Shown here in pieces: positions 1-64,000 of a stretch of 64,000 nt of DNA. Source of the DNA: Methanogenium organophilum. Its GTDB lineage: Archaea > Halobacteriota > Methanomicrobia > Methanomicrobiales > Methanomicrobiaceae. Below the pieces are notes generated by a model. That model was not told the origin of the DNA, did not search any database, and worked only from the letters and a program-made list of their open reading frames with translations. The first letter of the stretch is position 1. Each line of letters opens with the position of its first letter. The position numbers and the translations under genes were made by a program. Location: NCBI RefSeq assembly GCF_026684035.1, contig NZ_CP113361.1:2294001-2358000 (forward strand). Reading direction: 5' to 3'.

Positions 1-300
1 ATCTCCAAACCCTCCGAAATCTGCGTTAAATCCTCCCGATCCATACCCGCCGCCCTGATATGAGCCTTTTGACGCGCTTGTGAAGGCATCATGGCCCAGC
101 TGATCATACTGGGCCCGTTTCTGGGAGTCGGAAAGAACGCTGTATGCCTCGTTGATGTCTTTGAATTTTTCCTCTGCGCCCTCTTCCTTGTTGATGTCCG
201 GGTGATATTTCTTTGTCAGACTCCGGTATGCTCGTTTAATCTCCTTTTCATCGGCATTACGCGGAATATTAAGGATGTCGTAGTAATTTTTCCCGGACAT
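1..300 (-). CDS. dnaJ: DnaJ co-chaperone, N-terminal part (runs off left edge)
   Basis: Hsp40 co-chaperone that delivers substrates to DnaK and stimulates its ATPase. The reverse-strand reading starts at the ATG at 298-300 with [18 protein letters not shown] and contains the J-domain HPD motif ([10 protein letters not shown]), followed by a Gly/Phe-rich linker that begins before the window ends. About 100 residues are visible; the zinc-finger and C-terminal domains lie outside. It follows dnaK by 5 bases in the same direction, so it is the third gene of a grpE-dnaK-dnaJ operon. The J-domain identification is secure. Confidence 0.95.
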
Positions 301-305
301 CCTGC

Positions 306-2153
306 TCACTCTTTCTTTTCATCCTGTACTTCATAGTCCGCATCGACAACGGTATCGTCGTCCTGTGCCGATGCCTGTGGTTCGCCGGTTTCGCCTGCAG
401 CCTGTGCTTCAGCAGCAGCTTCCTGATACAGCCGGACAGTAACTGCATATACCGCTTCCGTGAGTGCCTCTGTTTCTGTCTTGATAGTCTCGGAGTCATC
501 ACCTTCAAGCGCCGCTTTTACCTTCTCTGCAGCTTCTTCAATGGATTTCTTCTCATCCTCGGTGATCTTGTCTGCAGAATCCTTCAGCAGTTTCTCGGAG
601 GAGAAGACAGCAGTATCTGCATTATTGCGAATCTCAATTTCTTCGCGTTTCTTCCTGTCCTCTTCTTCAAACTCTTTGGATTTGTTGACCATTTCCTCTA
701 TTTCTTCGTCCGAGAGATGCTTGTCACCGGATATGGTGATGGCCTGTTCGTTTCCGCTTCCCAGGTCTTTTGCGGACACATTGATGATACCATTTGCATC
801 GATATCGAATGAGACCTCAATTTGCGGGATGCCACGGGGTGCGGGTGGAATGCCGGTCAGCTGGAATTTCCCAAGGGTAAAGTTGTCTTTCGCAAGTGCA
901 CGTTCACCCTGCACAACATGAATTTCGACACTGGTCTGATTGTCTGCTGCAGTGGTAAAGATCTGGCTCTTTCGTGTCGGGATGGTGGTGTTTCGTTCGA
1001 TGAGTTTTGTGGCGATTCCGCCCATGGTCTCAATGGAAAGGGTAAGCGGTGTGACATCAAGCAGCACAACATCCTTTGCTTCACCGGTCAGGACACCACC
1101 CTGAATTGCAGCACCGAGTGCAACACATTCATCCGGATTGATTCCCTTGTCTGCATCCTTTTTCAGGATCTCTTTGATCTTTTCCTGTACCATTGGCACA
1201 CGGGTGGATCCGCCTACGAGGAGGACGTGATCGATTTCGCTTGCCTTAATACCGGAATCGTCAAGTGCCTGTCTGACTGGGCCAAGAGTCTTCTCTACAA
1301 GAGAGCCGATCAACTGTTCGAACTTTGCACGGGTGAGGTCGATGTCAAGGAATTTTGGTCCGGATGCATCTGTCGTGATGTATGGCAGATTGATATTGGT
1401 CTTCTGGACTGTCGAAAGCTCTTTTTTGGCGTTTTCTGCTGCATCGCGGAGACGCTGCATAGCCATCGGGTCCTTTGTCAGGTCAATACCTTCCTGTTTC
1501 TTAAATTCATCGACAAGGTAGTTGATGACACACTGATCAAAGTCGTCACCACCAAGATGGTTATCTCCTGCGGTAGCCTGTACTTCAAAGACACCGTCAC
1601 CAAGAGTCATCACAGAAACATCGAATGTACCGCCGCCAAGGTCATAGACAAGGACAGTTGCTTCTTCTTCTTTGTCAACGCCATATGCAAGAGCACTTGC
1701 GGTTGGTTCATTGATGATACGCATCACTTCAAGACCCGCAATTTTTCCTGCGTCTTTGGTGGCCTGACGCTGTGCATCATTGAAGTATGCAGGGACAGTG
1801 ATGACTGCTTTGGTAATTTTCTCTCCCAGGTATCCTTCAGCATCAGCCTTCAGTTTCTGAAGGATCATTGCTGAAATTTCCTGTGGCGTGTACTCTTTAT
1901 CGTCGATCTTCACTTTGCGGGTGGAGCCCATGTCCCGCTTGATTGATATGATGGTGCGTTCCGGGTTGGTGATTGCCTGTCTTTTTGCGACACTTCCAAC
2001 AAGGCGTTCTCCGTCTTTGGAGAATGCCACAACTGACGGTGTTGTCCGTCCACCTTCTGCATTTGGAATGACTGTAGATTTACCGCCTTCCATGATTGAC
2101 ATACACGAGTTTGTAGTACCAAGGTCTATTCCAAGAATTTTTTCTGAAGCCAT
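306..2153 (-). CDS. dnaK: Molecular chaperone DnaK (Hsp70)
   Basis: Cytoplasmic ATP-dependent chaperone of 615 residues, normal length for the family. The N-terminal phosphate-binding signature [12 protein letters not shown], the second signature [12 protein letters not shown] and the third [13 protein letters not shown] are all present, followed by the substrate-binding domain and an acidic Ala/Glu-rich tail. The start lies just after the grpE stop; GAGG overlapping the end of grpE is a plausible ribosome-binding site. In archaea, Hsp70 systems are patchily distributed and thought to be of bacterial origin; this copy looks like a standard bacterial-type DnaK. Confidence 0.98.
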
Positions 2154-2157
2154 ATTT

Positions 2158-2724
2158 TTATTCCTCTGTTGTTTTTCCCTGTGACACTGCGACTCTGGCG
2201 CAGCGAATTACTTTTCCTTTTCTGCAATATCCCGGTTCAATTTCATCAATGACTGTTCCTTCACTACAGTCTGAGGGAACGTATGCCACTGCTTCCTGTG
2301 TTTCGGGGTTAAATGGAAGGTTCAGACAATCGATCTTAGTGATTTCATGATGATTCAGGACTGATTCAAGCAGTTTATGAATGTGTTCGACACCTTCGCG
2401 AAGGGTACTTTCATCTGCCGTTAGTGCCCGTTCAATGTTGTCTGCGACAACCAGCACTTCACGTGCAAAGTGTTCAACAGCGCGGTTTGAGCGCTCTTCT
2501 GATTCGCGTGAGACACGTTTTTTGTAGTTCTCAAAATCAGCAGCAAGCCGAAGATACCGGTTGTTTTGTTCATCACATTCCCGGTACAGTTCAACAAGGC
2601 GTTCAGCATCAGTGAGCTCTGTCTGGTCATTTTCTGCCATATCAGAGGACTCGGTGCCTTCCAAAGGTGCAGATGTTTCATCATTTTTCAGGTCCGGATT
2701 ATCTGTCATGATTTCCCCTGCCAT
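2158..2724 (-). CDS. grpE: Nucleotide exchange factor GrpE
   Basis: Exchange factor that releases ADP from DnaK. The 188-residue protein has a low-complexity acidic N-terminus, a long helix (about residues 60-95, [19 protein letters not shown]-type sequence characteristic of GrpE) and a C-terminal beta domain with the family pattern ending [12 protein letters not shown]. An in-frame ATG at 2709 (MTDNPD) could be the true start instead of 2724. It is the first gene of the grpE-dnaK-dnaJ operon, 4 bases before dnaK. Confidence 0.95.
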
Positions 2725-2767
2725 TGTGGCATTGTATGATCGATATACCTAATTTATGGTTAGTGGT

Positions 2768-2785
2768 TCTATATATATTTTGTGC
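2768..2785 (-). promoter_or_regulatory. TATA-box promoter of the grpE-dnaK-dnaJ operon
   Basis: On the reverse strand an AT-rich run reading AAAATATATATAG lies about 45-60 bases upstream of the grpE start. This is the expected position for an archaeal TATA box driving the chaperone operon. No clear heat-shock operator was recognised. Confidence 0.6.
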
Positions 2786-2840
2786 TTAAAACAACAATGA
2801 ATCGGTGTATATTTGGTTGGATTTAAAAAAAAACGTGTAT

Positions 2841-4247
2841 TTAGTGCCTTTTTTTATTTTTTATTGATTTTTGCACTTTTATTTGAATTCCTCTCTCTTT
2901 CATCAGAGTAACCATTTTAGGGGGCGGGCTCTTCCACCGCCACCATCCACATTGCATTGCAGCATCAGAAATATGCTCTTTTTTCGCATGCCTGCCGATA
3001 ATTTTCTCCCATTCAGCAATTTTTTCCGGGTGAAGTTCTTTCGTAATTTCATATTCTGATTCAAGCATCGCAGGGCACATCCAACAGCCAACGCGCTCAA
3101 AACCCCGTTCGTATAATGGATTTACCGCAAGCTCACGCCACCAGATATACAAAAATACTTCTAATGCTCTCCATCCCCGGATGGGGGAAATGTTCAGCTG
3201 GCCGGAGTAATAGGGATTAACCGCAACTCCGGGGAGTCCTGCCCGTGCAAATGATTCATACCAGCGGTTCCCCTGGACGGTGACACAATCACCTTTTGTT
3301 TCTCTCCACATGCGTACGGGTTCCAGTTTCAGGTATTCGCAGCACCAGCGGTGATCTTTTGCAGGGATCCCGTTTTTCCTGAGTCCTTCCTGGAAATCCT
3401 GACCGTGGAGAATCAATGGGATTCCAAGTGAATCAACAAATGCTGTTGTTTCCGGAAATTCCAGTCCGGTATCGACATAGTAGCAGTCAGTGACACCTGC
3501 CTTTCGGGCAAGTTCGCGAACAACGACACTATCTTTGCCCCCGGAAAATGCAACATTGCATTCAGGCCGGACATCTTTTTGAGATTTGATAAATCGTATG
3601 GCATGCCGTTCCAGATTTTTAAGGTGCGGTTTGTTGCAGCGAATTACCTGCTCTCTGTCCGGGTCTGGCAGTTCTATGTGGCGGGGTCTTCCCAGACTTT
3701 TTACTTTCACCACATTGTTTCGCAGCCATCCGGTACCGTATCGTCCGTTTGCATGAACAATAACCGGTCCGTCGGTAAGGTCTGATTTGCAGTGAATATT
3801 TTTCCCGCCCATGTGGCGGTTCCCTTTTTCTGCAATCTCATCGGTGATGTCAACAATTCCTTTTGAAATTTCATCAATGACAAAGGGAAGTGCATCGGGG
3901 GTGAGTTCCACGGTATATTCCCGCAGAAGGGGATCAAACGTAAGCCGGCTGAACACAACGCCATTTGCGATGATAGTGTCAGTGCGATCGATGCCGCCAG
4001 ATTTATTTAAGAGAAGAAATTTAGGAATGGTTTCAATACCAAATCGGTTTTTCAGGTATTCCTTGATGATATTTCTGTCATGCTCCAGTGCAGGACGTAC
4101 ATCATACGGTTTTGTAAGGGGTATTTCATACCCTGGTGTTTTGCACCCGCAGGTCGATGCAACAAGGGGGACATTGCACTCCGGGCACCAGAACAGGCTT
4201 TCCCGAAATGGTGGTTCTCTGACTGTTTCTCTGGCAGGTTTTCTCAT
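2841..4247 (-). CDS. Zinc ribbon-PUA-PAPS reductase family protein
   Basis: A 468-residue archaeal fusion protein. Near the N-terminus is a zinc-binding knuckle (CPECNVPL...CGCK). The middle (roughly residues 160-230) looks like a PUA RNA-binding domain (HANGRYGTGWLRNNVVKV). The C-terminal half is an adenine nucleotide alpha-hydrolase/PAPS reductase domain with the PP-loop AFSGGKDSVVVRELA, an RWCCEYLKLEP motif and a terminal CWMCPA cysteine pair. Such proteins are found in many methanogens; PUA fusion suggests RNA thiolation or another sulfur-transfer role rather than sulfate assimilation, but this is inference. An upstream in-frame start at 4295 is possible. It is divergent from purH. Confidence 0.82.
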   Translation of the reverse strand: MRKPARETVREPPFRESLFWCPECNVPLVASTCGCKTPGYEIPLTKPYDVRPALEHDRNIIKEYLKNRFGIETIPKFLLLNKSGGIDRTDTIIANGVVFSRLTFDPLLREYTVELTPDALPFVIDEISKGIVDITDEIAEKGNRHMGGKNIHCKSDLTDGPVIVHANGRYGTGWLRNNVVKVKSLGRPRHIELPDPDREQVIRCNKPHLKNLERHAIRFIKSQKDVRPECNVAFSGGKDSVVVRELARKAGVTDCYYVDTGLEFPETTAFVDSLGIPLILHGQDFQEGLRKNGIPAKDHRWCCEYLKLEPVRMWRETKGDCVTVQGNRWYESFARAGLPGVAVNPYYSGQLNISPIRGWRALEVFLYIWWRELAVNPLYERGFERVGCWMCPAMLESEYEITKELHPEKIAEWEKIIGRHAKKEHISDAAMQCGWWRWKSPPPKMVTLMKERGIQIKVQKSIKNKKRH

Positions 4248-4339
4248 ATATTGGTATAGTATGTGTTGTTCTAACGCAAAAATACGTGTTACCACTGCAT
4301 AGTCTGTTCATTAGATTCATAATATCTCACGCTGATAGT

Positions 4340-5833
4340 ATGCGCATGAAGACTGCACTTCTCTCTGTGTGGGACAAGACCGGAATTGTTGAACTGGCTC
4401 GTTTCCTGTCTGAATCCAATATTGCAATTCTGAGTTCGGGAGGGACTGGAAAGGTCCTTGCAGAAGCAGGAATTCCTTTTACGGAAGTATCAGAATATAC
4501 CGGATCCCCTGAAATGATGGATGGACGTGTGAAGACTCTTCATCCAAAGATTCATGGGGGCCTTCTCGGCCGGAGAGGAAAGGATGATCAGGTGATGGAA
4601 GAACAGGGAATCGGACCGATTGATCTCCTTGTCGTGAACCTCTATCCCTTTGAAGAGATGGCAAAAAAAGACCTTTCTCTCCCTGAACTGATCGAATTCA
4701 TCGATATTGGCGGCCCTGCGATGATCCGTTCTGCAGCCAAGAATTTCCACGATGTTGCGGTTGTCATTGATCCATCTGATTATCAGGCGGTGATGGATGA
4801 TATAAAGGAGGGCGGACTTTCAGAAGAAGACCGTCTGCATCTTGCCCGCAAAGTCTTTGCACGCACCGCATCGTACGATGCGGCTATCTCAAATTATCTG
4901 TACAGTATCGACCGTGAATTCCCGGAGATATATTCATTCCAGCTCACAAACGGCCGTGAACTCCGCTATGGTGAGAATCCCCACCAGAAGGCAGCAGTAT
5001 ATGGCAAGAGTGGTATTGCCGTGCAGATACCGCTTCAGGGCAAACAGATGTCCTATAACAATTATCTTGACGCTGATGCCGCAACAGCCCTTCTGCATGA
5101 GTTTGATGAACCGGCAGCAGTCATTGTGAAGCATAACAACCCCTGTGGAGTTGCAACAGGTGACGCGCTTCTTCCTGCATACCTAGGTGCCCGTGACGTT
5201 GACCCTGTTTCCGCATACGGCTCGGTTGTTGCCTTAAACCGTGTGGTGGAGGATGATGTCGCAGAAGAGCTTGCATCCACCTTTGTTGAGGTTGTCATTG
5301 CGCCCGGATATACAGATTCCGCACGCGAAATCATGAAGAGAAAGGAGAATATGCGTATTCTGATCCTACCGGAAAAGGAAAATGAACCTGCTGTGCGGTC
5401 AATAAACGGAGGTGCCCTCATTCAGGTATCACCTGATTCAATCACCGATAACTGGCGTGTGGTAAGCGAGCGTGAACCCACCGCAACTGAATATGCGTCA
5501 ATGAAGATGGCACTGAAGGTATGTCAGCACACAAAGAGCAATACCATCATTTTCGCCAACCCAACAGCCACCGTTGGTATTGGTGCAGGCCAGATGAGCC
5601 GTGTCGATGCGGCAAAGATTGCTGTTGAAAAGGCTCTCTCTTCTCTTGAAGGCACATCTGTTGCATCTGATGCATTCCTCCCGTTCCCTGATGCACTGGA
5701 AGAAGCTGCAAAGGCCGGTGCGACAGCACTCATTCAGCCGGGTGGTTCCATCCGTGACCAGGAAGTGATTGATGCGGCGAACCGACTGAATATTGCGATG
5801 GTTTTCACAGGAATCCGTCATTTCAGACATTAA
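4340..5833 (+). CDS. purH: Bifunctional AICAR transformylase / IMP cyclohydrolase PurH
   Basis: Catalyses the last two steps of de novo purine synthesis. The N-terminal MGS-like cyclohydrolase domain contains LSSGGTGKVLAEAGI and MMDGRVKTLHPKIHGG; the C-terminal AICAR transformylase domain has KHNNPCGVA and ends with the family-typical FTGIRHFRH. Length (497 residues) is near the bacterial norm, so both domains appear complete. Many archaea use PurP and PurO instead; full-length PurH occurs in some Methanomicrobia. ATGs at 4340 and 4346 are both plausible starts. A T-rich tract just after the stop may terminate transcription. Confidence 0.95.
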   Translation: MRMKTALLSVWDKTGIVELARFLSESNIAILSSGGTGKVLAEAGIPFTEVSEYTGSPEMMDGRVKTLHPKIHGGLLGRRGKDDQVMEEQGIGPIDLLVVNLYPFEEMAKKDLSLPELIEFIDIGGPAMIRSAAKNFHDVAVVIDPSDYQAVMDDIKEGGLSEEDRLHLARKVFARTASYDAAISNYLYSIDREFPEIYSFQLTNGRELRYGENPHQKAAVYGKSGIAVQIPLQGKQMSYNNYLDADAATALLHEFDEPAAVIVKHNNPCGVATGDALLPAYLGARDVDPVSAYGSVVALNRVVEDDVAEELASTFVEVVIAPGYTDSAREIMKRKENMRILILPEKENEPAVRSINGGALIQVSPDSITDNWRVVSEREPTATEYASMKMALKVCQHTKSNTIIFANPTATVGIGAGQMSRVDAAKIAVEKALSSLEGTSVASDAFLPFPDALEEAAKAGATALIQPGGSIRDQEVIDAANRLNIAMVFTGIRHFRH

Positions 5834-5906
5834 TTCTCTTTTTTCCTTCAGGCAAACGGTTATATCATTTTCCAGCCATTGATAATTTATGGTGAGAAGC
5901 CTATGA

Positions 5907-7397
5907 GTGAGTGCTTTATTTGTCGATAAGCCACATTTTTTAGACACCACCCTGAGGGATGGTGAACAGACACCGGGTGTAACGCTGACTCCTGATCAAA
6001 AGTTGGAGATTGCCTGTGCCCTGTCTGATATTGGAATAGATGTTATCGAAGCTGGTTCTGCCGCTGCGTCAGTTGGAGAGCTTACGGCAATCGGATTAAT
6101 CTCTGATGCCGGGCTTGGTACTGAATGCTGCACGTATGTGCGGGCACTGCCCTATGATATTGATCTTGCAGCGGACGCTGGTGCTGATTCTGTACACCTC
6201 GTTGTGCCGGTGAGTGATCTGCACATTGTTGAGAAGATGGGCAAAACCCGCGATGAGGTATATGCAATGGCAATGTCTGCCGTAACGTACGCAAAGGAAC
6301 GGGGACTTATTGTTGAACTTTCCGGCGAGGATGCATCCCGTGCAGACCAGGCGTTTCTGGCCCACCTCTTTACTGACGGTGTTGCCCATGGTGCCGATCG
6401 GCTCTGTTTCTGTGATACAGTGGGAATTCTGACACCGGAACGAACCGCTGAATTTATACCTCCGCTCACGGAGATTGCGCCTGTTAGTATCCACTGCCAT
6501 AATGATCTCGGATTTGCACTTCCGAATACTATCGCCGCATTGAAGTCAGGTGCCTCATGTGCACATGTTACGGTGAACGGACTGGGCGAACGTGCAGGCA
6601 ATACCCCCTTTGAGGAGGTGGTAATGTCCCTTGAAGTCCTCTATGGGAGAGATACCGGCATTCAGACGGAGAAGATATATCCGCTTTCAACACTGGTGGC
6701 ACGCCTGACAGGCATTGATCTGCCGGCGAACAAGGCCATTGTCGGATCCATGGCATTTACCCATGAAAGTGGGATTCATGCACATGGTGTGCTCAGAAAT
6801 GCACGGACATATGAACCGGTACCGCCTGAGATGGTTGGAAGAACCCGAAGAATTGTTCTTGGTAAACATTCCGGGAAAGCATCTGTTGAGGCGTCCCTGA
6901 ATGAACTGGGGTATACCGTAACTTCAGAACAGCTCACCGCCATTCTTTCGCGGATAAAACAACTGGGAGATGAAGGAAAACGGGTCACCGATGCGGACCT
7001 GATGGCAATCGCAGATACGGTTCTGCAGCTCGTCTGCACACCGGCGATACGCCTGCAACAGTATACGGTGGTCTCCGGGAACCGGTCTACCCCGACCGCG
7101 TCGGTGACGATGGCGGTGAACGGGAATGAAATAACCAGTGCGGCCACCGGGAACGGACCCGTTGATGCCGCGATCAAGGCATTACAGGGTTCTGTTTCCG
7201 ATATTGCGGATATCAGTCTGGAAGATTATCATGTGGATGCCATAACTGGTGGTGCGGATGCACTGGTAGATGTAACAGTTAAATTGAGGAAAGACGGAAA
7301 AGTAATAACATCCCGTGGCGCCCGGACTGATATAATCACCGCGAGTGTCGAAGCAGTAATCGCCGGGATGAATCGACTATTGAGGGATGATAAATGA
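5907..7397 (+). CDS. cimA: (R)-citramalate synthase / 2-isopropylmalate synthase family protein
   Basis: Acyl-CoA condensing enzyme of the LeuA/CimA/AksA family, 496 residues. The TIM-barrel domain carries FLDTTLRDGEQTPGV, the metal-binding HCHNDLG and NGLGERAGN; a C-terminal LeuA-type regulatory domain follows (about 370-496). Features such as DVIEAGSA, VRALPYDID and DSVHLVVP, and the overlap with ilvB, fit citramalate synthase of the pyruvate route to isoleucine, but LeuA cannot be excluded from sequence alone. The frame only opens with GTG at 5907, preceded by GGTGAG at 5891-5896. An ATG at 5903 is out of frame and stops after 8 codons. Confidence 0.85.
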   Translation: MSALFVDKPHFLDTTLRDGEQTPGVTLTPDQKLEIACALSDIGIDVIEAGSAAASVGELTAIGLISDAGLGTECCTYVRALPYDIDLAADAGADSVHLVVPVSDLHIVEKMGKTRDEVYAMAMSAVTYAKERGLIVELSGEDASRADQAFLAHLFTDGVAHGADRLCFCDTVGILTPERTAEFIPPLTEIAPVSIHCHNDLGFALPNTIAALKSGASCAHVTVNGLGERAGNTPFEEVVMSLEVLYGRDTGIQTEKIYPLSTLVARLTGIDLPANKAIVGSMAFTHESGIHAHGVLRNARTYEPVPPEMVGRTRRIVLGKHSGKASVEASLNELGYTVTSEQLTAILSRIKQLGDEGKRVTDADLMAIADTVLQLVCTPAIRLQQYTVVSGNRSTPTASVTMAVNGNEITSAATGNGPVDAAIKALQGSVSDIADISLEDYHVDAITGGADALVDVTVKLRKDGKVITSRGARTDIITASVEAVIAGMNRLLRDDK

Positions 7398-9073
7398 AAA
7401 CCGGGGCTAAAATACTAGTTGAGAGCCTGCTGCATGAAGGGGTGAATACCATTTTTGGATACCCCGGCGGCACTGTTTTGCCGATATATGATGAACTATA
7501 TGATTCTCCACTCCGGCACATCCTTGTTCGCCACGAACAGGCAGCAATTCACGCTGCAGACGGATATGCACGGGCAAGCGGCAGAGTTGGTGTTTGCCTT
7601 GCAACGTCCGGGCCTGGTGCCTGCAACCTTGTGACAGGTATTGCCACTGCCTACATGGATTCGGTACCGGTTGTGGCGATCACCGGACAGGTCCCGACCA
7701 CACTGCTGGGAAATGATGCATTTCAGGAATCTGACATCACCGGAATTACCCTTCCTATAACGAAGCACAGCTATCTGTTGAATAATGTGCGTGATGTTGG
7801 GAAGACTGTTCATGAAGCCTTCTATATCGCAGGCACCGGTCGAATGGGGCCGGTTTTAATTGATGTCCCGAAGGATGTTCAGACCGATGTTGTAAATGAA
7901 CCTGAGGCAGTGCCGGAGAAGGTTTCGATACGCGGGTATCAGCCGACAGTGCGGGGACACCCGAAACAGATTGAAAAGGCTGTCGGTATGATATCAGGTG
8001 CTGAGCGTCCGCTAATCTATGCCGGTGGGGGAGTGATTGCATCCGGTGGTGATGCAGAGCTTATCCGTCTCGCAGAGGCCCTGATGATACCAGTCACGAC
8101 CACCCTGATGGGGCTTGGTGCCATTCCGTCTCATCATCCGTTGAACCTGGGGATGCTTGGCATGCACGGGACACAGAGTGCCAATTATGCGGTCACGGAA
8201 TGTGACCTCCTCATTGCCATTGGCGCACGATTTGATGACCGTGTGACCGGAAAACTTGAGTCGTTTGCTCCGAATGCACAGATAATTCATATTGATATTG
8301 ATCCCGCTGAGATCGGAAAAAATAAGGCTGTGGATCTTCCGATTGTAGGAGATGTCGGTCATGTGCTCAGAGAGATAAATAAAAAGCTGACGAAAAAAAC
8401 GGTTCAGGGTCTATGGAACGGACGAATCGCCGAATGGAAACAGCAATCCGGAGAAAAGAAGGTTTTGGATACCAGCATCCTGACTCCTCAGTATGTCGTC
8501 AGGACCCTTTCCGATATCCTTGATGGTGCCGGTATCATTGTGACAGAGGTAGGCCAGAATCAGATGTGGGCCGCACAGCATTTCTCATTTACCCGTCCAC
8601 GCCAGTGGATCTCATCCGGTGGCCTTGGTACAATGGGGTATGGATTTCCTGCTGCGATTGGTGCCAGTATTGCCTGTCCTGATGAAGCGGTGATCGATAT
8701 TGCAGGAGATGGCAGTTTCCAGATGAATATTCAGGAACTTGCTACGGTTGTTCAGTATAACATTCCGGTAAAGGTCATGATCTTAAACAACCAGTATCTT
8801 GGCATGGTCCGCCAGTGGCAGGAGTTGTTTTATGACAGGCGGTATTCCTATACTGAAATGCCGTCCGTTGATTTTGTCGGTATTGCAAAGGCGTATGGGG
8901 TGCCGGGAATGTGTGTGACTGATCCGGCCGATGTAGGGGATGCAATACAGACATCTCTTGCACATGATGGGCCGTATATTCTTGACTTCAGAATAGAGCG
9001 TGAGGAGAATGTCATGCCGATGGTTCCCGCCGGTGCTGCAATCAATGAAATGATACTGGGGGAGAATAGATGA
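7394..9073 (+). CDS. ilvB: Acetolactate synthase, large (catalytic) subunit
   Basis: ThDP- and FAD-dependent acetohydroxyacid synthase for valine, leucine and isoleucine, 559 residues. The N-terminal PYR domain has GYPGGTVLPIYDEL and the catalytic glutamate region VRHEQAAIHAADGYAR; the C-terminal ThDP motif runs GDGSFQMNIQEL to NNQYLGMVRQWQ. Its ATG overlaps the upstream stop (ATGA, 7394-7397) and its own stop overlaps ilvN, which implies translational coupling in a cimA-ilvB-ilvN operon. Confidence 0.97.
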   Translation: MKTGAKILVESLLHEGVNTIFGYPGGTVLPIYDELYDSPLRHILVRHEQAAIHAADGYARASGRVGVCLATSGPGACNLVTGIATAYMDSVPVVAITGQVPTTLLGNDAFQESDITGITLPITKHSYLLNNVRDVGKTVHEAFYIAGTGRMGPVLIDVPKDVQTDVVNEPEAVPEKVSIRGYQPTVRGHPKQIEKAVGMISGAERPLIYAGGGVIASGGDAELIRLAEALMIPVTTTLMGLGAIPSHHPLNLGMLGMHGTQSANYAVTECDLLIAIGARFDDRVTGKLESFAPNAQIIHIDIDPAEIGKNKAVDLPIVGDVGHVLREINKKLTKKTVQGLWNGRIAEWKQQSGEKKVLDTSILTPQYVVRTLSDILDGAGIIVTEVGQNQMWAAQHFSFTRPRQWISSGGLGTMGYGFPAAIGASIACPDEAVIDIAGDGSFQMNIQELATVVQYNIPVKVMILNNQYLGMVRQWQELFYDRRYSYTEMPSVDFVGIAKAYGVPGMCVTDPADVGDAIQTSLAHDGPYILDFRIEREENVMPMVPAGAAINEMILGENR

Positions 9074-9573
9074 GGCCACATACCATATCCGTGCTCGTGG
9101 AAAATCGTCCGGGTGTCCTTTCGCGTGTGGCCGGTCTATTTACCCGCCGTGGGTTTAATATTGAAAGTCTTGCCGTTGGCACCTGCGAAGAGCCGGGCAT
9201 GAGCAGAATTACTGCCGTTGTTATTGCAGATGACGAAATTATCGAGCAGGTGAAAAAACAGCTCAATAAACTCATCAATGTCATTAAAGTGAGCGACATT
9301 ACCTACACGGAACATGTGGCACGGGAAATTGCACTGATTAAAGTCGCTGCTGAACCGGGGAGTTCACGTGCTGAAGTGATGCAACTGGCAGATAATTTCC
9401 GCGCCCGGATTATCGATGTCGGGACACGCACCGTCATTCTGGAAGTGACGGGGGACACCGGGAAGATTGATGCGCTGGAGAAACTTCTCCACCAGTATGG
9501 CATCAAAGAACTGGTGCGAACCGGAAAGATCGCTATGCCGCGCGGTTCAAAGACCATATCATCCAAAAAATAA
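9070..9573 (+). CDS. ilvN: Acetolactate synthase, small (regulatory) subunit
   Basis: Regulatory subunit that binds the large subunit and confers feedback inhibition by branched-chain amino acids. At 167 residues it is typical. The N-terminal ACT domain (HTISVLVENRPGVLSRVAGLFTRRGFNIESL) is followed by the conserved C-terminal domain with TGDTGKIDALEKLL. It overlaps ilvB by ATGA and is the last gene of the operon; a short T-rich tract follows the stop. Confidence 0.97.
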   Translation: MRPHTISVLVENRPGVLSRVAGLFTRRGFNIESLAVGTCEEPGMSRITAVVIADDEIIEQVKKQLNKLINVIKVSDITYTEHVAREIALIKVAAEPGSSRAEVMQLADNFRARIIDVGTRTVILEVTGDTGKIDALEKLLHQYGIKELVRTGKIAMPRGSKTISSKK

Positions 9574-9633
9574 TATTTTGCTATTTTTCTCTGAAATTTT
9601 CAACCTGATCCGGAAAAATGGCAATTATGTTAT

Positions 9634-9658
9634 ATGCTAGCATGCTACATACTAGCAT
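9634..9658 (+). promoter_or_regulatory. Nested palindromes upstream of the symporter genes
   Basis: A perfect 10-bp palindrome ATGCTAGCAT (9634-9643) is immediately followed by an inverted repeat GCTA-N5-TAGC (9644-9656), and ATGCTA at the left pairs with TAGCAT at the right. The cluster sits just after a TATA-like stretch and 7 bases before the first symporter-associated ATG (9665), a position suited to a repressor operator. No regulator is identified. Confidence 0.4.
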
Positions 9659-9664
9659 AGTTAC

Positions 9665-9778
9665 ATGTTTGGATTACCGGTAATAACGTTAGTGTCTGTG
9701 GCCTGTGCGCTTGCAGTCTGTTTTGGTCTCCTTATCTGGTGGGGGCTGCATTTCAGGGGTGACGAGTCAGATGTCTGA
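9665..9778 (+). CDS. Small single-pass membrane protein, putative symporter accessory protein
   Basis: A 37-residue open frame (MFGLPVITLVSVACALAVCF then GLLIWWGL) with one predicted transmembrane helix (about residues 5-28) and a short polar tail. Its last codons overlap the ATG of the downstream sodium:solute symporter (9771), so the two are translationally coupled. Small one-helix proteins are known next to solute:sodium symporters in archaea and are named symporter small accessory proteins; assignment here rests on size, topology and position. Confidence 0.6.
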   Translation: MFGLPVITLVSVACALAVCFGLLIWWGLHFRGDESDV

Positions 9779-11288
9779 TATTCTGACCATTGGCATCATC
9801 GCCCTGTATGGGATCATGCTCATCGGTATCGGAAGCTGGGCTTCAAAGAAGATTCATAACACGGAAGATTATATTCTCGCAGGCCGTTCGCTTGGATTCT
9901 GGGTGTTCACGATCCTGATGGTGGCATCGGTATGTTCGGGGATGACACTCGTTGGTGTCAGCGGATTTGGGTATGCATCGGGATGGCCGGGTATCTGGGA
10001 ACAGATCTTTGTTCCACTCGCAGCATCCTTTGCCATCATCGTCTTCGGCGCGAAACTCCATGCCGTCTCCAAAAAAACCGGGTATATGACGGTCGAGGAT
10101 TATCTCGCACACCGGTATGAAAGCCCGCGAACGGTGCGGGGGCTCGCTGCGGTCGCAGGGATTGTGGTCTCCCTGATTTACCTTGTTGGACAATATACGG
10201 CAATCAGTCTTGTGCTGGTCTGGCTCTTTGAGATTCCCCACACGACAGCGCTCATAATATCAGCTGTGATTATCACCGTCTATACGGTTATCGGCGGAAT
10301 GTATGCCGTCTCGTGGACCACGCTCATTCAGGGGATAATCCTCATTGTCGGTGTCCTCATCATGGCGCCACTCGTCATCATCTCGGCAGGTGGTCTGACC
10401 CACATCAACGAGGTGTTGTCATCAATTGATCCGAATATGGTGCAGCCGTTCTATCCCTCCCCTGCCTATGCGGCATACGCTTACTGCACACCGGAATTTC
10501 TGTTCTCGTTTGGCATTCTTCTGATGGTAGGCCTTGCCTGTGCTCCGCATGTCATAAATAACATCCTCGCTGCAAAAGAGACCAAATTCTTCAAATGGTC
10601 TCCGCTTGTGGCATTTGGGATTTATGCCGTTGTAATGTTTCTGGTGAAGTTCACCGGGTTTGGCGTGCGGGCACTGGTTGAGGAAGGCAAACTCCTGCTC
10701 CCCGCAACCGTGAACACACAGGACTTTGCGTTCATGTACGGGATAGAATATGCTATGCCAAGCATGCTTATATGGGCGTTCTTTGCGGTGATTGTGCTTG
10801 CGGCGGTCATGTCAACAACGGATCGGCTGATGCTCACCATCGGCACCCTCTTTTCCTGGGATGTCTACCGGAATCTGCTGAAACCCACAGCTCCGGACAG
10901 AGAAGTGTTGAAGGTAAGTCAGGTGTGTGTCGTCATTGCAGCCGCAGTGTCACTGTTCCTTGCAATCAATCCGCCTGAGATGCTTGCATGGCTGATCTGG
11001 ATGGGAATCGGTGTAATGCTCGCAACCTTTGCTGTGCCACTTCTCGCCGCACTCTACTGGCGGCGGGCGAATGGGGCCGGTGCTATTGCAAGTATGCTTG
11101 CCGGACTCATTGGCTCCGGTATCTTTGGATATTATCACAAGTTTATTTCACCGCTGCCGGTGCATTTCAGTCTCTTCGCACTGGTACTCTCTCTTGCTGC
11201 AATGGTTGTATTCAGCCTTATGACACCGAAAAACAGTGAAGAAGTACTGGATGCCACACTGACCGGACCATACATCCAGCCGAAATAA
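9771..11288 (+). CDS. Sodium:solute symporter family transporter
   Basis: Integral membrane transporter of the SSS/LeuT-fold superfamily, 505 residues, with about 12-13 hydrophobic segments. Family hallmarks include the N-terminal NTEDYILAGRSLGFWVF motif, the VEDYLAHRYESPRTVRGLAA region and the late AVMSTTDRLMLTIGTLFSWDVYR signature. Substrate is not determinable; pantothenate-, proline- or acetate-like subfamilies are all possible. An upstream in-frame start exists at 9705, but the 9771 ATG fits both the family N-terminus and the overlap with the small accessory gene. Confidence 0.9.
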   Translation: MSDILTIGIIALYGIMLIGIGSWASKKIHNTEDYILAGRSLGFWVFTILMVASVCSGMTLVGVSGFGYASGWPGIWEQIFVPLAASFAIIVFGAKLHAVSKKTGYMTVEDYLAHRYESPRTVRGLAAVAGIVVSLIYLVGQYTAISLVLVWLFEIPHTTALIISAVIITVYTVIGGMYAVSWTTLIQGIILIVGVLIMAPLVIISAGGLTHINEVLSSIDPNMVQPFYPSPAYAAYAYCTPEFLFSFGILLMVGLACAPHVINNILAAKETKFFKWSPLVAFGIYAVVMFLVKFTGFGVRALVEEGKLLLPATVNTQDFAFMYGIEYAMPSMLIWAFFAVIVLAAVMSTTDRLMLTIGTLFSWDVYRNLLKPTAPDREVLKVSQVCVVIAAAVSLFLAINPPEMLAWLIWMGIGVMLATFAVPLLAALYWRRANGAGAIASMLAGLIGSGIFGYYHKFISPLPVHFSLFALVLSLAAMVVFSLMTPKNSEEVLDATLTGPYIQPK

Positions 11289-11332
11289 TTTTCCCTTCCT
11301 TTTTTATTCCTCTACGGCATAATATTGAGACT

Positions 11333-12652
11333 GTGACGACAGCAATAATCGGTGGCGGACTGACGGGTGTCACACTTGGCAGGCTCCTTGCCGCACAGGG
11401 TGAGGACGTAATCATTCTTGAGCGTGACCGCGTATACGGGGGGTTGTGCCGTTCCCATACCGCGAATGGATTTACCTTTGATGACGGTGGGTCGCATATC
11501 ATATTCTCGCGTGATGCAGAGGTGCAGTCGTTTATGCGTGATGTGCTGCAGGAGAACAAGGCTGAGCGCAACCGCAATACCAAGATCTTCTTTAAGGGAG
11601 CCTATGTCAAGTATCCGTTTGAAAACGGCCTTGCCGAACTCCCTCCCGAAGACCGGTTCTACTGTATCAATGAATATGTCAAAACGCTCATCGCGCTTGA
11701 AAAAGGAGAGTTGCAGCCTCCGGAAAATTTCCGGGAATGGATTCTCTATACCTTCGGCGCCGGGATTGCAGACCTCTATATGATCCCGTATAACGAGAAG
11801 ATCTGGAATTACCCGGCAGAGAAGATGTCCCTGCACTGGGTGGATGGCCGAATCCCCCGCCCACCGGTGGAGGATATCATCAAATCCGCTGTGGGCATTG
11901 AAACCGAGGGTTATACGCACCAGTCGGTATTCACCTATCCGGTGACAGGCGGGATTGAAGCATTAGTCCGTGCGATTGCAGCACCCGTTGAAGATAAAAT
12001 CCGGTGTGGCTTTTCTGTCTCGTCCATTCAGAAGACTGAGGATGGATTTGTCATCTCAAACGGTACCGAGACGATTACGGCTGATCGCTGTATCTCGACA
12101 ATTCCTCCTCAGGAGCTCCTGCCGTGCCTTTCGGATGTGCCGCAGTCAGTTGCGGAGGCAACGGCAGCACTGCGGTATAATTCCCTCGCATCTGTCTGCA
12201 TCGGGGTATCGCATCCGGTCAATGATTATTCGTGGCTCTATGTGCCCCAGAAGGAACTGGGCATGTTCAACCGTATTTCATTCCCGTCCAACTACTCTGA
12301 AGAAGTAGCGCCTGACGGGCAGTCGTCAGTCCTCGCGGAAATCACCTTCAACGAGGGCGATGACGTCTCACGGATGACGGATGAGGAATTAATTGCACAC
12401 ACCGTGAAGGGGCTCACTGAGATGGAGATTCTTGATTCGCCTGATGATGTTGTCTATTCCGCTGTCCGGCGGCAGAAATACGCATATGTCGTCTATGACC
12501 TTGCATATCAGGAGAATGTTAAAACAGTGCTTTCTTATCTCAGGACGGAGGGGATTGAACCTGTCGGGCGGTTTGGTGAGTTTGAATACCTGAATATGGA
12601 TGGGTGCATTCGTCGTGTGCTCGAGTTTTTGGATTTGAAAAATCCGGCATGA
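11333..12652 (+). CDS. FAD-dependent amine oxidase-fold oxidoreductase (UDP-galactopyranose mutase/protoporphyrinogen oxidase-like)
   Basis: A 439-residue flavoprotein beginning at GTG 11333. The N-terminal dinucleotide-binding motif IIGGGLTGVTLGRLLAAQGEDVIILE is followed by GGLCRSHTANGFTFDDGGSHIIF, typical of the amine-oxidase/mutase fold. YPFENGLAELP and YNEKIWNYPAEKMSLHWVDGRIP resemble UDP-galactopyranose mutase-like enzymes often found with archaeal sugar genes. Substrate is unknown. It lies between the symporter and an ABC exporter and may be transcribed alone; T-rich sequence lies before it at 11288-11310. Confidence 0.75.
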   Translation: MTTAIIGGGLTGVTLGRLLAAQGEDVIILERDRVYGGLCRSHTANGFTFDDGGSHIIFSRDAEVQSFMRDVLQENKAERNRNTKIFFKGAYVKYPFENGLAELPPEDRFYCINEYVKTLIALEKGELQPPENFREWILYTFGAGIADLYMIPYNEKIWNYPAEKMSLHWVDGRIPRPPVEDIIKSAVGIETEGYTHQSVFTYPVTGGIEALVRAIAAPVEDKIRCGFSVSSIQKTEDGFVISNGTETITADRCISTIPPQELLPCLSDVPQSVAEATAALRYNSLASVCIGVSHPVNDYSWLYVPQKELGMFNRISFPSNYSEEVAPDGQSSVLAEITFNEGDDVSRMTDEELIAHTVKGLTEMEILDSPDDVVYSAVRRQKYAYVVYDLAYQENVKTVLSYLRTEGIEPVGRFGEFEYLNMDGCIRRVLEFLDLKNPA

Positions 12653-12705
12653 GAAACAGAATGCCAGCGATTTTTTCGGATATACCAATTGAACTGGAGT
12701 GAACT

Positions 12706-13629
12706 ATGGAGAACGTTGTTTCAGTAACCAGTCTGAAAAAAACCTTTGATAATAATACGGTTATATCCGGCATCACATTTGATGTATTCAGAGGGGAGAT
12801 TTTTGGCTTTCTGGGTCCCAACGGTGCCGGAAAAACCACCACAATGAGGATCCTTTTGGGACTGTTGCGGCCGGACTCAGGGAGTGCCCTGGTATTTAGC
12901 CAATCCCTTGAAACCAGTGATAATACCCGTGCACGTGTCGGTGTATTACTGGAGAATAACGGCCTGTTTGATAAACTCACCGCATATGAGAACCTGAAAT
13001 ATTATGCAGACCTGTATGGCATTTTGGATGTTGAAGAGCGAATTACAGAACTTTTGGAGTTTACCGACTTAACCGCAAGAAAGGACACACTGGTCGGGAC
13101 ATTTTCCACCGGAATGAAGAGGAAGCTGGGTATTGCACGGGCCATTCTGCACCGCCCGGAGGTGCTGTTTCTGGACGAACCCACCTCAGCGCTTGATCCG
13201 GAAGCACAGAAGATGGTCCGCGACCTGATCGTTCATCTGTCGGGAGATGAATCGATGACGGTATTTTTGAGTTCCCATAATCTTGATGAAGTGCAGAAGA
13301 TATGCAGTCGTGTGGCCATTCTTCACGGAGGCAGGATAAAGGCTCTGGACTCTGTGGAAAATCTCCGGAAAAACCGTGGTGTTACGAATGTGAAATTCAC
13401 GCTTTCGGATTCTGCGCAGGTATGTGAGGCATCTTCCATTGTTTCCGCAATACCTGATGTCTCTGATTTTTCCGAGACCGAAACCGGATTTTCCATAACC
13501 CTCTCCGGGTCATCCGCATCGCCGGTCATATCCCTCCTCTGCAGTGCCGGGATTAATATCGAAGAGGTGGTAAAGAACAGACGCTCGCTTGAAGATATTT
13601 ATATTGAAATTATGAGAGAGGAGGTGTAA
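12706..13629 (+). CDS. ABC transporter, ATP-binding protein
   Basis: ATPase subunit of an ABC-2 type exporter, 307 residues. Walker A is GPNGAGKTT (about residues 39-47), the signature is FSTGMKRKLGIARA and Walker B is VLFLDEPTSALDP, followed by a switch histidine in SSHNLDEV. The C-terminal 90 residues are the extra domain common in CcmA/NatA-like exporters. It precedes its permease by 3 bases. Confidence 0.95.
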   Translation: MENVVSVTSLKKTFDNNTVISGITFDVFRGEIFGFLGPNGAGKTTTMRILLGLLRPDSGSALVFSQSLETSDNTRARVGVLLENNGLFDKLTAYENLKYYADLYGILDVEERITELLEFTDLTARKDTLVGTFSTGMKRKLGIARAILHRPEVLFLDEPTSALDPEAQKMVRDLIVHLSGDESMTVFLSSHNLDEVQKICSRVAILHGGRIKALDSVENLRKNRGVTNVKFTLSDSAQVCEASSIVSAIPDVSDFSETETGFSITLSGSSASPVISLLCSAGINIEEVVKNRRSLEDIYIEIMREEV

Positions 13630-13632
13630 CAG

Positions 13633-14352
13633 ATGAATCCAATCCTTGTGGTCGCAAAAAAAGAGATGAAACAGATCGCAAAGAACCGGTCTCTGATAAT
13701 AGGCATCGTTATTTTCATGGGCATCTTTGGTGGGATGACCTCCCTTGGTGCGATCATGTCGGTTATCGAGGGTGATGCGGGGAGTATTGTATCAACACTT
13801 GATTCCCTTATGATGTATCTTGTGCTGGTGCTGGGTGTCTTTAGCGGATATTTTTTCTCTTCACAGGCGTTCCTGGGTGAAAAGACCGAAGGGACAATCG
13901 AAACGCTGCTCTGCTCCCCTCTGCCGTTGCGAGACATCTGGCTGGGTAAAGTTCTTGGCGTGATGGTGCCCTCCTATGCGGTTGCACTCCTCATTGCGGC
14001 AGTATTGGTGGCTCTTTCAAACATGGCAGCAGACGTTCTGGTATTGCCTTCTGTTGTCATGATGCTGTTTGTGCTCATGGTTGTCCCGGTCTATATCGCA
14101 TGTGCCATCGGCATGTTAGGGTTCGTCCAGTTGCTTTTGGGTATGAGAGAGAACCAGATAATAAATATCGTGGTGATTATCGGATTTATTGTAGCAATCT
14201 CCGTTTTCGACAGTCTTGTGACGGAAGGACTGATTGTGATGTCCGCTCCGGTTGTGGGGGTGATGTTTCTTCTGGGCATTCTTCTGATAGCCGCTATCGG
14301 GTACATGACCCGGATATTAAGCCGGGAGAAGATTGTAACGACCCTTCCCTGA
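13633..14352 (+). CDS. ABC-2 type transporter permease
   Basis: Membrane subunit of the exporter, 239 residues with about six hydrophobic helices and the ABC-2 pattern of a GEKTEGTIETLLCSPLPLRDIWLGK segment between helices 2 and 3. It pairs with the upstream ATPase. Its last ~60 codons and downstream flank recur in diverged form at 15328-15560, on the far side of the hydrolase gene, showing that a second copy once existed. Confidence 0.92.
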   Translation: MNPILVVAKKEMKQIAKNRSLIIGIVIFMGIFGGMTSLGAIMSVIEGDAGSIVSTLDSLMMYLVLVLGVFSGYFFSSQAFLGEKTEGTIETLLCSPLPLRDIWLGKVLGVMVPSYAVALLIAAVLVALSNMAADVLVLPSVVMMLFVLMVVPVYIACAIGMLGFVQLLLGMRENQIINIVVIIGFIVAISVFDSLVTEGLIVMSAPVVGVMFLLGILLIAAIGYMTRILSREKIVTTLP

Positions 14353-14405
14353 GGACGGGGATTCTGTTTTTATTTTTTACCTCTGGAGAAATAGTCTCTG
14401 AAGCC

Positions 14406-14418
14406 AAAATTATATATC
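14406..14418 (+). promoter_or_regulatory. TATA box for the hydrolase gene
   Basis: AAAATTATATATC sits about 40-50 bases upstream of the hydrolase ATG and is a good archaeal TATA element, implying that the gene has its own promoter rather than being read only from the ABC operon. Confidence 0.5.
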
Positions 14419-14457
14419 CTGCCAAATGACATCTTCAAGAAATCCGAAAGGTTTCTG

Positions 14458-15327
14458 ATGTCCAGCCAATTATCCTCATTCAAAAGCCCAAAGGGTGAAG
14501 CCGAGTATCAATTAACTTATGATGCTGTTCTGAAACTGTGGCCGGTACCTTTTGAAGAAATTGATATAATAACCTCCTTCGGAACTACCCATGTCATCGC
14601 GAGTGGTTCGAAAGGGTCGCCATCACTGCTTGTACTGCATGCCTGTGGCGTAAGTTCAACGATGTGGTTCCCAAACATCAGCGCCTTAAGTAGCGCCTAT
14701 CGTGTTTATGCTGTCGATATCATTGGTGAACCGGGAAAAAGCCACCAGTCCCGGTTACTCAGAGATAGGGAGGATTGCGCGAACTGGCTGGGCGAGGTAA
14801 TGAAGGGTTTGGGTTTAAAGAGAACGAATATTGCCGGATTATCGTATGGGGGGTGGCATACGCTCAATTTTTCTTTATTTTTCCCGGATAAAGTTAACAA
14901 AATTGTCGCTCTTGCACCTGGAGCTTCCATTCTGCCGTTCAGCTGGCTGGTGCTCTTAATGCTCCGCCTGCTCCCTTACGTGCCCTTCAAACCGAACCCG
15001 TTTAAGAGTTTTTTTAACAAGGGTTTTCACCCTAACGAATTGTTTTCCAGGCAATTTGCGAGTGGGATAAAACATTTTCGCTATGCTGACCCTCAGGAAA
15101 GTATTTTTACCAACGTCTTCAGTGAGGCTGAGCTCAGCAGAATCAATGTTCCAACACTTTTTATTGTCGGCGAAAATGAGATTATTTATGATCCCATCGC
15201 TGCAACTGAAAAGGTCAATCGACTAATACCGAACGCCGAAACAAAACTGGTCCCGAATGCAAGCCATTTGGTCTCAATGGAACAGCCCGCACTGGTAAAC
15301 AACCATATTTTAACATTTCTGGAATAA
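14458..15327 (+). CDS. Alpha/beta hydrolase
   Basis: A 289-residue alpha/beta hydrolase-fold protein. The oxyanion region is VLHACGVSSTMWFPN, the nucleophile elbow is GLSYGGWHT (serine about residue 139), an acidic residue in GENEIIYDP is the probable triad acid, and the late NASHLVSMEQP supplies the histidine. Substrate is unknown. The gene sits between an ABC permease and a 3-prime fragment of a second permease copy; its stop codon lies exactly where homology to the permease resumes, so it appears to have replaced the 5-prime part of a duplicate permease. Confidence 0.88.
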   Translation: MSSQLSSFKSPKGEAEYQLTYDAVLKLWPVPFEEIDIITSFGTTHVIASGSKGSPSLLVLHACGVSSTMWFPNISALSSAYRVYAVDIIGEPGKSHQSRLLRDREDCANWLGEVMKGLGLKRTNIAGLSYGGWHTLNFSLFFPDKVNKIVALAPGASILPFSWLVLLMLRLLPYVPFKPNPFKSFFNKGFHPNELFSRQFASGIKHFRYADPQESIFTNVFSEAELSRINVPTLFIVGENEIIYDPIAATEKVNRLIPNAETKLVPNASHLVSMEQPALVNNHILTFLE

Positions 15328-15516
15328 CTATCGTGCTGATTATTGGGTTTATTGCGGTGATCTCCGTTTTTGACGGCCTGGTGACGGAAGGAGTGATTTG
15401 TGATGTCCGCTCCGGTCGTGGGAGCGATGTTTATTCTGGGTATTCTTCTGTTGGGAGGGATAGGGTTCATGACCCGGATATTAAACCGGGAGAAAATTTT
15501 AACGACCCTTCCCTGA
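15328..15516 (+). pseudogene. 3-prime relic of a duplicated ABC-2 permease
   Basis: This stretch closely matches 14167-14352, the end of the intact permease, and the match continues past the stop into the flank (ACGACCCTTCCCTGAGGAC followed by a T-rich stretch). An extra T at about 15396 (GAGTGATTTGTGATG against GACTGATTGTGATG) shifts the frame, and there is no 5-prime part. It is the remains of a second permease gene, with the alpha/beta hydrolase occupying the missing portion. Confidence 0.85.
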
Positions 15517-15621
15517 GGACAGGGATACTATTTTTTATTTTTTACGGCTGAAAAACGATCTCTGATGTCAGAGGATCATATGAACCTGTCTTGGGTTGTA
15601 CGTTGCATATCCTGCAATATC

Positions 15622-15657
15622 TTGCAATCCCGGATTGCAAAGTTATATTCGAATATA
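15622..15657. repeat. Two perfect palindromes in a non-coding stretch
   Basis: TTGCAATC-CCG-GATTGCAA (15622-15640) is a perfect 8-bp inverted repeat, followed 3 bases later by the uninterrupted 14-bp palindrome TATATTCGAATATA (15644-15657). Related TGCAAT half-sites lie just upstream (15603-15619). The AT-rich palindrome could be a promoter element; no secure gene starts nearby. Confidence 0.45.
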
Positions 15658-15930
15658 CAGGTCTGAATGTACAATTTATGGCCGTATCGTTGAATAATGT
15701 GTTATCTTTGCAATGTTTTGCGGATCACAGGCATTACCATGCCTGAGAGCGGTGTCTTCCGGGGTGCTGTATGTTCCCTGCAAAGTACGCAAAATGCCTG
15801 TATACTCTGTACACCTCATTCTATTCTCTTCTTCTTTTGTACAATACAAGGCATTTTGACCAGCAATCTTCTTTGCAAGATTTCCGGTTTTTTTATGCAA
15901 AGATGTTGTAATATTGCAAACATGGAGTTC

Positions 15931-16146
15931 ATTTTTTCGTTATGCCACGGCGTTTCTGTTGATACCGTCGATTATTTTCCTTATGGTTATAATGTCCGTC
16001 ATATCAAAGATTTCAGAGATACTTCCGGCATCGGTGAATGGCGATTCCATGAGTATCCGGGTATCCTTCATGAGTCCGTTTATGGCGATGTAATCAATGA
16101 TTTTTTGACGAAATCCATCTGGCGGAAGTCAGGGTTTGCACTGTGA
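15931..16146 (+). other. Possible gene relic in the 15.5-16.4 kb gap
   Basis: Between the permease relic and the FetB-like gene (15517-16386) there is no convincing complete gene. The best coding-like stretch is a 71-codon frame from ATG 15931 containing HEYPGILHESVYGDVINDFL. That resembles the C-terminal catalytic-histidine region of some alpha/beta hydrolases/lipases, so it may be a hydrolase tail. The similarity is a weak pattern match. A further frame at 16186-16416 overlaps the FetB gene and has no recognisable features. Confidence 0.25.
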
Positions 16147-16386
16147 TGTATTCCTGTCAGCATTTCATCCCGGAATCTAAAATATATGCGTTCTTTTGCT
16201 GAGGAATGCCCAGACAATAATTTCGTGCAGCAGATTGCTGCGCAAAAACCCAGGTTACGCAATGGCGTTATTCTTGACAATGTAAGAGATGTACAAGAGA
16301 TTATCCGTCAGATTACAAGTATCTATTACGAGCGTTCCAATCTGTCAGGAAACAGAGAGGAGAGTGGTCCCTCCCGAGACCGTTTC

Positions 16387-17178
16387 TTATTTCCTCAGAA
16401 ATATCTCTTTATTTAGCATGCCAAACTCATCGAAGCTTGCGTACGACGTGAGAACGATGGAAAGCGTGACGCAGACGGTTCTCGACGCATATATGGTAAA
16501 CATCAGTGCTATCTGATAGGTGATAGCGGTCATCGGGGAGAGACCGGCAATCAGCTGTCCGGTCATCATCCCGGGGAAAAAGACAATGCCCATAACAGCG
16601 ACATTCCCGAGAGAGGGCATGAGTGCGGACCTGAGTGCTGTCCTGAAATACGGGAGGAGTGCCTCTGTTCTTTGTGCACCGAATGAGAGCCAGGAAATAT
16701 ACCGGTTTTCGTTTCTGAGCAGGTCATTGTAGAAGAGAGACACCCCGATGATCGAGCCGCCAAGGGAGTTGCCCAGGAGCATTCCACCGATAGGGAGTAA
16801 AAACCTCGCGTCAGACAACCCGCCATCCTGGAGAATCAGCGTCTCGAAATAGACGAGAAAGAGGGTGGTCGTAATGACAAAGGCAGCAACAGTTGGCAGG
16901 TAGAGTTTTCTGATGTTTAAATCCTGTTTGCGTACGGACTCATATGCTGCAACGGCGATCATGATACATAACCAGACCACATTGAGAAGAGGGTTGTTAT
17001 ATTCAAAGAGTACTGTCAGATAAATGCCTGCAAGGCCCAGTTGAACAGACATCCGAAGGAAGGACCAGACGGTGTCCCGCACCATAGGGAGGTGGGTTTT
17101 GTGCATCACAAAAACGGGAATTATAATCAGGATGATTGCAAAGAAGAGGCCTGTCACAGGAATTGCAGCTGTCTCCAT
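16387..17178 (-). CDS. ABC transporter permease, FetB/UPF0014 family
   Basis: Seven-helix membrane protein of 263 residues with the family pattern VRMSVQLGLAGIYL-like early helix, LLPIGGMLLGNSLGGSIIGVSLFYND and the LPSLGNVAVMGIVFFPGMMTGQLIAG signature shared with iron exporter permease FetB (YbbM). It works with the ATPase encoded 2 bases upstream. Metal-ion export is the known role for the bacterial relative; substrate here is inferred only. Confidence 0.88.
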   Translation of the reverse strand: METAAIPVTGLFFAIILIIIPVFVMHKTHLPMVRDTVWSFLRMSVQLGLAGIYLTVLFEYNNPLLNVVWLCIMIAVAAYESVRKQDLNIRKLYLPTVAAFVITTTLFLVYFETLILQDGGLSDARFLLPIGGMLLGNSLGGSIIGVSLFYNDLLRNENRYISWLSFGAQRTEALLPYFRTALRSALMPSLGNVAVMGIVFFPGMMTGQLIAGLSPMTAITYQIALMFTIYASRTVCVTLSIVLTSYASFDEFGMLNKEIFLRK

Positions 17179-17180
17179 GG

Positions 17181-17813
17181 TTAGTTTCCTCCTACAGGAA
17201 TGATACGGACATTGTCACGGTACCAGGCATCGTCGTGTGATATGGCAATGACGGTCCAGTCATCATGGGAAAGAAAATACTCTGCCACTCGGCTCTTCAT
17301 CAGGCCGTCAAGGGCCGCTGTGATCTCATCAAGGAAAAAGATCGTCCGTCCTAAGAGAAGTGAGATGATAATCGCTATTCTCTGTTTTTCCCCGCCGGAA
17401 AGCGAGCGGAAATCTTTATCCAGAATGGTCTCATCCAGAGAAAACAGGGTGAGGTATTCGTTCAGGGAGGTTTCGTATGGAACCTTCTTGTTTGCCGCGT
17501 ATGCAAAGACGCCTGCAATTAATTCCCTGACATTTCCTTCCCCAATATCGGTATCCTGTGAAATGTACGCGGTCTCCTGCCGTATCTTCCATGCAGTATC
17601 CGCATCAATCTCATGCGTCCGGTAGAAAACCATGCCGGCATGTGGTCTTGCATACCCCTGTGCCATCTTCAGAAGAGTTGATTTCCCGGAGCCGGAGGGC
17701 CCCCTGAGAATGACCTTCTCACCTTTGCATACGGTGAGGGAAAAATGATCGATTATTGTTTTTTCATCAAACACGATGGATACATTTTCATATCTGATGA
17801 TCTCTTCGTCCAT
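17181..17813 (-). CDS. ABC transporter ATP-binding protein, FetA-like
   Basis: A 210-residue ATPase with Walker A RGPSGSGKSTLLK, signature LSGGEKQRIAI and Walker B TIFFLDEITAALD. It is the first gene of a two-gene operon with the FetB-like permease. FetAB in Escherichia coli contributes to iron homeostasis; the pair here may do the same but could carry another cation. Confidence 0.9.
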   Translation of the reverse strand: MDEEIIRYENVSIVFDEKTIIDHFSLTVCKGEKVILRGPSGSGKSTLLKMAQGYARPHAGMVFYRTHEIDADTAWKIRQETAYISQDTDIGEGNVRELIAGVFAYAANKKVPYETSLNEYLTLFSLDETILDKDFRSLSGGEKQRIAIIISLLLGRTIFFLDEITAALDGLMKSRVAEYFLSHDDWTVIAISHDDAWYRDNVRIIPVGGN

Positions 17814-17878
17814 GATGTCTGTTTCTCCGTTTTTCAGGTAAGGTAATTGACGGGTAAGGGGTTATGTGTTTCACTCCC

Positions 17879-17977
17879 TTTCACCAACTGATAACTGTAC
17901 ACTTCGAATACGTTACCTCAATACGGTTAATTTGGTGAAAAAAACCTCAGCACCATTCAATAAATATTAATTTATTG
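17879..17977. promoter_or_regulatory. Inverted repeats in a divergent promoter region
   Basis: The 226-bp gap between the FetA-like gene and the 61-residue protein contains TTTCACCAA (17879-17887) facing TTGGTGAAA (17932-17940), a perfect 9-bp inverted repeat 44 bases apart. It also contains CAATAAAT-ATTA-ATTTATTG (17958-17977), a perfect 8-bp AT-rich dyad. The first pair could be operators for the divergent promoters; the second overlaps a TATA-like stretch. Confidence 0.4.
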
Positions 17978-18039
17978 ATGAAAATTGTGGGACGGTAGTG
18001 TATGAGTATGCATAAATAAATTCCGTGTGAACCCTGATT

Positions 18040-18225
18040 ATGACCTATACTCCAAGAGAACTTGTTATTTTTGCGGGAAGTCTTGTTGCAATCATTGCAA
18101 GTATCTATAATATCATCGAAGGTGCCACCGGAACCGGATTGTATGTTTCTTGTTTTGTTATCCTGATGTTTATCATCGTTATTGTCATGACGCTGAAGAA
18201 TGAATCAAAACCGGCGGAGATGTAA
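18040..18225 (+). CDS. Small two-helix membrane protein
   Basis: A 61-residue frame starting MTYTPRELVIFAGSLVAIIA with two hydrophobic helices (about 8-26 and 33-52) and a charged tail ending SKPAEM. Codon use looks normal and a TATA-like AATAAATT precedes it (around 18012-18021). No homolog is recognised. Downstream, CCCC-N6-GGGG (18288-18301) forms a short hairpin. The stretch to 18721 has no secure gene. Confidence 0.55.
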   Translation: MTYTPRELVIFAGSLVAIIASIYNIIEGATGTGLYVSCFVILMFIIVIVMTLKNESKPAEM

Positions 18226-18406
18226 CGGGGTCATCCCTCCCGCTCCATTTTTGCCACTTTGTTTATCCTCTATACTCTCTTTTTAAACCCCAGTAGTGGG
18301 GAATCGGAGGTCAGAATGGAAGTATTTAGTGTTCTGGATATATGTCTGGAATAATGAGGCAGTATTGTCTTTTATTTGCTAAAATAACGGGAAATTAAGG
18401 ATTAAT

Positions 18407-18721
18407 GTTGGGTCGCAATTGGCAGATATTTTCGTAGGATCTATGGGTTGTCTCCGGTCGAGATCGCCCGTCTCCGGGCTTCTGTGTGGACATGTTTTGT
18501 TGGGGAAGGTGTCATTTCAGGAACTATTTATGCGTTACTTAACCGTATGGCGGGCGTTTACCCCGATGACAGGAATCATGCACCTCAGTTACCAGAGATA
18601 ACGAACTGCACATCTACTGTCCGTCATGCAGAATACTACTTGGTGGATTTTTCATATGATCTGTGTATCTGTTTTCAGACCTCAACTGAGTCACAGAATG
18701 AGAATATGTTCATACCTTCGC
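18407..18721 (+). other. Coding-like remnant of unknown origin
   Basis: A frame open from a stop at about 18396 reads WVAIGRYFRRIYGLSPVEIA and continues as an amphipathic, protein-like sequence for about 50 residues (ending near MAGVYPDD), then loses character. There is no good start codon or ribosome-binding site at its beginning (internal ATG at 18442, GTG 18448). It may be an internal fragment of a lost gene at the island border; the parent family is not recognised. Confidence 0.25.
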
Positions 18722-19462
18722 TTATCCGCTGGAGTAATTATTTATAAAATATTCAGCCGTCTCCCCGGGAAAATAATGATGGAAATTCTTCTCCTTCTCT
18801 ATTGTTACCAGATTGCCGGAACGGAGTTTATCAATGTGCCATGAGATTGTGGGTCCGGATACCTTTGCATATGCCGAGAGATCTTTTTGCGTGCAGCCGG
18901 GATGTGCGGTTATATAGCTGAAAATATCACGGGTAGTCTCACCGTTCAGAAGAGATCTGGCGAGCTGGTATTCCGGGCTGTATGTATGGTGATTTTCAAA
19001 GTAATGGCGTTGCTTTGTGATTTTTTGGGAAATTACTAACCCTTCCCGTTCCAGGATTTCCAGATGGTGCCGCAGGGAACTGCGTTTAATTCCGGTTACC
19101 GTCTCCATTTCGGTTGCTATTATGCCAGGATTCTTCTGTATTTCCTGATATATTTTCGTTCTCCGTTCATTCTCCAGAATATTTTTCTTTTCAATCTGAC
19201 GAACACCGAGAAAAGCACCCGATAGTATTGCGAGGAGATTTGCGAACGGTATCAGAATCGGGATATTTATACCAATAAATGAGACGATATGAGATTTTAA
19301 CGGAAGCTCCCACCATTCGACAACATACACCACATCTTCTCTGGTAAGATCAGGGGGGTCTGCACTTGGTGTGACAATAATATTCGAATTTACTGAAGCC
19401 TGATGGGCATAGGCAATGATTACAATAGCTACGATTGTAATGATTGTCCCTTTAAGACTCAT
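18722..19462 (-). CDS. Membrane-anchored regulator with two winged-helix domains, copy 1
   Basis: A 246-residue protein: helix 1 (about residues 5-20), an extracytoplasmic loop of some 37 residues (21-57, rich in Pro/Asp with EWWELPLKSH at its end), helix 2 (58-87), then two winged helix-turn-helix domains. The first (102-158) contains TGIKRSSLRHHLEILEREGL, the second (172-232) KVSGPTISWHIDKLRSGNL. A membrane-tethered DNA-binding protein that could sense an envelope signal through the loop. It follows the secreted PPC-like gene by 40 bases on the same strand, and the pair is transcribed away from shared operator module A. A close paralog lies at 32063-32800. Target genes are inferred, not shown. 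Confidence 0.85.
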   Translation of the reverse strand: MSLKGTIITIVAIVIIAYAHQASVNSNIIVTPSADPPDLTREDVVYVVEWWELPLKSHIVSFIGINIPILIPFANLLAILSGAFLGVRQIEKKNILENERRTKIYQEIQKNPGIIATEMETVTGIKRSSLRHHLEILEREGLVISQKITKQRHYFENHHTYSPEYQLARSLLNGETTRDIFSYITAHPGCTQKDLSAYAKVSGPTISWHIDKLRSGNLVTIEKEKNFHHYFPGETAEYFINNYSSG

Positions 19463-19502
19463 AATATATCATATAAAAAACGAGGTAATTAGTTTGTCGG
19501 TA

Positions 19503-19940
19503 TTACAGCAATGTGTAACTGACCGATGATCCAAAAACCTCTCTCCCATATACCCTGAGTTCCCAGTCACCCATGGGAAGAAAGCCTGAGGATGTTTTTA
19601 TGTCAACGTCAATCACGCCGTCCTTTACCGAACTATCGTAGAGGTCGGTGTAGTGTCCGACAAAGTCTCCATCCGGTGAAATAACAGACAATTCAAGATC
19701 CCCAAAGTGTTCATCCCAGGTCAATGTGACGTCAATTTTTGACGTGAAGGGCCATACATATCTCAAATGTCTGATTGTTTCTCCCTGGGTGATCTGATTT
19801 ATTACTCTTGAACCTGAAAGATCGGGATTGTACTTGTCAACCGAAGGTATGACGATAATCTCACCTGTCTCAACTCTTTCCATTACATCGCCCGCCGCCG
19901 CAGGCGCAATGGCCAGTGCCGCAAGGAGAAGGGCTGTCAT
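19503..19940 (-). CDS. Secreted PPC/P-domain-like protein, copy 1
   Basis: A 145-residue exported protein: hydrophobic signal (MTALLLAALAIAPAAA), then a beta-rich domain with IDVTLTWDEHFGDLELSVIS and a C-terminal GDWELRVYGREV-type strand, the pattern seen in bacterial pre-peptidase C-terminal and P-domain-like modules. In the relic at 23178-23521 the frame begins nine codons earlier (MMTRNRSLLMTALL...). Here the equivalent upstream ATG is followed by TGA at codon 3 (CGA in the other copy), so translation must start at the internal ATG 19940 with a shortened signal peptide. First gene of an operon with the membrane regulator; may act as its external partner. Confidence 0.75.
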   Translation of the reverse strand: MTALLLAALAIAPAAAGDVMERVETGEIIVIPSVDKYNPDLSGSRVINQITQGETIRHLRYVWPFTSKIDVTLTWDEHFGDLELSVISPDGDFVGHYTDLYDSSVKDGVIDVDIKTSSGFLPMGDWELRVYGREVFGSSVSYTLL

Positions 19941-19964
19941 TAAAAATGAACGATTTCATGGCAT

Positions 19965-20153
19965 AATTATGCAATTATATATTTTCTGTTATATCCCTGT
20001 TCTGGCCATATCATCTAAATAGGTATTTCTATTTAGACGATTTGGTCTGAAGAGGTATATATGAAGGAGTGAAATGGATCTTCTGAAGATCTGATGCTAC
20101 CTGAAAATGGGGGTGGACCGGTCTGCCTGCGGTAAAAAATAAAGAGGTAAAAA
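19965..20153 (+). promoter_or_regulatory. Shared operator/leader module, copy A (divergent type)
   Basis: Contains the 20-bp interrupted palindrome TTTAGACGATTTGGTCTGAA (20032-20051), overlapped by a second inverted repeat TCTAAATAG-N6-CTATTTAGA (20014-20037). Then follow a TATA-like GGTATATATG, a perfect hairpin GATCTTC-T-GAAGATC (20077-20091) that also encodes the mini-ORF MDLLKI, and a GGGGGTGGACCGGTCTGCC block. A GAGGT ribosome-binding site lies before ATG 20154. A reverse-strand TATA (around 19973-19983) serves the divergent PPC-regulator operon, so both directions can share the operator. Confidence 0.75.
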
Positions 20154-20852
20154 ATGAAATTAAGGAAAGACGTGCGGGCCTTGAGCCTGCTGATGGTAAT
20201 TGCCCTTGTTGGGGCGATTTTCGTTCCGGCGGTTAGTGCTGATAATGTCGAAATCTCTAATTCAGTTCAATTGGATGAAAATTTACAAGCTGGAGACTTT
20301 ATTATTAGTAATTCAAATAGTTGCGTAAAAGCATCAGAAATACTCAAAAATATTGATCCTGAATTTTACCAAAATTTATCCGAGGATCAGAAAAAAGAAT
20401 TTGATAATATGGATGTAAATATTCCTGATCTGAACGACCCAGAAGGGACATCAGAATTTAATATCAAAGCTATAAAGGAAGAATCTGATTCAAAAACGAC
20501 ATTTGAAATAACTGCCTATATTAGTGGCTATGTAGATATCAATTATGATTCTTGGCTTGGGTTAAATGGAGCGTTTTATGAAGCAAAACAAACGTCAACT
20601 GTACTTATGCCGGAGATGGAAACAAAAGCATATCTGAATTATCGTCCCAACTCAAATTCGAATTGGGTTGTGAAAGGATCCGCCGAAGAAGCAGCAACAT
20701 ATTGCTATACGGTTGAAGCTGGTGACGTAGAATGGAGTCCAGATGATGGAGATTATCAGACTGTGGGAACTATTTATGGTGTATTCCCACCAGGATTTGT
20801 TCCACTAACTTATTTTGAGGTAGCAAACTCTCGAATAATGACTCTATCCTAA
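20154..20852 (+). CDS. Secreted protein with the shared signal peptide (cassette A)
   Basis: A 232-residue exported protein. The N-terminus (MKLRKDVRALSLLMVIALVG...VSA) is the signal peptide common to several island genes, with cleavage expected after VSA (about residue 29). The mature part is acidic and beta-rich, with Asn-rich repeats near the start and single Cys residues around positions 57 and 190; no domain is recognised. It is expressed from module A with a GAGGT site 5 bases before the ATG. Confidence 0.7.
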   Translation: MKLRKDVRALSLLMVIALVGAIFVPAVSADNVEISNSVQLDENLQAGDFIISNSNSCVKASEILKNIDPEFYQNLSEDQKKEFDNMDVNIPDLNDPEGTSEFNIKAIKEESDSKTTFEITAYISGYVDINYDSWLGLNGAFYEAKQTSTVLMPEMETKAYLNYRPNSNSNWVVKGSAEEAATYCYTVEAGDVEWSPDDGDYQTVGTIYGVFPPGFVPLTYFEVANSRIMTLS

Positions 20853-20887
20853 ATGGGGGATATTTAGAAATCCTTCCTATTTTTAAA

Positions 20888-21069
20888 GATTCATACTTAT
20901 TGGATAAAATCAGAACAACAAACGAGGTGGAGATAATAAATAAGGAACTCAAAAACGAACCAGTGTTGTTGGTGCATTTCCGAATGATGAGTCTTTACTG
21001 AGATCAGTGGTCTCTGTTGTGATAGATATGAATAGAGAGTGGATTGCCAGCAGAATATATATTAATTGA
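20888..21069 (+). pseudogene. C-terminal relic of an IS256-type (mutator) transposase
   Basis: One frame reads DKIRTTNEVEIINKELK, then a +1 shift gives RTSVVGAFPNDESLLRSVVS and on to DMNREW...RIYIN before a TGA at 21067-21069. This matches the conserved end of IS256-family transposases (RTTN-x-ER-LN-x-E-IKRRT-x-VVG-x-FPN-x-ESLLRLV). Only the last ~60 codons survive, frameshifted, without terminal repeats seen. It marks past insertion-sequence activity inside the island. Confidence 0.8.
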
Positions 21070-21147
21070 GAATGGATGATCCAGTATGAATATAGGTCGA
21101 TCAATTTTACAGAAAAATAGGTACACTATCCAGCGGAAAGTGGGAAA

Positions 21148-21594
21148 ATGAACAAAATATACAAGCATTTCGTCATCATTGGAATTATTATGGCAGTGAT
21201 TATCCTGTCAGCCGGATGTATGGACTACATACCTGCGCTAGTAAATAACCATATAATAACGGACGATAACGTAACCCATCAGAAATGGCAGTCAGAATTT
21301 CTGGAAGATCGGGAGAAATTCAAGACAAATCCTGAAAATCCCCTCGAATGGACATTAAAAGGAATGGATATTGCTGCTACGCATGGGCATGAAGAAGCAC
21401 TGGAATATTATGATATCGCAATTGAGCTTGATCCAGAATATGCATTTCCGTATTATGAAAAGGCATTTTCGTTATTTATTCTGCAAAGAACTGATGAGGC
21501 CGAAGAGTGCCTTGATAAGGCCGTTGAAATCAACCCTCAGTATAAACCGCTTGCCAAAAAATTACGGTCTGACTTTATACGGGAAGAATCGTGA
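21148..21594 (+). CDS. TPR lipoprotein, copy 1
   Basis: A 148-residue lipoprotein with signal and lipobox LSAGC (Cys about residue 25), a short linker, and tetratricopeptide-like helices (residues 70-140: ALEYYDIAIELDPEYAFPYY, AEECLDKAVEINPQYKPL). It probably sits on the outer face of the membrane as a protein-binding scaffold. A paralog of the same length lies at 33962-34408; in both cases a four-helix membrane protein follows, so the block was duplicated. Confidence 0.8.
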   Translation: MNKIYKHFVIIGIIMAVIILSAGCMDYIPALVNNHIITDDNVTHQKWQSEFLEDREKFKTNPENPLEWTLKGMDIAATHGHEEALEYYDIAIELDPEYAFPYYEKAFSLFILQRTDEAEECLDKAVEINPQYKPLAKKLRSDFIREES

Positions 21595-21639
21595 AAATTT
21601 TCTTCAGACATCAATTATTCTTTTCCTGTGATTATTCTG

Positions 21640-21820
21640 CGATTATACCTGTATGACCTCATGCTCTTCCGGCTGAATCATCCAAATCGGTCAATCTATT
21701 TAGACGATTTGGTCTGAAGAGGTATATATGAAGGAGTGAAATGGATCTTCTTAAGATCTGATGCTACCTGAGAATGGGGGGGACTGGTCTGCCTGCGGTA
21801 AAAAGTAAAGAGGTAATAAA
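21640..21820 (+). promoter_or_regulatory. Shared operator/leader module, copy B
   Basis: Operator TTTAGACGATTTGGTCTGAA at 21699-21718, identical to copy A, with TATA-like GGTATATATG following. The hairpin/mini-ORF is present with one change (GATCTTCTTAAGATC) that keeps both the MDLLKI reading and base pairing. The upstream TCTAAATAG arm is absent. The GGTCTGCCTGCGGTAAAAA block and a GAGGTAATAAA site precede ATG 21821. Confidence 0.7.
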
Positions 21821-21981
21821 ATGAAATTAAGGAAAGACATGCGGGCCTCGAGCCTGCTACCGGCAATTGCATGTGTCGGGGCGATTTTTTCGTTCCGGTT
21901 GTGAGTGCGGTTGAAGATTTGAGTCAATTAAAAAGCACAAAAACTCAACCAACGAGCGCTCCCATTCCAACAACGACTTAA
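21821..21981 (+). pseudogene. Orphan, frameshifted signal peptide (cassette B)
   Basis: The frame starts like cassette A (MKLRKDMRASSLLPAIACVG) but a run of six T residues (GCGATTTTTTCG, against GCGATTTTCG in copy A) shifts it and it ends at a TGA after 27 codons. Removing two T residues restores VSA-type cleavage and a short mature peptide ending SAPIPTTT before TAA at 21979-21981. So either a decayed signal peptide with its cargo deleted, or a short secreted peptide switched by T-tract slippage. Confidence 0.65.
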
Positions 21982-21994
21982 CCCGGTGATTATT

Positions 21995-22948
21995 ATGCAG
22001 TTTGATGGTTTTATTTCAAAAGCAAAAGGAATGAGCCTGGGTAAGGTTTTATTATTATCAATAATAGTATTCAATAGTTTTATTTTAGCACTTTTTTTGG
22101 CATCAGGGCCAGTATATTTGCTATTTGAACATTTTGAAATGCTTTCATTCGGAAATTTATATGCCGCAGCTTTAATCGTATCTATTTTGCTAGCAGCATC
22201 TGCAATCACACTATTATCCTTAAAATTACTAGATCACAACCGGGGGATCACTATTGGAATTCACATGGTGCTTTTCGCATTATTTGGTTCGCTATTTATT
22301 GGCATGTTATATCATGATATTAAAGGTTCAACTGCCCCGGGAGAGGCAATTTATTTTATCTCAATTTCAGGGCTTGAAGATAAGAGTGGATCATTAATTA
22401 ACGAATTTGTCGTTCCTCTGCCCATGTTAAACAATGGGCCTCTTCTCCCCCTGGATGAATTAAATAATAAAAAATTTGGAGAATGGAATACGGTTGTAAT
22501 AGGTTTTCAAAACAGTACTCAAAAAATGCTTGCAATTCAGCATATAGGACCCAATCTGACAGAGATCGAAGATGAGATTAGCTTCTACTATAGATTTGAT
22601 GACCCAATAAAAATCGATGCACAAAATACCGTATACCTGTCTTCCCTGACAACCAATCTGGATGATATAATGGTTGTTATAGGGGATAAAGAAGAATCCG
22701 GGCGATATTATTATCAATCTGAGATATTTGTGCCGGATAATCTTAAATCTGTAAACGATACTGACAGCATGATTAATATTAAAGTACTCTTAAAAGTGGA
22801 CACCGGAGAATCATGGTTTGACAGGGGTTCATCAGAGTACATCTACTCAATAAATGAGAGCGTGAATATCAATAATTCCGGAAGAATCCCGGTGACAGTA
22901 GATGTAGGAGTAAATGAGCTGTATGAATTATATTATGACTTCTATTGA
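21995..22948 (+). CDS. Four-helix membrane protein with extracellular domain, copy 1
   Basis: A 317-residue protein with four hydrophobic helices in the first ~110 residues and an exposed C-terminal beta-rich domain (ISISGLEDKSG, VVPLPMLNNGPLLPLDEL, FGEWNTVVIGFQNS). The ATG at 21995 follows GGTGAT, preferred over GTG 21986. Homologous to the protein at 34563-35420 (shared VPLPMLN, FGEW, AxQHxGxNLT motifs). No known family recognised; its placement suggests a surface-exposed membrane component under module B control. Confidence 0.75.
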   Translation: MQFDGFISKAKGMSLGKVLLLSIIVFNSFILALFLASGPVYLLFEHFEMLSFGNLYAAALIVSILLAASAITLLSLKLLDHNRGITIGIHMVLFALFGSLFIGMLYHDIKGSTAPGEAIYFISISGLEDKSGSLINEFVVPLPMLNNGPLLPLDELNNKKFGEWNTVVIGFQNSTQKMLAIQHIGPNLTEIEDEISFYYRFDDPIKIDAQNTVYLSSLTTNLDDIMVVIGDKEESGRYYYQSEIFVPDNLKSVNDTDSMINIKVLLKVDTGESWFDRGSSEYIYSINESVNINNSGRIPVTVDVGVNELYELYYDFY

Positions 22949-23177
22949 ACTGACATCCGACAGTAAATCCACAAACCCCACATTATTTTGACCAAAATAT
23001 CGTTACGCGGGCGAGTGAATTATATTTTAAATGGCTTTAAATTCAAATTTGTTTTCTCAATTATAAAAAAATGCTGATAAAGAATCAATAATGGAGATAA
23101 AACTCACAAAAGAAACTCCAATTGAAAATTCTGTTACAAATCTGGCCCACCATGGTATTGTGGTCACTGCTTATGAC

Positions 23178-23521
23178 GAACTGAACTATCGTACAGGTCG
23201 GTGTAGTGTCCGACATAGTTTCCATCCGGTTTGTAAACATACAATTCAAGATCTCCAAAGTGTTCATTCCAGGTCAATGTGACGTCAATTTTTGATGTAA
23301 AGGGCCATACATATCTCGAATAGACGATCATCTCTCCCTATGGTGATCTGATTTAGTACTCTTGAACCCGGAAGATCGGGATTGTACTTGTCAACGGAAG
23401 GTATGACGATAATCTCACCCGTCTCAACTCTTTCCATTACATCGCCCGCCGCCGCAGGCGCAATGACCAGTGCCGCAAGGAGAAGGGCTGTCATTAATAA
23501 TGAACGATTTCGTGTCATCAT
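23178..23521 (-). pseudogene. Secreted PPC-like protein, decayed copy 2
   Basis: Reverse-strand sequence closely similar to 19503-19940. The signal peptide is intact (MMTRNRSLLMTALLLAALVI) and the first ~55 codons align, but indels near 23335 break the frame after NQIT and the last ~30 codons are missing, with the break near 23178. It faces module C in the same divergent arrangement as copy 1 faces module A, but no regulator gene follows it. Confidence 0.85.
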
Positions 23522-23707
23522 TATGCGATTATATATTTTCTGTTATATCCCTGTTCTGGCCATATCATCTAAATAGGTATTTCTATTTAGACGATTTGGT
23601 CTGAAGAGGTATTTATGAAGGAGTGAAATGGATCTTCTGAAGATCTGATGCTACCTGAAAATGGGGGTGGACCGGTCTGCCTGCGGTAAAAGTAAAGAGA
23701 TGATGAA
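23515..23707 (+). promoter_or_regulatory. Shared operator/leader module, copy C (divergent type)
   Basis: Operator TTTAGACGATTTGGTCTGAA at 23586-23605, overlapped by TCTAAATAG-N6-CTATTTAGA (23568-23591). The region is almost identical to copy A, including the GATCTTC-T-GAAGATC hairpin, MDLLKI mini-ORF and GGACCGGTCTGCCTGCGG block. The TATA-like element reads GGTATTTATG here. It ends at ATG 23708 with the site AAAGAGATGATGAA before it. Confidence 0.7.
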
Positions 23708-24592
23708 ATGAAAATGAAAAGAGGTATGCGGGCTTTGAACCTGCTGATGGTTATAGCGCTTGTCGTGGCAATTTTTGTTCCGTCGGTTAGTGCTGATGAG
23801 AGATCTGTAGATTTAACTTCAAAAGTTACTATTGTTGACTCTCCAAAAATTAAATTGATTGAAAACAGTCGTACATCTGCTATTGCACAAGTAGGTGATA
23901 TACTTGTCAGTTTAAAGTCAAACCCAGAACATTCTAAATCAACAATGGTTATTGAAGATCTCGAGACAAAAGAAAAACAAATTTTTGATTTTAAAACTGT
24001 TTACGATCCGGGAAAATACACTACAGAAGTTTATATTGATGGAAAGGAGACAAAAACATTCGTTACTGAATATGATCCTTTTGAACCAGGTATAACAGGA
24101 CAATGCATTTCTGATAAAGGTATCAGTGAGAAAGAAGGCAGCGATGCTTTTACACGAGCCTCATATTATTACTGGGACGATGTATATTTTGCGACAGGAT
24201 ATGGAATCAAGTATCCTCATCCCGATTATCAGGCTTATGGAGCACAGGCATGGGACAGTTTTTATATTAGTGGTGATCAACTCAATCACCGTCACATGTC
24301 AGATTCTGAATCTGCAACAACAGCGGCTACGGCGCCCGTGGTAGCAGGAGCTATAGTCGCTGCACATATTGGAGGTTTTGCTGGAGCCATTGCAGGAGCA
24401 GCATTAGGACTCGTTCTCACTGGATCAAGCAGTGCGCTCCTGTTGGATGAAGAAGGATGTATTTGGTTTTGGGAATCGGAAGAATGGGGTCTGACAGTTA
24501 TTCCAGTTCCTCCATATATTCAAAATGTTCCGAAATATTTTAGAATTGCTTCATATACTCTATGGGATGGTATAAACCTTGGAAATCCTTAA
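23708..24592 (+). CDS. Secreted protein with glycine-zipper hydrophobic segment (cassette C)
   Basis: A 294-residue exported protein using the shared signal peptide (MKMKRGMRALNLLMVIALVV...VSA). The mature region has an N-terminal beta-rich part, a Tyr-rich middle (YYYWDDVYF), and at about residues 206-240 a strongly hydrophobic Gly/Ala-rich segment (APVVAGAIVAAHIGG then FAGAIAGAALGLVL) that looks membrane-inserting. A small four-helix membrane protein follows. This secreted zipper plus small membrane partner resembles bacteriocin-immunity gene order, but no family match is claimed. Confidence 0.7.
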   Translation: MKMKRGMRALNLLMVIALVVAIFVPSVSADERSVDLTSKVTIVDSPKIKLIENSRTSAIAQVGDILVSLKSNPEHSKSTMVIEDLETKEKQIFDFKTVYDPGKYTTEVYIDGKETKTFVTEYDPFEPGITGQCISDKGISEKEGSDAFTRASYYYWDDVYFATGYGIKYPHPDYQAYGAQAWDSFYISGDQLNHRHMSDSESATTAATAPVVAGAIVAAHIGGFAGAIAGAALGLVLTGSSSALLLDEEGCIWFWESEEWGLTVIPVPPYIQNVPKYFRIASYTLWDGINLGNP

Positions 24593-24628
24593 ATTAATCA
24601 ATTAATTTTTTTAGTGTGTGTGACAGTT

Positions 24629-25003
24629 ATGGAAAAACATTCAAGAACCTTTGGAATATTAATTGGTGTTCTTTTTTATTTCTTCTTTATTTCGATAATT
24701 TTCCTGATTGAATTGTTGTTGTCGGTTAGTATTTTAAATCTCAAAAATCCAGTAATGCATTGGCTGTTTCTCGGAACGGTTCCTGTATTCATTGGTTTTG
24801 GATTATATGTATTTAAGGATTGCAAATTATGGGAGCTCAAAAGCTCCATTTTTGGATTTATTGTATGGTTTTTGATAATTCTCATTTTACAATCCATAGA
24901 GGTCCAGATCAGCAATTATAGTTATTATACAACTCTGGCAGGATTCCTGTTCATGATCGTTCTTTATTTTCTTTTTAAATTTCACCACTCCTCAAATACC
25001 TAA
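24629..25003 (+). CDS. Small four-helix membrane protein
   Basis: A 124-residue hydrophobic protein starting at ATG 24629 (GTG 24614 is an alternative), with four predicted helices and short polar loops; the last residues are KFHHSSNT. It lies 36 bases after the glycine-zipper secreted protein, so the two are probably co-transcribed. No family recognised; an immunity or membrane-anchoring role for its neighbour is a guess from context. Confidence 0.65.
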   Translation: MEKHSRTFGILIGVLFYFFFISIIFLIELLLSVSILNLKNPVMHWLFLGTVPVFIGFGLYVFKDCKLWELKSSIFGFIVWFLIILILQSIEVQISNYSYYTTLAGFLFMIVLYFLFKFHHSSNT

Positions 25004-25189
25004 ATACCCTTTTTTGTCAATTCCAAAATGAATGTGTAAACGGTCACGAAAAACTGATCCAGTGCGCTTGCTGGAGGAGTATTATAATCGCAAAATATTT
25101 TGTAAAAGAGAGATGCCGCAGAATGTCGATGCAGATATAATACCAAATAATATCTCAGATCAATCTGGATTTGTCCTCTCACTCTTCAA

Positions 25190-25310
25190 TTATTTTTACG
25201 GCATGGACAGCCGGTACATATATGATCTCATGCTGTTTCCGGCAGAATAATCGAAAGAAATTGAGCTATTTAGACGGTTTGGTCTGAAGAGGTATTTAAG
25301 AAGAGGTAAA
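25190..25310 (+). promoter_or_regulatory. Shared operator module, copy D
   Basis: Operator variant TTTAGACGGTTTGGTCTGAA (25269-25288): only the spacer differs. Upstream is a TATA-like GTACATATATG (25214-25224) following a GCATGGACAGCC dyad. The common leader is absent; the gene begins 22 bases after the operator with AAGAGGTAAAATG. This copy shows that the operator can work without the leader, or the leader has been lost. Confidence 0.65.
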
Positions 25311-26483
25311 ATGGTTATTCAAATGAGGAACATGATGTCTAAAAATCGCCAAAAAATAAGGAGTATAGTCCCCGTGCTCATCATCTTTCTTTTCGTGCCA
25401 ATCCTGATATTCACCGCCGGATGCTCCGATGTGGGGTTTAAACAGCCAACCTTTGACATCTGGGCCCTCAAGATCGATGCAGACGGGAACGAGCAGTGGA
25501 ACACCATCATTCACGGAGACCCGGACAGCGTCGGGACAGAGATGATCCAGACTCTGGATGGCGGGTACGCAATTGCAGGCACAGGTACAAGAAATGGCTC
25601 AATCGTCCGCATATTTACGCTTGACGCGAAGGGAGATCCCGGATTGGATTTGACCATCGATACATCCCCGGACTCCGGCCGTTCACTTGTAGAGGCTCCG
25701 GGCGGAGGATATGCAGTCACCACACGGGGGGAATGTCTGAAACGTATAGATGAAAGCGGAACCGTCCTCTGGAGTACGAAACTCGGCGAAGAAAGTGACC
25801 CGTTGGTGTGGGAAGTGGACAAGGGGTGGCGTGTGATCGGGGCACCGGAAGGCGGGTATGCAGCAGCGGGGAACAATCGGACTGTCAGGCTTGACGAGGA
25901 TGGAACAATCCTATGGGAGACAGCATTTGATCCGGACCAGAGCGCCAGAACGATAATCGCAGCACCCACGGGAGGTTTTGTCACCGGAGGTACCTGCGAT
26001 GTTGGTGTATGGGTCACCATGCTTGATGCCGAAGGGGACAGCATATGGACCAGGACGTTTCCAACCGAATCACCCCCTCGCCTCTATATCGTCCGTCTCT
26101 CTCCCGACGGCACATATGATCTCATCTATGGTGCCAGGCAACGTGTTGCCGTAAATGACACGGAGCACAGGCGGTTCACAGAGACAACTGAAGTATCTCT
26201 TTCTGCAGACGGCGAACATATTGGGGAAAAGCCGGTGCAGGTCTCCCAAGTCATCGTTGCGACAGAGGACGGTGGATATGCATATTGCGGGTATTCCCAA
26301 CCACAATTTAACGATCTCATTTCATCAGACTATCCCGGCTCTCCACTTCGGGTTGTCAGACTTGACAATGTCGGGGAGGTTGTTTGGGATACATCATTTG
26401 ATATTGGGGAAGATGGAGTTACATCGATCATTCAGACTTCAGACGGTGGATTTGCTCTCTTCGGAAGGTACCTTGATTTCTGA
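25311..26483 (+). CDS. Beta-propeller lipoprotein (cassette D)
   Basis: A 390-residue lipoprotein with signal and lipobox FTAGC (Cys about residue 43). The mature part consists of repeats with DGGYAIAGTG, GGGYAVTTRG, EGGYAAAGNN, TGGFVTGGTC, DGGYAYCGYS and DGGFALFGRY spaced about 45-60 residues apart, interspersed with VRLDxxGxxxWxT motifs. This is the pattern of a PQQ-like or related six- to seven-bladed propeller. Presumably outward-facing and ligand- or protein-binding. Starts at 25311 or the ATG at 25323. Confidence 0.8.
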   Translation: MVIQMRNMMSKNRQKIRSIVPVLIIFLFVPILIFTAGCSDVGFKQPTFDIWALKIDADGNEQWNTIIHGDPDSVGTEMIQTLDGGYAIAGTGTRNGSIVRIFTLDAKGDPGLDLTIDTSPDSGRSLVEAPGGGYAVTTRGECLKRIDESGTVLWSTKLGEESDPLVWEVDKGWRVIGAPEGGYAAAGNNRTVRLDEDGTILWETAFDPDQSARTIIAAPTGGFVTGGTCDVGVWVTMLDAEGDSIWTRTFPTESPPRLYIVRLSPDGTYDLIYGARQRVAVNDTEHRRFTETTEVSLSADGEHIGEKPVQVSQVIVATEDGGYAYCGYSQPQFNDLISSDYPGSPLRVVRLDNVGEVVWDTSFDIGEDGVTSIIQTSDGGFALFGRYLDF

Positions 26484-26523
26484 GCGCTTAGTTCATACGT
26501 GCGGATAGTTCAGTTATGTAATT

Positions 26524-26925
26524 ATGGGAAAAGTCATGGAAAAAAAGAACATTACAATCATCTGCGGAGTAATAGTAATTACAGCCATAATATTCCTTTT
26601 TTTAATTACAGCGAATAGCACACCAATAATCAGTTCATCTGAGGATAAAGTGGCATCACATTTTGTGAGTCTCTTCAACATAAGTGCAGGTGAAGAAAAA
26701 TTCATTTTCAATGCTAATGTTACGAGAGAAGAACTGGTAAATAATGGGTATGAAGTAATAACCATAAATGATACGTATATCGGGGAAAATCCTGCTCTTA
26801 GTCGTGCATTTGAAGATGGCTATTCTATGATATATCATGAAGATCGTGAAAGCATATTCCCTTTACAGGGAGTAATATTGGAATATGGGGGTAATTTCTA
26901 TCACGTTTTAATAGGTTCTACCTAA
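26524..26925 (+). CDS. Membrane-anchored small ectodomain protein
   Basis: A 133-residue protein (or from ATG 26536) with one N-terminal helix and an exposed domain of about 95 residues containing REELVNNGYEVITINDTYI and ending VILEYGGNFYHVLIGST. The closing pattern (EY-x-G-x-YY followed by hydrophobics) recurs in the C-terminus of 31038-31886 (AEYHGSYYLIDFMVS) and in 33231-33662 (FEYNGSYYRIGTLY), suggesting a small domain family peculiar to this island. Function unknown. Confidence 0.65.
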   Translation: MGKVMEKKNITIICGVIVITAIIFLFLITANSTPIISSSEDKVASHFVSLFNISAGEEKFIFNANVTREELVNNGYEVITINDTYIGENPALSRAFEDGYSMIYHEDRESIFPLQGVILEYGGNFYHVLIGST

Positions 26926-26974
26926 ATAATCCATAGGATCTGCATATTATTGGAGTTAGTCTCCCCCATTCATT

Positions 26975-27175
26975 CATTATTACGGCATGGATATGCCGGT
27001 ACATTTATGCCACCATGTTATTTCCGACAGGATCATCGAAACATGTCGATCTATTTAGACGATTTGGTCTGAAGAGGTATTTATGAGGGAGTTAAATGGA
27101 TCTCTGGTGGATCTGATTCTTCCAGAAAATGGGGGTGGACCGGTCTGCCTGCGGTAAAAGTAAAGAGATGATAAA
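26975..27175 (+). promoter_or_regulatory. Shared operator/leader module, copy E
   Basis: Operator TTTAGACGATTTGGTCTGAA at 27054-27073. Upstream, CGGCATGGATATGCCG is a perfect hairpin (around 26982-26997), followed by TATA-like GTACATTTATG. The leader mini-ORF is changed to MDLWWI (ATGGATCTCTGGTGGATCTGA split by a 4-bp dyad), losing the long hairpin of copies A-C. The AAAATGGGGGTGGACCGG block is retained. Confidence 0.7.
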
Positions 27176-27283
27176 ATGAAATATAGGAAAGATGTGCGGG
27201 CCTTGAGCCTGGTAATGGTGCTTTCAGTGATGATGATAATCGCGATGGTAAGTGCGGTAGATCACTCATTTTTTTGTTATTAA
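27176..27283 (+). pseudogene. Orphan signal peptide (cassette E)
   Basis: A 35-codon frame, MKYRKDVRALSLVMVLSVMM then IIAMVSAVDHSFFCY, ending TAA at 27281. It is the shared signal peptide with only nine residues after the VSA cleavage site. The stop is followed by TAACCCGATGATTAT, almost the same sequence that follows the orphan signal peptide of cassette B (TAACCCGGTGATTAT). The cargo seems to have been deleted or replaced at a common junction; a short secreted peptide is the alternative. Confidence 0.65.
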
Positions 27284-27342
27284 CCCGATGATTATATTTC
27301 AGGATTGTAGAAGAAATATTTAAATTTGTTGAGGGGAAGCTC

Positions 27343-28278
27343 ATGAAATCTAGTATAAGAATGATATCCATATGGATTTTATTTAGCCTGCTTATTGGAG
27401 CAGGTGTTTTTTTCTCCGGATGTTTTCAGGATAAAAATTCAGAAATATCCGGTACCTCCGATACCATGCAGACACCAGCACCTGCAATTGCTCAGCCACC
27501 TTCTTTATTTGTGAATGCCACTCCGATAAAGCCTTCATACCCACCAGGTGAGACAGTTGAAGTTGGTATTACCTTCAGAAATACTGGTAAAGATATGGTA
27601 GTGATTGATTCATTTCCACCTAAGATAATCCTTAATAACCCTACTTTGGGAGTTGTGCGTAGTTATCCTCACGGCAGTGATACAATAACACTGGAATCAG
27701 GCGAGAGCACTTATTACACCATGAAGTGGGATCAATGTGACGATGATGGTGATCGGACAGATCCGGGTATCTATTTTGTGGAAATATCAGATATTTCCTA
27801 TGAGGAAAATGGTGAGATGAACATGATTTTCCCCGAAGGAGCTGATGTTGCACAGGTAATCATACACTACCCGCAGGGGACAATTGAAAGGGAATTACTT
27901 ATTAGTCAGTCAAAAAAACTTAATGGATATATTGTTACTCTCGAAAAAATTGCGTTTAATTTCACTGCCTCACAGGCATATATTATCGTTCATCCAAGTG
28001 GTAATTCATTCTTCGAAAAAACGGATCAATCAGATATCCCCACTCCTATCCCCACACCTCCACCTGGACTTGATCCATCAGGATACTACCGGATAGATGA
28101 CGGTCCGGAAAAAGACTTCATTAGTACCGGGTATAATGTCGTTGATGACAGCATCGTGCTAGTATGGGACTTTGATCCAGTACCTGTTAATGCCAGTGAC
28201 TTATATTTCGTGATTACAGGACTGGGTGAATGGGAAGGTTACTGTGAGATTCATGTAGATTTAACAAAAGGGGTCTAA
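27343..28278 (+). CDS. Lipoprotein with two beta-domains
   Basis: A 311-residue lipoprotein: signal with lipobox FFSGC (Cys about residue 27), a Pro/Ala/Thr linker, an Ig-like domain (ATPIKPSYPPGETVEVGITF, a pattern seen in intracellular proteinase inhibitor BsuPI-like domains), a second Pro-rich linker (PTPIPTPPPG) and a small C-terminal beta-domain. A BsuPI-like reading would fit the protease relics in this island, but is tentative. It lies 59 bases after the orphan signal peptide of cassette E. Confidence 0.7.
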   Translation: MKSSIRMISIWILFSLLIGAGVFFSGCFQDKNSEISGTSDTMQTPAPAIAQPPSLFVNATPIKPSYPPGETVEVGITFRNTGKDMVVIDSFPPKIILNNPTLGVVRSYPHGSDTITLESGESTYYTMKWDQCDDDGDRTDPGIYFVEISDISYEENGEMNMIFPEGADVAQVIIHYPQGTIERELLISQSKKLNGYIVTLEKIAFNFTASQAYIIVHPSGNSFFEKTDQSDIPTPIPTPPPGLDPSGYYRIDDGPEKDFISTGYNVVDDSIVLVWDFDPVPVNASDLYFVITGLGEWEGYCEIHVDLTKGV

Positions 28279-28292
28279 CCCTGAGAGAATTC

Positions 28293-28604
28293 ATGTTTTC
28301 TTTATTCTCTTCAACCTGGGTTCATTTTGATTATGAGGAGTATGTCTATGATAACTGGGCACAGGGATATAACTACATGTCAGTTTTTGAGAATAATGGC
28401 TACTATTATACAATAACTTCTCCGTCAAGTTCGACAAAGTCACTTGCAGGGTATGCAAAAAACTATGACGAAACATTGTATTACTTGGTGTACAATCACC
28501 GATATACCTTCAGAACAGATTCTGATGTCAAATCAATTACAGAGAATTGCCTCCTAGATACAGCGAAGTATATGCTTGGTCTTGTGAAATATGTGAGGGA
28601 TTGA
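28293..28604 (+). CDS. Hypothetical Tyr-rich protein, possibly a gene fragment
   Basis: A 103-residue frame with many Tyr residues (YEEYVYDNWAQGYNYMSVF) and no signal peptide. It starts 14 bases after the preceding lipoprotein. The lack of a secretion signal in a cluster of exported proteins, and the beta-rich middle with a helical end (ENCLLDTAKYMLGLVKYVRD), suggest the C-terminal part of a larger secreted protein. No family recognised. Confidence 0.45.
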   Translation: MFSLFSSTWVHFDYEEYVYDNWAQGYNYMSVFENNGYYYTITSPSSSTKSLAGYAKNYDETLYYLVYNHRYTFRTDSDVKSITENCLLDTAKYMLGLVKYVRD

Positions 28605-28644
28605 TTTCATCCCTTCTGTTTTTTTTGGTTAAAGGAGTCTTATA

Positions 28645-29205
28645 ATGCTATCTGATTTTTACCTCGCTGCCGGCTTTGTGGTGTTTTTCATTCTTCTTAT
28701 TCTTTTACCCGCCGTATGCATCGGGGTTTTTTCTCTTCTGATCTATTGTGCTCTGGCAAAATTGCAACCTCCGAAAAACAGATTTGCTCCGGTTGTGCCG
28801 GTTGTGGGTGGATTATTTTTCTGTGTTCTGGCACCATTCGCCGGTCATTTTTCCCTCCTGACAGGTGCTGTAATCATGGCAATGGGTGTGCTGACATCGT
28901 TTATGGCTGCCAGAAGATTATTCATCGACCGTTTTCTCTCCAAAATTCTCCTTGCCGGTTCCATTGTTGCCGTCTCCGGACGCCTCATATATGGATTTGG
29001 AACGGCATTCGGGAGTGGGGATGTGGGATCACCTATTTTTCAGCTGCTAACTCCCCTTTCCTCATCAGATGAAGGCTTTCTGATCATGAACTCGCTCGCC
29101 GGTTATCTGGAGATGGTGCTCATTTCGGCAGGTATATTCGGGGTAATATTCGTGGCCATGACAATCGTCCGAATAATTGCGGACAGATATTGCCGGGGGG
29201 CGTAG
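28645..29205 (+). CDS. Five-helix membrane protein
   Basis: A 186-residue hydrophobic protein with about five helices; AAAGGAG precedes the ATG at good spacing (28631-28637). Basic residues after helix 3 (MAARRLFIDRFLSK) indicate a cytoplasmic loop. No recognised family. Sequence between its end and module F (29206-29335) holds only a short, doubtful frame. Confidence 0.6.
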   Translation: MLSDFYLAAGFVVFFILLILLPAVCIGVFSLLIYCALAKLQPPKNRFAPVVPVVGGLFFCVLAPFAGHFSLLTGAVIMAMGVLTSFMAARRLFIDRFLSKILLAGSIVAVSGRLIYGFGTAFGSGDVGSPIFQLLTPLSSSDEGFLIMNSLAGYLEMVLISAGIFGVIFVAMTIVRIIADRYCRGA

Positions 29206-29334
29206 ACACGATGGCATCCATAGATACAACCAAATTCCTTTTTGTGGTGGCGGTGGCTACCGCGGCATTTTGTGATACTGTCACCCCTGTCCAGGAAGCT
29301 GCACCGATTGTCTCATGCTTATGGGGGAATGAAC

Positions 29335-29519
29335 ATGCGATTATATATTTTCTGTTTTATCCCTGTTCTGGCCATATCATCTAAATAGGTATTTCTATTT
29401 AGACGATTTGGTCTGAAGAGGTATTTATGAGGGAGTTAAATGGATCTCTGGTGGATCTGATTCTTCCAGAAATTGGGGTGGACTGGTCTGCCTGCAGTAA
29501 AAAGGAAAGAGATGATAAA
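29335..29519 (+). promoter_or_regulatory. Shared operator/leader module, copy F (divergent type)
   Basis: Operator TTTAGACGATTTGGTCTGAA at 29398-29417 with the overlapping TCTAAATAG-N6-CTATTTAGA repeat (29380-29403), as in copies A and C, but the divergent PPC gene is gone; only its promoter-side flank (ATTATATATTTTCTG) remains. The leader carries the MDLWWI mini-ORF form. Site AAGGAAAGAGATGATAAA precedes ATG 29520. The leader is open in one frame here (from 29427), which other copies do not preserve. Confidence 0.7.
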
Positions 29520-30533
29520 ATGAAAATGAAAAAAGGAACGTGGGCACTTTCCGTACTCCTGGCAGTGATGCTGGTGAGCGTGGTGATGGTGCCGGTGAGT
29601 GCGGCATCTCCGATGCCTGAAGAGGTAAAGAGCTTTGAAACAGTCGATCCGGGAGTTCTTCAGGAACAGCTACCCACCAAAGAAGAAATTATAAAACTCA
29701 ATGAATTTGAAAGTCCTGCAAAGGTACTGATAGATGAATTGAAGTCTAAAAGTTATTCAAATGACGACATAACGAGAGAACTAGCAAAACATGGCTATGG
29801 CTGGTATCCTGAAACCGGAGCCTGTTGGAGTGGAACACTCCCTTCGAAAGAAGAATTAAAAATTATTCAGAAAATCCGCGGTCCAGAATATACACCATTT
29901 AGTGTGGAAGCTGGCACAAAGGCTCTTAGACAAGCAAATCAGATGATGTATGTCCTTAACAACGATGTCTACAGAGGAATCAATACATACATGAAGCCAA
30001 GTGAGATGAACGTTGAACAGGGTGGAACTTATCAGCATGTGATCACGACACATGTTGGAAAAAAGCCGAACCCCTCAACAGAGTGCTGGACGGAGGTCGG
30101 TGTCGCGAGGTCAGTTCCCGACAATACCAGGCAACGCTTCACATTTGATAATGACGAAGGAGGCTGGGTATTCCACGGTGTAACCGATGCATCGACGTAC
30201 AGGAATTACATCATCTATGTCACTGATACTTACGAGATTGGTGGATACCTCTATCATATCTGGATCGATGGTGAATGGAAGCGGAGCGGACATCTGGCGT
30301 TCAAGGAAAATGACATTAATCATGCTAATGAAATCTGGTCCGATGAAAGCGATCCCTGGACCGATGACTCGGGTACTGCAGTCTTTAAAGACGGTTTCCT
30401 CTATCAGGGATCAGGTGCAGTGTGGTGGAATTCCGACGTTCCTAAGGATTGGTCCCATTCTCCTGATCCCTGTCCAATACAGGAATACACCACAATAGTA
30501 GGAAGTGCATGGAAATACGATACCTGGATTTGA
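29520..30533 (+). CDS. Secreted protein (cassette F)
   Basis: A 337-residue exported protein. The signal peptide MKMKKGTWALSVLLAVMLVS...VSA is a variant of the shared one. The mature region has a helical part (residues 30-110) and then a beta-rich part with YQHVITTHVG, ECWTEVGVAR, YHIWIDGEWKRSG and YQGSGAVWW, suggesting a jelly-roll or lectin-like fold. No catalytic motif identified. The ATG at 29520 is preferred because the frame upstream of it is the conserved leader. Confidence 0.7.
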   Translation: MKMKKGTWALSVLLAVMLVSVVMVPVSAASPMPEEVKSFETVDPGVLQEQLPTKEEIIKLNEFESPAKVLIDELKSKSYSNDDITRELAKHGYGWYPETGACWSGTLPSKEELKIIQKIRGPEYTPFSVEAGTKALRQANQMMYVLNNDVYRGINTYMKPSEMNVEQGGTYQHVITTHVGKKPNPSTECWTEVGVARSVPDNTRQRFTFDNDEGGWVFHGVTDASTYRNYIIYVTDTYEIGGYLYHIWIDGEWKRSGHLAFKENDINHANEIWSDESDPWTDDSGTAVFKDGFLYQGSGAVWWNSDVPKDWSHSPDPCPIQEYTTIVGSAWKYDTWI

Positions 30534-30534
30534 C

Positions 30535-30996
30535 ATGAATGGAAAATTGATACCGGCGGTAATTTCCCTTCTCCTCATCCTTCTATTCATGTTTGCTCTT
30601 TTGTCCGGCTGTGAGGGAAATGAGGTCAAACCTGATGAAAGATCAGAACTATCGGAAGATGAGAAGAAGATAGCTGTCCGTATCGCTTCTGAAAACGCCA
30701 CCGTGAAAACATATCTCTCTGGAGAGTACGAGATACTGGATGTGGAATACTCCACGCTGAAAAGGGCTTCTGGAGGGGAGGAATGGTCAGAACAGTTACC
30801 GGTAGTCACGATAAAGAAAAAAGATGCTGTTGTTATGGCATATGTGGATCCAGAGGAGGAAAGAGTGGTATCAATTGCAAAGCAGTATACGAGGGATCCC
30901 GTAATTATGCCTCCCCATGCACAGTCTACAGCGACACCCCCGGGAGGCGAAGCCCCCACAATACCTATCCCCACACCTAAGACTTCCCTACCGTGA
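30535..30996 (+). CDS. Small lipoprotein
   Basis: A 153-residue lipoprotein starting one base after the cassette F stop; lipobox LLSGC (Cys about residue 25). The mature part is charged, with a short alpha/beta domain (VKTYLSGEYEILDVEYSTLK ... VVMAYVDPEEERVVSIAKQY) resembling a PepSY-type fold, and a C-terminal Pro/Thr tail (PTIPIPTPKTSLP). Co-transcribed with cassette F, so it may be that protein's membrane partner. Confidence 0.65.
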   Translation: MNGKLIPAVISLLLILLFMFALLSGCEGNEVKPDERSELSEDEKKIAVRIASENATVKTYLSGEYEILDVEYSTLKRASGGEEWSEQLPVVTIKKKDAVVMAYVDPEEERVVSIAKQYTRDPVIMPPHAQSTATPPGGEAPTIPIPTPKTSLP

Positions 30997-31019
30997 AAAA
31001 TGAAAAACTGAGGTGAAAT

Positions 31020-31886
31020 ATGAAACTGAAATAAGAATTGAGCGTGTTTTTTGTGCTTCTGGCGTTTCTCCTGGTGAGTGTAATTACGGCGTTGGTGGCA
31101 GGTCTTGTTGTCTTTGAACCCGACACGGGAGTCAGTGATACCGGGATCGCACCGGATGAGATGGCCATGGTTCACATCGATCTGCTGACGGAGAAGAGGG
31201 ATGTCCCGGCTGAAGGTGTGGACGACCTCGGAATCCCGTCGTCAGTCCGGAAATATGATCTCATGGTTTTTGACACCCCGGCAATCCTGGACCAGCTGCT
31301 TCGCGGGGAGTCGCTGACCGTGTATCTTGCAGGACAACCCTACGCGGCGGATCTGCAGGAATCGCTGCTCGACACCGAAGCCCGCAGTGCGGGAATCTAC
31401 TCCTTCACCGGCACCCTTGCCGGGGGTGGTGATGCGGTTCTGACCCTCAACGATGATGTCCTTGTCGGCCGGTTCGTAACCGGTGTCACCGAGTACTCGG
31501 TGGAGAGTACAAGATTAAATGATACCATATATCCGGAGAAGGTCCTCCATTACGCCTATTCTTCTGCTGATGTTGTAGCGGAGGGTCCGCCTGCGATGTT
31601 GAGCGGCTCCTTTCTCACGTTGATAAATATTAGTTGTGGAGACGGGGAATCTTCCGGGATCCCAGCGAACAGCACCGTGGCCGACCTCCGGAGTGCCGGA
31701 TATGAAGTCTTCAATCTCACTGATGCCGATCTTAACAACCTTCCTGTCGTGAACAAGACAATCCGGAGCGGCATGCGTGAGGTGCCGTTATCCAAAGATG
31801 AAACGACGCGCATTTTTGAGAGTTACCGGGGGAAGATCGCGGAGTATCATGGGAGTTATTACCTGATTGATTTCATGGTCAGTTAG
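31020..31886 (+). pseudogene. Metalloprotease-propeptide-like exported protein with a nonsense codon at position 5
   Basis: A strong GAGGTG site precedes ATG 31020, but the frame reads MKLK-stop and then continues for 282 codons (ELSVFFVLLAFLLVSVITAL...). Translation would otherwise need TTG 31038, far from the site. Residues 60-180 contain LGIPSSVRKYDLMVF, an AGQPYAADLQ strand, IYSFTGTLAGGGDAVLTL and a terminal YAYSSADV, the order typical of reprolysin-type metalloprotease propeptides, without a catalytic domain. The last 90 residues form the small EY-x-G-x-YY domain seen elsewhere here. Related to 35838-36416. Confidence 0.6.
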
Positions 31887-32062
31887 GGCGTGGCGGAACA
31901 ACGCATCGCTTCTCTAAAATAGAGGCATTTTCTGTGTTGGGTGGGGGGATTGATGTGATGGGAACACACCGGTGTGAGACGGTCAATTCCCCAATGCTAC
32001 ACATTCTGTGACGGGTGGTTTACGCGGAGCCTTTCATGCAGATGGTGATATCACCCCTCCTC

Positions 32063-32800
32063 TCAGACTGAACTCGCATGTACAAAAGAACCAGCCGTCT
32101 TACTGGGAAAATAATGATGGTAATTCTTCTCTTTTTCTATTGTTACCAGATTGCCGGAACGGAGTTTATCAATATGCCATGAGATTGTGGGACCGGATAC
32201 CTTTGCATATGCCGAGAGATCTTTTTGCGTGCAGCCGGGATGTGCGGTTATATAGCTGAAAATATCACGGGTGGTCTCACCGTCCAGAAGAGATCTGGCG
32301 AGCTGGTATTCCGGGCTGTATGTATGGTGATTTTCAAAGTAATGGCGTTGCTTTGTGATTTTTTTGGAAATGATTAACCCTTCCCGTTCCAGGATTTCCA
32401 GGTGGTGCCGCAGGGAACTGCGTTTAATTCCGGTTACCGCCTCCATTTCGGTTGGTATTATGCCTGGATTCTTCTGTATTTCCTGATATATTTTCGTTCT
32501 CCGTTCATTCTCAAGAATATTTTTCTTTTCAATATGCCGGACACCGAGAAAAGCACCTGATAGTATTGCAAGGAGACTGCCGAACGGTATCAGAATTGGG
32601 ATATGTATGGCTATAAATGAGGTGAGATGACTTTTTAGCGGAAGTTCCCACCATTCGAGAACATGCACCACATCTTCTCTCGTGAGATCCGGGGGGTCTA
32701 CACTCGGAGTGACAATAATATTCGAGTTTACTGCGGCCTGATTGGCATAGGCAATGATCACAATACATACAATTGCAATGATTGCCCCCTTCAGATCCAT
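32063..32800 (-). CDS. Membrane-anchored regulator with two winged-helix domains, copy 2
   Basis: A 245-residue paralog of the protein at 18722-19462, nearly identical through both winged helices and both membrane helices; the greatest change is in the last ~12 residues and parts of the extracytoplasmic loop. The ATG at 32800 gives the same N-terminus (MDLKGAII). A longer frame to 32908 reads through the PPC relic in another frame and is not credible. Its partner gene is reduced to the final ~21 codons immediately upstream (32841-32906), so this copy has lost its secreted partner and possibly its promoter. Confidence 0.85.
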   Translation of the reverse strand: MDLKGAIIAIVCIVIIAYANQAAVNSNIIVTPSVDPPDLTREDVVHVLEWWELPLKSHLTSFIAIHIPILIPFGSLLAILSGAFLGVRHIEKKNILENERRTKIYQEIQKNPGIIPTEMEAVTGIKRSSLRHHLEILEREGLIISKKITKQRHYFENHHTYSPEYQLARSLLDGETTRDIFSYITAHPGCTQKDLSAYAKVSGPTISWHIDKLRSGNLVTIEKEKNYHHYFPSKTAGSFVHASSV

Positions 32801-32840
32801 GATAGAAAATATAAAAAACGAGGTGTTTAATTTGTCGGTA

Positions 32841-32906
32841 TCACACCAGTGAGTAACTGACAGATGATCCAAAAACCTCTCTCCCGTATACTCTGAGTTC
32901 CCAGTC
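32841..32906 (-). pseudogene. Secreted PPC-like protein, 3-prime relic (copy 3)
   Basis: Reverse-strand frame DWELRVYGREVFGSSVSYSLV followed by a stop at 32841-32843 matches the last 21 codons of the gene at 19503-19940 (…GDWELRVYGREV). Everything upstream is replaced, at 32907, by the forward-strand metalloprotease fragment. This shows the whole PPC-regulator pair was duplicated before truncation. Confidence 0.85.
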
Positions 32907-32910
32907 AACA

Positions 32911-33192
32911 GATTGGTATGATTATTGCTACTGGGGTACGGGTCATGGGCGTAGGTGTGTAAGCATCCATGAAATTGGTCATAACTTTAATGCACACCAT
33001 GAAGGCACTTCTGGCTATAATCAGGCGTATGCATTTAATATCGGCGGTCTGACCCATACGGTGATGTGGAGCTATTTCTTTGAACATCTCAATTGCTATG
33101 AGTTTTCATCTGATAATTATCATGGAGATGCCACACATGATAATGCAAGAGCTATACGTGAAGCAAAGGCGTGGGTTGCAGGTTATGCTTAA
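32911..33192 (+). pseudogene. 3-prime relic of a zinc metalloprotease
   Basis: The frame open from 32911 to a TAA at 33190-33192 encodes about 93 residues with a textbook zinc-binding site, VSIHEIGHNFNAHHEGTSGY (HExGHxxxxHH), followed by IGGLTHTVMWSYF, which resembles the Met-turn region of metzincins. There is no start codon or signal; it abuts the PPC relic at 32907. The catalytic core tail of a reprolysin/M12-like protease has been cut from its propeptide, of which two homologous stand-alone versions lie at 31020 and 35838. Confidence 0.75.
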
Positions 33193-33230
33193 TATTGTTT
33201 CCCTCCCTTCCATTTTATAGAGGATTGAGG

Positions 33231-33662
33231 ATGATGCAATCATTTTCTGCGATAGTGCAGCATCACAAAAAATTCATTTTGTTACTCGTTGTAATGATAA
33301 TTCTCCCTTTGATTGGTATTGCTGCTTTTCCTTATTTCATGTATCTGACCGTTCCCCCGGATTGGCTTCTCGTGTATGAGGTCACTGAACAGAAGGCCGG
33401 GGATGGTACGATTGTCCATCTTGATGATCAGAACCTTAAGGACTACCCAGTTCTTGAAGAAGTACTATTGGGAAGTGAACAGTACGAACCTGGACCACCA
33501 TACAGTAAAGGAGATCTGCGCCAAGTGGGTGAGGTGGAATACCCCGAAAAGATAACACAGTGGACCATCGATAGATATGTCTTTGACAATACTACCGGTG
33601 AGCGAAAATATTTCGAATATAACGGGAGTTACTACAGGATTGGAACCTTATATGCAGATTAA
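33231..33662 (+). CDS. Membrane-anchored small ectodomain protein
   Basis: A 143-residue protein with one N-terminal helix (about residues 15-38) and an outer domain ending KYFEYNGSYYRIGTLYAD. ATGs at 33231 and 33234 follow TTGAGG. It shares the closing EY-x-G-x-YY pattern with 26524-26925 and with the end of 31020-31886. Located just after the metalloprotease relic; a role as an inhibitor or partner of secreted proteases is only a possibility. Confidence 0.6.
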   Translation: MMQSFSAIVQHHKKFILLLVVMIILPLIGIAAFPYFMYLTVPPDWLLVYEVTEQKAGDGTIVHLDDQNLKDYPVLEEVLLGSEQYEPGPPYSKGDLRQVGEVEYPEKITQWTIDRYVFDNTTGERKYFEYNGSYYRIGTLYAD

Positions 33663-33784
33663 ATTGTTTCGGAACCGTGAGTCGTCGGGGGAAAACGTAA
33701 TGCAGTTCGGCCGGGAATACTGGGTACAACATGGCGTCTATTTTTTCTCTTTCTGGAGAAATGAGAACATTTGACTGACGATAT

Positions 33785-33961
33785 GATTATCAATATCTGC
33801 TGTCATGCTCTTCCGGCAGCACCATCGAAACGGGTCAATCCATTTAGACGATTCGGTCTGAAGACATATGTAAGATGAAACGAAATGGATCTTCAGGGAA
33901 TCTTATTCGTCCTGAACAGGGGGACGGGTCTGCCTGCGGAAAAAAGGAGAGAGGGAAAAAT
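33785..33961 (+). promoter_or_regulatory. Shared operator/leader module, copy G
   Basis: Operator variant TTTAGACGATTCGGTCTGAA (33843-33862; one spacer change). The downstream TATA-like element and hairpin have diverged, and the leader block reads GGGGGACGGGTCTGCCTGCGG. A GGAGAGAGGGAAAAAT site precedes ATG 33962. Unlike copies A-C, the downstream gene has a lipoprotein signal rather than the shared signal peptide. Confidence 0.65.
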
Positions 33962-34408
33962 ATGAAGGCAATATGGTATTTGTTCACCATTGGTGTGATA
34001 CTTGCAGCCATTGCCCTGTCAGCCGGATGTACTGACTACATGCCTTCGCCGGTAGGAGGCTATATGATAACGGACAATAACGTCACCCATCAGAAATGGA
34101 TGTCAGAATACCTGGAAGATCCGGAGAAATTCAAGACGAATCCTGAAAATCCCCTCGAATGGACATTAAAAGGAATGAGCAGTGTTGCAGCGGGTGGTAG
34201 GCATGAAGAAGCGTTGGAATATTATGATATCGCAATCGGGCTTGATCCAGAATATGCATTTCCGTATTATGAAAAGGCATTTTCGTTATTAATTCTGCAG
34301 AGATATGATGAGGGTGAAGAGTGCCTTGAAAAGGCTGTTGAAATCAACCCTCAGTATGAACCGCTTGCCAAAAGAATACGGTCTGACTTTATCCGGAAAG
34401 AATCATGA
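33962..34408 (+). CDS. TPR lipoprotein, copy 2
   Basis: A 148-residue lipoprotein (lipobox LSAGC) very similar to the protein at 21148-21594, including PLEWTLKGM and the two TPR-like helices (EALEYYDIAIGLDPEYAFPY, EECLEKAVEINPQYEPL). Directly controlled by module G, whereas copy 1 lacks an adjacent operator. The downstream flank is also similar (ATTCTTTTCCTG…), so a block containing this gene and the next membrane protein was duplicated. Confidence 0.8.
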   Translation: MKAIWYLFTIGVILAAIALSAGCTDYMPSPVGGYMITDNNVTHQKWMSEYLEDPEKFKTNPENPLEWTLKGMSSVAAGGRHEEALEYYDIAIGLDPEYAFPYYEKAFSLLILQRYDEGEECLEKAVEINPQYEPLAKRIRSDFIRKES

Positions 34409-34454
34409 AAACGATTTGCATGTATCATTATTCTTTTCCTGCGATGATTCTGCG

Positions 34455-34537
34455 GTATACCTGCATGGGGCATGGTCTGCCTGCTGATGGTTATAGTGTT
34501 TACCTGGGCAATTTTCATTCATGTGGCGAGTAATGAG
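34455..34537 (+). pseudogene. Leader-signal-peptide relic fused at a GCCTGC repeat
   Basis: Leader-like sequence (ACCTGCATGGGGCATGGTCTGCC) runs directly into a signal-peptide remnant LLMVIVFTWAIFIHVASNE (34481-34537). In intact modules these lie about 60 bases apart, each containing CCTGC (GCCTGC in the leader). A deletion between the two short repeats explains the fusion. No start codon or ribosome-binding site remains. Confidence 0.6.
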
Positions 34538-34562
34538 AATCAAAAAAGTATGGGATAATAGT

Positions 34563-35420
34563 ATGAAGGTAACTCAAAAAGATATCGTGTTCTGGATATC
34601 AATAATTTCGATCGTTATAGTTATCCTGTTCCTCCTTTATGCATCACCATCCTCTCATTTCGTTCCTGTTGGACTTATTTTTCCGATAATAATTGTATTA
34701 TTTATCGTAGCAATAATCGCAATAGCCGTAAAGAAGTCCATCGCGGTTGGAATCATATCAATATTCATTATCTTCTTGGTTGTCTTTGGCCCGATACTCA
34801 TATTCGAGGCATTCATTCACAATCAGGGACAGGGCAATATTGAATATACGGTATCGGTAACAGGACTTGAAGGGAAGAATGGGAATTATGTCAGTGATGT
34901 GATCGTCCCCTTGCCAATGCTAAATGGTGAACCCCTGATACCGATTGACGAAATTGATGGTCAGACCTTTGGAGAATGGCGTGCAGTACTGATAGGATTT
35001 CCCGATAGTAATGAAGAGATGCTCGCATTTCAGCATGCCGGAACAAATTTAACAGACATTAATGCTGAATTTTATCACTACCTTCCTGATGGGTTAATTG
35101 TCGATGATGAAAAAAAAGTGTACCTGTCTCCGTCATTAGATGGTCTGGAACCACTAAAGATGGCTGGAAGATATGCCTGGTCATCAGAAACATCCCTAGA
35201 TCCCTTTGATTATACTTACCGTTCGATGGTTTCACTGCCGGATAACCTTGAGGATCAGTCAGTGTCAGATGAGATATGTTTCAATATTCTGCTAAGGGTT
35301 AATACAGGAGGGACGGGATTTATGACGGTTCCGGCAGATTATCGATTCACAACCCATGAAGTTTTAAAATTGGATAATTCCGGTTTTATTCCGGTAAATG
35401 TGAGTGTTCATGTTTCATAA
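34563..35420 (+). CDS. Four-helix membrane protein with extracellular domain, copy 2
   Basis: A 285-residue homolog of 21995-22948: three to four helices in the first ~95 residues, then an outer domain with VSVTGLEGKNG, VIVPLPMLNGEPLIPIDEI and FGEWRAVLIGFPDS. ATG 34563 gives the N-terminus MKVTQKDIVFWI. The extracellular domain is better conserved between copies than the helices, which suggests that the outer part carries the function. The preceding leader/signal relic shows that another cassette once lay in between. Confidence 0.75.
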   Translation: MKVTQKDIVFWISIISIVIVILFLLYASPSSHFVPVGLIFPIIIVLFIVAIIAIAVKKSIAVGIISIFIIFLVVFGPILIFEAFIHNQGQGNIEYTVSVTGLEGKNGNYVSDVIVPLPMLNGEPLIPIDEIDGQTFGEWRAVLIGFPDSNEEMLAFQHAGTNLTDINAEFYHYLPDGLIVDDEKKVYLSPSLDGLEPLKMAGRYAWSSETSLDPFDYTYRSMVSLPDNLEDQSVSDEICFNILLRVNTGGTGFMTVPADYRFTTHEVLKLDNSGFIPVNVSVHVS

Positions 35421-35689
35421 GTCCTGTTTTGACCGTTCACACGAAACGGAAACGTTTGAGTGGTTGATGGGTGAACGATTACTCCTTTCTTTTTAAAATT
35501 CATCACTCCTAATTCCTGTATTTGGTCAATTCAAAAATGGATGGACGCCTTTCGGTGAAGTGGTATCGTCGGGAAATGTTTTGCAATAGAGGGAGATACA
35601 GCAGAATGTCGATGCAGACATTGTACCAAAATAATCGTAGGCTAATCCTGAGTTAGTGTCCACCCTTCATTCATTTTTACGGCATGGAT

Positions 35690-35837
35690 ATGCCGGTACA
35701 TATATGCCACCATGTTGTTTCCGGAAGGATCATCGAAACATGTCGATCTATTTAGACGATGTGGTCTGAAGAAGTATGTATGATGAAGTGAAAACGGATT
35801 ATCCGGTGAACTAATTATTCATTTGTAGAGGTGAAAA
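35690..35837 (+). promoter_or_regulatory. Shared operator module, copy H
   Basis: Operator variant TTTAGACGATGTGGTCTGAA (35751-35770; one spacer change). Upstream, CGGCATGGATATGCCG (about 35680-35695) and GTACATATATG match copy E. The leader downstream is not conserved, but the gene uses a GTAGAGGTGAAAAATG start region and a related signal peptide. The 180 bases before it also resemble the flank of module D (TGTCGATGCAGA region). Confidence 0.65.
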
Positions 35838-36416
35838 ATGAACATGGAAAGAGGCATGCGGGTTTTGGTTTTTCTTATGGTAATGGTACTTGTCGGGGGT
35901 ATTTTATTACTGGTGGTAAGTGCGAATGAGAAGATGCTGGGTGCGGATACCCAAATAAATTCAGGAGCAATTTTTGAAATAACCGGGTTTACGCATGTGT
36001 TGAAAACCGACGTATCACCATCAGATAGTACGCTGGAATCATTGTCAGATGAGTATGGAGAATTAAACATCCCGTCATCGGTGGAAAGATATGATATCGT
36101 GCAGTTCAGCGAAATTGATCTGAATCCGGATCAAATCAATTCGCTGAAGGTGTTACTATATGGTCAGGAATATGACATGCATCTTGAAAGGATGAATTTT
36201 GAAGCTATCGATGATGGTATTGATTCTTATTCAGGAAGTATTGACGGACTTGATGATTCGGTAGCATTATTCACCTTTGACAAAAATCTTGTTCAGGGAT
36301 CCGTTCAGCTCCGGGATGAGTTCTTATTCATATCACCCATCCAAAACAGAGAAAATTCCCTGAAGACTCCGATGCCGCTGCACATCGTCTATTCATCAAA
36401 AGACATGAAACAGTAA
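35838..36416 (+). CDS. Exported metalloprotease-propeptide-like protein (cassette H)
   Basis: A 192-residue protein with a shared-type signal peptide (MNMERGMRVLVFLMVMVLVG...VSA). The mature part has LNIPSSVERYDIVQF, a VLLYGQEYDMHLERM strand, DSYSGSIDGLDDSVALFTF and ends LHIVYSSKDMKQ, the strand order of reprolysin propeptides, and it aligns with 31020-31886. It stops exactly where a protease domain would begin. It could be a truncated protease or a free inhibitor. The gap to 36736 (320 bases) holds no supportable gene; a reverse frame at 36493-36687 is doubtful. Confidence 0.65.
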   Translation: MNMERGMRVLVFLMVMVLVGGILLLVVSANEKMLGADTQINSGAIFEITGFTHVLKTDVSPSDSTLESLSDEYGELNIPSSVERYDIVQFSEIDLNPDQINSLKVLLYGQEYDMHLERMNFEAIDDGIDSYSGSIDGLDDSVALFTFDKNLVQGSVQLRDEFLFISPIQNRENSLKTPMPLHIVYSSKDMKQ

Positions 36417-36736
36417 AAATAACCGTTTACCATTGATTCGGACGGATTATCACAGTAATCCCGTCAAAAATACAATTTTCAGGCCTGAAACCCTATCGCA
36501 GAGAACAATCATGCCCAAAAGGGATGTACATTAAATGTGCTTCTCCTTTTTGTAAGTGACCAAACAAAGCATAAGTAGCAGAAATTCTGTGGTAAGAATC
36601 CCATCCGTCGAAATAACTCCCGCTCTTTTTAGCATAATACTCCCACATCACAATCCCTTCCACACGTTCAAGTATCTGCACCGGCAATATATAAGAACGG
36701 TATTCTGCATTTCTGCAATATCACCGGTGACTGGCC

Positions 36737-37441
36737 ATGAAAGTTTCAGTAGTTATTCCGACATACAACGAAGAGAAAAATATCGGCAGGTGCCTTGAAT
36801 CGCTCTGCAACCAGACGATGAACCGAACAGAGTACGAACTCATCGTCGTGGACGGCAATTCAAAGGATGCGACGCGTGATATTGCCCGGAAGTATGCAGA
36901 CCAGGTCATCATTCAGACCCGTGCAAAGGTGGGGGGTGCGAGAAACGACGGGGCCGACCTTGCGACAGCTGATATTATTGCGACGACAGACGGCGACTGC
37001 GTCCTGCCTCCGGAATGGATCGAGACCGTCTATCAGGAATTTGCAGCCCATCCGGAAGCAGCGGCCATTTACGGGACGGTCTATCCCCTCGAATACACCA
37101 TCAAAAACCGCATCAATCTGGGCCTTGCAAATACCTTCTCCCGGTTGGGATACTATACAAAACTGCTCTATTACACCCTTGGGTGCAATACCGCGTTTCG
37201 CAGAGACGCCTTCATGAAAATTGGCGGATACAAGGTATGTGACGCCGGAGACGACCTCGAGATTGCCCGGCGGGTCGTCCACGAGGGTACTGTCCGCTTC
37301 TGCCCGAAGATGCGGGTTGCCTTCTCCATGCGCCGGTATGACCAGTTTGGAACCCTGAAATCACTCTATGAATGGGTGCATATCGTGCGGAAAGGCGGTG
37401 ACTCGGATGAGTGCCAGTATTCAAAGCGTGAATACCAGTAA
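36737..37441 (+). CDS. Family 2 glycosyltransferase
   Basis: A 234-residue GT-A enzyme beginning VSVVIPTYNEEKNIGRCLES, with ELIVVDGNSKDAT, the metal-binding TTDGDCVLPPEWIE (DxD) and the late GDDLEIARRV region containing the probable catalytic Asp. It has no clear membrane helices of its own. Likely transfers a sugar to a lipid or surface glycan. It marks the return to ordinary sequence after the island. Confidence 0.9.
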   Translation: MKVSVVIPTYNEEKNIGRCLESLCNQTMNRTEYELIVVDGNSKDATRDIARKYADQVIIQTRAKVGGARNDGADLATADIIATTDGDCVLPPEWIETVYQEFAAHPEAAAIYGTVYPLEYTIKNRINLGLANTFSRLGYYTKLLYYTLGCNTAFRRDAFMKIGGYKVCDAGDDLEIARRVVHEGTVRFCPKMRVAFSMRRYDQFGTLKSLYEWVHIVRKGGDSDECQYSKREYQ

Positions 37442-37565
37442 ATATCCTGTTATTTCCTCATACTAAAATATTTTATGAGATAATTCTGGCATCAGATTAT
37501 CTGACACAAACTACAATTTTCTTTTTTGCGATTTTAATGGCATTCAATTAATCCGTTCCATCCCA

Positions 37566-37622
37566 TGAACTGCCTCTCCCCTTGGGGGGAGGCTGGCGTA
37601 TGCCGGGCTGGTGAGAGGGGGG
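37566..37622. repeat. Palindromic intergenic repeat type 1, copy 1
   Basis: Hairpin GCCTCTCCCC-TT-GGGGGGAGGC (37572-37593) followed by a GTGAGAGGGG arm that could pair with the first arm in an alternative fold. A related copy lies at 40025-40086; both start ATGAACTGCCTCTCCCC. The gap 37442-38141 contains this and the next repeat but no gene. Confidence 0.65.
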
Positions 37623-37854
37623 TAATTTGTGACTTTTTTGAATCATGGTTGTATATTTGGCCACTGGAGGCGCTTCGTGCGTATGAAACCGAAAATACCT
37701 GGAATTGAATTTGATTGTCTGGGCGTTGTTAAAAAAGGTACGGCAAAGGGAGATGATTTTGGGAGACATCCTCAATTGATTTCAGAGAATGTCAGATTCT
37801 ATTCTACACCAATTTGAAAAAAATTGAGCAGAGTAACAAACTTAGGTAAAGAGC

Positions 37855-37935
37855 AAGGGAGGGGGGTTCCCCCTCCCTGCAGCCCTCCCCCAATATGTGA
37901 CACATCACAGGAGGGATGGACGAGCATCCCTCCTG
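37855..37935. repeat. Palindromic intergenic repeat type 2, copy 1, with terminator-like hairpin
   Basis: GGGAGGGGG-GTT-CCCCCTCCC (37857-37877) is a perfect hairpin. It is followed by CAGGAGGGAT-N8-ATCCCTCCTG (37908-37935), another perfect 10-bp stem with T-rich sequence after it. The first hairpin recurs at 39861-39883. Possibly a mobile or structural repeat family of this genome. Confidence 0.65.
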
Positions 37936-38141
37936 TTCAGTAATTTATTTTCTGTGTTCTGCAACCGTCTCCTCATACAATATTGCGAAGAGTGGAAAAT
38001 ATGAATTTATATTGTATTTCTGTCATTTTCATTAGATGTAATTGGGAATTATAGATGCGATCCTCCCTTCTTTTCAGTCTATTTCTATGCGAAAAATATC
38101 GGATAGAAGGTTTTTTATCCCGTCTTCTGCCCATAACTGTT

Positions 38142-38690
38142 ATGAATCCAGAAACCCGTGCGGCAGGAATGGTCGCAGACCTGATGGTCCTCTCTGCACG
38201 GACCGCCCCGAAAGGGAAGGGAACTGATTCCATCTCAGCCGTTGTAAAGACCGGCGATGAACTGAAATCCCTCGCTGAGGAGATGAAACGGATTGGAGAA
38301 CGCGATGAAATTGGATTTTTCATCCGTGATGCAGGAAATATTGAATCCAGTGATGCGTGTGTGATCATCGGATGCGAGGGTGGCACAATACTCGGTCTTA
38401 ACTGTGGCGGATGCGGGTTTGCCACCTGCAAAGAGATGGCTGATGCGTGGTCTGAGCGGGACCGGAACCAACCATTCTCCGGGCCAAACTGTGTCATTAA
38501 GATGGCAGATCTGGGCATTGCCCTCGGGTCTGCGGTGAAGACCGCATCCATCCATAACCTTGATAACCGGATCATGTACTCCGCAGGTGTGGCAGCACTG
38601 AGCCTTGGCTGGCTTCCGGGGTGCTCGGTTGCATACGCGATACCGGTCCGGGCGGCGGGAAAGAATATCTACTTCGACCGGAAGGCGTGA
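38142..38690 (+). CDS. DUF2148 ferredoxin-like domain protein
   Basis: A 182-residue protein of the DUF2148 family, found mainly in methanogens and anaerobes. The hallmark is a cysteine cluster LNCGGCGFATCKEM (about residues 86-100) that probably binds an iron-sulfur cluster, followed by FSGPNCVIKMADLGIALGSA. ATG 38142 (MNPETRAAGM) fits the family; an upstream start at 38055 adds an unlike extension. It ends 5 bases before the GHMP-family gene, so they form an operon. Biochemical role unknown. Confidence 0.82.
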   Translation: MNPETRAAGMVADLMVLSARTAPKGKGTDSISAVVKTGDELKSLAEEMKRIGERDEIGFFIRDAGNIESSDACVIIGCEGGTILGLNCGGCGFATCKEMADAWSERDRNQPFSGPNCVIKMADLGIALGSAVKTASIHNLDNRIMYSAGVAALSLGWLPGCSVAYAIPVRAAGKNIYFDRKA

Positions 38691-38695
38691 TGTAG

Positions 38696-39763
38696 ATGCC
38701 AATTATGAAGATTCGTGGGGGAGACCTTGATCTTGTTGAGTATGAGTTCACGGCGTTTCCACCAGGTGAGGATATCAAGACCTTGGGATATGAGAAGGAC
38801 TACTCCCTTACCATTTCAGAAGAACCTGTCACCGTTCGTGTACCGGCGCGTATCCATCTTACTGTCCTTGATATGAATCGGTTTGCACCAAACCGACCCG
38901 GAGGCGGTGGATTTGGGTTTGCACTTCAGATATATTCCACAGCAACGGTGGAATGCATTCCATCCGGTATTGAAATCAACTATACCCGTGTGCCGATGCT
39001 CCGTCATCTGGTGGCTGTCCTCCAGAAGGTCACCGGCTATACCGGTGGATTCAGAATTTCCGTCGTTGACCATGAACGAAAACATGTTGGTCTCGGGTCT
39101 ACAGGGACAGTACTGACAGCGGTGGCACATGCCATTAATGTCGCCATTGGCTCTCCCCTCACAACTAAAGAGCTTCGTCTTCTGGTAGGACATAACTATG
39201 TTGAAGAGACTGAAACCGGAGAAGTCGTAGAGGGATTTGAGACCGGGGTCGGGCCTGCTGCGGTTGCGTATGGCGGGATGGCTGTCATGGGAGATGAACT
39301 GACTCTCGTCTCCTGCCATCCCTTTGCGAAAGATAAAAATGTGTTCATCATTATTCCTCCGGTGGAGGCAGATGCCGCAGGGGAGAGTGAATTCAATGTC
39401 CTGATGAACCGGGCACGTGTGCTGGATTATCGTGACCGTGAACTCAAGGCATATCTGGTTTTAATGGATCTCATCCCTGCCCTGATTCATGACGACCTGC
39501 GCCGTGCCGGAGATGTGGTCTGGGAGATAGAATTCCGTGGGTCAAAGCGTGCGGAAGTGGAGCACAACAGTTTCATCATCTACCAGTATATGAGCCGTCT
39601 CAGGGATGCAGGGTTTGAATTTGTAGCGATGAGTTCGGTTGGCCCCACCATTGCGGTAGTCACAGAGTCATCCCGTGAGGATGTAGAAGCCGTCCTGAAA
39701 CCTCTGGGAATAGAGATTGCTATTGAAACAAAAGTGGATAATGACGGCATCAAAGTAATCTGA
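38696..39763 (+). CDS. GHMP-kinase superfamily protein, beta-RFAP synthase-like
   Basis: A 355-residue protein with the GHMP layout: VPARIHLTVLDMNRFAPNRPG near residue 45 and the glycine-rich HVGLGSTGTVLTAVAHAIN (about 130-150). Beta-ribofuranosylaminobenzene 5-phosphate synthase, the first enzyme of methanopterin synthesis, has the same fold and similar PARIHL-x-LDMN motif. This protein differs in the N-terminal 40 residues, so it may be a paralog acting on another substrate. Co-transcribed with the DUF2148 gene. Confidence 0.72.
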   Translation: MPIMKIRGGDLDLVEYEFTAFPPGEDIKTLGYEKDYSLTISEEPVTVRVPARIHLTVLDMNRFAPNRPGGGGFGFALQIYSTATVECIPSGIEINYTRVPMLRHLVAVLQKVTGYTGGFRISVVDHERKHVGLGSTGTVLTAVAHAINVAIGSPLTTKELRLLVGHNYVEETETGEVVEGFETGVGPAAVAYGGMAVMGDELTLVSCHPFAKDKNVFIIIPPVEADAAGESEFNVLMNRARVLDYRDRELKAYLVLMDLIPALIHDDLRRAGDVVWEIEFRGSKRAEVEHNSFIIYQYMSRLRDAGFEFVAMSSVGPTIAVVTESSREDVEAVLKPLGIEIAIETKVDNDGIKVI

Positions 39764-39857
39764 GGAACTGTTATTCCTCAATCCTGTTTTACAGGATGAT
39801 TTGCCGGATTTTGTGGAGCAGAAATCACCCTTCATCTTAATTATCCTGAAAGAATAA

Positions 39858-39902
39858 CAAGGGAGGGGGGTGCCCCCCCTCCCTGTAAGACCCACCCCCC
39901 CA
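39858..39902. repeat. Palindromic intergenic repeat type 2, copy 2
   Basis: GGGAGGGGGG-TGC-CCCCCCTCCC (39861-39883) followed by a C-rich stretch. Same orientation and sequence class as 37857-37877. It lies on the other side of the DUF2148-GHMP operon; the gap 39764-40243 holds this and the type 1 repeat but no gene. Confidence 0.65.
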
Positions 39903-40024
39903 AAGTGCGATAAGACCGGGAAGGGGAGATTGGCGAATGGATCACTGATTCTGTTGTATATTTTGGTATTTGACACCCTGCTTTTCTGGTCGTTTAGTGA
40001 CATTGAATCAAGGTTTCATCATAT

Positions 40025-40086
40025 GAACTGCCTCTCCCCCTCTGGGGGAGAGGAGGAGCCCGGCACATGCCGGGCGGGTGAGAGGG
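40025..40086. repeat. Palindromic intergenic repeat type 1, copy 2
   Basis: CCTCTCCCCC-TCT-GGGGGAGAGG (40031-40053) is a perfect 10-bp stem and GCCCGGC-ACAT-GCCGGGC (40058-40075) a perfect 7-bp stem, followed by GTGAGAGGGG as in copy 1 (37566-37622). The pairing is better preserved than the loop sequence, which points to selection or recent origin of a structured element. Confidence 0.7.
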
Positions 40087-40243
40087 GAATGATTTCAACC
40101 TCTAAGTATTTTGGAAATTGAATTTTACGCTGGTCATCCACATTGGAGAACCCGGAGACATTAATCCACAATATTCAGCAAAGGGTCCTGCGGTTAGAAC
40201 AAGGGACAATCAAACCCCCGCCAAAAAAAGAATAATTCTAAAA

Positions 40244-41593
40244 TCAGTTTTCTGAAAGCATCTTGTTGATGGATGCTGCTGCCTTCTTTGCAGACCCCAT
40301 TGCCCAGATAACCGTTGCAGCACCGGTTGCGATATCCCCACCGGCAAAGACATGTGGAATGGACGTGCGCCCGTCCTCATCAACCTCAATATTGCCGCGG
40401 CGGCCCCGTTTCAGATCAGGAATCAGGCCGGCAAGAAGCGGGTTCGGGCCCTGTCCAATGGCTTCGATAACAACATCCACATCCAGAGTGAATGTACTGT
40501 CAACACCCGTGCATGGGCGGGGGATGGGCCGCCCGCTCTCATCCAGTTCGCACATATCCATCCGGTTGCACTCAATTCCCTGCACTTCCGGGCCGCCCAG
40601 TATTTTGGTCGGGTTGGCACAGCAGACAAATTCCACTCCTTCCTGGACGGCGTTCTCGATTTCTTCTGCACGGGCAGGCAGGTCATCTTCACGGCGGCGG
40701 TAGATCAGGTATACCTTTGCCCCCAGCCTGCGGGCGACACGGGCCGAATCCATTGCGACATTGCCGCCGCCAACGACTGCCACCCTGCTCCCCCGGATGA
40801 TAGGGGTGTCATATTCAGGAAATTTGTCGGCATGCATCAGGTTCACACGGGTAAGGAACTCATTTGCGGAATATACCCCGCCGTAGTTTTCCCCCTCAAT
40901 TCCCATGAAATAGGGAAGTCCTGCACCGGTACCGATGAATACTGCGTCATAGGCGAGCAGTTCATCAACAGCGACACTTCTTCCGACAATATGGTTCAGC
41001 TTCAGTTCGGCACCAAGGGCAAGCACCTGGTCGATCTCGAATTTGACAATGCCTTTTGGCATACGGAATGCGGGAATTCCGTATGTCAGAACACCACCTG
41101 CTTCATGCAGGGATTCAAAGATAGTGACCTCATGGCCGGCACGAAGACACTCAGATGCGGCAGTGATGCCTGCAGGGCCTGAACCGACGATTGCAACATG
41201 CTTTCCGGTTGTGGGTGCGGTTTCCGGTGCTTCAACACCATTCTCACGTTCCCAGTCAGCAACAAACCGTTCCAGATCGCCGATACGTACCGGCTTTCCT
41301 TTTTTCCCGAGGATGCAGGTGCCCTGACACTGTGCCTCCTGGGGACAGACACGTCCGCATATGGCAGGAAGCATATTGTCTGCCTTAACAATTCTTGAGG
41401 CTTTTCTGAAATCCTCTTCTGCAATTGCATTGATGAAACCCGGAATGTCAATTGAGACCGGGCATCCGTCTACACAAAGGGGCTTTGGACATCCCATGCA
41501 CCGCTTCGCTTCAAGGACCGCGGACTCTTTGGAAAGTCCTGTTGCAACCTCGTTAAAGTCCCGAAGGCGTTCTTCGACAGGTCTGCGGTTCAT
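40244..41593 (-). CDS. gltA: NADPH-dependent glutamate synthase/sulfide dehydrogenase large subunit (GltA/NfnB-like)
   Basis: A 449-residue flavoprotein with an N-terminal iron-sulfur domain (CMGCPKPLCVDGCPVSIDIP, CGRVCPQEAQCQGTC) and two dinucleotide-binding motifs (VAIVGSGPAGITAASECL and VAVVGGGNVAMDSARVA). Paired with the small FAD/NAD-binding subunit upstream, overlapping it by one base (TAATG). The pair corresponds to NfnAB-type ferredoxin-NADP oxidoreductase or the sulfide dehydrogenase/GltA family; which electron acceptor is used cannot be read from the sequence. Confidence 0.92.
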   Translation of the reverse strand: MNRRPVEERLRDFNEVATGLSKESAVLEAKRCMGCPKPLCVDGCPVSIDIPGFINAIAEEDFRKASRIVKADNMLPAICGRVCPQEAQCQGTCILGKKGKPVRIGDLERFVADWERENGVEAPETAPTTGKHVAIVGSGPAGITAASECLRAGHEVTIFESLHEAGGVLTYGIPAFRMPKGIVKFEIDQVLALGAELKLNHIVGRSVAVDELLAYDAVFIGTGAGLPYFMGIEGENYGGVYSANEFLTRVNLMHADKFPEYDTPIIRGSRVAVVGGGNVAMDSARVARRLGAKVYLIYRRREDDLPARAEEIENAVQEGVEFVCCANPTKILGGPEVQGIECNRMDMCELDESGRPIPRPCTGVDSTFTLDVDVVIEAIGQGPNPLLAGLIPDLKRGRRGNIEVDEDGRTSIPHVFAGGDIATGAATVIWAMGSAKKAAASINKMLSEN

Positions 41594-42429
41594 TAATGAT
41601 CACCACACCGGCATTTGTGTTCATGGTAGTGTTCAAGTGATTCCTTCTCCTGTCCGGTGTAGGTGCGCTGGCGGTTCATCAGCTCATCCCAGTCAACCTG
41701 GTGTGCATCAAATTCCGGTCCGTCAACACAGGCAAATTTTGTTTCACCGCCGATCGTCACCCGGCATGAACCACACATGCCGGTACCGTCCACCATGATG
41801 GGATTCAGGCTGACAAATGTCTTGATGCCGGTATTGAGTGTTGCCATTGAGGTAATCTTCATCATAATGGCAGGCCCGATGATCCAGACTGCATCCAGTT
41901 CCTTTGCGGCAACCTTCTCTTTGAGGATGTCCGCAGGGAATCCGTGGTGACCCTTTGAGCCGTCGTCCGTACAGATGACCAGTTCGTCACATGCGTTGCG
42001 GAGTTCATCCTCCAGCAGGAGGAGCCCTTCATTCCGGGCACCGATAATACCGGTGACTTCATTTCCGGCTTCCCTGAGTTCACGTGCGAGAATCGGGAGA
42101 CAGGCAATCCCTACGCCGCCTCCAATTACGGCACATCGGCCCCATTTCTTCACTTCAGATGGTGTCCCCAGTGGGCCTGCGATATCCTGAATACTCTCTC
42201 CTTCCTGCAGTGCCGCGAGCTGCTGGGTTGTTTTTCCGACTGCCATGAAGACAATCCTGACATCATCCCCGCGAATGCCAGAAATGGTCAGGGGGATTCT
42301 CTCCCCGTGTTCATCGATACGAATGACAACAAACTGTCCGGCACACCCGTTTTTTGTGACGTGAGGTGCATTGATCCAGTATTCAAAGATATTGTCAGCA
42401 ATCTGGTCCCGTTTAACTATTTTATACAC
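41593..42429 (-). CDS. Sulfide/dihydroorotate dehydrogenase-like FAD/NAD-binding subunit (NfnA-like)
   Basis: A 278-residue ferredoxin reductase-type subunit. An FAD-binding barrel (FVVIRIDEHGERIPLTI) is followed by the NAD-binding domain (CAVIGGGVGIACLPILARE) and a C-terminal [2Fe-2S] motif DGTGMCGSCRVTIGGETKFAC. The final residues are His/Cys-rich (HYHEHKCRCGDH), an unusual tail that may bind metal. Forms an operon with the downstream large subunit. Confidence 0.9.
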   Translation of the reverse strand: MYKIVKRDQIADNIFEYWINAPHVTKNGCAGQFVVIRIDEHGERIPLTISGIRGDDVRIVFMAVGKTTQQLAALQEGESIQDIAGPLGTPSEVKKWGRCAVIGGGVGIACLPILARELREAGNEVTGIIGARNEGLLLLEDELRNACDELVICTDDGSKGHHGFPADILKEKVAAKELDAVWIIGPAIMMKITSMATLNTGIKTFVSLNPIMVDGTGMCGSCRVTIGGETKFACVDGPEFDAHQVDWDELMNRQRTYTGQEKESLEHYHEHKCRCGDH

Positions 42430-42473
42430 ATCGCCATCTCCGGAAGAACAAATAATGTGAATATTATTGGGTG

Positions 42474-44108
42474 TTATCCCTTCTTTACTTTACGCAACTT
42501 TACCGCGACACCACGGGATGAATGCATCATCTCTTTGGCACCCATGACTGCCTTACCGGTGGCCTCGGCACGTGGTCCGGTCACAAATACTTCATCCCCT
42601 TCCCGGATGGCGGGGTCCGCGTCCAGAATGCCCGGCGCAAGGACATCACCCTGGGGGATGAAGTCATCAATGACAATGTGGTATCTGCCACCGACCAGAC
42701 CCCAGCCCTCCATTGTCGGGCGTAGAAGTCCGGTTGATTCGTCAATGCTGAACATCTGGTTGCGCCCTTTCATCACTTTACGGCGTCCCCGGCGTCCCTT
42801 AAGAATCAGACCGCTTGTGTTCACATCGGTGTCAAACTGCCACGAAAGTGTACCCCTGATAGCATCCGGCCATATTTTGCGCACCCCTGCGAGGCTTTCT
42901 TCCAGATACCTGAGGGATTCCGGAGATGTAGGCCTGCCGTTTGCACAGGTGGATTCAATCTCCACACCCGCCCGTGCTGCCGCATCTTCTGCGATGAGGC
43001 GGGTCTTTTCATCAAGATGGGCGATGATGCGTCCGAACTGGTGTTTTTCGAGGTAACGGGCAAGAGAGGATGCGATAAATTCCCGTTCCTCCCGGTCCCA
43101 GTATCCGGTCACCGGAATGTCATAATGGCCCGCAGGGTATATGGCTTCCAGTTCCCGTGGTACAATTCCCATGGGGGAGGTAAGGATCAGTTCATGAGCC
43201 CTGTTCTGAATCGCGTACGAAAATTTACGGTGGCTCTGTGAGAGTGAGTACGGTTTGCGTGCCGAGCAGGGGAGGAGAACCAGGGTGTCGGTGCGGGTAG
43301 GGATAAACCTCTCAATCACCCGGTCAACAAACCGATGAACTTCTACCCGTTTCAGGGAATCAGCGGTATTTGCTGAGAATGGTGTGCTCCGAACAATCGG
43401 AACAACAGGTTCTGAGAACGCTGGTGTTGCATCGAGATGCCGCATGACAGCCACCTGCCACGCAGCGTTTCGCGTTCGCTTTTCAATAAATTCACGGAAC
43501 ACATGCGAGCGTATGAACCAGCGTGCTGTCGCAATCTCGGTTTCGAGTGCGATTCTGTTATGGAGCCCCAGATCATTCTGTCTGCACCCTTCACAAGTAC
43601 AGAGCCCGGCCTCCCGAACCTTATCATACGAAAATTCGCCGTCTGGTGTGCAGAACATCCCGCGTACCGTCATCAGGTCGACAGCCCGGTAATCAAAGAG
43701 ATCAAATCCGCAGTATATCAGAATCGCCGCATTTGACGGGAGCGCACTTGCCGGAGCATACCAGGCAGTGTCCATGGAATATTTCTCTTTGAGTGCAATC
43801 AGGAGCTCAGTAAACCGCCGGGGATTGTCAAACAGGGTGTGGCACCCCGGAAAGATGACTGCGGAATCCTCTGACCCATCCGGTTTCTCTCCCACAAGGG
43901 CATTAAGAATTCCGGTATACTGGATGGGTTTTGGCCACCGGACCTTTTCCGGAAACTCAGGAGGGGTGTTTGCAAATGGATGGGTGAATAAATCCGGAAA
44001 CATCTCTTTTGGGTCGATGATTCCAGGTGTGGCTACCACCGTGTCTCCGGACGTATATTTTCCGGTCCGTCCCATGCCATCACGCACAGTACGTTCAAAT
44101 AAACTCAT
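42474..44108 (-). CDS. arcS: Archaeosine synthase alpha subunit ArcS
   Basis: Converts the preQ0 base at position 15 of tRNA towards archaeosine. The 544-residue protein is a TGT paralog with the ArcS-specific motif [14 protein letters not shown] and a C-terminal PUA domain ([24 protein letters not shown]). ATG 44108 overlaps the end of tgtA by 14 bases, so the two are coupled; a longer frame to 44219 runs through tgtA and is not expected. Confidence 0.92.
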
Positions 44109-45543
44109 ATCTTTCCTCCACATTCTGCAGCGCATCTGCGATAACCTGGTTCCATCTTTCACCTGCACGTATGGTGACAGGGATGTCCGGATTTGCCTCA
44201 ATAAGCTGTATGATGGCAACGCATCCGCTTCTGATCATATCCTCATCCCATTGAGGAATTTCACTCTGGCCGATAGGGAAAGTCTCTTTGAGTGCAGAGG
44301 GATACGGGCCGAATGGTGGCTTAAAGAGAAACGTGGTTGCCCCTTCCGGCCCCTTATCATCTGAGAGACTGATATGGATGGCATCTCCGACAGAAAATCT
44401 GGGGATCATTTCGTGATACCTGATGACCTCGGTCCTCTCGCATGATTCACTTCCCCGGTAGAAGAACCGGCGTTTTGATACCGAATCGCGGGTCACGAGG
44501 ACGTCTTTATATTTCAGCAATTCCCGGTAGCCGTCAAGCAGGCGGGGATGATTTCTGCAGCGCTCATCGACCAGTTCCCAGAGGGTGCCATCCTGAATGC
44601 TTTGCCTGATGCGTGCAATCTCAGCAAGACTGACGAGGAGGTTATGTTTTGCGAGCAGTTTTTCTTTATCCGGCGATGCCTGTAGTTCACGTGCAGTATG
44701 GGAACGGCAGACTTCACAGGCACAGGGGAGTTCACTGAGTTCAGCAAGTTTAAAGCTTCCCGATGGTGTCATGTACCTCCCTTCACGGGCATAGAGTGCA
44801 TAGGCGGCAGAATCAAATACGTCGCATCCCATTGCTGCAGCAAGGGCAAACATCGACGGATGACCTGCCCCGAAGAGATGGATACATGAACCCGGAGAAA
44901 TTGTCTGTTTTGCTGCCATTACGACAGTTACCAGATCCTTATAGCGATATGACTCCATCAGGGGCACCACAGCCCCTATGGGGCAGAATACTGCGCCTGT
45001 TTCACGAACCTCTTCTCCTGCCTGTTTCCGGAGATCCGGATGGATTCCTCCCTGCACCGGTGCTGCCAGATGGCCGTCATCGATGATTGTCATTGCCTCA
45101 CGAATCCGCTCCATCGTGACAGCGAGTTCCTCTGCCGCCCCCTCGTGATCCCTGTCCGGCGGTGTGGCGATATCCATCGGGACGATGATTTCACTCCCGA
45201 TCTGACGCTGGAATCGGACAGTATCGGTATTTGAAAATTGTACATCCCCGTACACCGACTGCTGGAATGCTCCGGAATCGGTCATGATGATACCGTTGAA
45301 CCCAAGGACTGAGTGCAGTCCTTCATTCATAGCCTGTTCACGGAAATCCTCACTTTTACTGAAGATATATGCATTGGTGATGAGCGCTTCAATACCCATT
45401 TTTTGCATTTCTTCAGGAGGAATCAGCTGGATGTGGGGGTTTATTACCGGAAGGAGCAGGGGTGTCTTTGCAGTTTTGTCTCCGACTCTGAGCTTCCCTG
45501 TTCTCGCCCAGATGTCTTTATGCTGGCTCTCAAAGGTAATCAC
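44095..45543 (-). CDS. tgtA: tRNA-guanine(15) transglycosylase
   Basis: Inserts preQ0 at position 15 of tRNA. The 482-residue protein has the catalytic region [32 protein letters not shown] and the zinc site CACEVCRSH. It has no obvious C-terminal PUA domain, which is supplied by the next gene, arcS. Start is GTG 45543, overlapping the stop of the AMMECR1 gene (GTGA). Confidence 0.95.
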
Positions 45544-46115
45544 GTGTGTTCCTCCTCATAAAATATCTGTCCTTCAAATGTGTATAGTTCGGTATCATCT
45601 TTTCTCCATGTTCCGGGAGGAAGGCCTGCTTTTATACAGACCTGATCTAAAAATGTTCGGGCATCCCAGTGGTATTCAACCGCCACCTGTGGAAGAAGAA
45701 GGCCACGTCTTCCGTACCCCGCAATAATCAATCCGTGTTTGCCTACCATGACCGCTTCCGGACGTTCTGACGGTGGGGATGAAACAAGGATGGGAGGGGT
45801 AAGTACAGTTACTTCGATGGAAATATCCGGTAGCTCATCAGCAGTGACTGGTGGAAAGCGCGGGTCATCCAATGCAGCAGAGAGTGCGGCCTCTTCAATT
45901 CCTTCTGAAAGCGGGAGCATTGGTGTTGGATAGCCAATGCATCCCCTCAGTTCCCCGTTACGGGTGAGAGTAACAAATACCCCGCGTTTTTCACTAAATG
46001 ATGGCGGCATGGAGAGTTCCGGCATTGTTTCGCCGGCGATGTTCTCCTGAAGAACGTTTCGTGCACGTTTCACTGCTGTCGCACCATCTTCATTGCTGAT
46101 CCCGTCCATGCCCAT
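45540..46115 (-). CDS. AMMECR1 domain protein
   Basis: A 191-residue AMMECR1-family protein with the invariant LRGCIGYP motif (about residue 54) and [17 protein letters not shown]...[19 protein letters not shown] 46115 gives the expected N-terminus; frames reaching 46244 run into the RNase P RNA. The molecular function is unknown; in archaea the family sometimes lies beside MEMO-type genes. Here it heads an apparent operon with tgtA and arcS. Confidence 0.9.
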
Positions 46116-46146
46116 AAATATAGCGAGATACGATATTAATAGGAGA

Positions 46147-46490
46147 GGGAGTGTGCGGCTGACGGTGGCATGAAATGCTGCTGAGGAAAGTCCCCACACC
46201 AACCGGACGCGTAGCCGCATGCAAGTGCGGGTGGCGAGAGTCACGGCTCTGACACAGAAACGACACGCCCTGCCGTTAGCGATGATGCGACTGAGCCATC
46301 AGTATATGCTGGTGGCAAGAAGGCACTCGCGTGCTGAGTTAACTCGCTGATGCTCTGATCGGCAGGATTCGATGGAACGGTGAAACCCTATGGGTGCAAG
46401 CCAGAACAGGGCATACGGGCTGTCCGGGCCTGCCCAGGTATGGCGCGTAGCTGAATGCCGCATAGAAACAGAATGGGGCTTACTACTCCC
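46147..46490 (+). ncRNA. rnpB: RNase P RNA (archaeal type A)
   Basis: RNA subunit of RNase P, which matures tRNA 5-prime ends. Conserved region CRI appears as CTGAGGAAAGTCCCCACACC (46180-46200) and the CRV partner ACAGAATGGGGCTTACTAC near 46469-46487; the terminal P1 stem pairs GGGAGT (46147-46152) with ACTCCC (46485-46490). AGAGTCACGGCTCTGACACAGAAACG marks the P10-P11 area. Exact ends are estimates. It is divergent from the AMMECR1 gene by about 30 bases. Confidence 0.9.
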
Positions 46491-46559
46491 ACTCAATATT
46501 CCTTTTGAAAAGATATATCCCTGTTAACTCTAAGGTATCATATTACAGGAGAGGTATCA

Positions 46560-47096
46560 ATGGATGATACGGATTACTTTTCAGATTATATTCAGAAATT
46601 AAAAAATGCCTGCCCCCTTCCCGATGAATCTGCGGGACATGCAATTGCCTCAATGCTTATCGGGCACAGGATGGGGCTATTTGACCGGGCAGTTGCACAG
46701 GGAGATAAAGCACTGAAACTCTTGGGGGAAACAGAACATGTTCCCGGCGTGGTCTCCCGTGCTGTTATGATCGTACGGAGTGATGCATTGCATAAGGTGC
46801 CCGCACAGGTGACGATAAAATCAAGCTTTGACTGGGAAGGAAAGGATCCCTCACACGATGACAAACGAAACATCACGGGTGATGACCGTGAATATACCTT
46901 TGATGAAGAGAGTCTTCAGTGGCTTGTGGTATCCCTTCCGGAAGAAAAAGAGGATATCCGCGATGTATACATGCTGGATACTGCCCTCGCCCTGCTATAC
47001 GGTGTAGCTGTCTGTTCGTCACCAATGGACGAACAGGCTATGGAAGAACACCTCTATGACTATCTCATTCAGCGTATCGGACTCTATCGTGAATAA
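46560..47096 (+). CDS. Conserved hypothetical archaeal protein
   Basis: A 178-residue acidic, soluble protein. The N-terminal ~70 residues look helical (DYFSDYIQKLKNACPLPDES, GHRMGLFDRAVAQGDKAL) and the rest mixed, with SPMDEQAMEEHLYDYLIQRI at the end. A GAGAGG site precedes ATG 46560. No recognised domain. Between RNase P RNA and an HTH-CBS gene. Confidence 0.7.
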   Translation: MDDTDYFSDYIQKLKNACPLPDESAGHAIASMLIGHRMGLFDRAVAQGDKALKLLGETEHVPGVVSRAVMIVRSDALHKVPAQVTIKSSFDWEGKDPSHDDKRNITGDDREYTFDEESLQWLVVSLPEEKEDIRDVYMLDTALALLYGVAVCSSPMDEQAMEEHLYDYLIQRIGLYRE

Positions 47097-47172
47097 GGGA
47101 TGTCCGGGATGCCGGGCGTCAATATCCTCCCTGAACATATTATTTTAAATTATTATCACCATTGATAATACC

Positions 47173-47727
47173 ATGAATGTTCCGACATCTGCTGAGATTC
47201 GGGAAAAACGTATCAAAGCGGGCCTGACACAATCAGATGTTGCGGCGCGGGCGGGTTTTTCACAGTCAATGATTGCACGGATAGAAGCCGGGACTGTCGA
47301 CCCGCGGGCAAGCACGCTCCGCCGGATCGTTACTATTCTAAATGAATCTGAAACACAGCGTACATCTGCAGGTGACATTATGACCGCCCCTGTCATCAGT
47401 ATCTCTCCTGAGGAAACCATTGAAAACACGGTGGATGTGATGGAAAAGTATGGTATATCGCAGGTTCCTGTGGTGAAAAACGGCGTCCCTATCGGGTGTG
47501 TATCAGAATCTGCAATTATTGGTGCGATGGAGAACGGGACGATTCAGCGTTCAATGAAAAATTCTGTAACAGATATCATGGAAGAAGGGTTTCCAACCGT
47601 TCCTCCTTCAGAGCATATCGATACGATTGTCCACAGTCTTCGCAGTCATCATGCTGTCCTGGTAATGAATAAAGGAAAAGTGGTTGGTGTCATCACCAAG
47701 CATGATTGTATCAGACGACTGTCTTAA
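47173..47727 (+). CDS. HTH-CBS domain regulator
   Basis: A 184-residue archaeal regulator: an N-terminal XRE-type helix-turn-helix ([20 protein letters not shown]...[19 protein letters not shown]) followed by two CBS repeats ([20 protein letters not shown] and [20 protein letters not shown]). CBS pairs usually bind adenosyl ligands, so DNA binding may respond to energy state. It converges on tpiA, overlapping it by 4 bases. Confidence 0.9.
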
Positions 47728-48392
47728 ATTTTTGAGACAAGATCGCGAAGAACAGCTTCCGGATCTTTTGCTTTTACCACACCTGATGCGAGGAGAACAC
47801 CATCAGTGCCCAGGTCCAGGGCAGTCTTCACACATTCACCGGTACTGATTCCGGCACCTGTCAGTACCTTTACCGTTTCACGTACGGAACGCACAGCTTC
47901 AACCGATCTTTCAATAATTTCAGGATCTGCTTTTGAGACAGATACCCCGCTTCCGATCAGTTCCGGAGGTTCGATAGCAATATAATCCGGACTGAAAAAT
48001 GCTGCTGCACCGCTTGTGGCCACATTGTTTGTACATATGACGGTCTCAAGTCCTGCAGCACGGGCCATTGTATGTGCTGATTCAACATCTGCCAAAGTCA
48101 GCCTGCGTTCTGAATGGTTTATCAGAGTTCCTGTAGCACCCGCCGCTTTCACCGCCTCTGCGACAATATGTCCGGTATGTGCCCCTGGAGACACGGCGTC
48201 TACGTGCTGGGCAAAGACTGGCAGAGAATAATGGACATTTAATGGATGGATGTCCATATATCCCGGCGCAAGGCCAATTCTGACATCATTCTCATGCGCT
48301 ATTCGTTCTGCACTCTGTGCAATTTTCTGTGCGTTATGTCCAAATCCCTCGGTGTAGGTTTTCAGATTTATGAGAATGAATGGAGTGGCCAT
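47724..48392 (-). CDS. tpiA: Triosephosphate isomerase, archaeal type
   Basis: Interconverts glyceraldehyde 3-phosphate and dihydroxyacetone phosphate. At 222 residues it has the shorter archaeal length. Active-site segments: INLKTYTEG (Lys), LINHSERR (His) and [14 protein letters not shown] (Glu), with the phosphate loop [11 protein letters not shown] and LLASGVVKA. Probably co-transcribed with the upstream MBF1 gene. Confidence 0.96.
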
Positions 48393-48414
48393 TTTTTTAC
48401 CCTTATAAATTTGT

Positions 48415-48906
48415 TTATTTCCCCTGCTTTTTTATCCGGATCACATCTCCCAGTGTGGTTGTCACTGCGGAGGCGCCGGATGATTTCAGGTTATCATTAA
48501 TCGATTCAATCAGTTTGATCTCCAGGACTTTCTCAATCTTCTTTAGCACCTGGTCTTCAGGAATGAACCCTGTCTCGATCTTTTTGATAAGGTTTTCTTT
48601 CTCCTTAATTTCATGTGCGAGATCTTTTTGTGTCCATCCTTTTGCCATTCTGGCTTCCCGGATTTCAACATTAAAATCATCCACAATGTCACCTTCCATT
48701 AAATCAAGAACATCACGAGGTCTGCTCTTCTGTGGTTTTCTTGATTTAACTGTTGGTTTTGCTCCCGGCACTCGTGCACCAGGCGGTTTTTTAATCTCTG
48801 TACCAAGTTTTGCACATTTCGGGCACACCCACATCTTAGCACCGCCAATCTGAACGAGAATTGGCTCGCCACGGATTGATGCACCACAAACTTCACATTC
48901 GGACAT
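48415..48906 (-). CDS. Multiprotein bridging factor MBF1-type regulator
   Basis: A 163-residue archaeal MBF1 homolog: an N-terminal zinc ribbon ([10 protein letters not shown]...[11 protein letters not shown]), a basic linker and a C-terminal helix-turn-helix ([32 protein letters not shown]). Known archaeal MBF1 proteins associate with ribosomes or transcription. It is divergent from the PAN gene at 48965. Confidence 0.92.
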
Positions 48907-48964
48907 TTCAAATCGTAAACAAATTTATAGTCATATGAACAGATATACCTAATTGAGGTTTCAA

Positions 48965-50203
48965 ATGGGGGAGAACTCTGCACATAATCCGGAAATTGAG
49001 GATGAAGACCTGAAACAGTACCTCCTAAACCGGATTGCAGCACTTGAATCAAAGAATATGCAATACAAAGAGCAGGTACGGCAGCTCGATATCGAAAAAA
49101 AGAATATTGAAAATCAAAAAATCCGCTACGAACGTGAAATCAGAAAGCTGAAGAGTGAAGTGGAAAAACTCAGAAGCCCCCCCCTTGTTATCGGCACTGT
49201 TTCTGATATTATCGATGAACAGCGCGTTATCGTTCAGAGCAGTGCGGGTCCGCGATTTATGGTGCGGGTCTCGAATTTTGTCAGGCCGGAAGATATCAAG
49301 CCCGGTCTCAGATGCACTATGAATCAGCAGTCTCTTACTGTTGTTGAGGTATTACAGGAAGCCTTTGACAGTCAGATTTATGGGATGGAAGTCGTTGATT
49401 CGCCCGAAGAGACGTATGATGATATTGGTGGTCTGGAAGAGCAGATCCGTGAGATAAAAGAGGCCGTCGAATTGCCCCTGATACGGCCGGAATTGTTTCG
49501 TTCTGTCGGGATTCTCCCTCCGAAAGGGGTTCTTCTGTATGGGCCTCCCGGGACCGGAAAGACCCTTCTCGCCCGTGCGGTGGCGCATGAAACCCAGGCC
49601 CATTTCCTCCGTGTGGTTGGGTCTGAACTGGTTCAGAAGTATATTGGTGAGGGATCGCGTCTCGTCCGTGAACTCTTTGAGATGGCAAAAAAGAATGTCC
49701 CGTCTATTATTTTCATTGATGAAATTGATGCAATCGGTGCGATGCGCAGTGAAAGCACCACCTCCGGTGACCGTGAGGTGCAGCGGACCCTGATGCAGCT
49801 TCTTGCCGATATGGACGGATTTGAAAACCGTGGCGATGTAAAAATCGTTGCGGCCACGAACAGAATTGATATTCTTGATCAGGCGCTCCTGCGACCGGGG
49901 CGCTTTGACCGGATTATTGAAATTCCCCTTCCCAATGTTGAAGGACGGCGGTCGATTCTTGAGATCCATTCTGCAAACATGGCTCTTGATGCCGGAGTTG
50001 ATCTTCATGAAGTTGCTGAACTGACAGATAGCAAGAATGGTTCTGAGCTCCGGGCAATATGCACCGAAGCCGGGATGTTTGCAATCCGTGCGGAGCGGAC
50101 AAAAGTGTATCAGTCTGATTTCATCAAGGCAATTGACAAAGTGACTCTCGACCTGGCACATCACCCGAAGTGCAGTCCGTACGACAGTGCAATGTTTGCC
50201 TGA
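48965..50203 (+). CDS. Proteasome-activating nucleotidase, PAN-1
   Basis: AAA+ unfoldase that feeds substrates to the 20S proteasome. N-terminal coiled coil (about residues 15-65), an OB domain, then the AAA module: Walker [16 protein letters not shown], Walker [12 protein letters not shown], second region [23 protein letters not shown]. The 412-residue protein ends SAMFA; the usual HbYX docking motif has Tyr, here Phe. ATG 48965 (MGENSAHN) is preferred over an in-frame ATG at 48953. A second PAN lies on the opposite strand at 50655. Confidence 0.95.
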
Positions 50204-50650
50204 TTATTTCATTTTTTCCAGATCGTCTATCAAACAGCGCGCCCGAAACGTTCTGTCCATATCTGATGAAAATTCACTGATATCGTTTATTGCTGAATCA
50301 GGGGTTACAACAATTCTGTCCATCACAGTATGATATTTTATGCCATAGAGGATCTCCAGGTCCCAGCTGTCATGGACTGACCCCTCGCGTTCATAGATAA
50401 TTCCTGCGTATGCAGGCGTACAGATAATGCCGTTTGAAAGAAGACAGAGCGGCTGGGAAACATACCGCTGGATATACCATTTTAGTTCTGACACAACTGA
50501 CAATGCACTTCCCAGAGTCGATGCTTCAATACATACTCCCCAGTCTGTTTTTTTCGGGTGATAAAAACGAAGCACTTCTCTGCTGGTCTCGGATGCGAGA
50601 AGAGTGGAATGAAGGTCCACTCCTTCTTTTTGTATAAGGAGTACTTTCAT
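50204..50650 (-). CDS. Conserved hypothetical protein downstream of PAN-2
   Basis: A 148-residue protein from ATG 50650 (MKVLLIQKEGVDLHSTLLAS), 4 bases after the PAN-2 stop, so co-transcribed with it. An alpha/beta pattern with hydrophobic strands (VLLIQKEG, PLCLLSNGIICTPAYAG, DRIVVTPDS) but no motif I recognise. It abuts the PAN-1 stop, making the two units convergent. A role connected to PAN-2 is suggested only by position. Confidence 0.65.
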   Translation of the reverse strand: MKVLLIQKEGVDLHSTLLASETSREVLRFYHPKKTDWGVCIEASTLGSALSVVSELKWYIQRYVSQPLCLLSNGIICTPAYAGIIYEREGSVHDSWDLEILYGIKYHTVMDRIVVTPDSAINDISEFSSDMDRTFRARCLIDDLEKMK

Positions 50651-50654
50651 GAGA

Positions 50655-51833
50655 CTAGAGGAACATGATGTCCTGGCTCTGAGTCTTGTCTTTGACCTTC
50701 CGCATGGCCTGTTCGAAATCAGACCATGTGATTGCATCTGAATCACGCCTGACCGCCATCATTCCTGCTTCCCGGCAAATTGCTTCAAGTTCAGCACCCG
50801 TGGTGTTCTCTGTTTCTGCCGCCAGTTTGTCAAGGGGAACTCCCCTGAGCTGCATCTTTGCGGAATGGATCTTCAGAATTTCATGGCGGGCAGCAGTGTC
50901 CGGAAGCGGAACCATCAGTACTCGGTCAAACCGGCCAGGACGGAGAAGTGCCGGGTCAAGCATATCAACACGGTTTGTCGCTCCCATAATTCTCACGTCC
51001 CCACGGTTATCGAATCCGTCCATCTCCGCGAGGAGCTGCATCAGGGTCCGCTGCACTTCTGCGCTCCCTGACGTTCCGTCATGCAGACGCATGGTCCCGA
51101 TTGCATCAATTTCATCGATGAAAACAATGGATGGTGCCCGTTCTCGGGCCATGGTAAAGAGATCGCGGACCATCTGGGCACCTTCTCCAATGAATTTGTG
51201 AACCAGCTCACTGCCCGACATCCGGATGAAGGTGGCATTTGCCTGGTGGGCAACAGCCTTTGCGATCAACGTTTTTCCGGTACCTGGCGGTCCATAGAGG
51301 AGAATTCCTTTCGGCGGTTCCACACCGATTCTCCGGAATACTTCAGGCTTTGTCAGAGGATATTCAACGGCCTCTCTGACTTCTTCTATTTCTTCCCTGA
51401 GTCCGCCGATTTTTTCGAATGTAATATCCGGAGACTCGATCAGTTCCATTACCCGAACACGTGAATCAACGGAATTCCCGACGATGCGCACAATGGAGAG
51501 AGCATTATTTACCGCAACTTTCATGCCGGGTTTCAGTTGCGACTTCAGCTCGTCTGTGCTTCCGGTAATATATTCCTGATTATTCCCCTGCTGGCGAAGA
51601 TAGACCTCTCCGGAATCAAGAATATCAATAATAGATGCTACGAAGAGTGGTGTCCGTTTCAGCTGGTTATTTTCCTTTTTCAGCTGTTCAGTCTCTTTTT
51701 TAAGACTGAAGATTTCTTTCCCCTGAATGTCAATTTTTTCCTGCAGACTGTCGATTACCTCCTCATATTCCTGATCGGTCATGCTGGCCAGATTACTCTC
51801 GGTATTGGTATTGTTGATGATGCTCTCATCCAT
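50655..51833 (-). CDS. Proteasome-activating nucleotidase paralog, PAN-2
   Basis: Second PAN-type ATPase, 392 residues from ATG 51833 (or 407 from 51878). Coiled coil at about 20-65, then Walker [16 protein letters not shown], Walker [12 protein letters not shown] and [21 protein letters not shown]. The C-terminus is DIMFL, again Phe in place of Tyr in the HbYX position. Sequence divergence from PAN-1 in the coiled coil suggests distinct substrates or partners. The two genes are convergent with only a small gene between them. ATG 51833 leaves room for the divergent promoter. Confidence 0.92.
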   Translation of the reverse strand: MDESIINNTNTESNLASMTDQEYEEVIDSLQEKIDIQGKEIFSLKKETEQLKKENNQLKRTPLFVASIIDILDSGEVYLRQQGNNQEYITGSTDELKSQLKPGMKVAVNNALSIVRIVGNSVDSRVRVMELIESPDITFEKIGGLREEIEEVREAVEYPLTKPEVFRRIGVEPPKGILLYGPPGTGKTLIAKAVAHQANATFIRMSGSELVHKFIGEGAQMVRDLFTMARERAPSIVFIDEIDAIGTMRLHDGTSGSAEVQRTLMQLLAEMDGFDNRGDVRIMGATNRVDMLDPALLRPGRFDRVLMVPLPDTAARHEILKIHSAKMQLRGVPLDKLAAETENTTGAELEAICREAGMMAVRRDSDAITWSDFEQAMRKVKDKTQSQDIMFL

Positions 51834-51870
51834 GTCATATTTATCTTTGTTCTCACCACATTTATGTGGT

Positions 51871-52278
51871 ATGTCCATTACAATTCAGGCACGCGGCATT
51901 TCAGCGGGCATTGGGTCCGGTGCCCTTCTTGTCAGCAGTGAACCGATATCATTTTTGTCCGGGGTAGACCCGGATTCTGGTATAGTGATTGAATCCGGTC
52001 ACCCTCTGGAAGGGCAGTCAATAGCGGGAACGGTTCTTGCCTTCCCATTTGGGAAAGGCTCTACGGTTGGTTCGTATGTCATTTATGCGCTCAGACGAAA
52101 CAATGTGGCACCTTCTGCAATAATCAATACCGAAGCAGAACCGATCATCGCTGTCGGGGCAATACTCGCAGAAATACCAATGGTAGATCGTCCCGACACC
52201 CCGATAGAAGATATGAAAGACGGGATGTCCGCATCCATTGATGGCAGTTCAGGTACGATAACAATCAATGATGAGTGA
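51871..52278 (+). CDS. Phosphomevalonate dehydratase small subunit (DUF126, aconitase X swivel domain)
   Basis: A 135-residue protein matching the DUF126 swivelling domain of aconitase X: SGVDPDSGIVIESGHPLEGQ, VLAFPFGKGSTVGSYVIY and IINTEAEPIIAVGAILAEIPMVD. In archaea this subunit and a larger one make trans-anhydromevalonate 5-phosphate for isoprenoid synthesis. The large subunit is not in the window. ATG 51871 is chosen over a longer frame that overlaps the divergent PAN-2 start. It overlaps the next gene by four bases (GTGA). Confidence 0.85.
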   Translation: MSITIQARGISAGIGSGALLVSSEPISFLSGVDPDSGIVIESGHPLEGQSIAGTVLAFPFGKGSTVGSYVIYALRRNNVAPSAIINTEAEPIIAVGAILAEIPMVDRPDTPIEDMKDGMSASIDGSSGTITINDE

Positions 52279-53414
52279 TCCTGGGTATCAGCGTGTATTA
52301 CCATATCTTGTTAAACGATCTCTGTAATCTGAATTGCAGATACTGTAAAGGACGGATATTTCCTGAGATGGATACTGACTGCTGGGATTCAAATCCCCGG
52401 CAGGTTCAGTCAGATATTACCTATAGTCATGGGGAACTGTGCAGGTTCATCCGTCTTGATTCCGATCCATGCCTCATATTTTATGGCGGTGAACCGCTTC
52501 TCTCCATAGAGACCATTCAGTCAATAATGGGGGTGTTATCAGGAGAATGCCGGTTTATGATGCACACAAACGGTACCCTGCTGGACCGGGTGCCTGAAGA
52601 TGTTCTGATGCAATTCGAAACAATGATTGTTTCAATAGACGGCTGCGAGGCAACCCATGACAGAAACCGGGGACGGGGCACATATCAGACAATTATAAAC
52701 AATTGTGAGCGTATCCGTCAAATGAATATTCCTGCTGATTTTATTGGCAGAATGACGGTGACAGAGGACACTGATATTTACCGTGATGTCACCCATCTGG
52801 CATTTGAAACCGATGGCCTGTTCCCATCTGTTCACTGGCAGCTCGATGCAAATTTCTCGGAAAACTACTGTCATGATTCCTACAGTGAATGGGTAGATAA
52901 TTCGTATATTCCCGGACTCTTCAGGCTGATGGACCGATGGGTAACGCATATGGAAGAGACAGGCGAGGTGTTGAGATGGTATCCGTTCATCGACACTATG
53001 CAGGACACACTCAACGGGATTCAGCCGTCTGTTCTCCGGTGTGGTTCAGGATTTGCCAACTATTCCATTACACCGGATGGTCGGTTTGCTCCCTGTCCGT
53101 GTATGGTTGGTATGACCGAGTATTATTGTGGTGACATCAGGAAAGACAGTCCGGAAACATTGCGAAAAGTGGTATTTGATGGCAAATGCATGGATTGCGA
53201 CCTCTTTGATTTTTGCGGAGGAAGATGCCTGTATTCTCAGGTTATGGATCTGTGGCCGGATGAAGGCTGTACTGACATTTACCGTACCGTTCATGCACTT
53301 TATCAGGCTGTTTTGGAGGCTTTCCCGCGCGTAAAGGCGTGTGTCTGTGATAATATTATTTCTCCTGAACAATTCGTTCATCCGAAGTTTAACGGATGTG
53401 AGATCATTCCCTGA
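52275..53414 (+). CDS. Radical SAM/SPASM protein, putative peptide-modifying family
   Basis: A 379-residue radical SAM enzyme. The cluster motif is CNLNCRYC (CxxxCxxC), followed by FYGGEPLL and an SPASM-type C-terminal set of cysteines (RCGSGFANYSITPDG, CPCMVG, CMDCDLFDFCGGRC). It resembles archaeal rSAM proteins annotated as putative peptide-modifying (TIGR04084-like). Start GTG 52275 overlaps the upstream stop; GTG 52293 is possible. No obvious precursor peptide gene is adjacent, so its substrate is open. Confidence 0.85.
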   Translation: MILGISVYYHILLNDLCNLNCRYCKGRIFPEMDTDCWDSNPRQVQSDITYSHGELCRFIRLDSDPCLIFYGGEPLLSIETIQSIMGVLSGECRFMMHTNGTLLDRVPEDVLMQFETMIVSIDGCEATHDRNRGRGTYQTIINNCERIRQMNIPADFIGRMTVTEDTDIYRDVTHLAFETDGLFPSVHWQLDANFSENYCHDSYSEWVDNSYIPGLFRLMDRWVTHMEETGEVLRWYPFIDTMQDTLNGIQPSVLRCGSGFANYSITPDGRFAPCPCMVGMTEYYCGDIRKDSPETLRKVVFDGKCMDCDLFDFCGGRCLYSQVMDLWPDEGCTDIYRTVHALYQAVLEAFPRVKACVCDNIISPEQFVHPKFNGCEIIP

Positions 53415-53426
53415 GGAAGATACCCG

Positions 53427-54548
53427 ATGAATGTTAACTGGCGGTCCATATCCTGGGCAAAAAATTCATTTGCAGCACTCAGCGCAGCGTGTGAACGTTT
53501 TGGCATTACTCTGAATGAGGTGGATTCACCGGAATGTGACATCACCTGTTATAGTCTGAATTCTGTAAATGAACCGCATTTCAGAGAAGAAATCTCTAAT
53601 GCAGAATGTATTACAATTGTTGGCGGACCGCATCCATCTGCCTGCTGGAAAGAAGTGAGCAGATATGCAGATTATGTGGTGATTGGTGAAGGAGAATATA
53701 CCCTTCCTGCTCTCATCAGGATGATTGAGGAAGGGAGCAGTAGCCTTCCGGCAGGTGTGGCGACAAAGGATCATGCCCTGATGCCGGATACCTGTGTGTT
53801 TCTCCCTGCATATCCTCCGTTTACAACAGTCCGGGGCTATATAGAGATCACCCGCGGGTGTCCGTTTGGGTGTGGCTACTGCCAGACGCCGCGACTTTTT
53901 GGCAGGCATATGCGTCACCGCAGGATTGATGACATTGAGCGTGCTTCCCGTGTATATCGTGATGTCCGGTTTGTCACGCCGAATGCCCTTGCATACGGAT
54001 CTGATGGAATCCATCTGCGGCTTGATAAGGTTGAAGCACTGTTGCGAGCGCTTACCGGAAGACGGATTTATTTTGGAACCTTTCCCAGTGAAGTGCGGCC
54101 GGAATGTGTCTCTCATGAATCGCTGGATTTGATTGAACGCTATTGTGCAAACCGGAAAGTGCATTTTGGAGCGCAATCCGGCAGCAATCGTGTGTTACAG
54201 ATGCTCCGGCGTGGACACAGTGCCGAGGATGTAATGCGGGCATATGACCTCTGCCGTGAGCATGGGATTATCCCAATCGTGGATTATATTGTGGGACTTC
54301 CCGGCGAATCGGATGAAGAGCAGCGACAATCGGTGAAACAGATGAAAGAGATCATCCGGTATGGCATCGTGCATGTCCATCATTTCACTCCGCTTCCGGG
54401 GACGCCCCTCGCCGGCATGTCGGCACGCTCTGTCCTCGCGGATGTACAGCGGGACCTCGGAAGGATGGCGAAAAGTGGCAAAGCAACCGGTTCATGGATT
54501 GATGCTGAGGTAAGGTTTTTTAGGGATGATGAAGACCAGTTACCATGA
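53427..54548 (+). CDS. Radical SAM protein with B12-binding-like N-terminus
   Basis: A 373-residue protein: an N-terminal cobalamin-binding-like Rossmann domain (ITIVGGPHPSACWKEVSRYADYVVIGEGEYTLP) and a radical SAM core with EITRGCPFGCGYCQTPRLFG, plus the VDYIVGLPGESDEEQ segment. Comparable to the archaeal MJ1487-type (TIGR04013-like) family. Located 12 bases after the SPASM protein and overlapping the phosphoesterase gene, so three genes form an operon. Reaction unknown. Confidence 0.85.
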   Translation: MNVNWRSISWAKNSFAALSAACERFGITLNEVDSPECDITCYSLNSVNEPHFREEISNAECITIVGGPHPSACWKEVSRYADYVVIGEGEYTLPALIRMIEEGSSSLPAGVATKDHALMPDTCVFLPAYPPFTTVRGYIEITRGCPFGCGYCQTPRLFGRHMRHRRIDDIERASRVYRDVRFVTPNALAYGSDGIHLRLDKVEALLRALTGRRIYFGTFPSEVRPECVSHESLDLIERYCANRKVHFGAQSGSNRVLQMLRRGHSAEDVMRAYDLCREHGIIPIVDYIVGLPGESDEEQRQSVKQMKEIIRYGIVHVHHFTPLPGTPLAGMSARSVLADVQRDLGRMAKSGKATGSWIDAEVRFFRDDEDQLP

Positions 54549-55189
54549 TGAAAATCCTTCTTCTGACAGATATCCATGGGCGGTATGACATTATTGCCGA
54601 TTTCATGGAACTTGCTCCGGATGTGGTGGTCATTGCCGGAGACATTACGGACTGTGGGGATCCGCAGGAAGCAAATGAGGTGTTTCGGCAGATCGATGTT
54701 CCGTGTCTTGCGATTCCCGGAAATTGTGATGCCCGGCAGATCCTGGACGTAATTGAGCATTCAGATGCGGTAAACCTGCATGGGACTTCTCTTGAAATCG
54801 GGCCGGTTACATTCACCGGTATCGGTGGTTCGAATCCAACGCCGTTTGATACCCCGTTTGAACTCTCTGAGGAAGAACTGGATGAATTGCTTGTGAAAGC
54901 AATGGAGAGGGCACGACCAAATGTGCATAACATTCTCGTGAGTCATGCACCTCCCTACTGTACCCTGGATGATATCGGAAATGCCAATGTCGGGTGCAAA
55001 TGTTTCCGCGAACAGCTAAAAAATTTTGATCTGGTATGTTGCGGGCACATACACGATCATACCGGCGTTGTCGCCGTCGATGATACGAAGGTTGTGAACC
55101 CCGGCCCTGCATCAGAGGGAAAGTGTGCGCTTATCACACTGGGCGATGACCCAAAAGAGATTGACGTGGAATTTGTCACTCTTTCATAA
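54545..55189 (+). CDS. Metallophosphoesterase
   Basis: A 214-residue calcineurin-like phosphoesterase with the metal-binding motifs LLTDIHGRYD, VVIAGDITDCGD, GNCD, VSHAPPYC and CCGHIHDHTG. It starts with ATGATG overlapping the radical SAM gene. Its substrate is unknown; these archaeal enzymes act on phosphodiesters or nucleotides. Converges with the CYTH gene, overlapping by 14 bases. Confidence 0.9.
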   Translation: MMKILLLTDIHGRYDIIADFMELAPDVVVIAGDITDCGDPQEANEVFRQIDVPCLAIPGNCDARQILDVIEHSDAVNLHGTSLEIGPVTFTGIGGSNPTPFDTPFELSEEELDELLVKAMERARPNVHNILVSHAPPYCTLDDIGNANVGCKCFREQLKNFDLVCCGHIHDHTGVVAVDDTKVVNPGPASEGKCALITLGDDPKEIDVEFVTLS

Positions 55190-55712
55190 GCAATAGTTCG
55201 AGGTAGGACTCCGGGATGTGGTCCCCGGAAATATTCAGTTCTTTTTTCACGGATTCAATTGTTGTATTTGCTGCTGAGACATCTTTCTCGGTCAACACTT
55301 CGATTTCGACATAGGTACCCAATCCCTCAACATGATCAAGAGCAATGGTTGTGCCGCCATATGTGTATTCCTCACGTTCTTTTTTCACGATTGCACTGGC
55401 ATTGAACCCGGTTGCGGTCAGGAGACGAATGGCATCCTCCGCAGATGCGACAGAGACCGTAATCTCTGTTCGTGCCTTTGCCCCGCTCTTCTGCTGTTTC
55501 GGACCTTTGTAGGTGATCTCGACACCTGCATTTGTTTCACGAACACGGAGCGCCTCGTCAGTCTCGGCATAATCACAATGAGGGGCATTCAGATACGTGT
55601 CGCGCTGGAATGAACCGCCCAGATACGATGCACCCAGGGAGCGCAGGCGTTCTGCTATTTCCGGGATATTTGGTACCGCAATTTTGGTCTCTACTTCGAT
55701 TACAGAGCTCAT
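55176..55712 (-). CDS. Class IV adenylate cyclase-like CYTH domain protein
   Basis: A 178-residue CYTH protein with the N-terminal VIEVETKI (ExExK) signature, basic residues RVRETNAGVEITYKGPK and the tunnel-lining pattern ending GLGTYVEIEV. The family binds triphosphates (thiamine triphosphatase, CyaB adenylate cyclase, inorganic polyphosphatases); archaeal activity is mostly unassigned. Divergent from the FKBP gene. Confidence 0.88.
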   Translation of the reverse strand: MSSVIEVETKIAVPNIPEIAERLRSLGASYLGGSFQRDTYLNAPHCDYAETDEALRVRETNAGVEITYKGPKQQKSGAKARTEITVSVASAEDAIRLLTATGFNASAIVKKEREEYTYGGTTIALDHVEGLGTYVEIEVLTEKDVSAANTTIESVKKELNISGDHIPESYLELLLMKE

Positions 55713-55756
55713 TATTTTAAGTAGGCACGCCGTATAAATATAGACAGGTGAAAGGA

Positions 55757-56506
55757 ATGGCAGTTAATGAAGGAAGTTTTATTAAACTGAGATTTACCGG
55801 CTTATCAGATGGTGAAGTATTTGACACCACTGAAGAGGACAAAGCTAAAGATGCAGGTATTTTCAATGAACAGAAAGCATATGAGCCAATTGTTGTACGC
55901 CTTGGCGGAATGCACATCATTCCCGGACTCGATGAGGCATTAATCGGCAAAGAGGTTGGCGAGAAGGGAACCGTTGAAATTCCTCCCGAAAAAGCATACG
56001 GACCTCATGATGAATCATTAGTGAAGTCTGCTCCGGTGAAAAACTTTGCTGAAAAACCTCAGGTAGGTATGAGAATATCGTCTGAGGGTCAGGAAGGTGT
56101 CATTGTAAATGTCGTCGGGAAACGGGCTGTTGTTGATTTCAACCACGTACTTGCAGGCAAGACTCTTACCTACGAATACGAGATTGAAGCTGTTGTTGAG
56201 GACCCTGCAGAGCAGGTGAAGGGGCTTATCAATCTCTATAGCGGGAAAGATATGGATCTCGAAATTACCGACGGCGTGCTCACCATTCTTCTTCCTCCCG
56301 GCATCAATTATGACAAGCGGTGGGGAATGGCACGCGGCATTCTTATCCACCAGGTCTTTGAGTTCATCAGTGGTATCGATGAAGTTATCCTGAAAGAATC
56401 ATACAAGCGTCCTGCTATGCCTGAAGACGTTGAAGAAATTGAAGAACCTGAAGAAATTGAAGAAGCAGATGAACCTTCAGCAGCTGAAGAGTCATCTGAA
56501 GAATAA
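55757..56506 (+). CDS. FKBP-type peptidyl-prolyl isomerase
   Basis: A 249-residue archaeal FKBP. The isomerase core has FIKLRFTGLSDGEVFDTTEED, GGMHIIPGLDEALIGKEVGE and EIPPEKAYGPHDE, with the SlyD-like insert (PQVGMRIS, VDFNHVLAGKTLTYE). The extra ~100-residue C-terminal domain is common in larger archaeal FKBPs, ending in an acidic EE-rich tail. AGGTGA lies 6 bases before ATG 55757, preferred over GTG 55748. Confidence 0.92.
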   Translation: MAVNEGSFIKLRFTGLSDGEVFDTTEEDKAKDAGIFNEQKAYEPIVVRLGGMHIIPGLDEALIGKEVGEKGTVEIPPEKAYGPHDESLVKSAPVKNFAEKPQVGMRISSEGQEGVIVNVVGKRAVVDFNHVLAGKTLTYEYEIEAVVEDPAEQVKGLINLYSGKDMDLEITDGVLTILLPPGINYDKRWGMARGILIHQVFEFISGIDEVILKESYKRPAMPEDVEEIEEPEEIEEADEPSAAEESSEE

Positions 56507-56511
56507 TTTTT

Positions 56512-57537
56512 TTATTGTATGGGGAAACGCAGAATTGCGGCAATTCCCCCAATCGCTGCAAGTTGTTTTCCCGGTTCAAATTCTGAGGAGAATACGGTTA
56601 TTTTTGCACGCATCGTATCAGCCGATTCAAGAAGGCTGTTTATATTTTCTTCACATACTATGGTGTCGATGACAAGAATATCTGACACAGCACCATACTG
56701 AACTGCTGCTGCCACTTCATCGTATCCATATGCCGCAGGGCCGGAACCTCCCATTCTCCTGAGCAGTTCTTCAATAAGCGTGACCTCCCGTCCCAACTGG
56801 AGGTCCTGAGTTATCCGTTCCAGAATGCCCTGCCCGATTACTTCCTGCACAGCGCCGCGTCCCGTCCTGCGTGTTTCAGCTGCGAGCATGCGATCTGCCA
56901 TGTCTGAGTCTGTTCTGCGTACATAAAGCAGAAAATCGTCTTTTACAAAACCGGGCCCTGCGACGACAACAGATCCGGTGACCGCAGAGAGTGAATGATA
57001 GATTTCTTCAAAAAAATAGTGTTTGGTATCCACACCTTCACGCTTTCCGCCTCCTGACGTGATTGTCAAAACATGCTCCGGTCCATACTGGCGGATACGG
57101 TATATCTGGGCTTCACCTTCTTCAATGGCAATAATATGCGCAATCCCTGTTGCCGAGACCGTGACTGCCCGTTCTATTCTCTCGAGTTCAACAGATGTCC
57201 ATCGTTTTATTACAGAAATTTCCCGGGCTGTTTCGAGATTGATGGTATGATAAAACCCGGTATCCGGCCCGTGTTCGATAACACCGGATATTCTCAGTCT
57301 GGCGGTGTCCGGGTGGAATTCAGTCTTCTCCACACGAATTCCCAGTCTCACTGGCTTTTTCTCGGCCTTTTCCGGCCGGGTTTTATCTGTCTGGGAATCC
57401 ATGCTCCTGAAGGTATCGGCAAAGATGAGATCGCCCGTTCTGATGAGGTGGTTTATGTGCCAGAGATCATCAACTGTTTCCGGAAACAGCCGTATTTCAC
57501 CCTCTGAATGTTTCAGGGTATCATATTCTGCTTTCAT
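56512..57537 (-). CDS. pelA: Pelota (Dom34) mRNA surveillance factor
   Basis: Archaeal Pelota, an eRF1-like protein that opens stalled ribosomes together with aEF1A and ABCE1. The 341-residue protein starts MKAEYDTLKHSEGEIRLFPE (N-terminal Sm-like domain), contains VVVAGPGFVKDDFLLYVR in the central domain and the C-terminal EINSLLESAD region; it has no GGQ motif, as expected. It overlaps the NFACT gene by ATGA and is co-transcribed. Confidence 0.93.
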   Translation of the reverse strand: MKAEYDTLKHSEGEIRLFPETVDDLWHINHLIRTGDLIFADTFRSMDSQTDKTRPEKAEKKPVRLGIRVEKTEFHPDTARLRISGVIEHGPDTGFYHTINLETAREISVIKRWTSVELERIERAVTVSATGIAHIIAIEEGEAQIYRIRQYGPEHVLTITSGGGKREGVDTKHYFFEEIYHSLSAVTGSVVVAGPGFVKDDFLLYVRRTDSDMADRMLAAETRRTGRGAVQEVIGQGILERITQDLQLGREVTLIEELLRRMGGSGPAAYGYDEVAAAVQYGAVSDILVIDTIVCEENINSLLESADTMRAKITVFSSEFEPGKQLAAIGGIAAILRFPIQ

Positions 57538-59417
57538 AACTCTTCTGTAATGTCAGATCCGCCTGGTGGAACAAATGCGGCAACACTTTCTGAATTCAGG
57601 ATGTTTTTCACTGATTTCCATCCCTCTCCGTATTTTTCCCGGAGGATTCTGAGTATTTTTTTGGCCGCATCGTTTGGCTCATACTGTCCCGGGCGAAGGA
57701 TAACATAATGTTCTGCCCTGCTTTTCACCGCGTCAATCGGACCTCCGATCACGCCCATCTCCGGAGTTGTCTGCAGACCGATTGCAACCCCCAGGGGTAC
57801 GTTGTGGAAATATGTCCGTTCTCCTCTTATCACAAAAGAACCCCGTGCGACATATTCTCCGGTTTCCGGGGTCTTGCTTACCTGATTTGGGGCTGCGGCA
57901 TAGACGTCTGCCGTCATATGGCCGCTCTTCCAGGCATTGGAATAGGATGCGGCAAACTGGGCAACTTCATCTGTTTTCTTCGTTGCTCCCTTTACAATGA
58001 TGACACTGCCGCCGTGCACATCTGCATGGACAAAAGTGTCACCTCCCTGAAGATATTTCTTCACAATCTCTTCATTGGTACCGGCGTCCTTTCCGCCAAC
58101 CATCAGAACGCCGTCAGAGGTGTAGCACCAGCGGAAGCGGTGATACCATTTCTTCTTTCTTGCCGGGATGGTGATCTTCTGCTTTTTTGGAACAATCTGC
58201 ATGCGCTCCATTGCGGCAAATGCGCCTTTTCGTTTCTTTTTGAATTTTTTTGCCATTTCGTAATAGCGATTCGCGTTGACTTCAATGCTGTCTTCTACAA
58301 AAAGTTTGACTACCTTTCCCTCAATATCAAGGTCAATGGCACTCTCCGCAGGGTAAATCGCCTTTATTGCAGCAGCTGACGGGCTGTCACTTGTTCTGAG
58401 TATTTTTTCTATCTCCTGCCAGGATGAAGTGCTACGTGCCTTTCTGAGCGCTGCAAGGACATCATCAATGAACGTATAATGCGTGTAGAGCGTCTCGACA
58501 ATTGCTTCATACCTCTCGATTTTCTTTTCGAAGGATGCAATAGCGTCCAGTTGTCGTTTTCGGATGTTCTCTTCCCGGGTAAGTTTGGGTTTCGGTGGGG
58601 TGGTCAGCTCCTTACCGCGGGGATAATACTGGTCAAGGGCCTCATGAAATGACGTGAATGTCTGATCCGCGGTTTCATTTCCAAGGAGGAAAGGCCAGCA
58701 CCCTGATGAGGTAATACAGGGACTGCGTTCTTCTTCTGTTTTTTTCAGCACCTGTGAATACGCCGCAAACAGTTGGGCGGCGGGAGCGGTAACAGCCGGT
58801 TCGGATTTGCTGACACCAGCCATACTGCACACTTCCTCTGCAAATTTGCCACCGAGGAGCATCCGCGTAGCAAGCGTTCTGACCGTGTCAGCGTCTGATT
58901 CATGAAGTATTGACGCAACTTCTTCAACAGACGAGGGTGCGGAATGTGATGCAAGCGTGTACACAGCACCGGCAGTAACTTCCCGATCTTTAAACCGGTG
59001 TTTCCGGAGAGGCTGAATGATCGTATATTCCCCGTCTGTGAGGATGATATTGCCTTCGTCAAAGAGTTCAACAATCAGGTGAAACCGGTTATCGCTTTTT
59101 CCGATCTCAATATCAATAACCCGTTCAATGCCTGGCTGTGATATTCCCAGAATCCTTCCGCCGATGCAATATTTCCGGAGGAACATAGAATATCCTGATG
59201 GATTTGGCGTCGCTGCAGGGAGAGAAAATGTAAAATGCATCCGTTTTCCAATTTCAATTATCAGCGAAAACTTCTGCTTCTCTTTGCCATTAAGACGAAT
59301 TCCAAACAGCCCTGTATCATATTGGTAGGTTTTCCCTATCCACAAAGGAAGGGACCCCCGGGCTTCAGATACCATTGCATGAATATCAAGCCCACTCATT
59401 CCCTTTAAATTCGCCAT
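57534..59417 (-). CDS. rqcH: NFACT family protein, RqcH/NEMF homolog
   Basis: A 627-residue ribosome-quality-control protein. N-terminal NFACT-N domain (MSGLDIHAMVSEARGSLPLW), coiled coils in the middle (ERYEAIVETLYTHYTFIDDVL) and the NFACT-R/DUF814 domain with MVGGKDAGTNEEIVKKYLQG and DVHGGSVIIVKG near residue 450-490. Homologs bind 50S-peptidyl-tRNA complexes after ribosome splitting. Adjacent to Pelota with a 4-base overlap, giving a ribosome-rescue operon. Confidence 0.92.
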   Translation of the reverse strand: MANLKGMSGLDIHAMVSEARGSLPLWIGKTYQYDTGLFGIRLNGKEKQKFSLIIEIGKRMHFTFSLPAATPNPSGYSMFLRKYCIGGRILGISQPGIERVIDIEIGKSDNRFHLIVELFDEGNIILTDGEYTIIQPLRKHRFKDREVTAGAVYTLASHSAPSSVEEVASILHESDADTVRTLATRMLLGGKFAEEVCSMAGVSKSEPAVTAPAAQLFAAYSQVLKKTEEERSPCITSSGCWPFLLGNETADQTFTSFHEALDQYYPRGKELTTPPKPKLTREENIRKRQLDAIASFEKKIERYEAIVETLYTHYTFIDDVLAALRKARSTSSWQEIEKILRTSDSPSAAAIKAIYPAESAIDLDIEGKVVKLFVEDSIEVNANRYYEMAKKFKKKRKGAFAAMERMQIVPKKQKITIPARKKKWYHRFRWCYTSDGVLMVGGKDAGTNEEIVKKYLQGGDTFVHADVHGGSVIIVKGATKKTDEVAQFAASYSNAWKSGHMTADVYAAAPNQVSKTPETGEYVARGSFVIRGERTYFHNVPLGVAIGLQTTPEMGVIGGPIDAVKSRAEHYVILRPGQYEPNDAAKKILRILREKYGEGWKSVKNILNSESVAAFVPPGGSDITEEL

Positions 59418-59455
59418 TTATACCAAATTACATATTGTTCTACGACAAAATTATA

Positions 59456-59809
59456 ATGACTGGTGTCAGGATGACTGAAGAAAACGTATCCAACGGAACT
59501 GAGGCAATAATTGTCAAGTCCGGAGATCAAAAGAGAAAAGAGCATAATGAACGGATTTACCGTACCGGTATTGCGAGCATTATGGGAATTGTTGCAGGTG
59601 TTCTCTCATATCTCTTAATCCAGAATGAGACTCAGGGTGTAATCGGGTTTCTTCTTCTCCTTGGTGCAATGGTATTCCAGAAACATATATTCATGCTCAT
59701 GAAGATTGATGTATCCGGGCTGGGAGGAAAAGACTGGTTCTACCAGAGCTTTATGGCCTTTGCTTTCTGGTTCATTTCCTGGACTATTCTCCTGACAATC
59801 CCCTTCTAA
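59456..59809 (+). CDS. EMC6-like membrane protein
   Basis: A 117-residue membrane protein (or from ATG 59471, MTEENVSN) with a polar N-terminus and three hydrophobic helices (about 48-65, 68-85, 98-115). The order NERIYRTGIASIMGIVAGV and DWFYQSFMAFAFWFISW matches archaeal EMC6-like proteins, proposed relatives of the eukaryotic membrane protein complex subunit. It is 14 bases upstream of ABCE1, so co-transcription is likely. Confidence 0.75.
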   Translation: MTGVRMTEENVSNGTEAIIVKSGDQKRKEHNERIYRTGIASIMGIVAGVLSYLLIQNETQGVIGFLLLLGAMVFQKHIFMLMKIDVSGLGGKDWFYQSFMAFAFWFISWTILLTIPF

Positions 59810-59823
59810 ATTTGTGATATACT

Positions 59824-61599
59824 ATGCGTATTGCTGTTGTTCATCGTGATCGGTGCCACCCGATAAAATGTGGCACTGAATGTATTTTGTATTGTCCGCG
59901 AGTCCGAACCGGTGATGAAACGATTGTTATCGGAGAGGACGGAAAAGCGGTTATATCTGAAGAACTCTGTGTGGGGTGTGGTATCTGTGTCAAGAAGTGC
60001 CCGTTTGAGGCGCTTGATATTGTCACCCTGCCGGAAGAACTTGACAATCCCACCCATCGATATGGGACAAATGGGTTTGCGTTATATGGACTGCCTATTC
60101 CTGTCGAAGGAAAAGTAACGGGAATTCTTGGAGCCAATGGTATCGGAAAAAGTACAGCTGTGAAGATTCTCTGCGGACAGCTCGTGCCGAATGTGGGTAA
60201 CCCGTCGGGTGAATCAGACTGGGATGAAATATTAAAGCAGTACACAGGAACCGAATTATATGACTATCTCCAGCAGGTCTCGAAATCATCGGTTAAACCG
60301 GCACTGAAACCCCAATACATTGATTACATACCAAAAGTGTTCAAAGGGACGGTGTCTGAACTTCTGACGTCAACGGATGAACGGGGGATGCTTGATCATT
60401 ATATCCGTGAACTTCGCCTGGAATCCATTCTGGACCGTCCGATTGGAAACCTGAGTGGCGGCGAACTGCAGCGGATTGCTATTGCTGCCTGCCTGTCACG
60501 CGAAGCAGATTTTTATTTCCTTGACGAAATCACGCCATTCCTCGATATTTATCAGCGAATGACCGCCGCAAAACTGATCCGGGAACTTGCAGAGACTCAT
60601 CCTGTGGTAATTGTTGAGCACGACCTTGCTATTCTTGATATGCTCGCAGATACCGTGCACGTTGCCTACGGAAAACCCAGTGTCTTTGGTATCATCACAC
60701 GTCCAAAGGGAGTGAGAATTGGTATCAATCAGTATCTGGAGGGATTTTTACCGGAGGAAAATGTCCGGTTCAGGGATTATGCCGTCACCTTTGAGACACG
60801 GGCGCATATGCGGGATGTCGTGCGTCAAACGCTCATTGCATTCCCTGAGATGGAGAAGAAGTATGGCGATATTTTTTCCCTTACCATAGCCGCCGGAGAA
60901 ATCCGTGCAGGTGAGGTGCTGGGACTTGTCGGTGCAAACGGTATTGGAAAAAGTACATTTGCAAAACTTCTTGCCGGTGTTGAAAAACCTGATCACGGTG
61001 AGATGGACAAAGAGGTCAAAATTGCATACAAACCGCAGTATGTGAAAGGAGACTCCTCAATGTCAGTAGAATTTCTCCTGAGACAGGCATGCCGCACCTT
61101 TGATTCATCATATTATCAGCACGAAATCATCGAACCACTCTCTCTCAATCCAATTCTCCAGTCATCTGTTGACCAACTCAGTGGCGGTGAACTGCAGCGT
61201 GTTGCAATTGCCCTGTGCCTTTCTCAGGATGCTGACCTCTATATTCTGGATGAGCCAAGTGCACATCTGGATGTTGAACAAAGAGTGAAACTGGCACGTG
61301 TCCTGCGTCGGCATGCAGAAGGAAAAGAGGCGGGTATCATTGTTATTGACCATGATATTTATCTGATTGATATGATCAGTGAACGCATGCTGGTATTTGA
61401 CGGGACACCTGGTGTTACGGGTTCGGCATATGGTCCCTATGATATGAAAGATGGAATGAATCATTTCCTGAAAGAACTGGAAATTACATTCAGACGTGAT
61501 AAATCGGGACGTCCCCGCATAAACAAACCGGAATCCTATCTTGACAGAGAACAAAGGGCAAAGGGTGAATACTATTATGCAGATGTCTCCAAATCGTAA
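59824..61599 (+). CDS. ABCE1 / RLI ribosome recycling ATPase
   Basis: A 591-residue protein, complete. N-terminal iron-sulfur domain (RCHPIKCGTECILYCP, CVGCGICVKKCPFEAL), then two ABC ATPase modules: Walker A GANGIGKST twice, signatures NLSGGELQRIAIA and QLSGGELQRVAIA, Walker B motifs FYFLDEI and LYILDEPSAHLD. It splits ribosomes after termination and during rescue with Pelota. Located beside the pelota-rqcH operon in divergent orientation. Confidence 0.97.
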   Translation: MRIAVVHRDRCHPIKCGTECILYCPRVRTGDETIVIGEDGKAVISEELCVGCGICVKKCPFEALDIVTLPEELDNPTHRYGTNGFALYGLPIPVEGKVTGILGANGIGKSTAVKILCGQLVPNVGNPSGESDWDEILKQYTGTELYDYLQQVSKSSVKPALKPQYIDYIPKVFKGTVSELLTSTDERGMLDHYIRELRLESILDRPIGNLSGGELQRIAIAACLSREADFYFLDEITPFLDIYQRMTAAKLIRELAETHPVVIVEHDLAILDMLADTVHVAYGKPSVFGIITRPKGVRIGINQYLEGFLPEENVRFRDYAVTFETRAHMRDVVRQTLIAFPEMEKKYGDIFSLTIAAGEIRAGEVLGLVGANGIGKSTFAKLLAGVEKPDHGEMDKEVKIAYKPQYVKGDSSMSVEFLLRQACRTFDSSYYQHEIIEPLSLNPILQSSVDQLSGGELQRVAIALCLSQDADLYILDEPSAHLDVEQRVKLARVLRRHAEGKEAGIIVIDHDIYLIDMISERMLVFDGTPGVTGSAYGPYDMKDGMNHFLKELEITFRRDKSGRPRINKPESYLDREQRAKGEYYYADVSKS

Positions 61600-61644
61600 T
61601 GATTTATCCCTTTAAAAATAATATACTGTACCAATTGGTGAGAT

Positions 61645-62835
61645 ATGGCACGGGGTGAAAAACTCGGGGATGCAATCCGGTATGAAAAAATAGATAACCT
61701 GCGGCAGGATCTCTATTCGTATATTGGGAATAATTCCGAAAAAATAGATGCTAATCTCCCTGTTTTTTTTGCTCATATCGTATCTGCACTGGATAACGGA
61801 TTTCCTGATATTGACAATGCAACATACGATGAATTTATCGATAGTATTGCATACCGGTTGATGACGAATAGCAAACAGGGAAATTCGACGCAGTATATTG
61901 AACGGATTATTAAAACTGCTATTCGTTCCAAACGCTCTTCGGGAAAGGCATCTCTCAGAATTCTTGGCGGGTTGCAGCTTCTTTCGTCTGGACATTTCCA
62001 GGATGCGATTACCTATTTTGCTGATTATTGGAAACATGATGCCAGAATCGGTTTTTATATCGCATATTGCTATTATTCTGCTTCAAAATCCCGGATAGGG
62101 GCCGAGAATTCAGAATCATCACGAAATAAACAGGAAACAGAACTTGCAGCCCGTGAACAGTTACTTGAGATGATACGGGTTCGTCCCCCTCTCTACCGTC
62201 TGAAACCACTTGACCTGTCTCGCGATGAAACCGTGGACAACGCATTTTGGTTTATGATAAAGATGTCGCTCTGGTGGTTCCCAAATGAAAAATGGTTCAT
62301 TCAGATTGGTTTGGAAAAGGCAAAACGCGATAATTTTGAGGCAAAACGTGTTGAACTTCTCAATATTGCAACAGTAAAATTTTTCAACGATCTTGATTTT
62401 CTCCGCGAATCATTTGATTTCCGACTGGAACAGGGTGATGGCGTAGGAGCAAATGGCATCGTAAAACAGATGATACAGCAATATCCCGAAAGTCTTGAGC
62501 CAATTTATTATGGGTTGAAACTTTCTCTCATTGCAACAGGAAAATCATCATACACCCATTATCGTTCTATAGCATCGGAAAAAGGAATGCCTGTTTACCT
62601 GATCCAGATTCTGGACTGGGCTTTTTATGTGTTAAAGGATCAGGAAAAGGAATCAAATATGCAGTTTAAGGAATTATCACGCCGGTTCAAGTCGTTATCC
62701 TACTATCTTATTCCGTTAGAGTATCTCGTACAGATAATATTTTCCGGAAATACGGAAGAGTCGAAACGGGCGCGTTTGATTTTCATTGATTCACTCGACA
62801 TGTATGCAAAAAAAGTCCTGAAGGTTCACACGTAG
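61645..62835 (+). CDS. Hypothetical alpha-helical repeat protein
   Basis: A 396-residue soluble protein, mostly helical, with spaced TPR-like segments (LGGLQLLSSGHFQDAITYFA, DWAFYVLKDQEKESNMQFKEL). No signal or membrane helix. Starts 45 bases after ABCE1 on the same strand with a TTGGTGAGAT site before ATG 61645. No named family; interaction scaffold is the natural guess. Confidence 0.7.
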   Translation: MARGEKLGDAIRYEKIDNLRQDLYSYIGNNSEKIDANLPVFFAHIVSALDNGFPDIDNATYDEFIDSIAYRLMTNSKQGNSTQYIERIIKTAIRSKRSSGKASLRILGGLQLLSSGHFQDAITYFADYWKHDARIGFYIAYCYYSASKSRIGAENSESSRNKQETELAAREQLLEMIRVRPPLYRLKPLDLSRDETVDNAFWFMIKMSLWWFPNEKWFIQIGLEKAKRDNFEAKRVELLNIATVKFFNDLDFLRESFDFRLEQGDGVGANGIVKQMIQQYPESLEPIYYGLKLSLIATGKSSYTHYRSIASEKGMPVYLIQILDWAFYVLKDQEKESNMQFKELSRRFKSLSYYLIPLEYLVQIIFSGNTEESKRARLIFIDSLDMYAKKVLKVHT

Positions 62836-62836
62836 A

Positions 62837-63943
62837 TTATTCGGAGTAATAAACCGGAATCCGAAGTGGGACGGATGAACCTGATATTTTTGGTGTATCT
62901 GGTGTGACATCATCTGCTATTGTCACCGGTATTTTTTCTGGTGTTTGTTCCGGGAAGTAATATCCTGTCTCCCCTTTGGTAATAAACCACCACCGTCCTT
63001 TTGAGTCGGGAAATACCTTTACCACTTCGTCACTGGTAATGCCATGTATATTTCGGGCGATGTGGATAGTAATTTCATCATTGGAAAGTCCATACAGTCC
63101 GTTATTTGTACCAATAACATATGTCCCGTTCTCGGTAAGTGCAACATCATTGATGCGGGTAACGCCATACCCGAGTTCTTTTGTATCAGCTTTCAAACAA
63201 ATACCGGATGATTCTGAATAGTACAGGATATGGTTTTTATTAAAAAGAATCACACCTCCAAACGGATGATCAATGGCCGCTTCTATTGTTCCGAATTCTT
63301 CATCATTGTAGGGAATCGGCGAAAATGTGATCCCCTCCTGATCAGATACCCCTTTCCATACGCCATGAAACCGGGTTGTGAGGATGATATTTCCTGTTGC
63401 ATGATCTTTTGCCATTGAAGTAATGTAGTAGGCACCGGGTCCATTTTCGGTAAACGGACGCATCCATATCCATCTTCCCCCGGTAAAATGACTTAAACCG
63501 GAGTTTCCATTCGCAATCCAGATGGTATCCTCATCGCGGAGGATATCATGGATGTCCATCGTGTTAAAAAATTCATTTGTGCCGATCCGGGAAAAAATTG
63601 TTCCATTGGATATTTGCAGCCCGGCCGCAAAACCAAGCCAGATATTATTATTATTATCAAATTCCAGGGCCTGAATATAATCATCCTGCAATCCGGTATC
63701 ATATTCCCATGGTTTTGCCTGAATTGTTGCCCAGTCTGAGTCAAACAGGGATAGGCCGTTTGCGGTTGCAAAGGCAATCATGCCATCATGGCTTTCAGCG
63801 ATATCTTTCACATCAAGCGATGATATGGAATCGCTTCCCGGTATAAATGTTATAATTGCACCGGATGCCGGAATAATAATCAGGAGAAGGACGATACAGA
63901 GAGCTACAGATCGTAACATTTTCCATCTGCTCTTCTGATGCAT
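62837..63943 (-). CDS. Exported beta-propeller protein
   Basis: A 368-residue protein with an N-terminal signal or anchor (LRSVALCIVLLLIIIPASG) and repeats of the two-component-regulator propeller type (DDYIQALEFDNNNNIWLGFAAG, IHDILRDEDTIWIANGNSGL, SDEVVKVFPDSKGRWWFITKG). A strong GGAGG precedes ATG 63943 at good spacing. It lacks a kinase domain, so probably an outer-face binding protein. Convergent with the helical repeat gene. Confidence 0.78.
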   Translation of the reverse strand: MHQKSRWKMLRSVALCIVLLLIIIPASGAIITFIPGSDSISSLDVKDIAESHDGMIAFATANGLSLFDSDWATIQAKPWEYDTGLQDDYIQALEFDNNNNIWLGFAAGLQISNGTIFSRIGTNEFFNTMDIHDILRDEDTIWIANGNSGLSHFTGGRWIWMRPFTENGPGAYYITSMAKDHATGNIILTTRFHGVWKGVSDQEGITFSPIPYNDEEFGTIEAAIDHPFGGVILFNKNHILYYSESSGICLKADTKELGYGVTRINDVALTENGTYVIGTNNGLYGLSNDEITIHIARNIHGITSDEVVKVFPDSKGRWWFITKGETGYYFPEQTPEKIPVTIADDVTPDTPKISGSSVPLRIPVYYSE

Positions 63944-64000
63944 ATTTTTCCTCCGTCTTCAGGATAGAATAGCACAGATCTTCCCGATGTTCCTCCGATA

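Follow-up and report, generated by a model that had tools for sequence, protein, structure and literature searches.

What does a membrane-tethered protein with two DNA-binding heads do beside the gene for a secreted protein and a long palindrome shared by divergent promoters? The question is raised by a locus of Methanogenium organophilum, analysed here in a window of 64,000 nucleotides that lies within a single 2.65-Mb contig. Archaeal trans-envelope signalling is poorly understood, and the available text of a survey of transmembrane transcription regulators (TTRs) describes Methanomicrobia as enriched in such proteins (PMC10269533). From its sequence, the gene pair at this locus looks like a little-known archaeal way to sense the cell exterior and control secreted proteins.

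Anatomy of the regulator, its secreted neighbour and the operator

Consistently with the sequence-only reading, which had proposed two membrane helices, an outside loop of about 37 residues and two winged helices in a 246-residue protein, Kyte-Doolittle hydropathy of the 246-aa regulator ORF gave hydrophobic segments at residues ~1-25 and ~58-88, with an intervening loop of ~37 residues (~21-58), and profile matches identified wHTH1 (HVO_0163_N/HTH_20, residues ~98-158) and wHTH2 (HTH_24/MarR-like, match at residues ~175-223, domain ~173-230). TTRs are recognised by the presence of one or more membrane segments in the same protein as a DNA-binding domain, a combination that the regulator is predicted to have. 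An OmpR-type identity was rejected, PF00486 being unmatched throughout this genome and matched in 10 of 14 control genomes. In PADLOC the regulator matched defence-associated proteins (Csa3, CARF, others) in their winged-helix parts, and readings as a defence-system or CRISPR regulator were dropped because the similarity is confined to the HTH part. The AlphaFold monomer models were of low confidence (pLDDT 51 and 45) for partner and regulator alike.

The secreted PPC-like gene comes first, 40 bp upstream of the regulator ORF on the same strand, as expected from the proposal that the two form an operon. Alone, the partner protein of the window gave a weak P_proprotein match (E ~0.04; 0.035); 4 of 10 partner relatives matched PF04151 (PPC; best 1.5e-8) in a profile search, and the low-confidence fold model of the partner resembles the jelly rolls of subtilases and furin. 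Searched as a profile against the PDB, the partner family returned no match, and PADLOC returned none for the PPC or cargo proteins. Compared with the truncated second copy, the partner carries a CGA-to-TGA change near its start, with loss of the first signal-peptide residues in this genome; the start is intact in most orthologues from other genomes. In M. marinum (G002) the PPC gene beside the regulator is broken. In M. cariaci (L065, G001) apparent frameshifts, which may be sequencing errors in a draft genome 59% complete, interrupt the regulator orthologue.

The palindrome lies, as had been noted, between the divergent starts of this operon and module A. It had been described as overlapping palindromes: the inverted repeats are real, but they are better read as one palindrome of ~50 bp with two-part arms. 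The PPC-adjacent site is one palindrome across genomes as well, its arms (TGACCAAATCRTC...GAYGATTTGGTCA) beginning 32 bp from each other, or 31 bp in one genome, and some arms in G018 and G013 have changed yet are still symmetric (TGACAGAATCATC...GACGATTCTGTCA and GGCCAGATAGTC...GATTATCTGGCC). All eight genome-wide copies of the operator core are on the + strand at 20.0-35.8 kb of the window, and a reversed-pattern control gave 0; the module copies have otherwise diverged, keeping the right (promoter-proximal) arm and the following TATA-like stretch, with the left (far) arm decaying. A tiny ORF follows a GGAG-like stretch within module A (20092-20112 region; ATGGATCTTCTGAAGATCTGA, MDLLKI) and reads MDLWWI in other modules; in copies 6 and 7 a frame continues into the next gene.

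Coordinates of the features in the window
Feature	Position	Strand	Remark
Membrane-tethered regulator	18722..19462	-	hydrophobic segment 1, extracytoplasmic loop, hydrophobic segment 2, wHTH1, wHTH2
Secreted PPC/P-domain-like partner	19503..19940	-	CGA->TGA changes the start of the signal peptide; translation would restart at ATG 19940
Operator palindrome	20004..20047	.	GGCCATATCATCTAAATAG-GTATTT-CTATTTAGACGATTTGGTC, arm starts 32 bp apart
Operator core copy 1	20031..20052	+	ATTTAGACGATTTGGTCTGAAG
Putative TATA-like box	20056..20062	+	just past operator right arm; read from the sequence
Secreted 232-aa protein	20154..20852	+	first divergent target (predicted); cargo signal peptide (ALSLLMVIALVGAIFVPAVSA)
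TPR lipoprotein	21148..21594	+	beside the 232-aa protein
Operator core copy 2	21698..21719	+	
Truncated second PPC copy	23180..23564 (also given 23285-23521)	-	about half the gene; with palindrome, without regulator
Operator core copy 3	23585..23606	+	full palindrome beside truncated PPC copy
Operator core copy 4	25268..25289	+	
Operator core copy 5	27053..27074	+	
Operator core copy 6	29397..29418	+	
Second regulator copy	32066..32800	-	~88% aa identical, intact; without palindrome or full PPC gene
3' remnant of PPC gene	32812..32907	-	from second operon copy
Operator core copy 7	33842..33863	+	before orphan TPR lipoprotein
Operator core copy 8	35750..35771	+	

Operator and regulator across genomes

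The earlier reading had regulator, PPC gene and palindrome occurring together, and this was borne out across related genomes. We searched 80 of them with the regulator (orthologue threshold about 50% identity or more) and with the operator core (at most 3 mismatches). An orthologue was present in nine and the core in seven, all seven within those nine; in the two remaining orthologue-bearing genomes the site is occupied by palindromes that have diverged but kept their symmetry. Neither of the contrary cases sought among the 80 relatives, a genome with the palindrome and no regulator or with the regulator and no palindrome, was found. The PPC gene adjoins the regulator at the orthologous loci. 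Two genomes of the same genus (G005 and G006) lack both orthologue and core, and an order-wide search of 232 genomes confined the orthologue to the same nine.

Operator similarity, compared over 23 operators, correlated with similarity of wHTH1 (r = 0.58), wHTH2 (r = 0.53) and TM2 (r = 0.48), and partial Mantel tests controlling for the TM2 region still gave r = 0.43 for wHTH1 and r = 0.34 for wHTH2 (0/2000 permutations each), in a sample selected for having palindromes and with a test that is liberal under shared ancestry. G018a combines a changed wHTH1 helix (INSNSLEYHL) with a changed outer operator element, and G018b, which has a near-copy in G013, a changed wHTH2 helix (STVLWHI) with a changed inner element; because these changes pair up, we hypothesize that wHTH1 reads the outer part of the operator arm and wHTH2 the inner. 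The covariation favours the suggestion that a two-headed protein fits an operator of paired repeats. Binding of the palindrome by the regulator is what we infer from these patterns. Rfam, with no matches at positions 19400-21900 of the window, gives no indication either way. There is a very small chance that another DNA-binding protein binds the palindrome, or that it acts as a nucleic-acid hairpin, the regulator being a mere neighbour; against this stand the presence of the palindrome at regulator loci across genomes and at cognate promoters throughout the family, and the fact that it varies together with the winged helices more than TM2 similarity explains.

A tag shared by the regulator loop and the partner

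The regulator loop carries the tag NIIVTPSAD (residues 27-35) and the partner EIIVIPSVD near its mature N-terminus, in both proteins shortly after a hydrophobic N-terminal segment. Genome-wide, the DNA pattern of the tag occurs in five places, four of them in the two regulators and the two PPC copies and the fifth in an unrelated GTPase. Partner N-terminus and loop were compared by their most similar 7-mers, and this similarity averaged 21.2 over 41 pairs, from which several divergent ones had been excluded by hand, versus 17.8 when permuted (0/20000); with divergent pairs restored and redundancy removed, p was 0.006 for 14 representatives (<40% identity) and <5e-5 for 26, shared ancestry being incompletely removed in these permutations as in the Mantel tests. 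By a loose pattern, a tag-like motif was present in 51 of 60 paired regulators, with 34 pairs carrying the tag in both proteins, and several pairs have variants of their own: TIIVVPG/EIIVRPG (L137), YTITW/YTVTF (L204) and DRYKVTP/DRYLVTP (L200).

The shared tag indirectly supports a putative contact between loop and partner, and with it the earlier suggestion that the secreted protein could signal through the loop, although many partnerless regulators keep it: because 30 of 52 regulators without a detected adjacent PPC gene carry the tag-like motif by the same loose pattern, the tag may bind something else. These partnerless regulators, and the position of the tag behind a hydrophobic segment in both proteins, would suit a stand-alone, one-component membrane regulator with the PPC protein as its main co-transcribed target, the tag marking both for a third factor (a protease, or an S-layer or anchoring enzyme). 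We regard this as unlikely, though the most serious competitor, given the strong gene pairing and the co-variation of tag details within pairs, which a single common factor does not obviously require. The common layout would also suit a vestige, the regulator N-terminus having arisen from a duplicated partner signal peptide and tag that is now functionless, with the palindrome still bound; conservation of the tag in both proteins across distant genera, its pair-specific co-changes and the rarity of the motif elsewhere in the genome make this improbable. One group of regulators from GC-rich genomes (L100-L119), whose tags resemble GYTVRPAGDHIPDG and EWWQVPP, has no detected PPC neighbour, and a partner in trans is possible.

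The reading that we prefer, and judge fairly probable, is an archaeal co-component-like unit in which the secreted PPC protein is the input, the membrane regulator the output and a local set of secreted-protein genes the regulon. Outside the cell, PPC protein and regulator would associate where they share the tag, for example by strand exchange at an edge of the PPC beta-sandwich, so that the abundance of the PPC protein, its ligand or its damage would show in the state of the regulator. In the cytoplasm, the four winged helices of a regulator dimer would read one ~50-bp palindrome, the two heads reading the two-part arms. Since the operator appears to lie just outside TATA-like boxes on both sides, it would control the operon to which it belongs as well as the secreted-protein gene on the divergent side, and its position upstream of the TATA-like box slightly favours activation over repression. 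The operator and signal-peptide segment, copied seven more times before further secreted or lipoprotein genes, would make up the local regulon.

The archaeal family, its relatives and its cargo

The regulator-PPC pair is a widespread archaeal family found in many methanogens, and our literature search found no description of such a pair of secreted PPC protein and dual winged-helix regulator. Several paralogues of the regulator in the same genome (24-33% identity) likewise follow secreted PPC-like genes; a search of the order with one of them found family members in 63 of 120 genomes, and a PPC-like ORF lay just upstream of 63 of the 120 regulator ORFs at the examined loci. Across 295 genomes of the phylum, a PPC profile detected relatives in 77. 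The regulator directly followed the PPC gene in 15/15 inspected PPC loci (from L193-L210), 13 of them outside the order, a figure that gives no rate for the whole PPC family because these loci were the best-scoring.

In each of 48 non-redundant operons, the 150 bp that precede the PPC start were scanned with 20-bp arms, and the best palindrome was compared with first-order Markov shuffles, with control windows inside the regulator gene; an earlier scan (14-bp arms, 200 bp) was replaced and kept out of the statistics. A significant palindrome (p <= 0.005) was found in 22 operons, the other 26 having none by this criterion, and mean z was 2.9 upstream versus -0.1 in the control windows. The significant palindromes lie mostly at -82 to -102, and many have TATA-like stretches on both sides. 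At L011, L108, L125, L128 and L131 the divergent gene encodes a secreted protein with a cargo-type signal peptide. A wider proposal, which we put forward tentatively and as somewhat less probable than its opposite, is that the whole family is co-component-like, with a matching N-terminal tag by which PPC protein and regulator recognise each other, and with a long palindrome particular to each pair by which it controls a variable arsenal of secreted proteins (possibly effector-immunity pairs).

Bacterial co-component regulators have one HTH, placed first. The regulator here has two winged helices after its membrane segments, and its gene follows that of the partner. Co-component systems are recognised by an adjacent, same-orientation gene for an extracytoplasmic partner, which is present here in a putative operon; VtrA/VtrC and ToxR/ToxS (PMC9214523) likewise comprise a membrane-tethered transcription factor and an extracytoplasmic partner encoded adjacently. 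Those bacterial pairs differ from this archaeal one in having an OmpR-type winged helix, unmatched in this genome, and a lipocalin-like partner in place of a PPC/P-domain-like beta-sandwich; because these two defining features fail, we place the pair with the TTRs and outside the VtrA/VtrC-ToxR/ToxS superfamily. By analogy, the regulator is a new variant of the TTR kind that would work like VtrA/VtrC and ToxR/ToxS. It has in common with the surveyed TTRs a DNA-binding domain and membrane segments in one protein; the available text of that survey mentions neither a secreted PPC partner nor a shared tag or a long cognate palindrome (PMC10269533). ArnR and ArnR1 of Sulfolobus acidocaldarius (PMC6396743) are also archaeal membrane-bound regulators, acting on inverted repeats and surface structures; the layout of ArnR, a single HTH at the N-terminus, a HAMP-like region and two membrane segments at the C-terminus, differs from the membrane-segments-first regulator described here, and the available text of that paper describes no PPC partner. 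The pair offers a concrete two-gene system whose predicted partner, contact segment and DNA site are all testable in genetically tractable methanogens.

In the modules the operator is followed by secreted or lipoprotein genes, mostly with an additional small membrane or lipoprotein gene. Cargo family matches were few (TPR, and a weak C39-like peptidase in G016), and pairings of the 232-aa-protein/TPR-lipoprotein kind recur in G001, G013 and G018. Effector-immunity pairs are one possible reading of the cargo. Variable secreted proteins in arrays, with membrane proteins after them, also characterise the VARTIG modules of Thermococcales, proposed for microbial conflict (PMC8416519); those contain Ig-domain proteins, and the terms PPC and wHTH are absent from that paper. 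As the apparent targets here are variable secreted proteins, the system may open archaeal cell-cell interaction to study. The second regulator copy is intact, with a dN/dS of 0.29, but has lost its palindrome and most of its PPC gene, and the truncated PPC copy has a palindrome but no regulator. A similar pattern occurs in G016, with three palindrome-cargo units, decaying extra PPC copies and one regulator.

Further observations concern single sites of the window. At 33875-34408, a TPR lipoprotein gene follows an operator copy of its own but lacks the secreted companion that the TPR lipoprotein has at 20154-21594, and resembles an orphan immunity gene. At 32907-33150 (+), a metalloprotease-like ORF fragment (HEIGHNFNAHHEG) is fused directly to the PPC 3' remnant, marking a rearrangement junction. 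The regulator operon adjoins a UPF0014 permease and ABC ATPase pair (FetAB-like, 16387-17813), and an alpha/beta-hydrolase gene (14458-15327) is seemingly flanked on both sides by copies of the 3' end of an ABC permease gene (14239-15551), the pattern that an insertion would leave.
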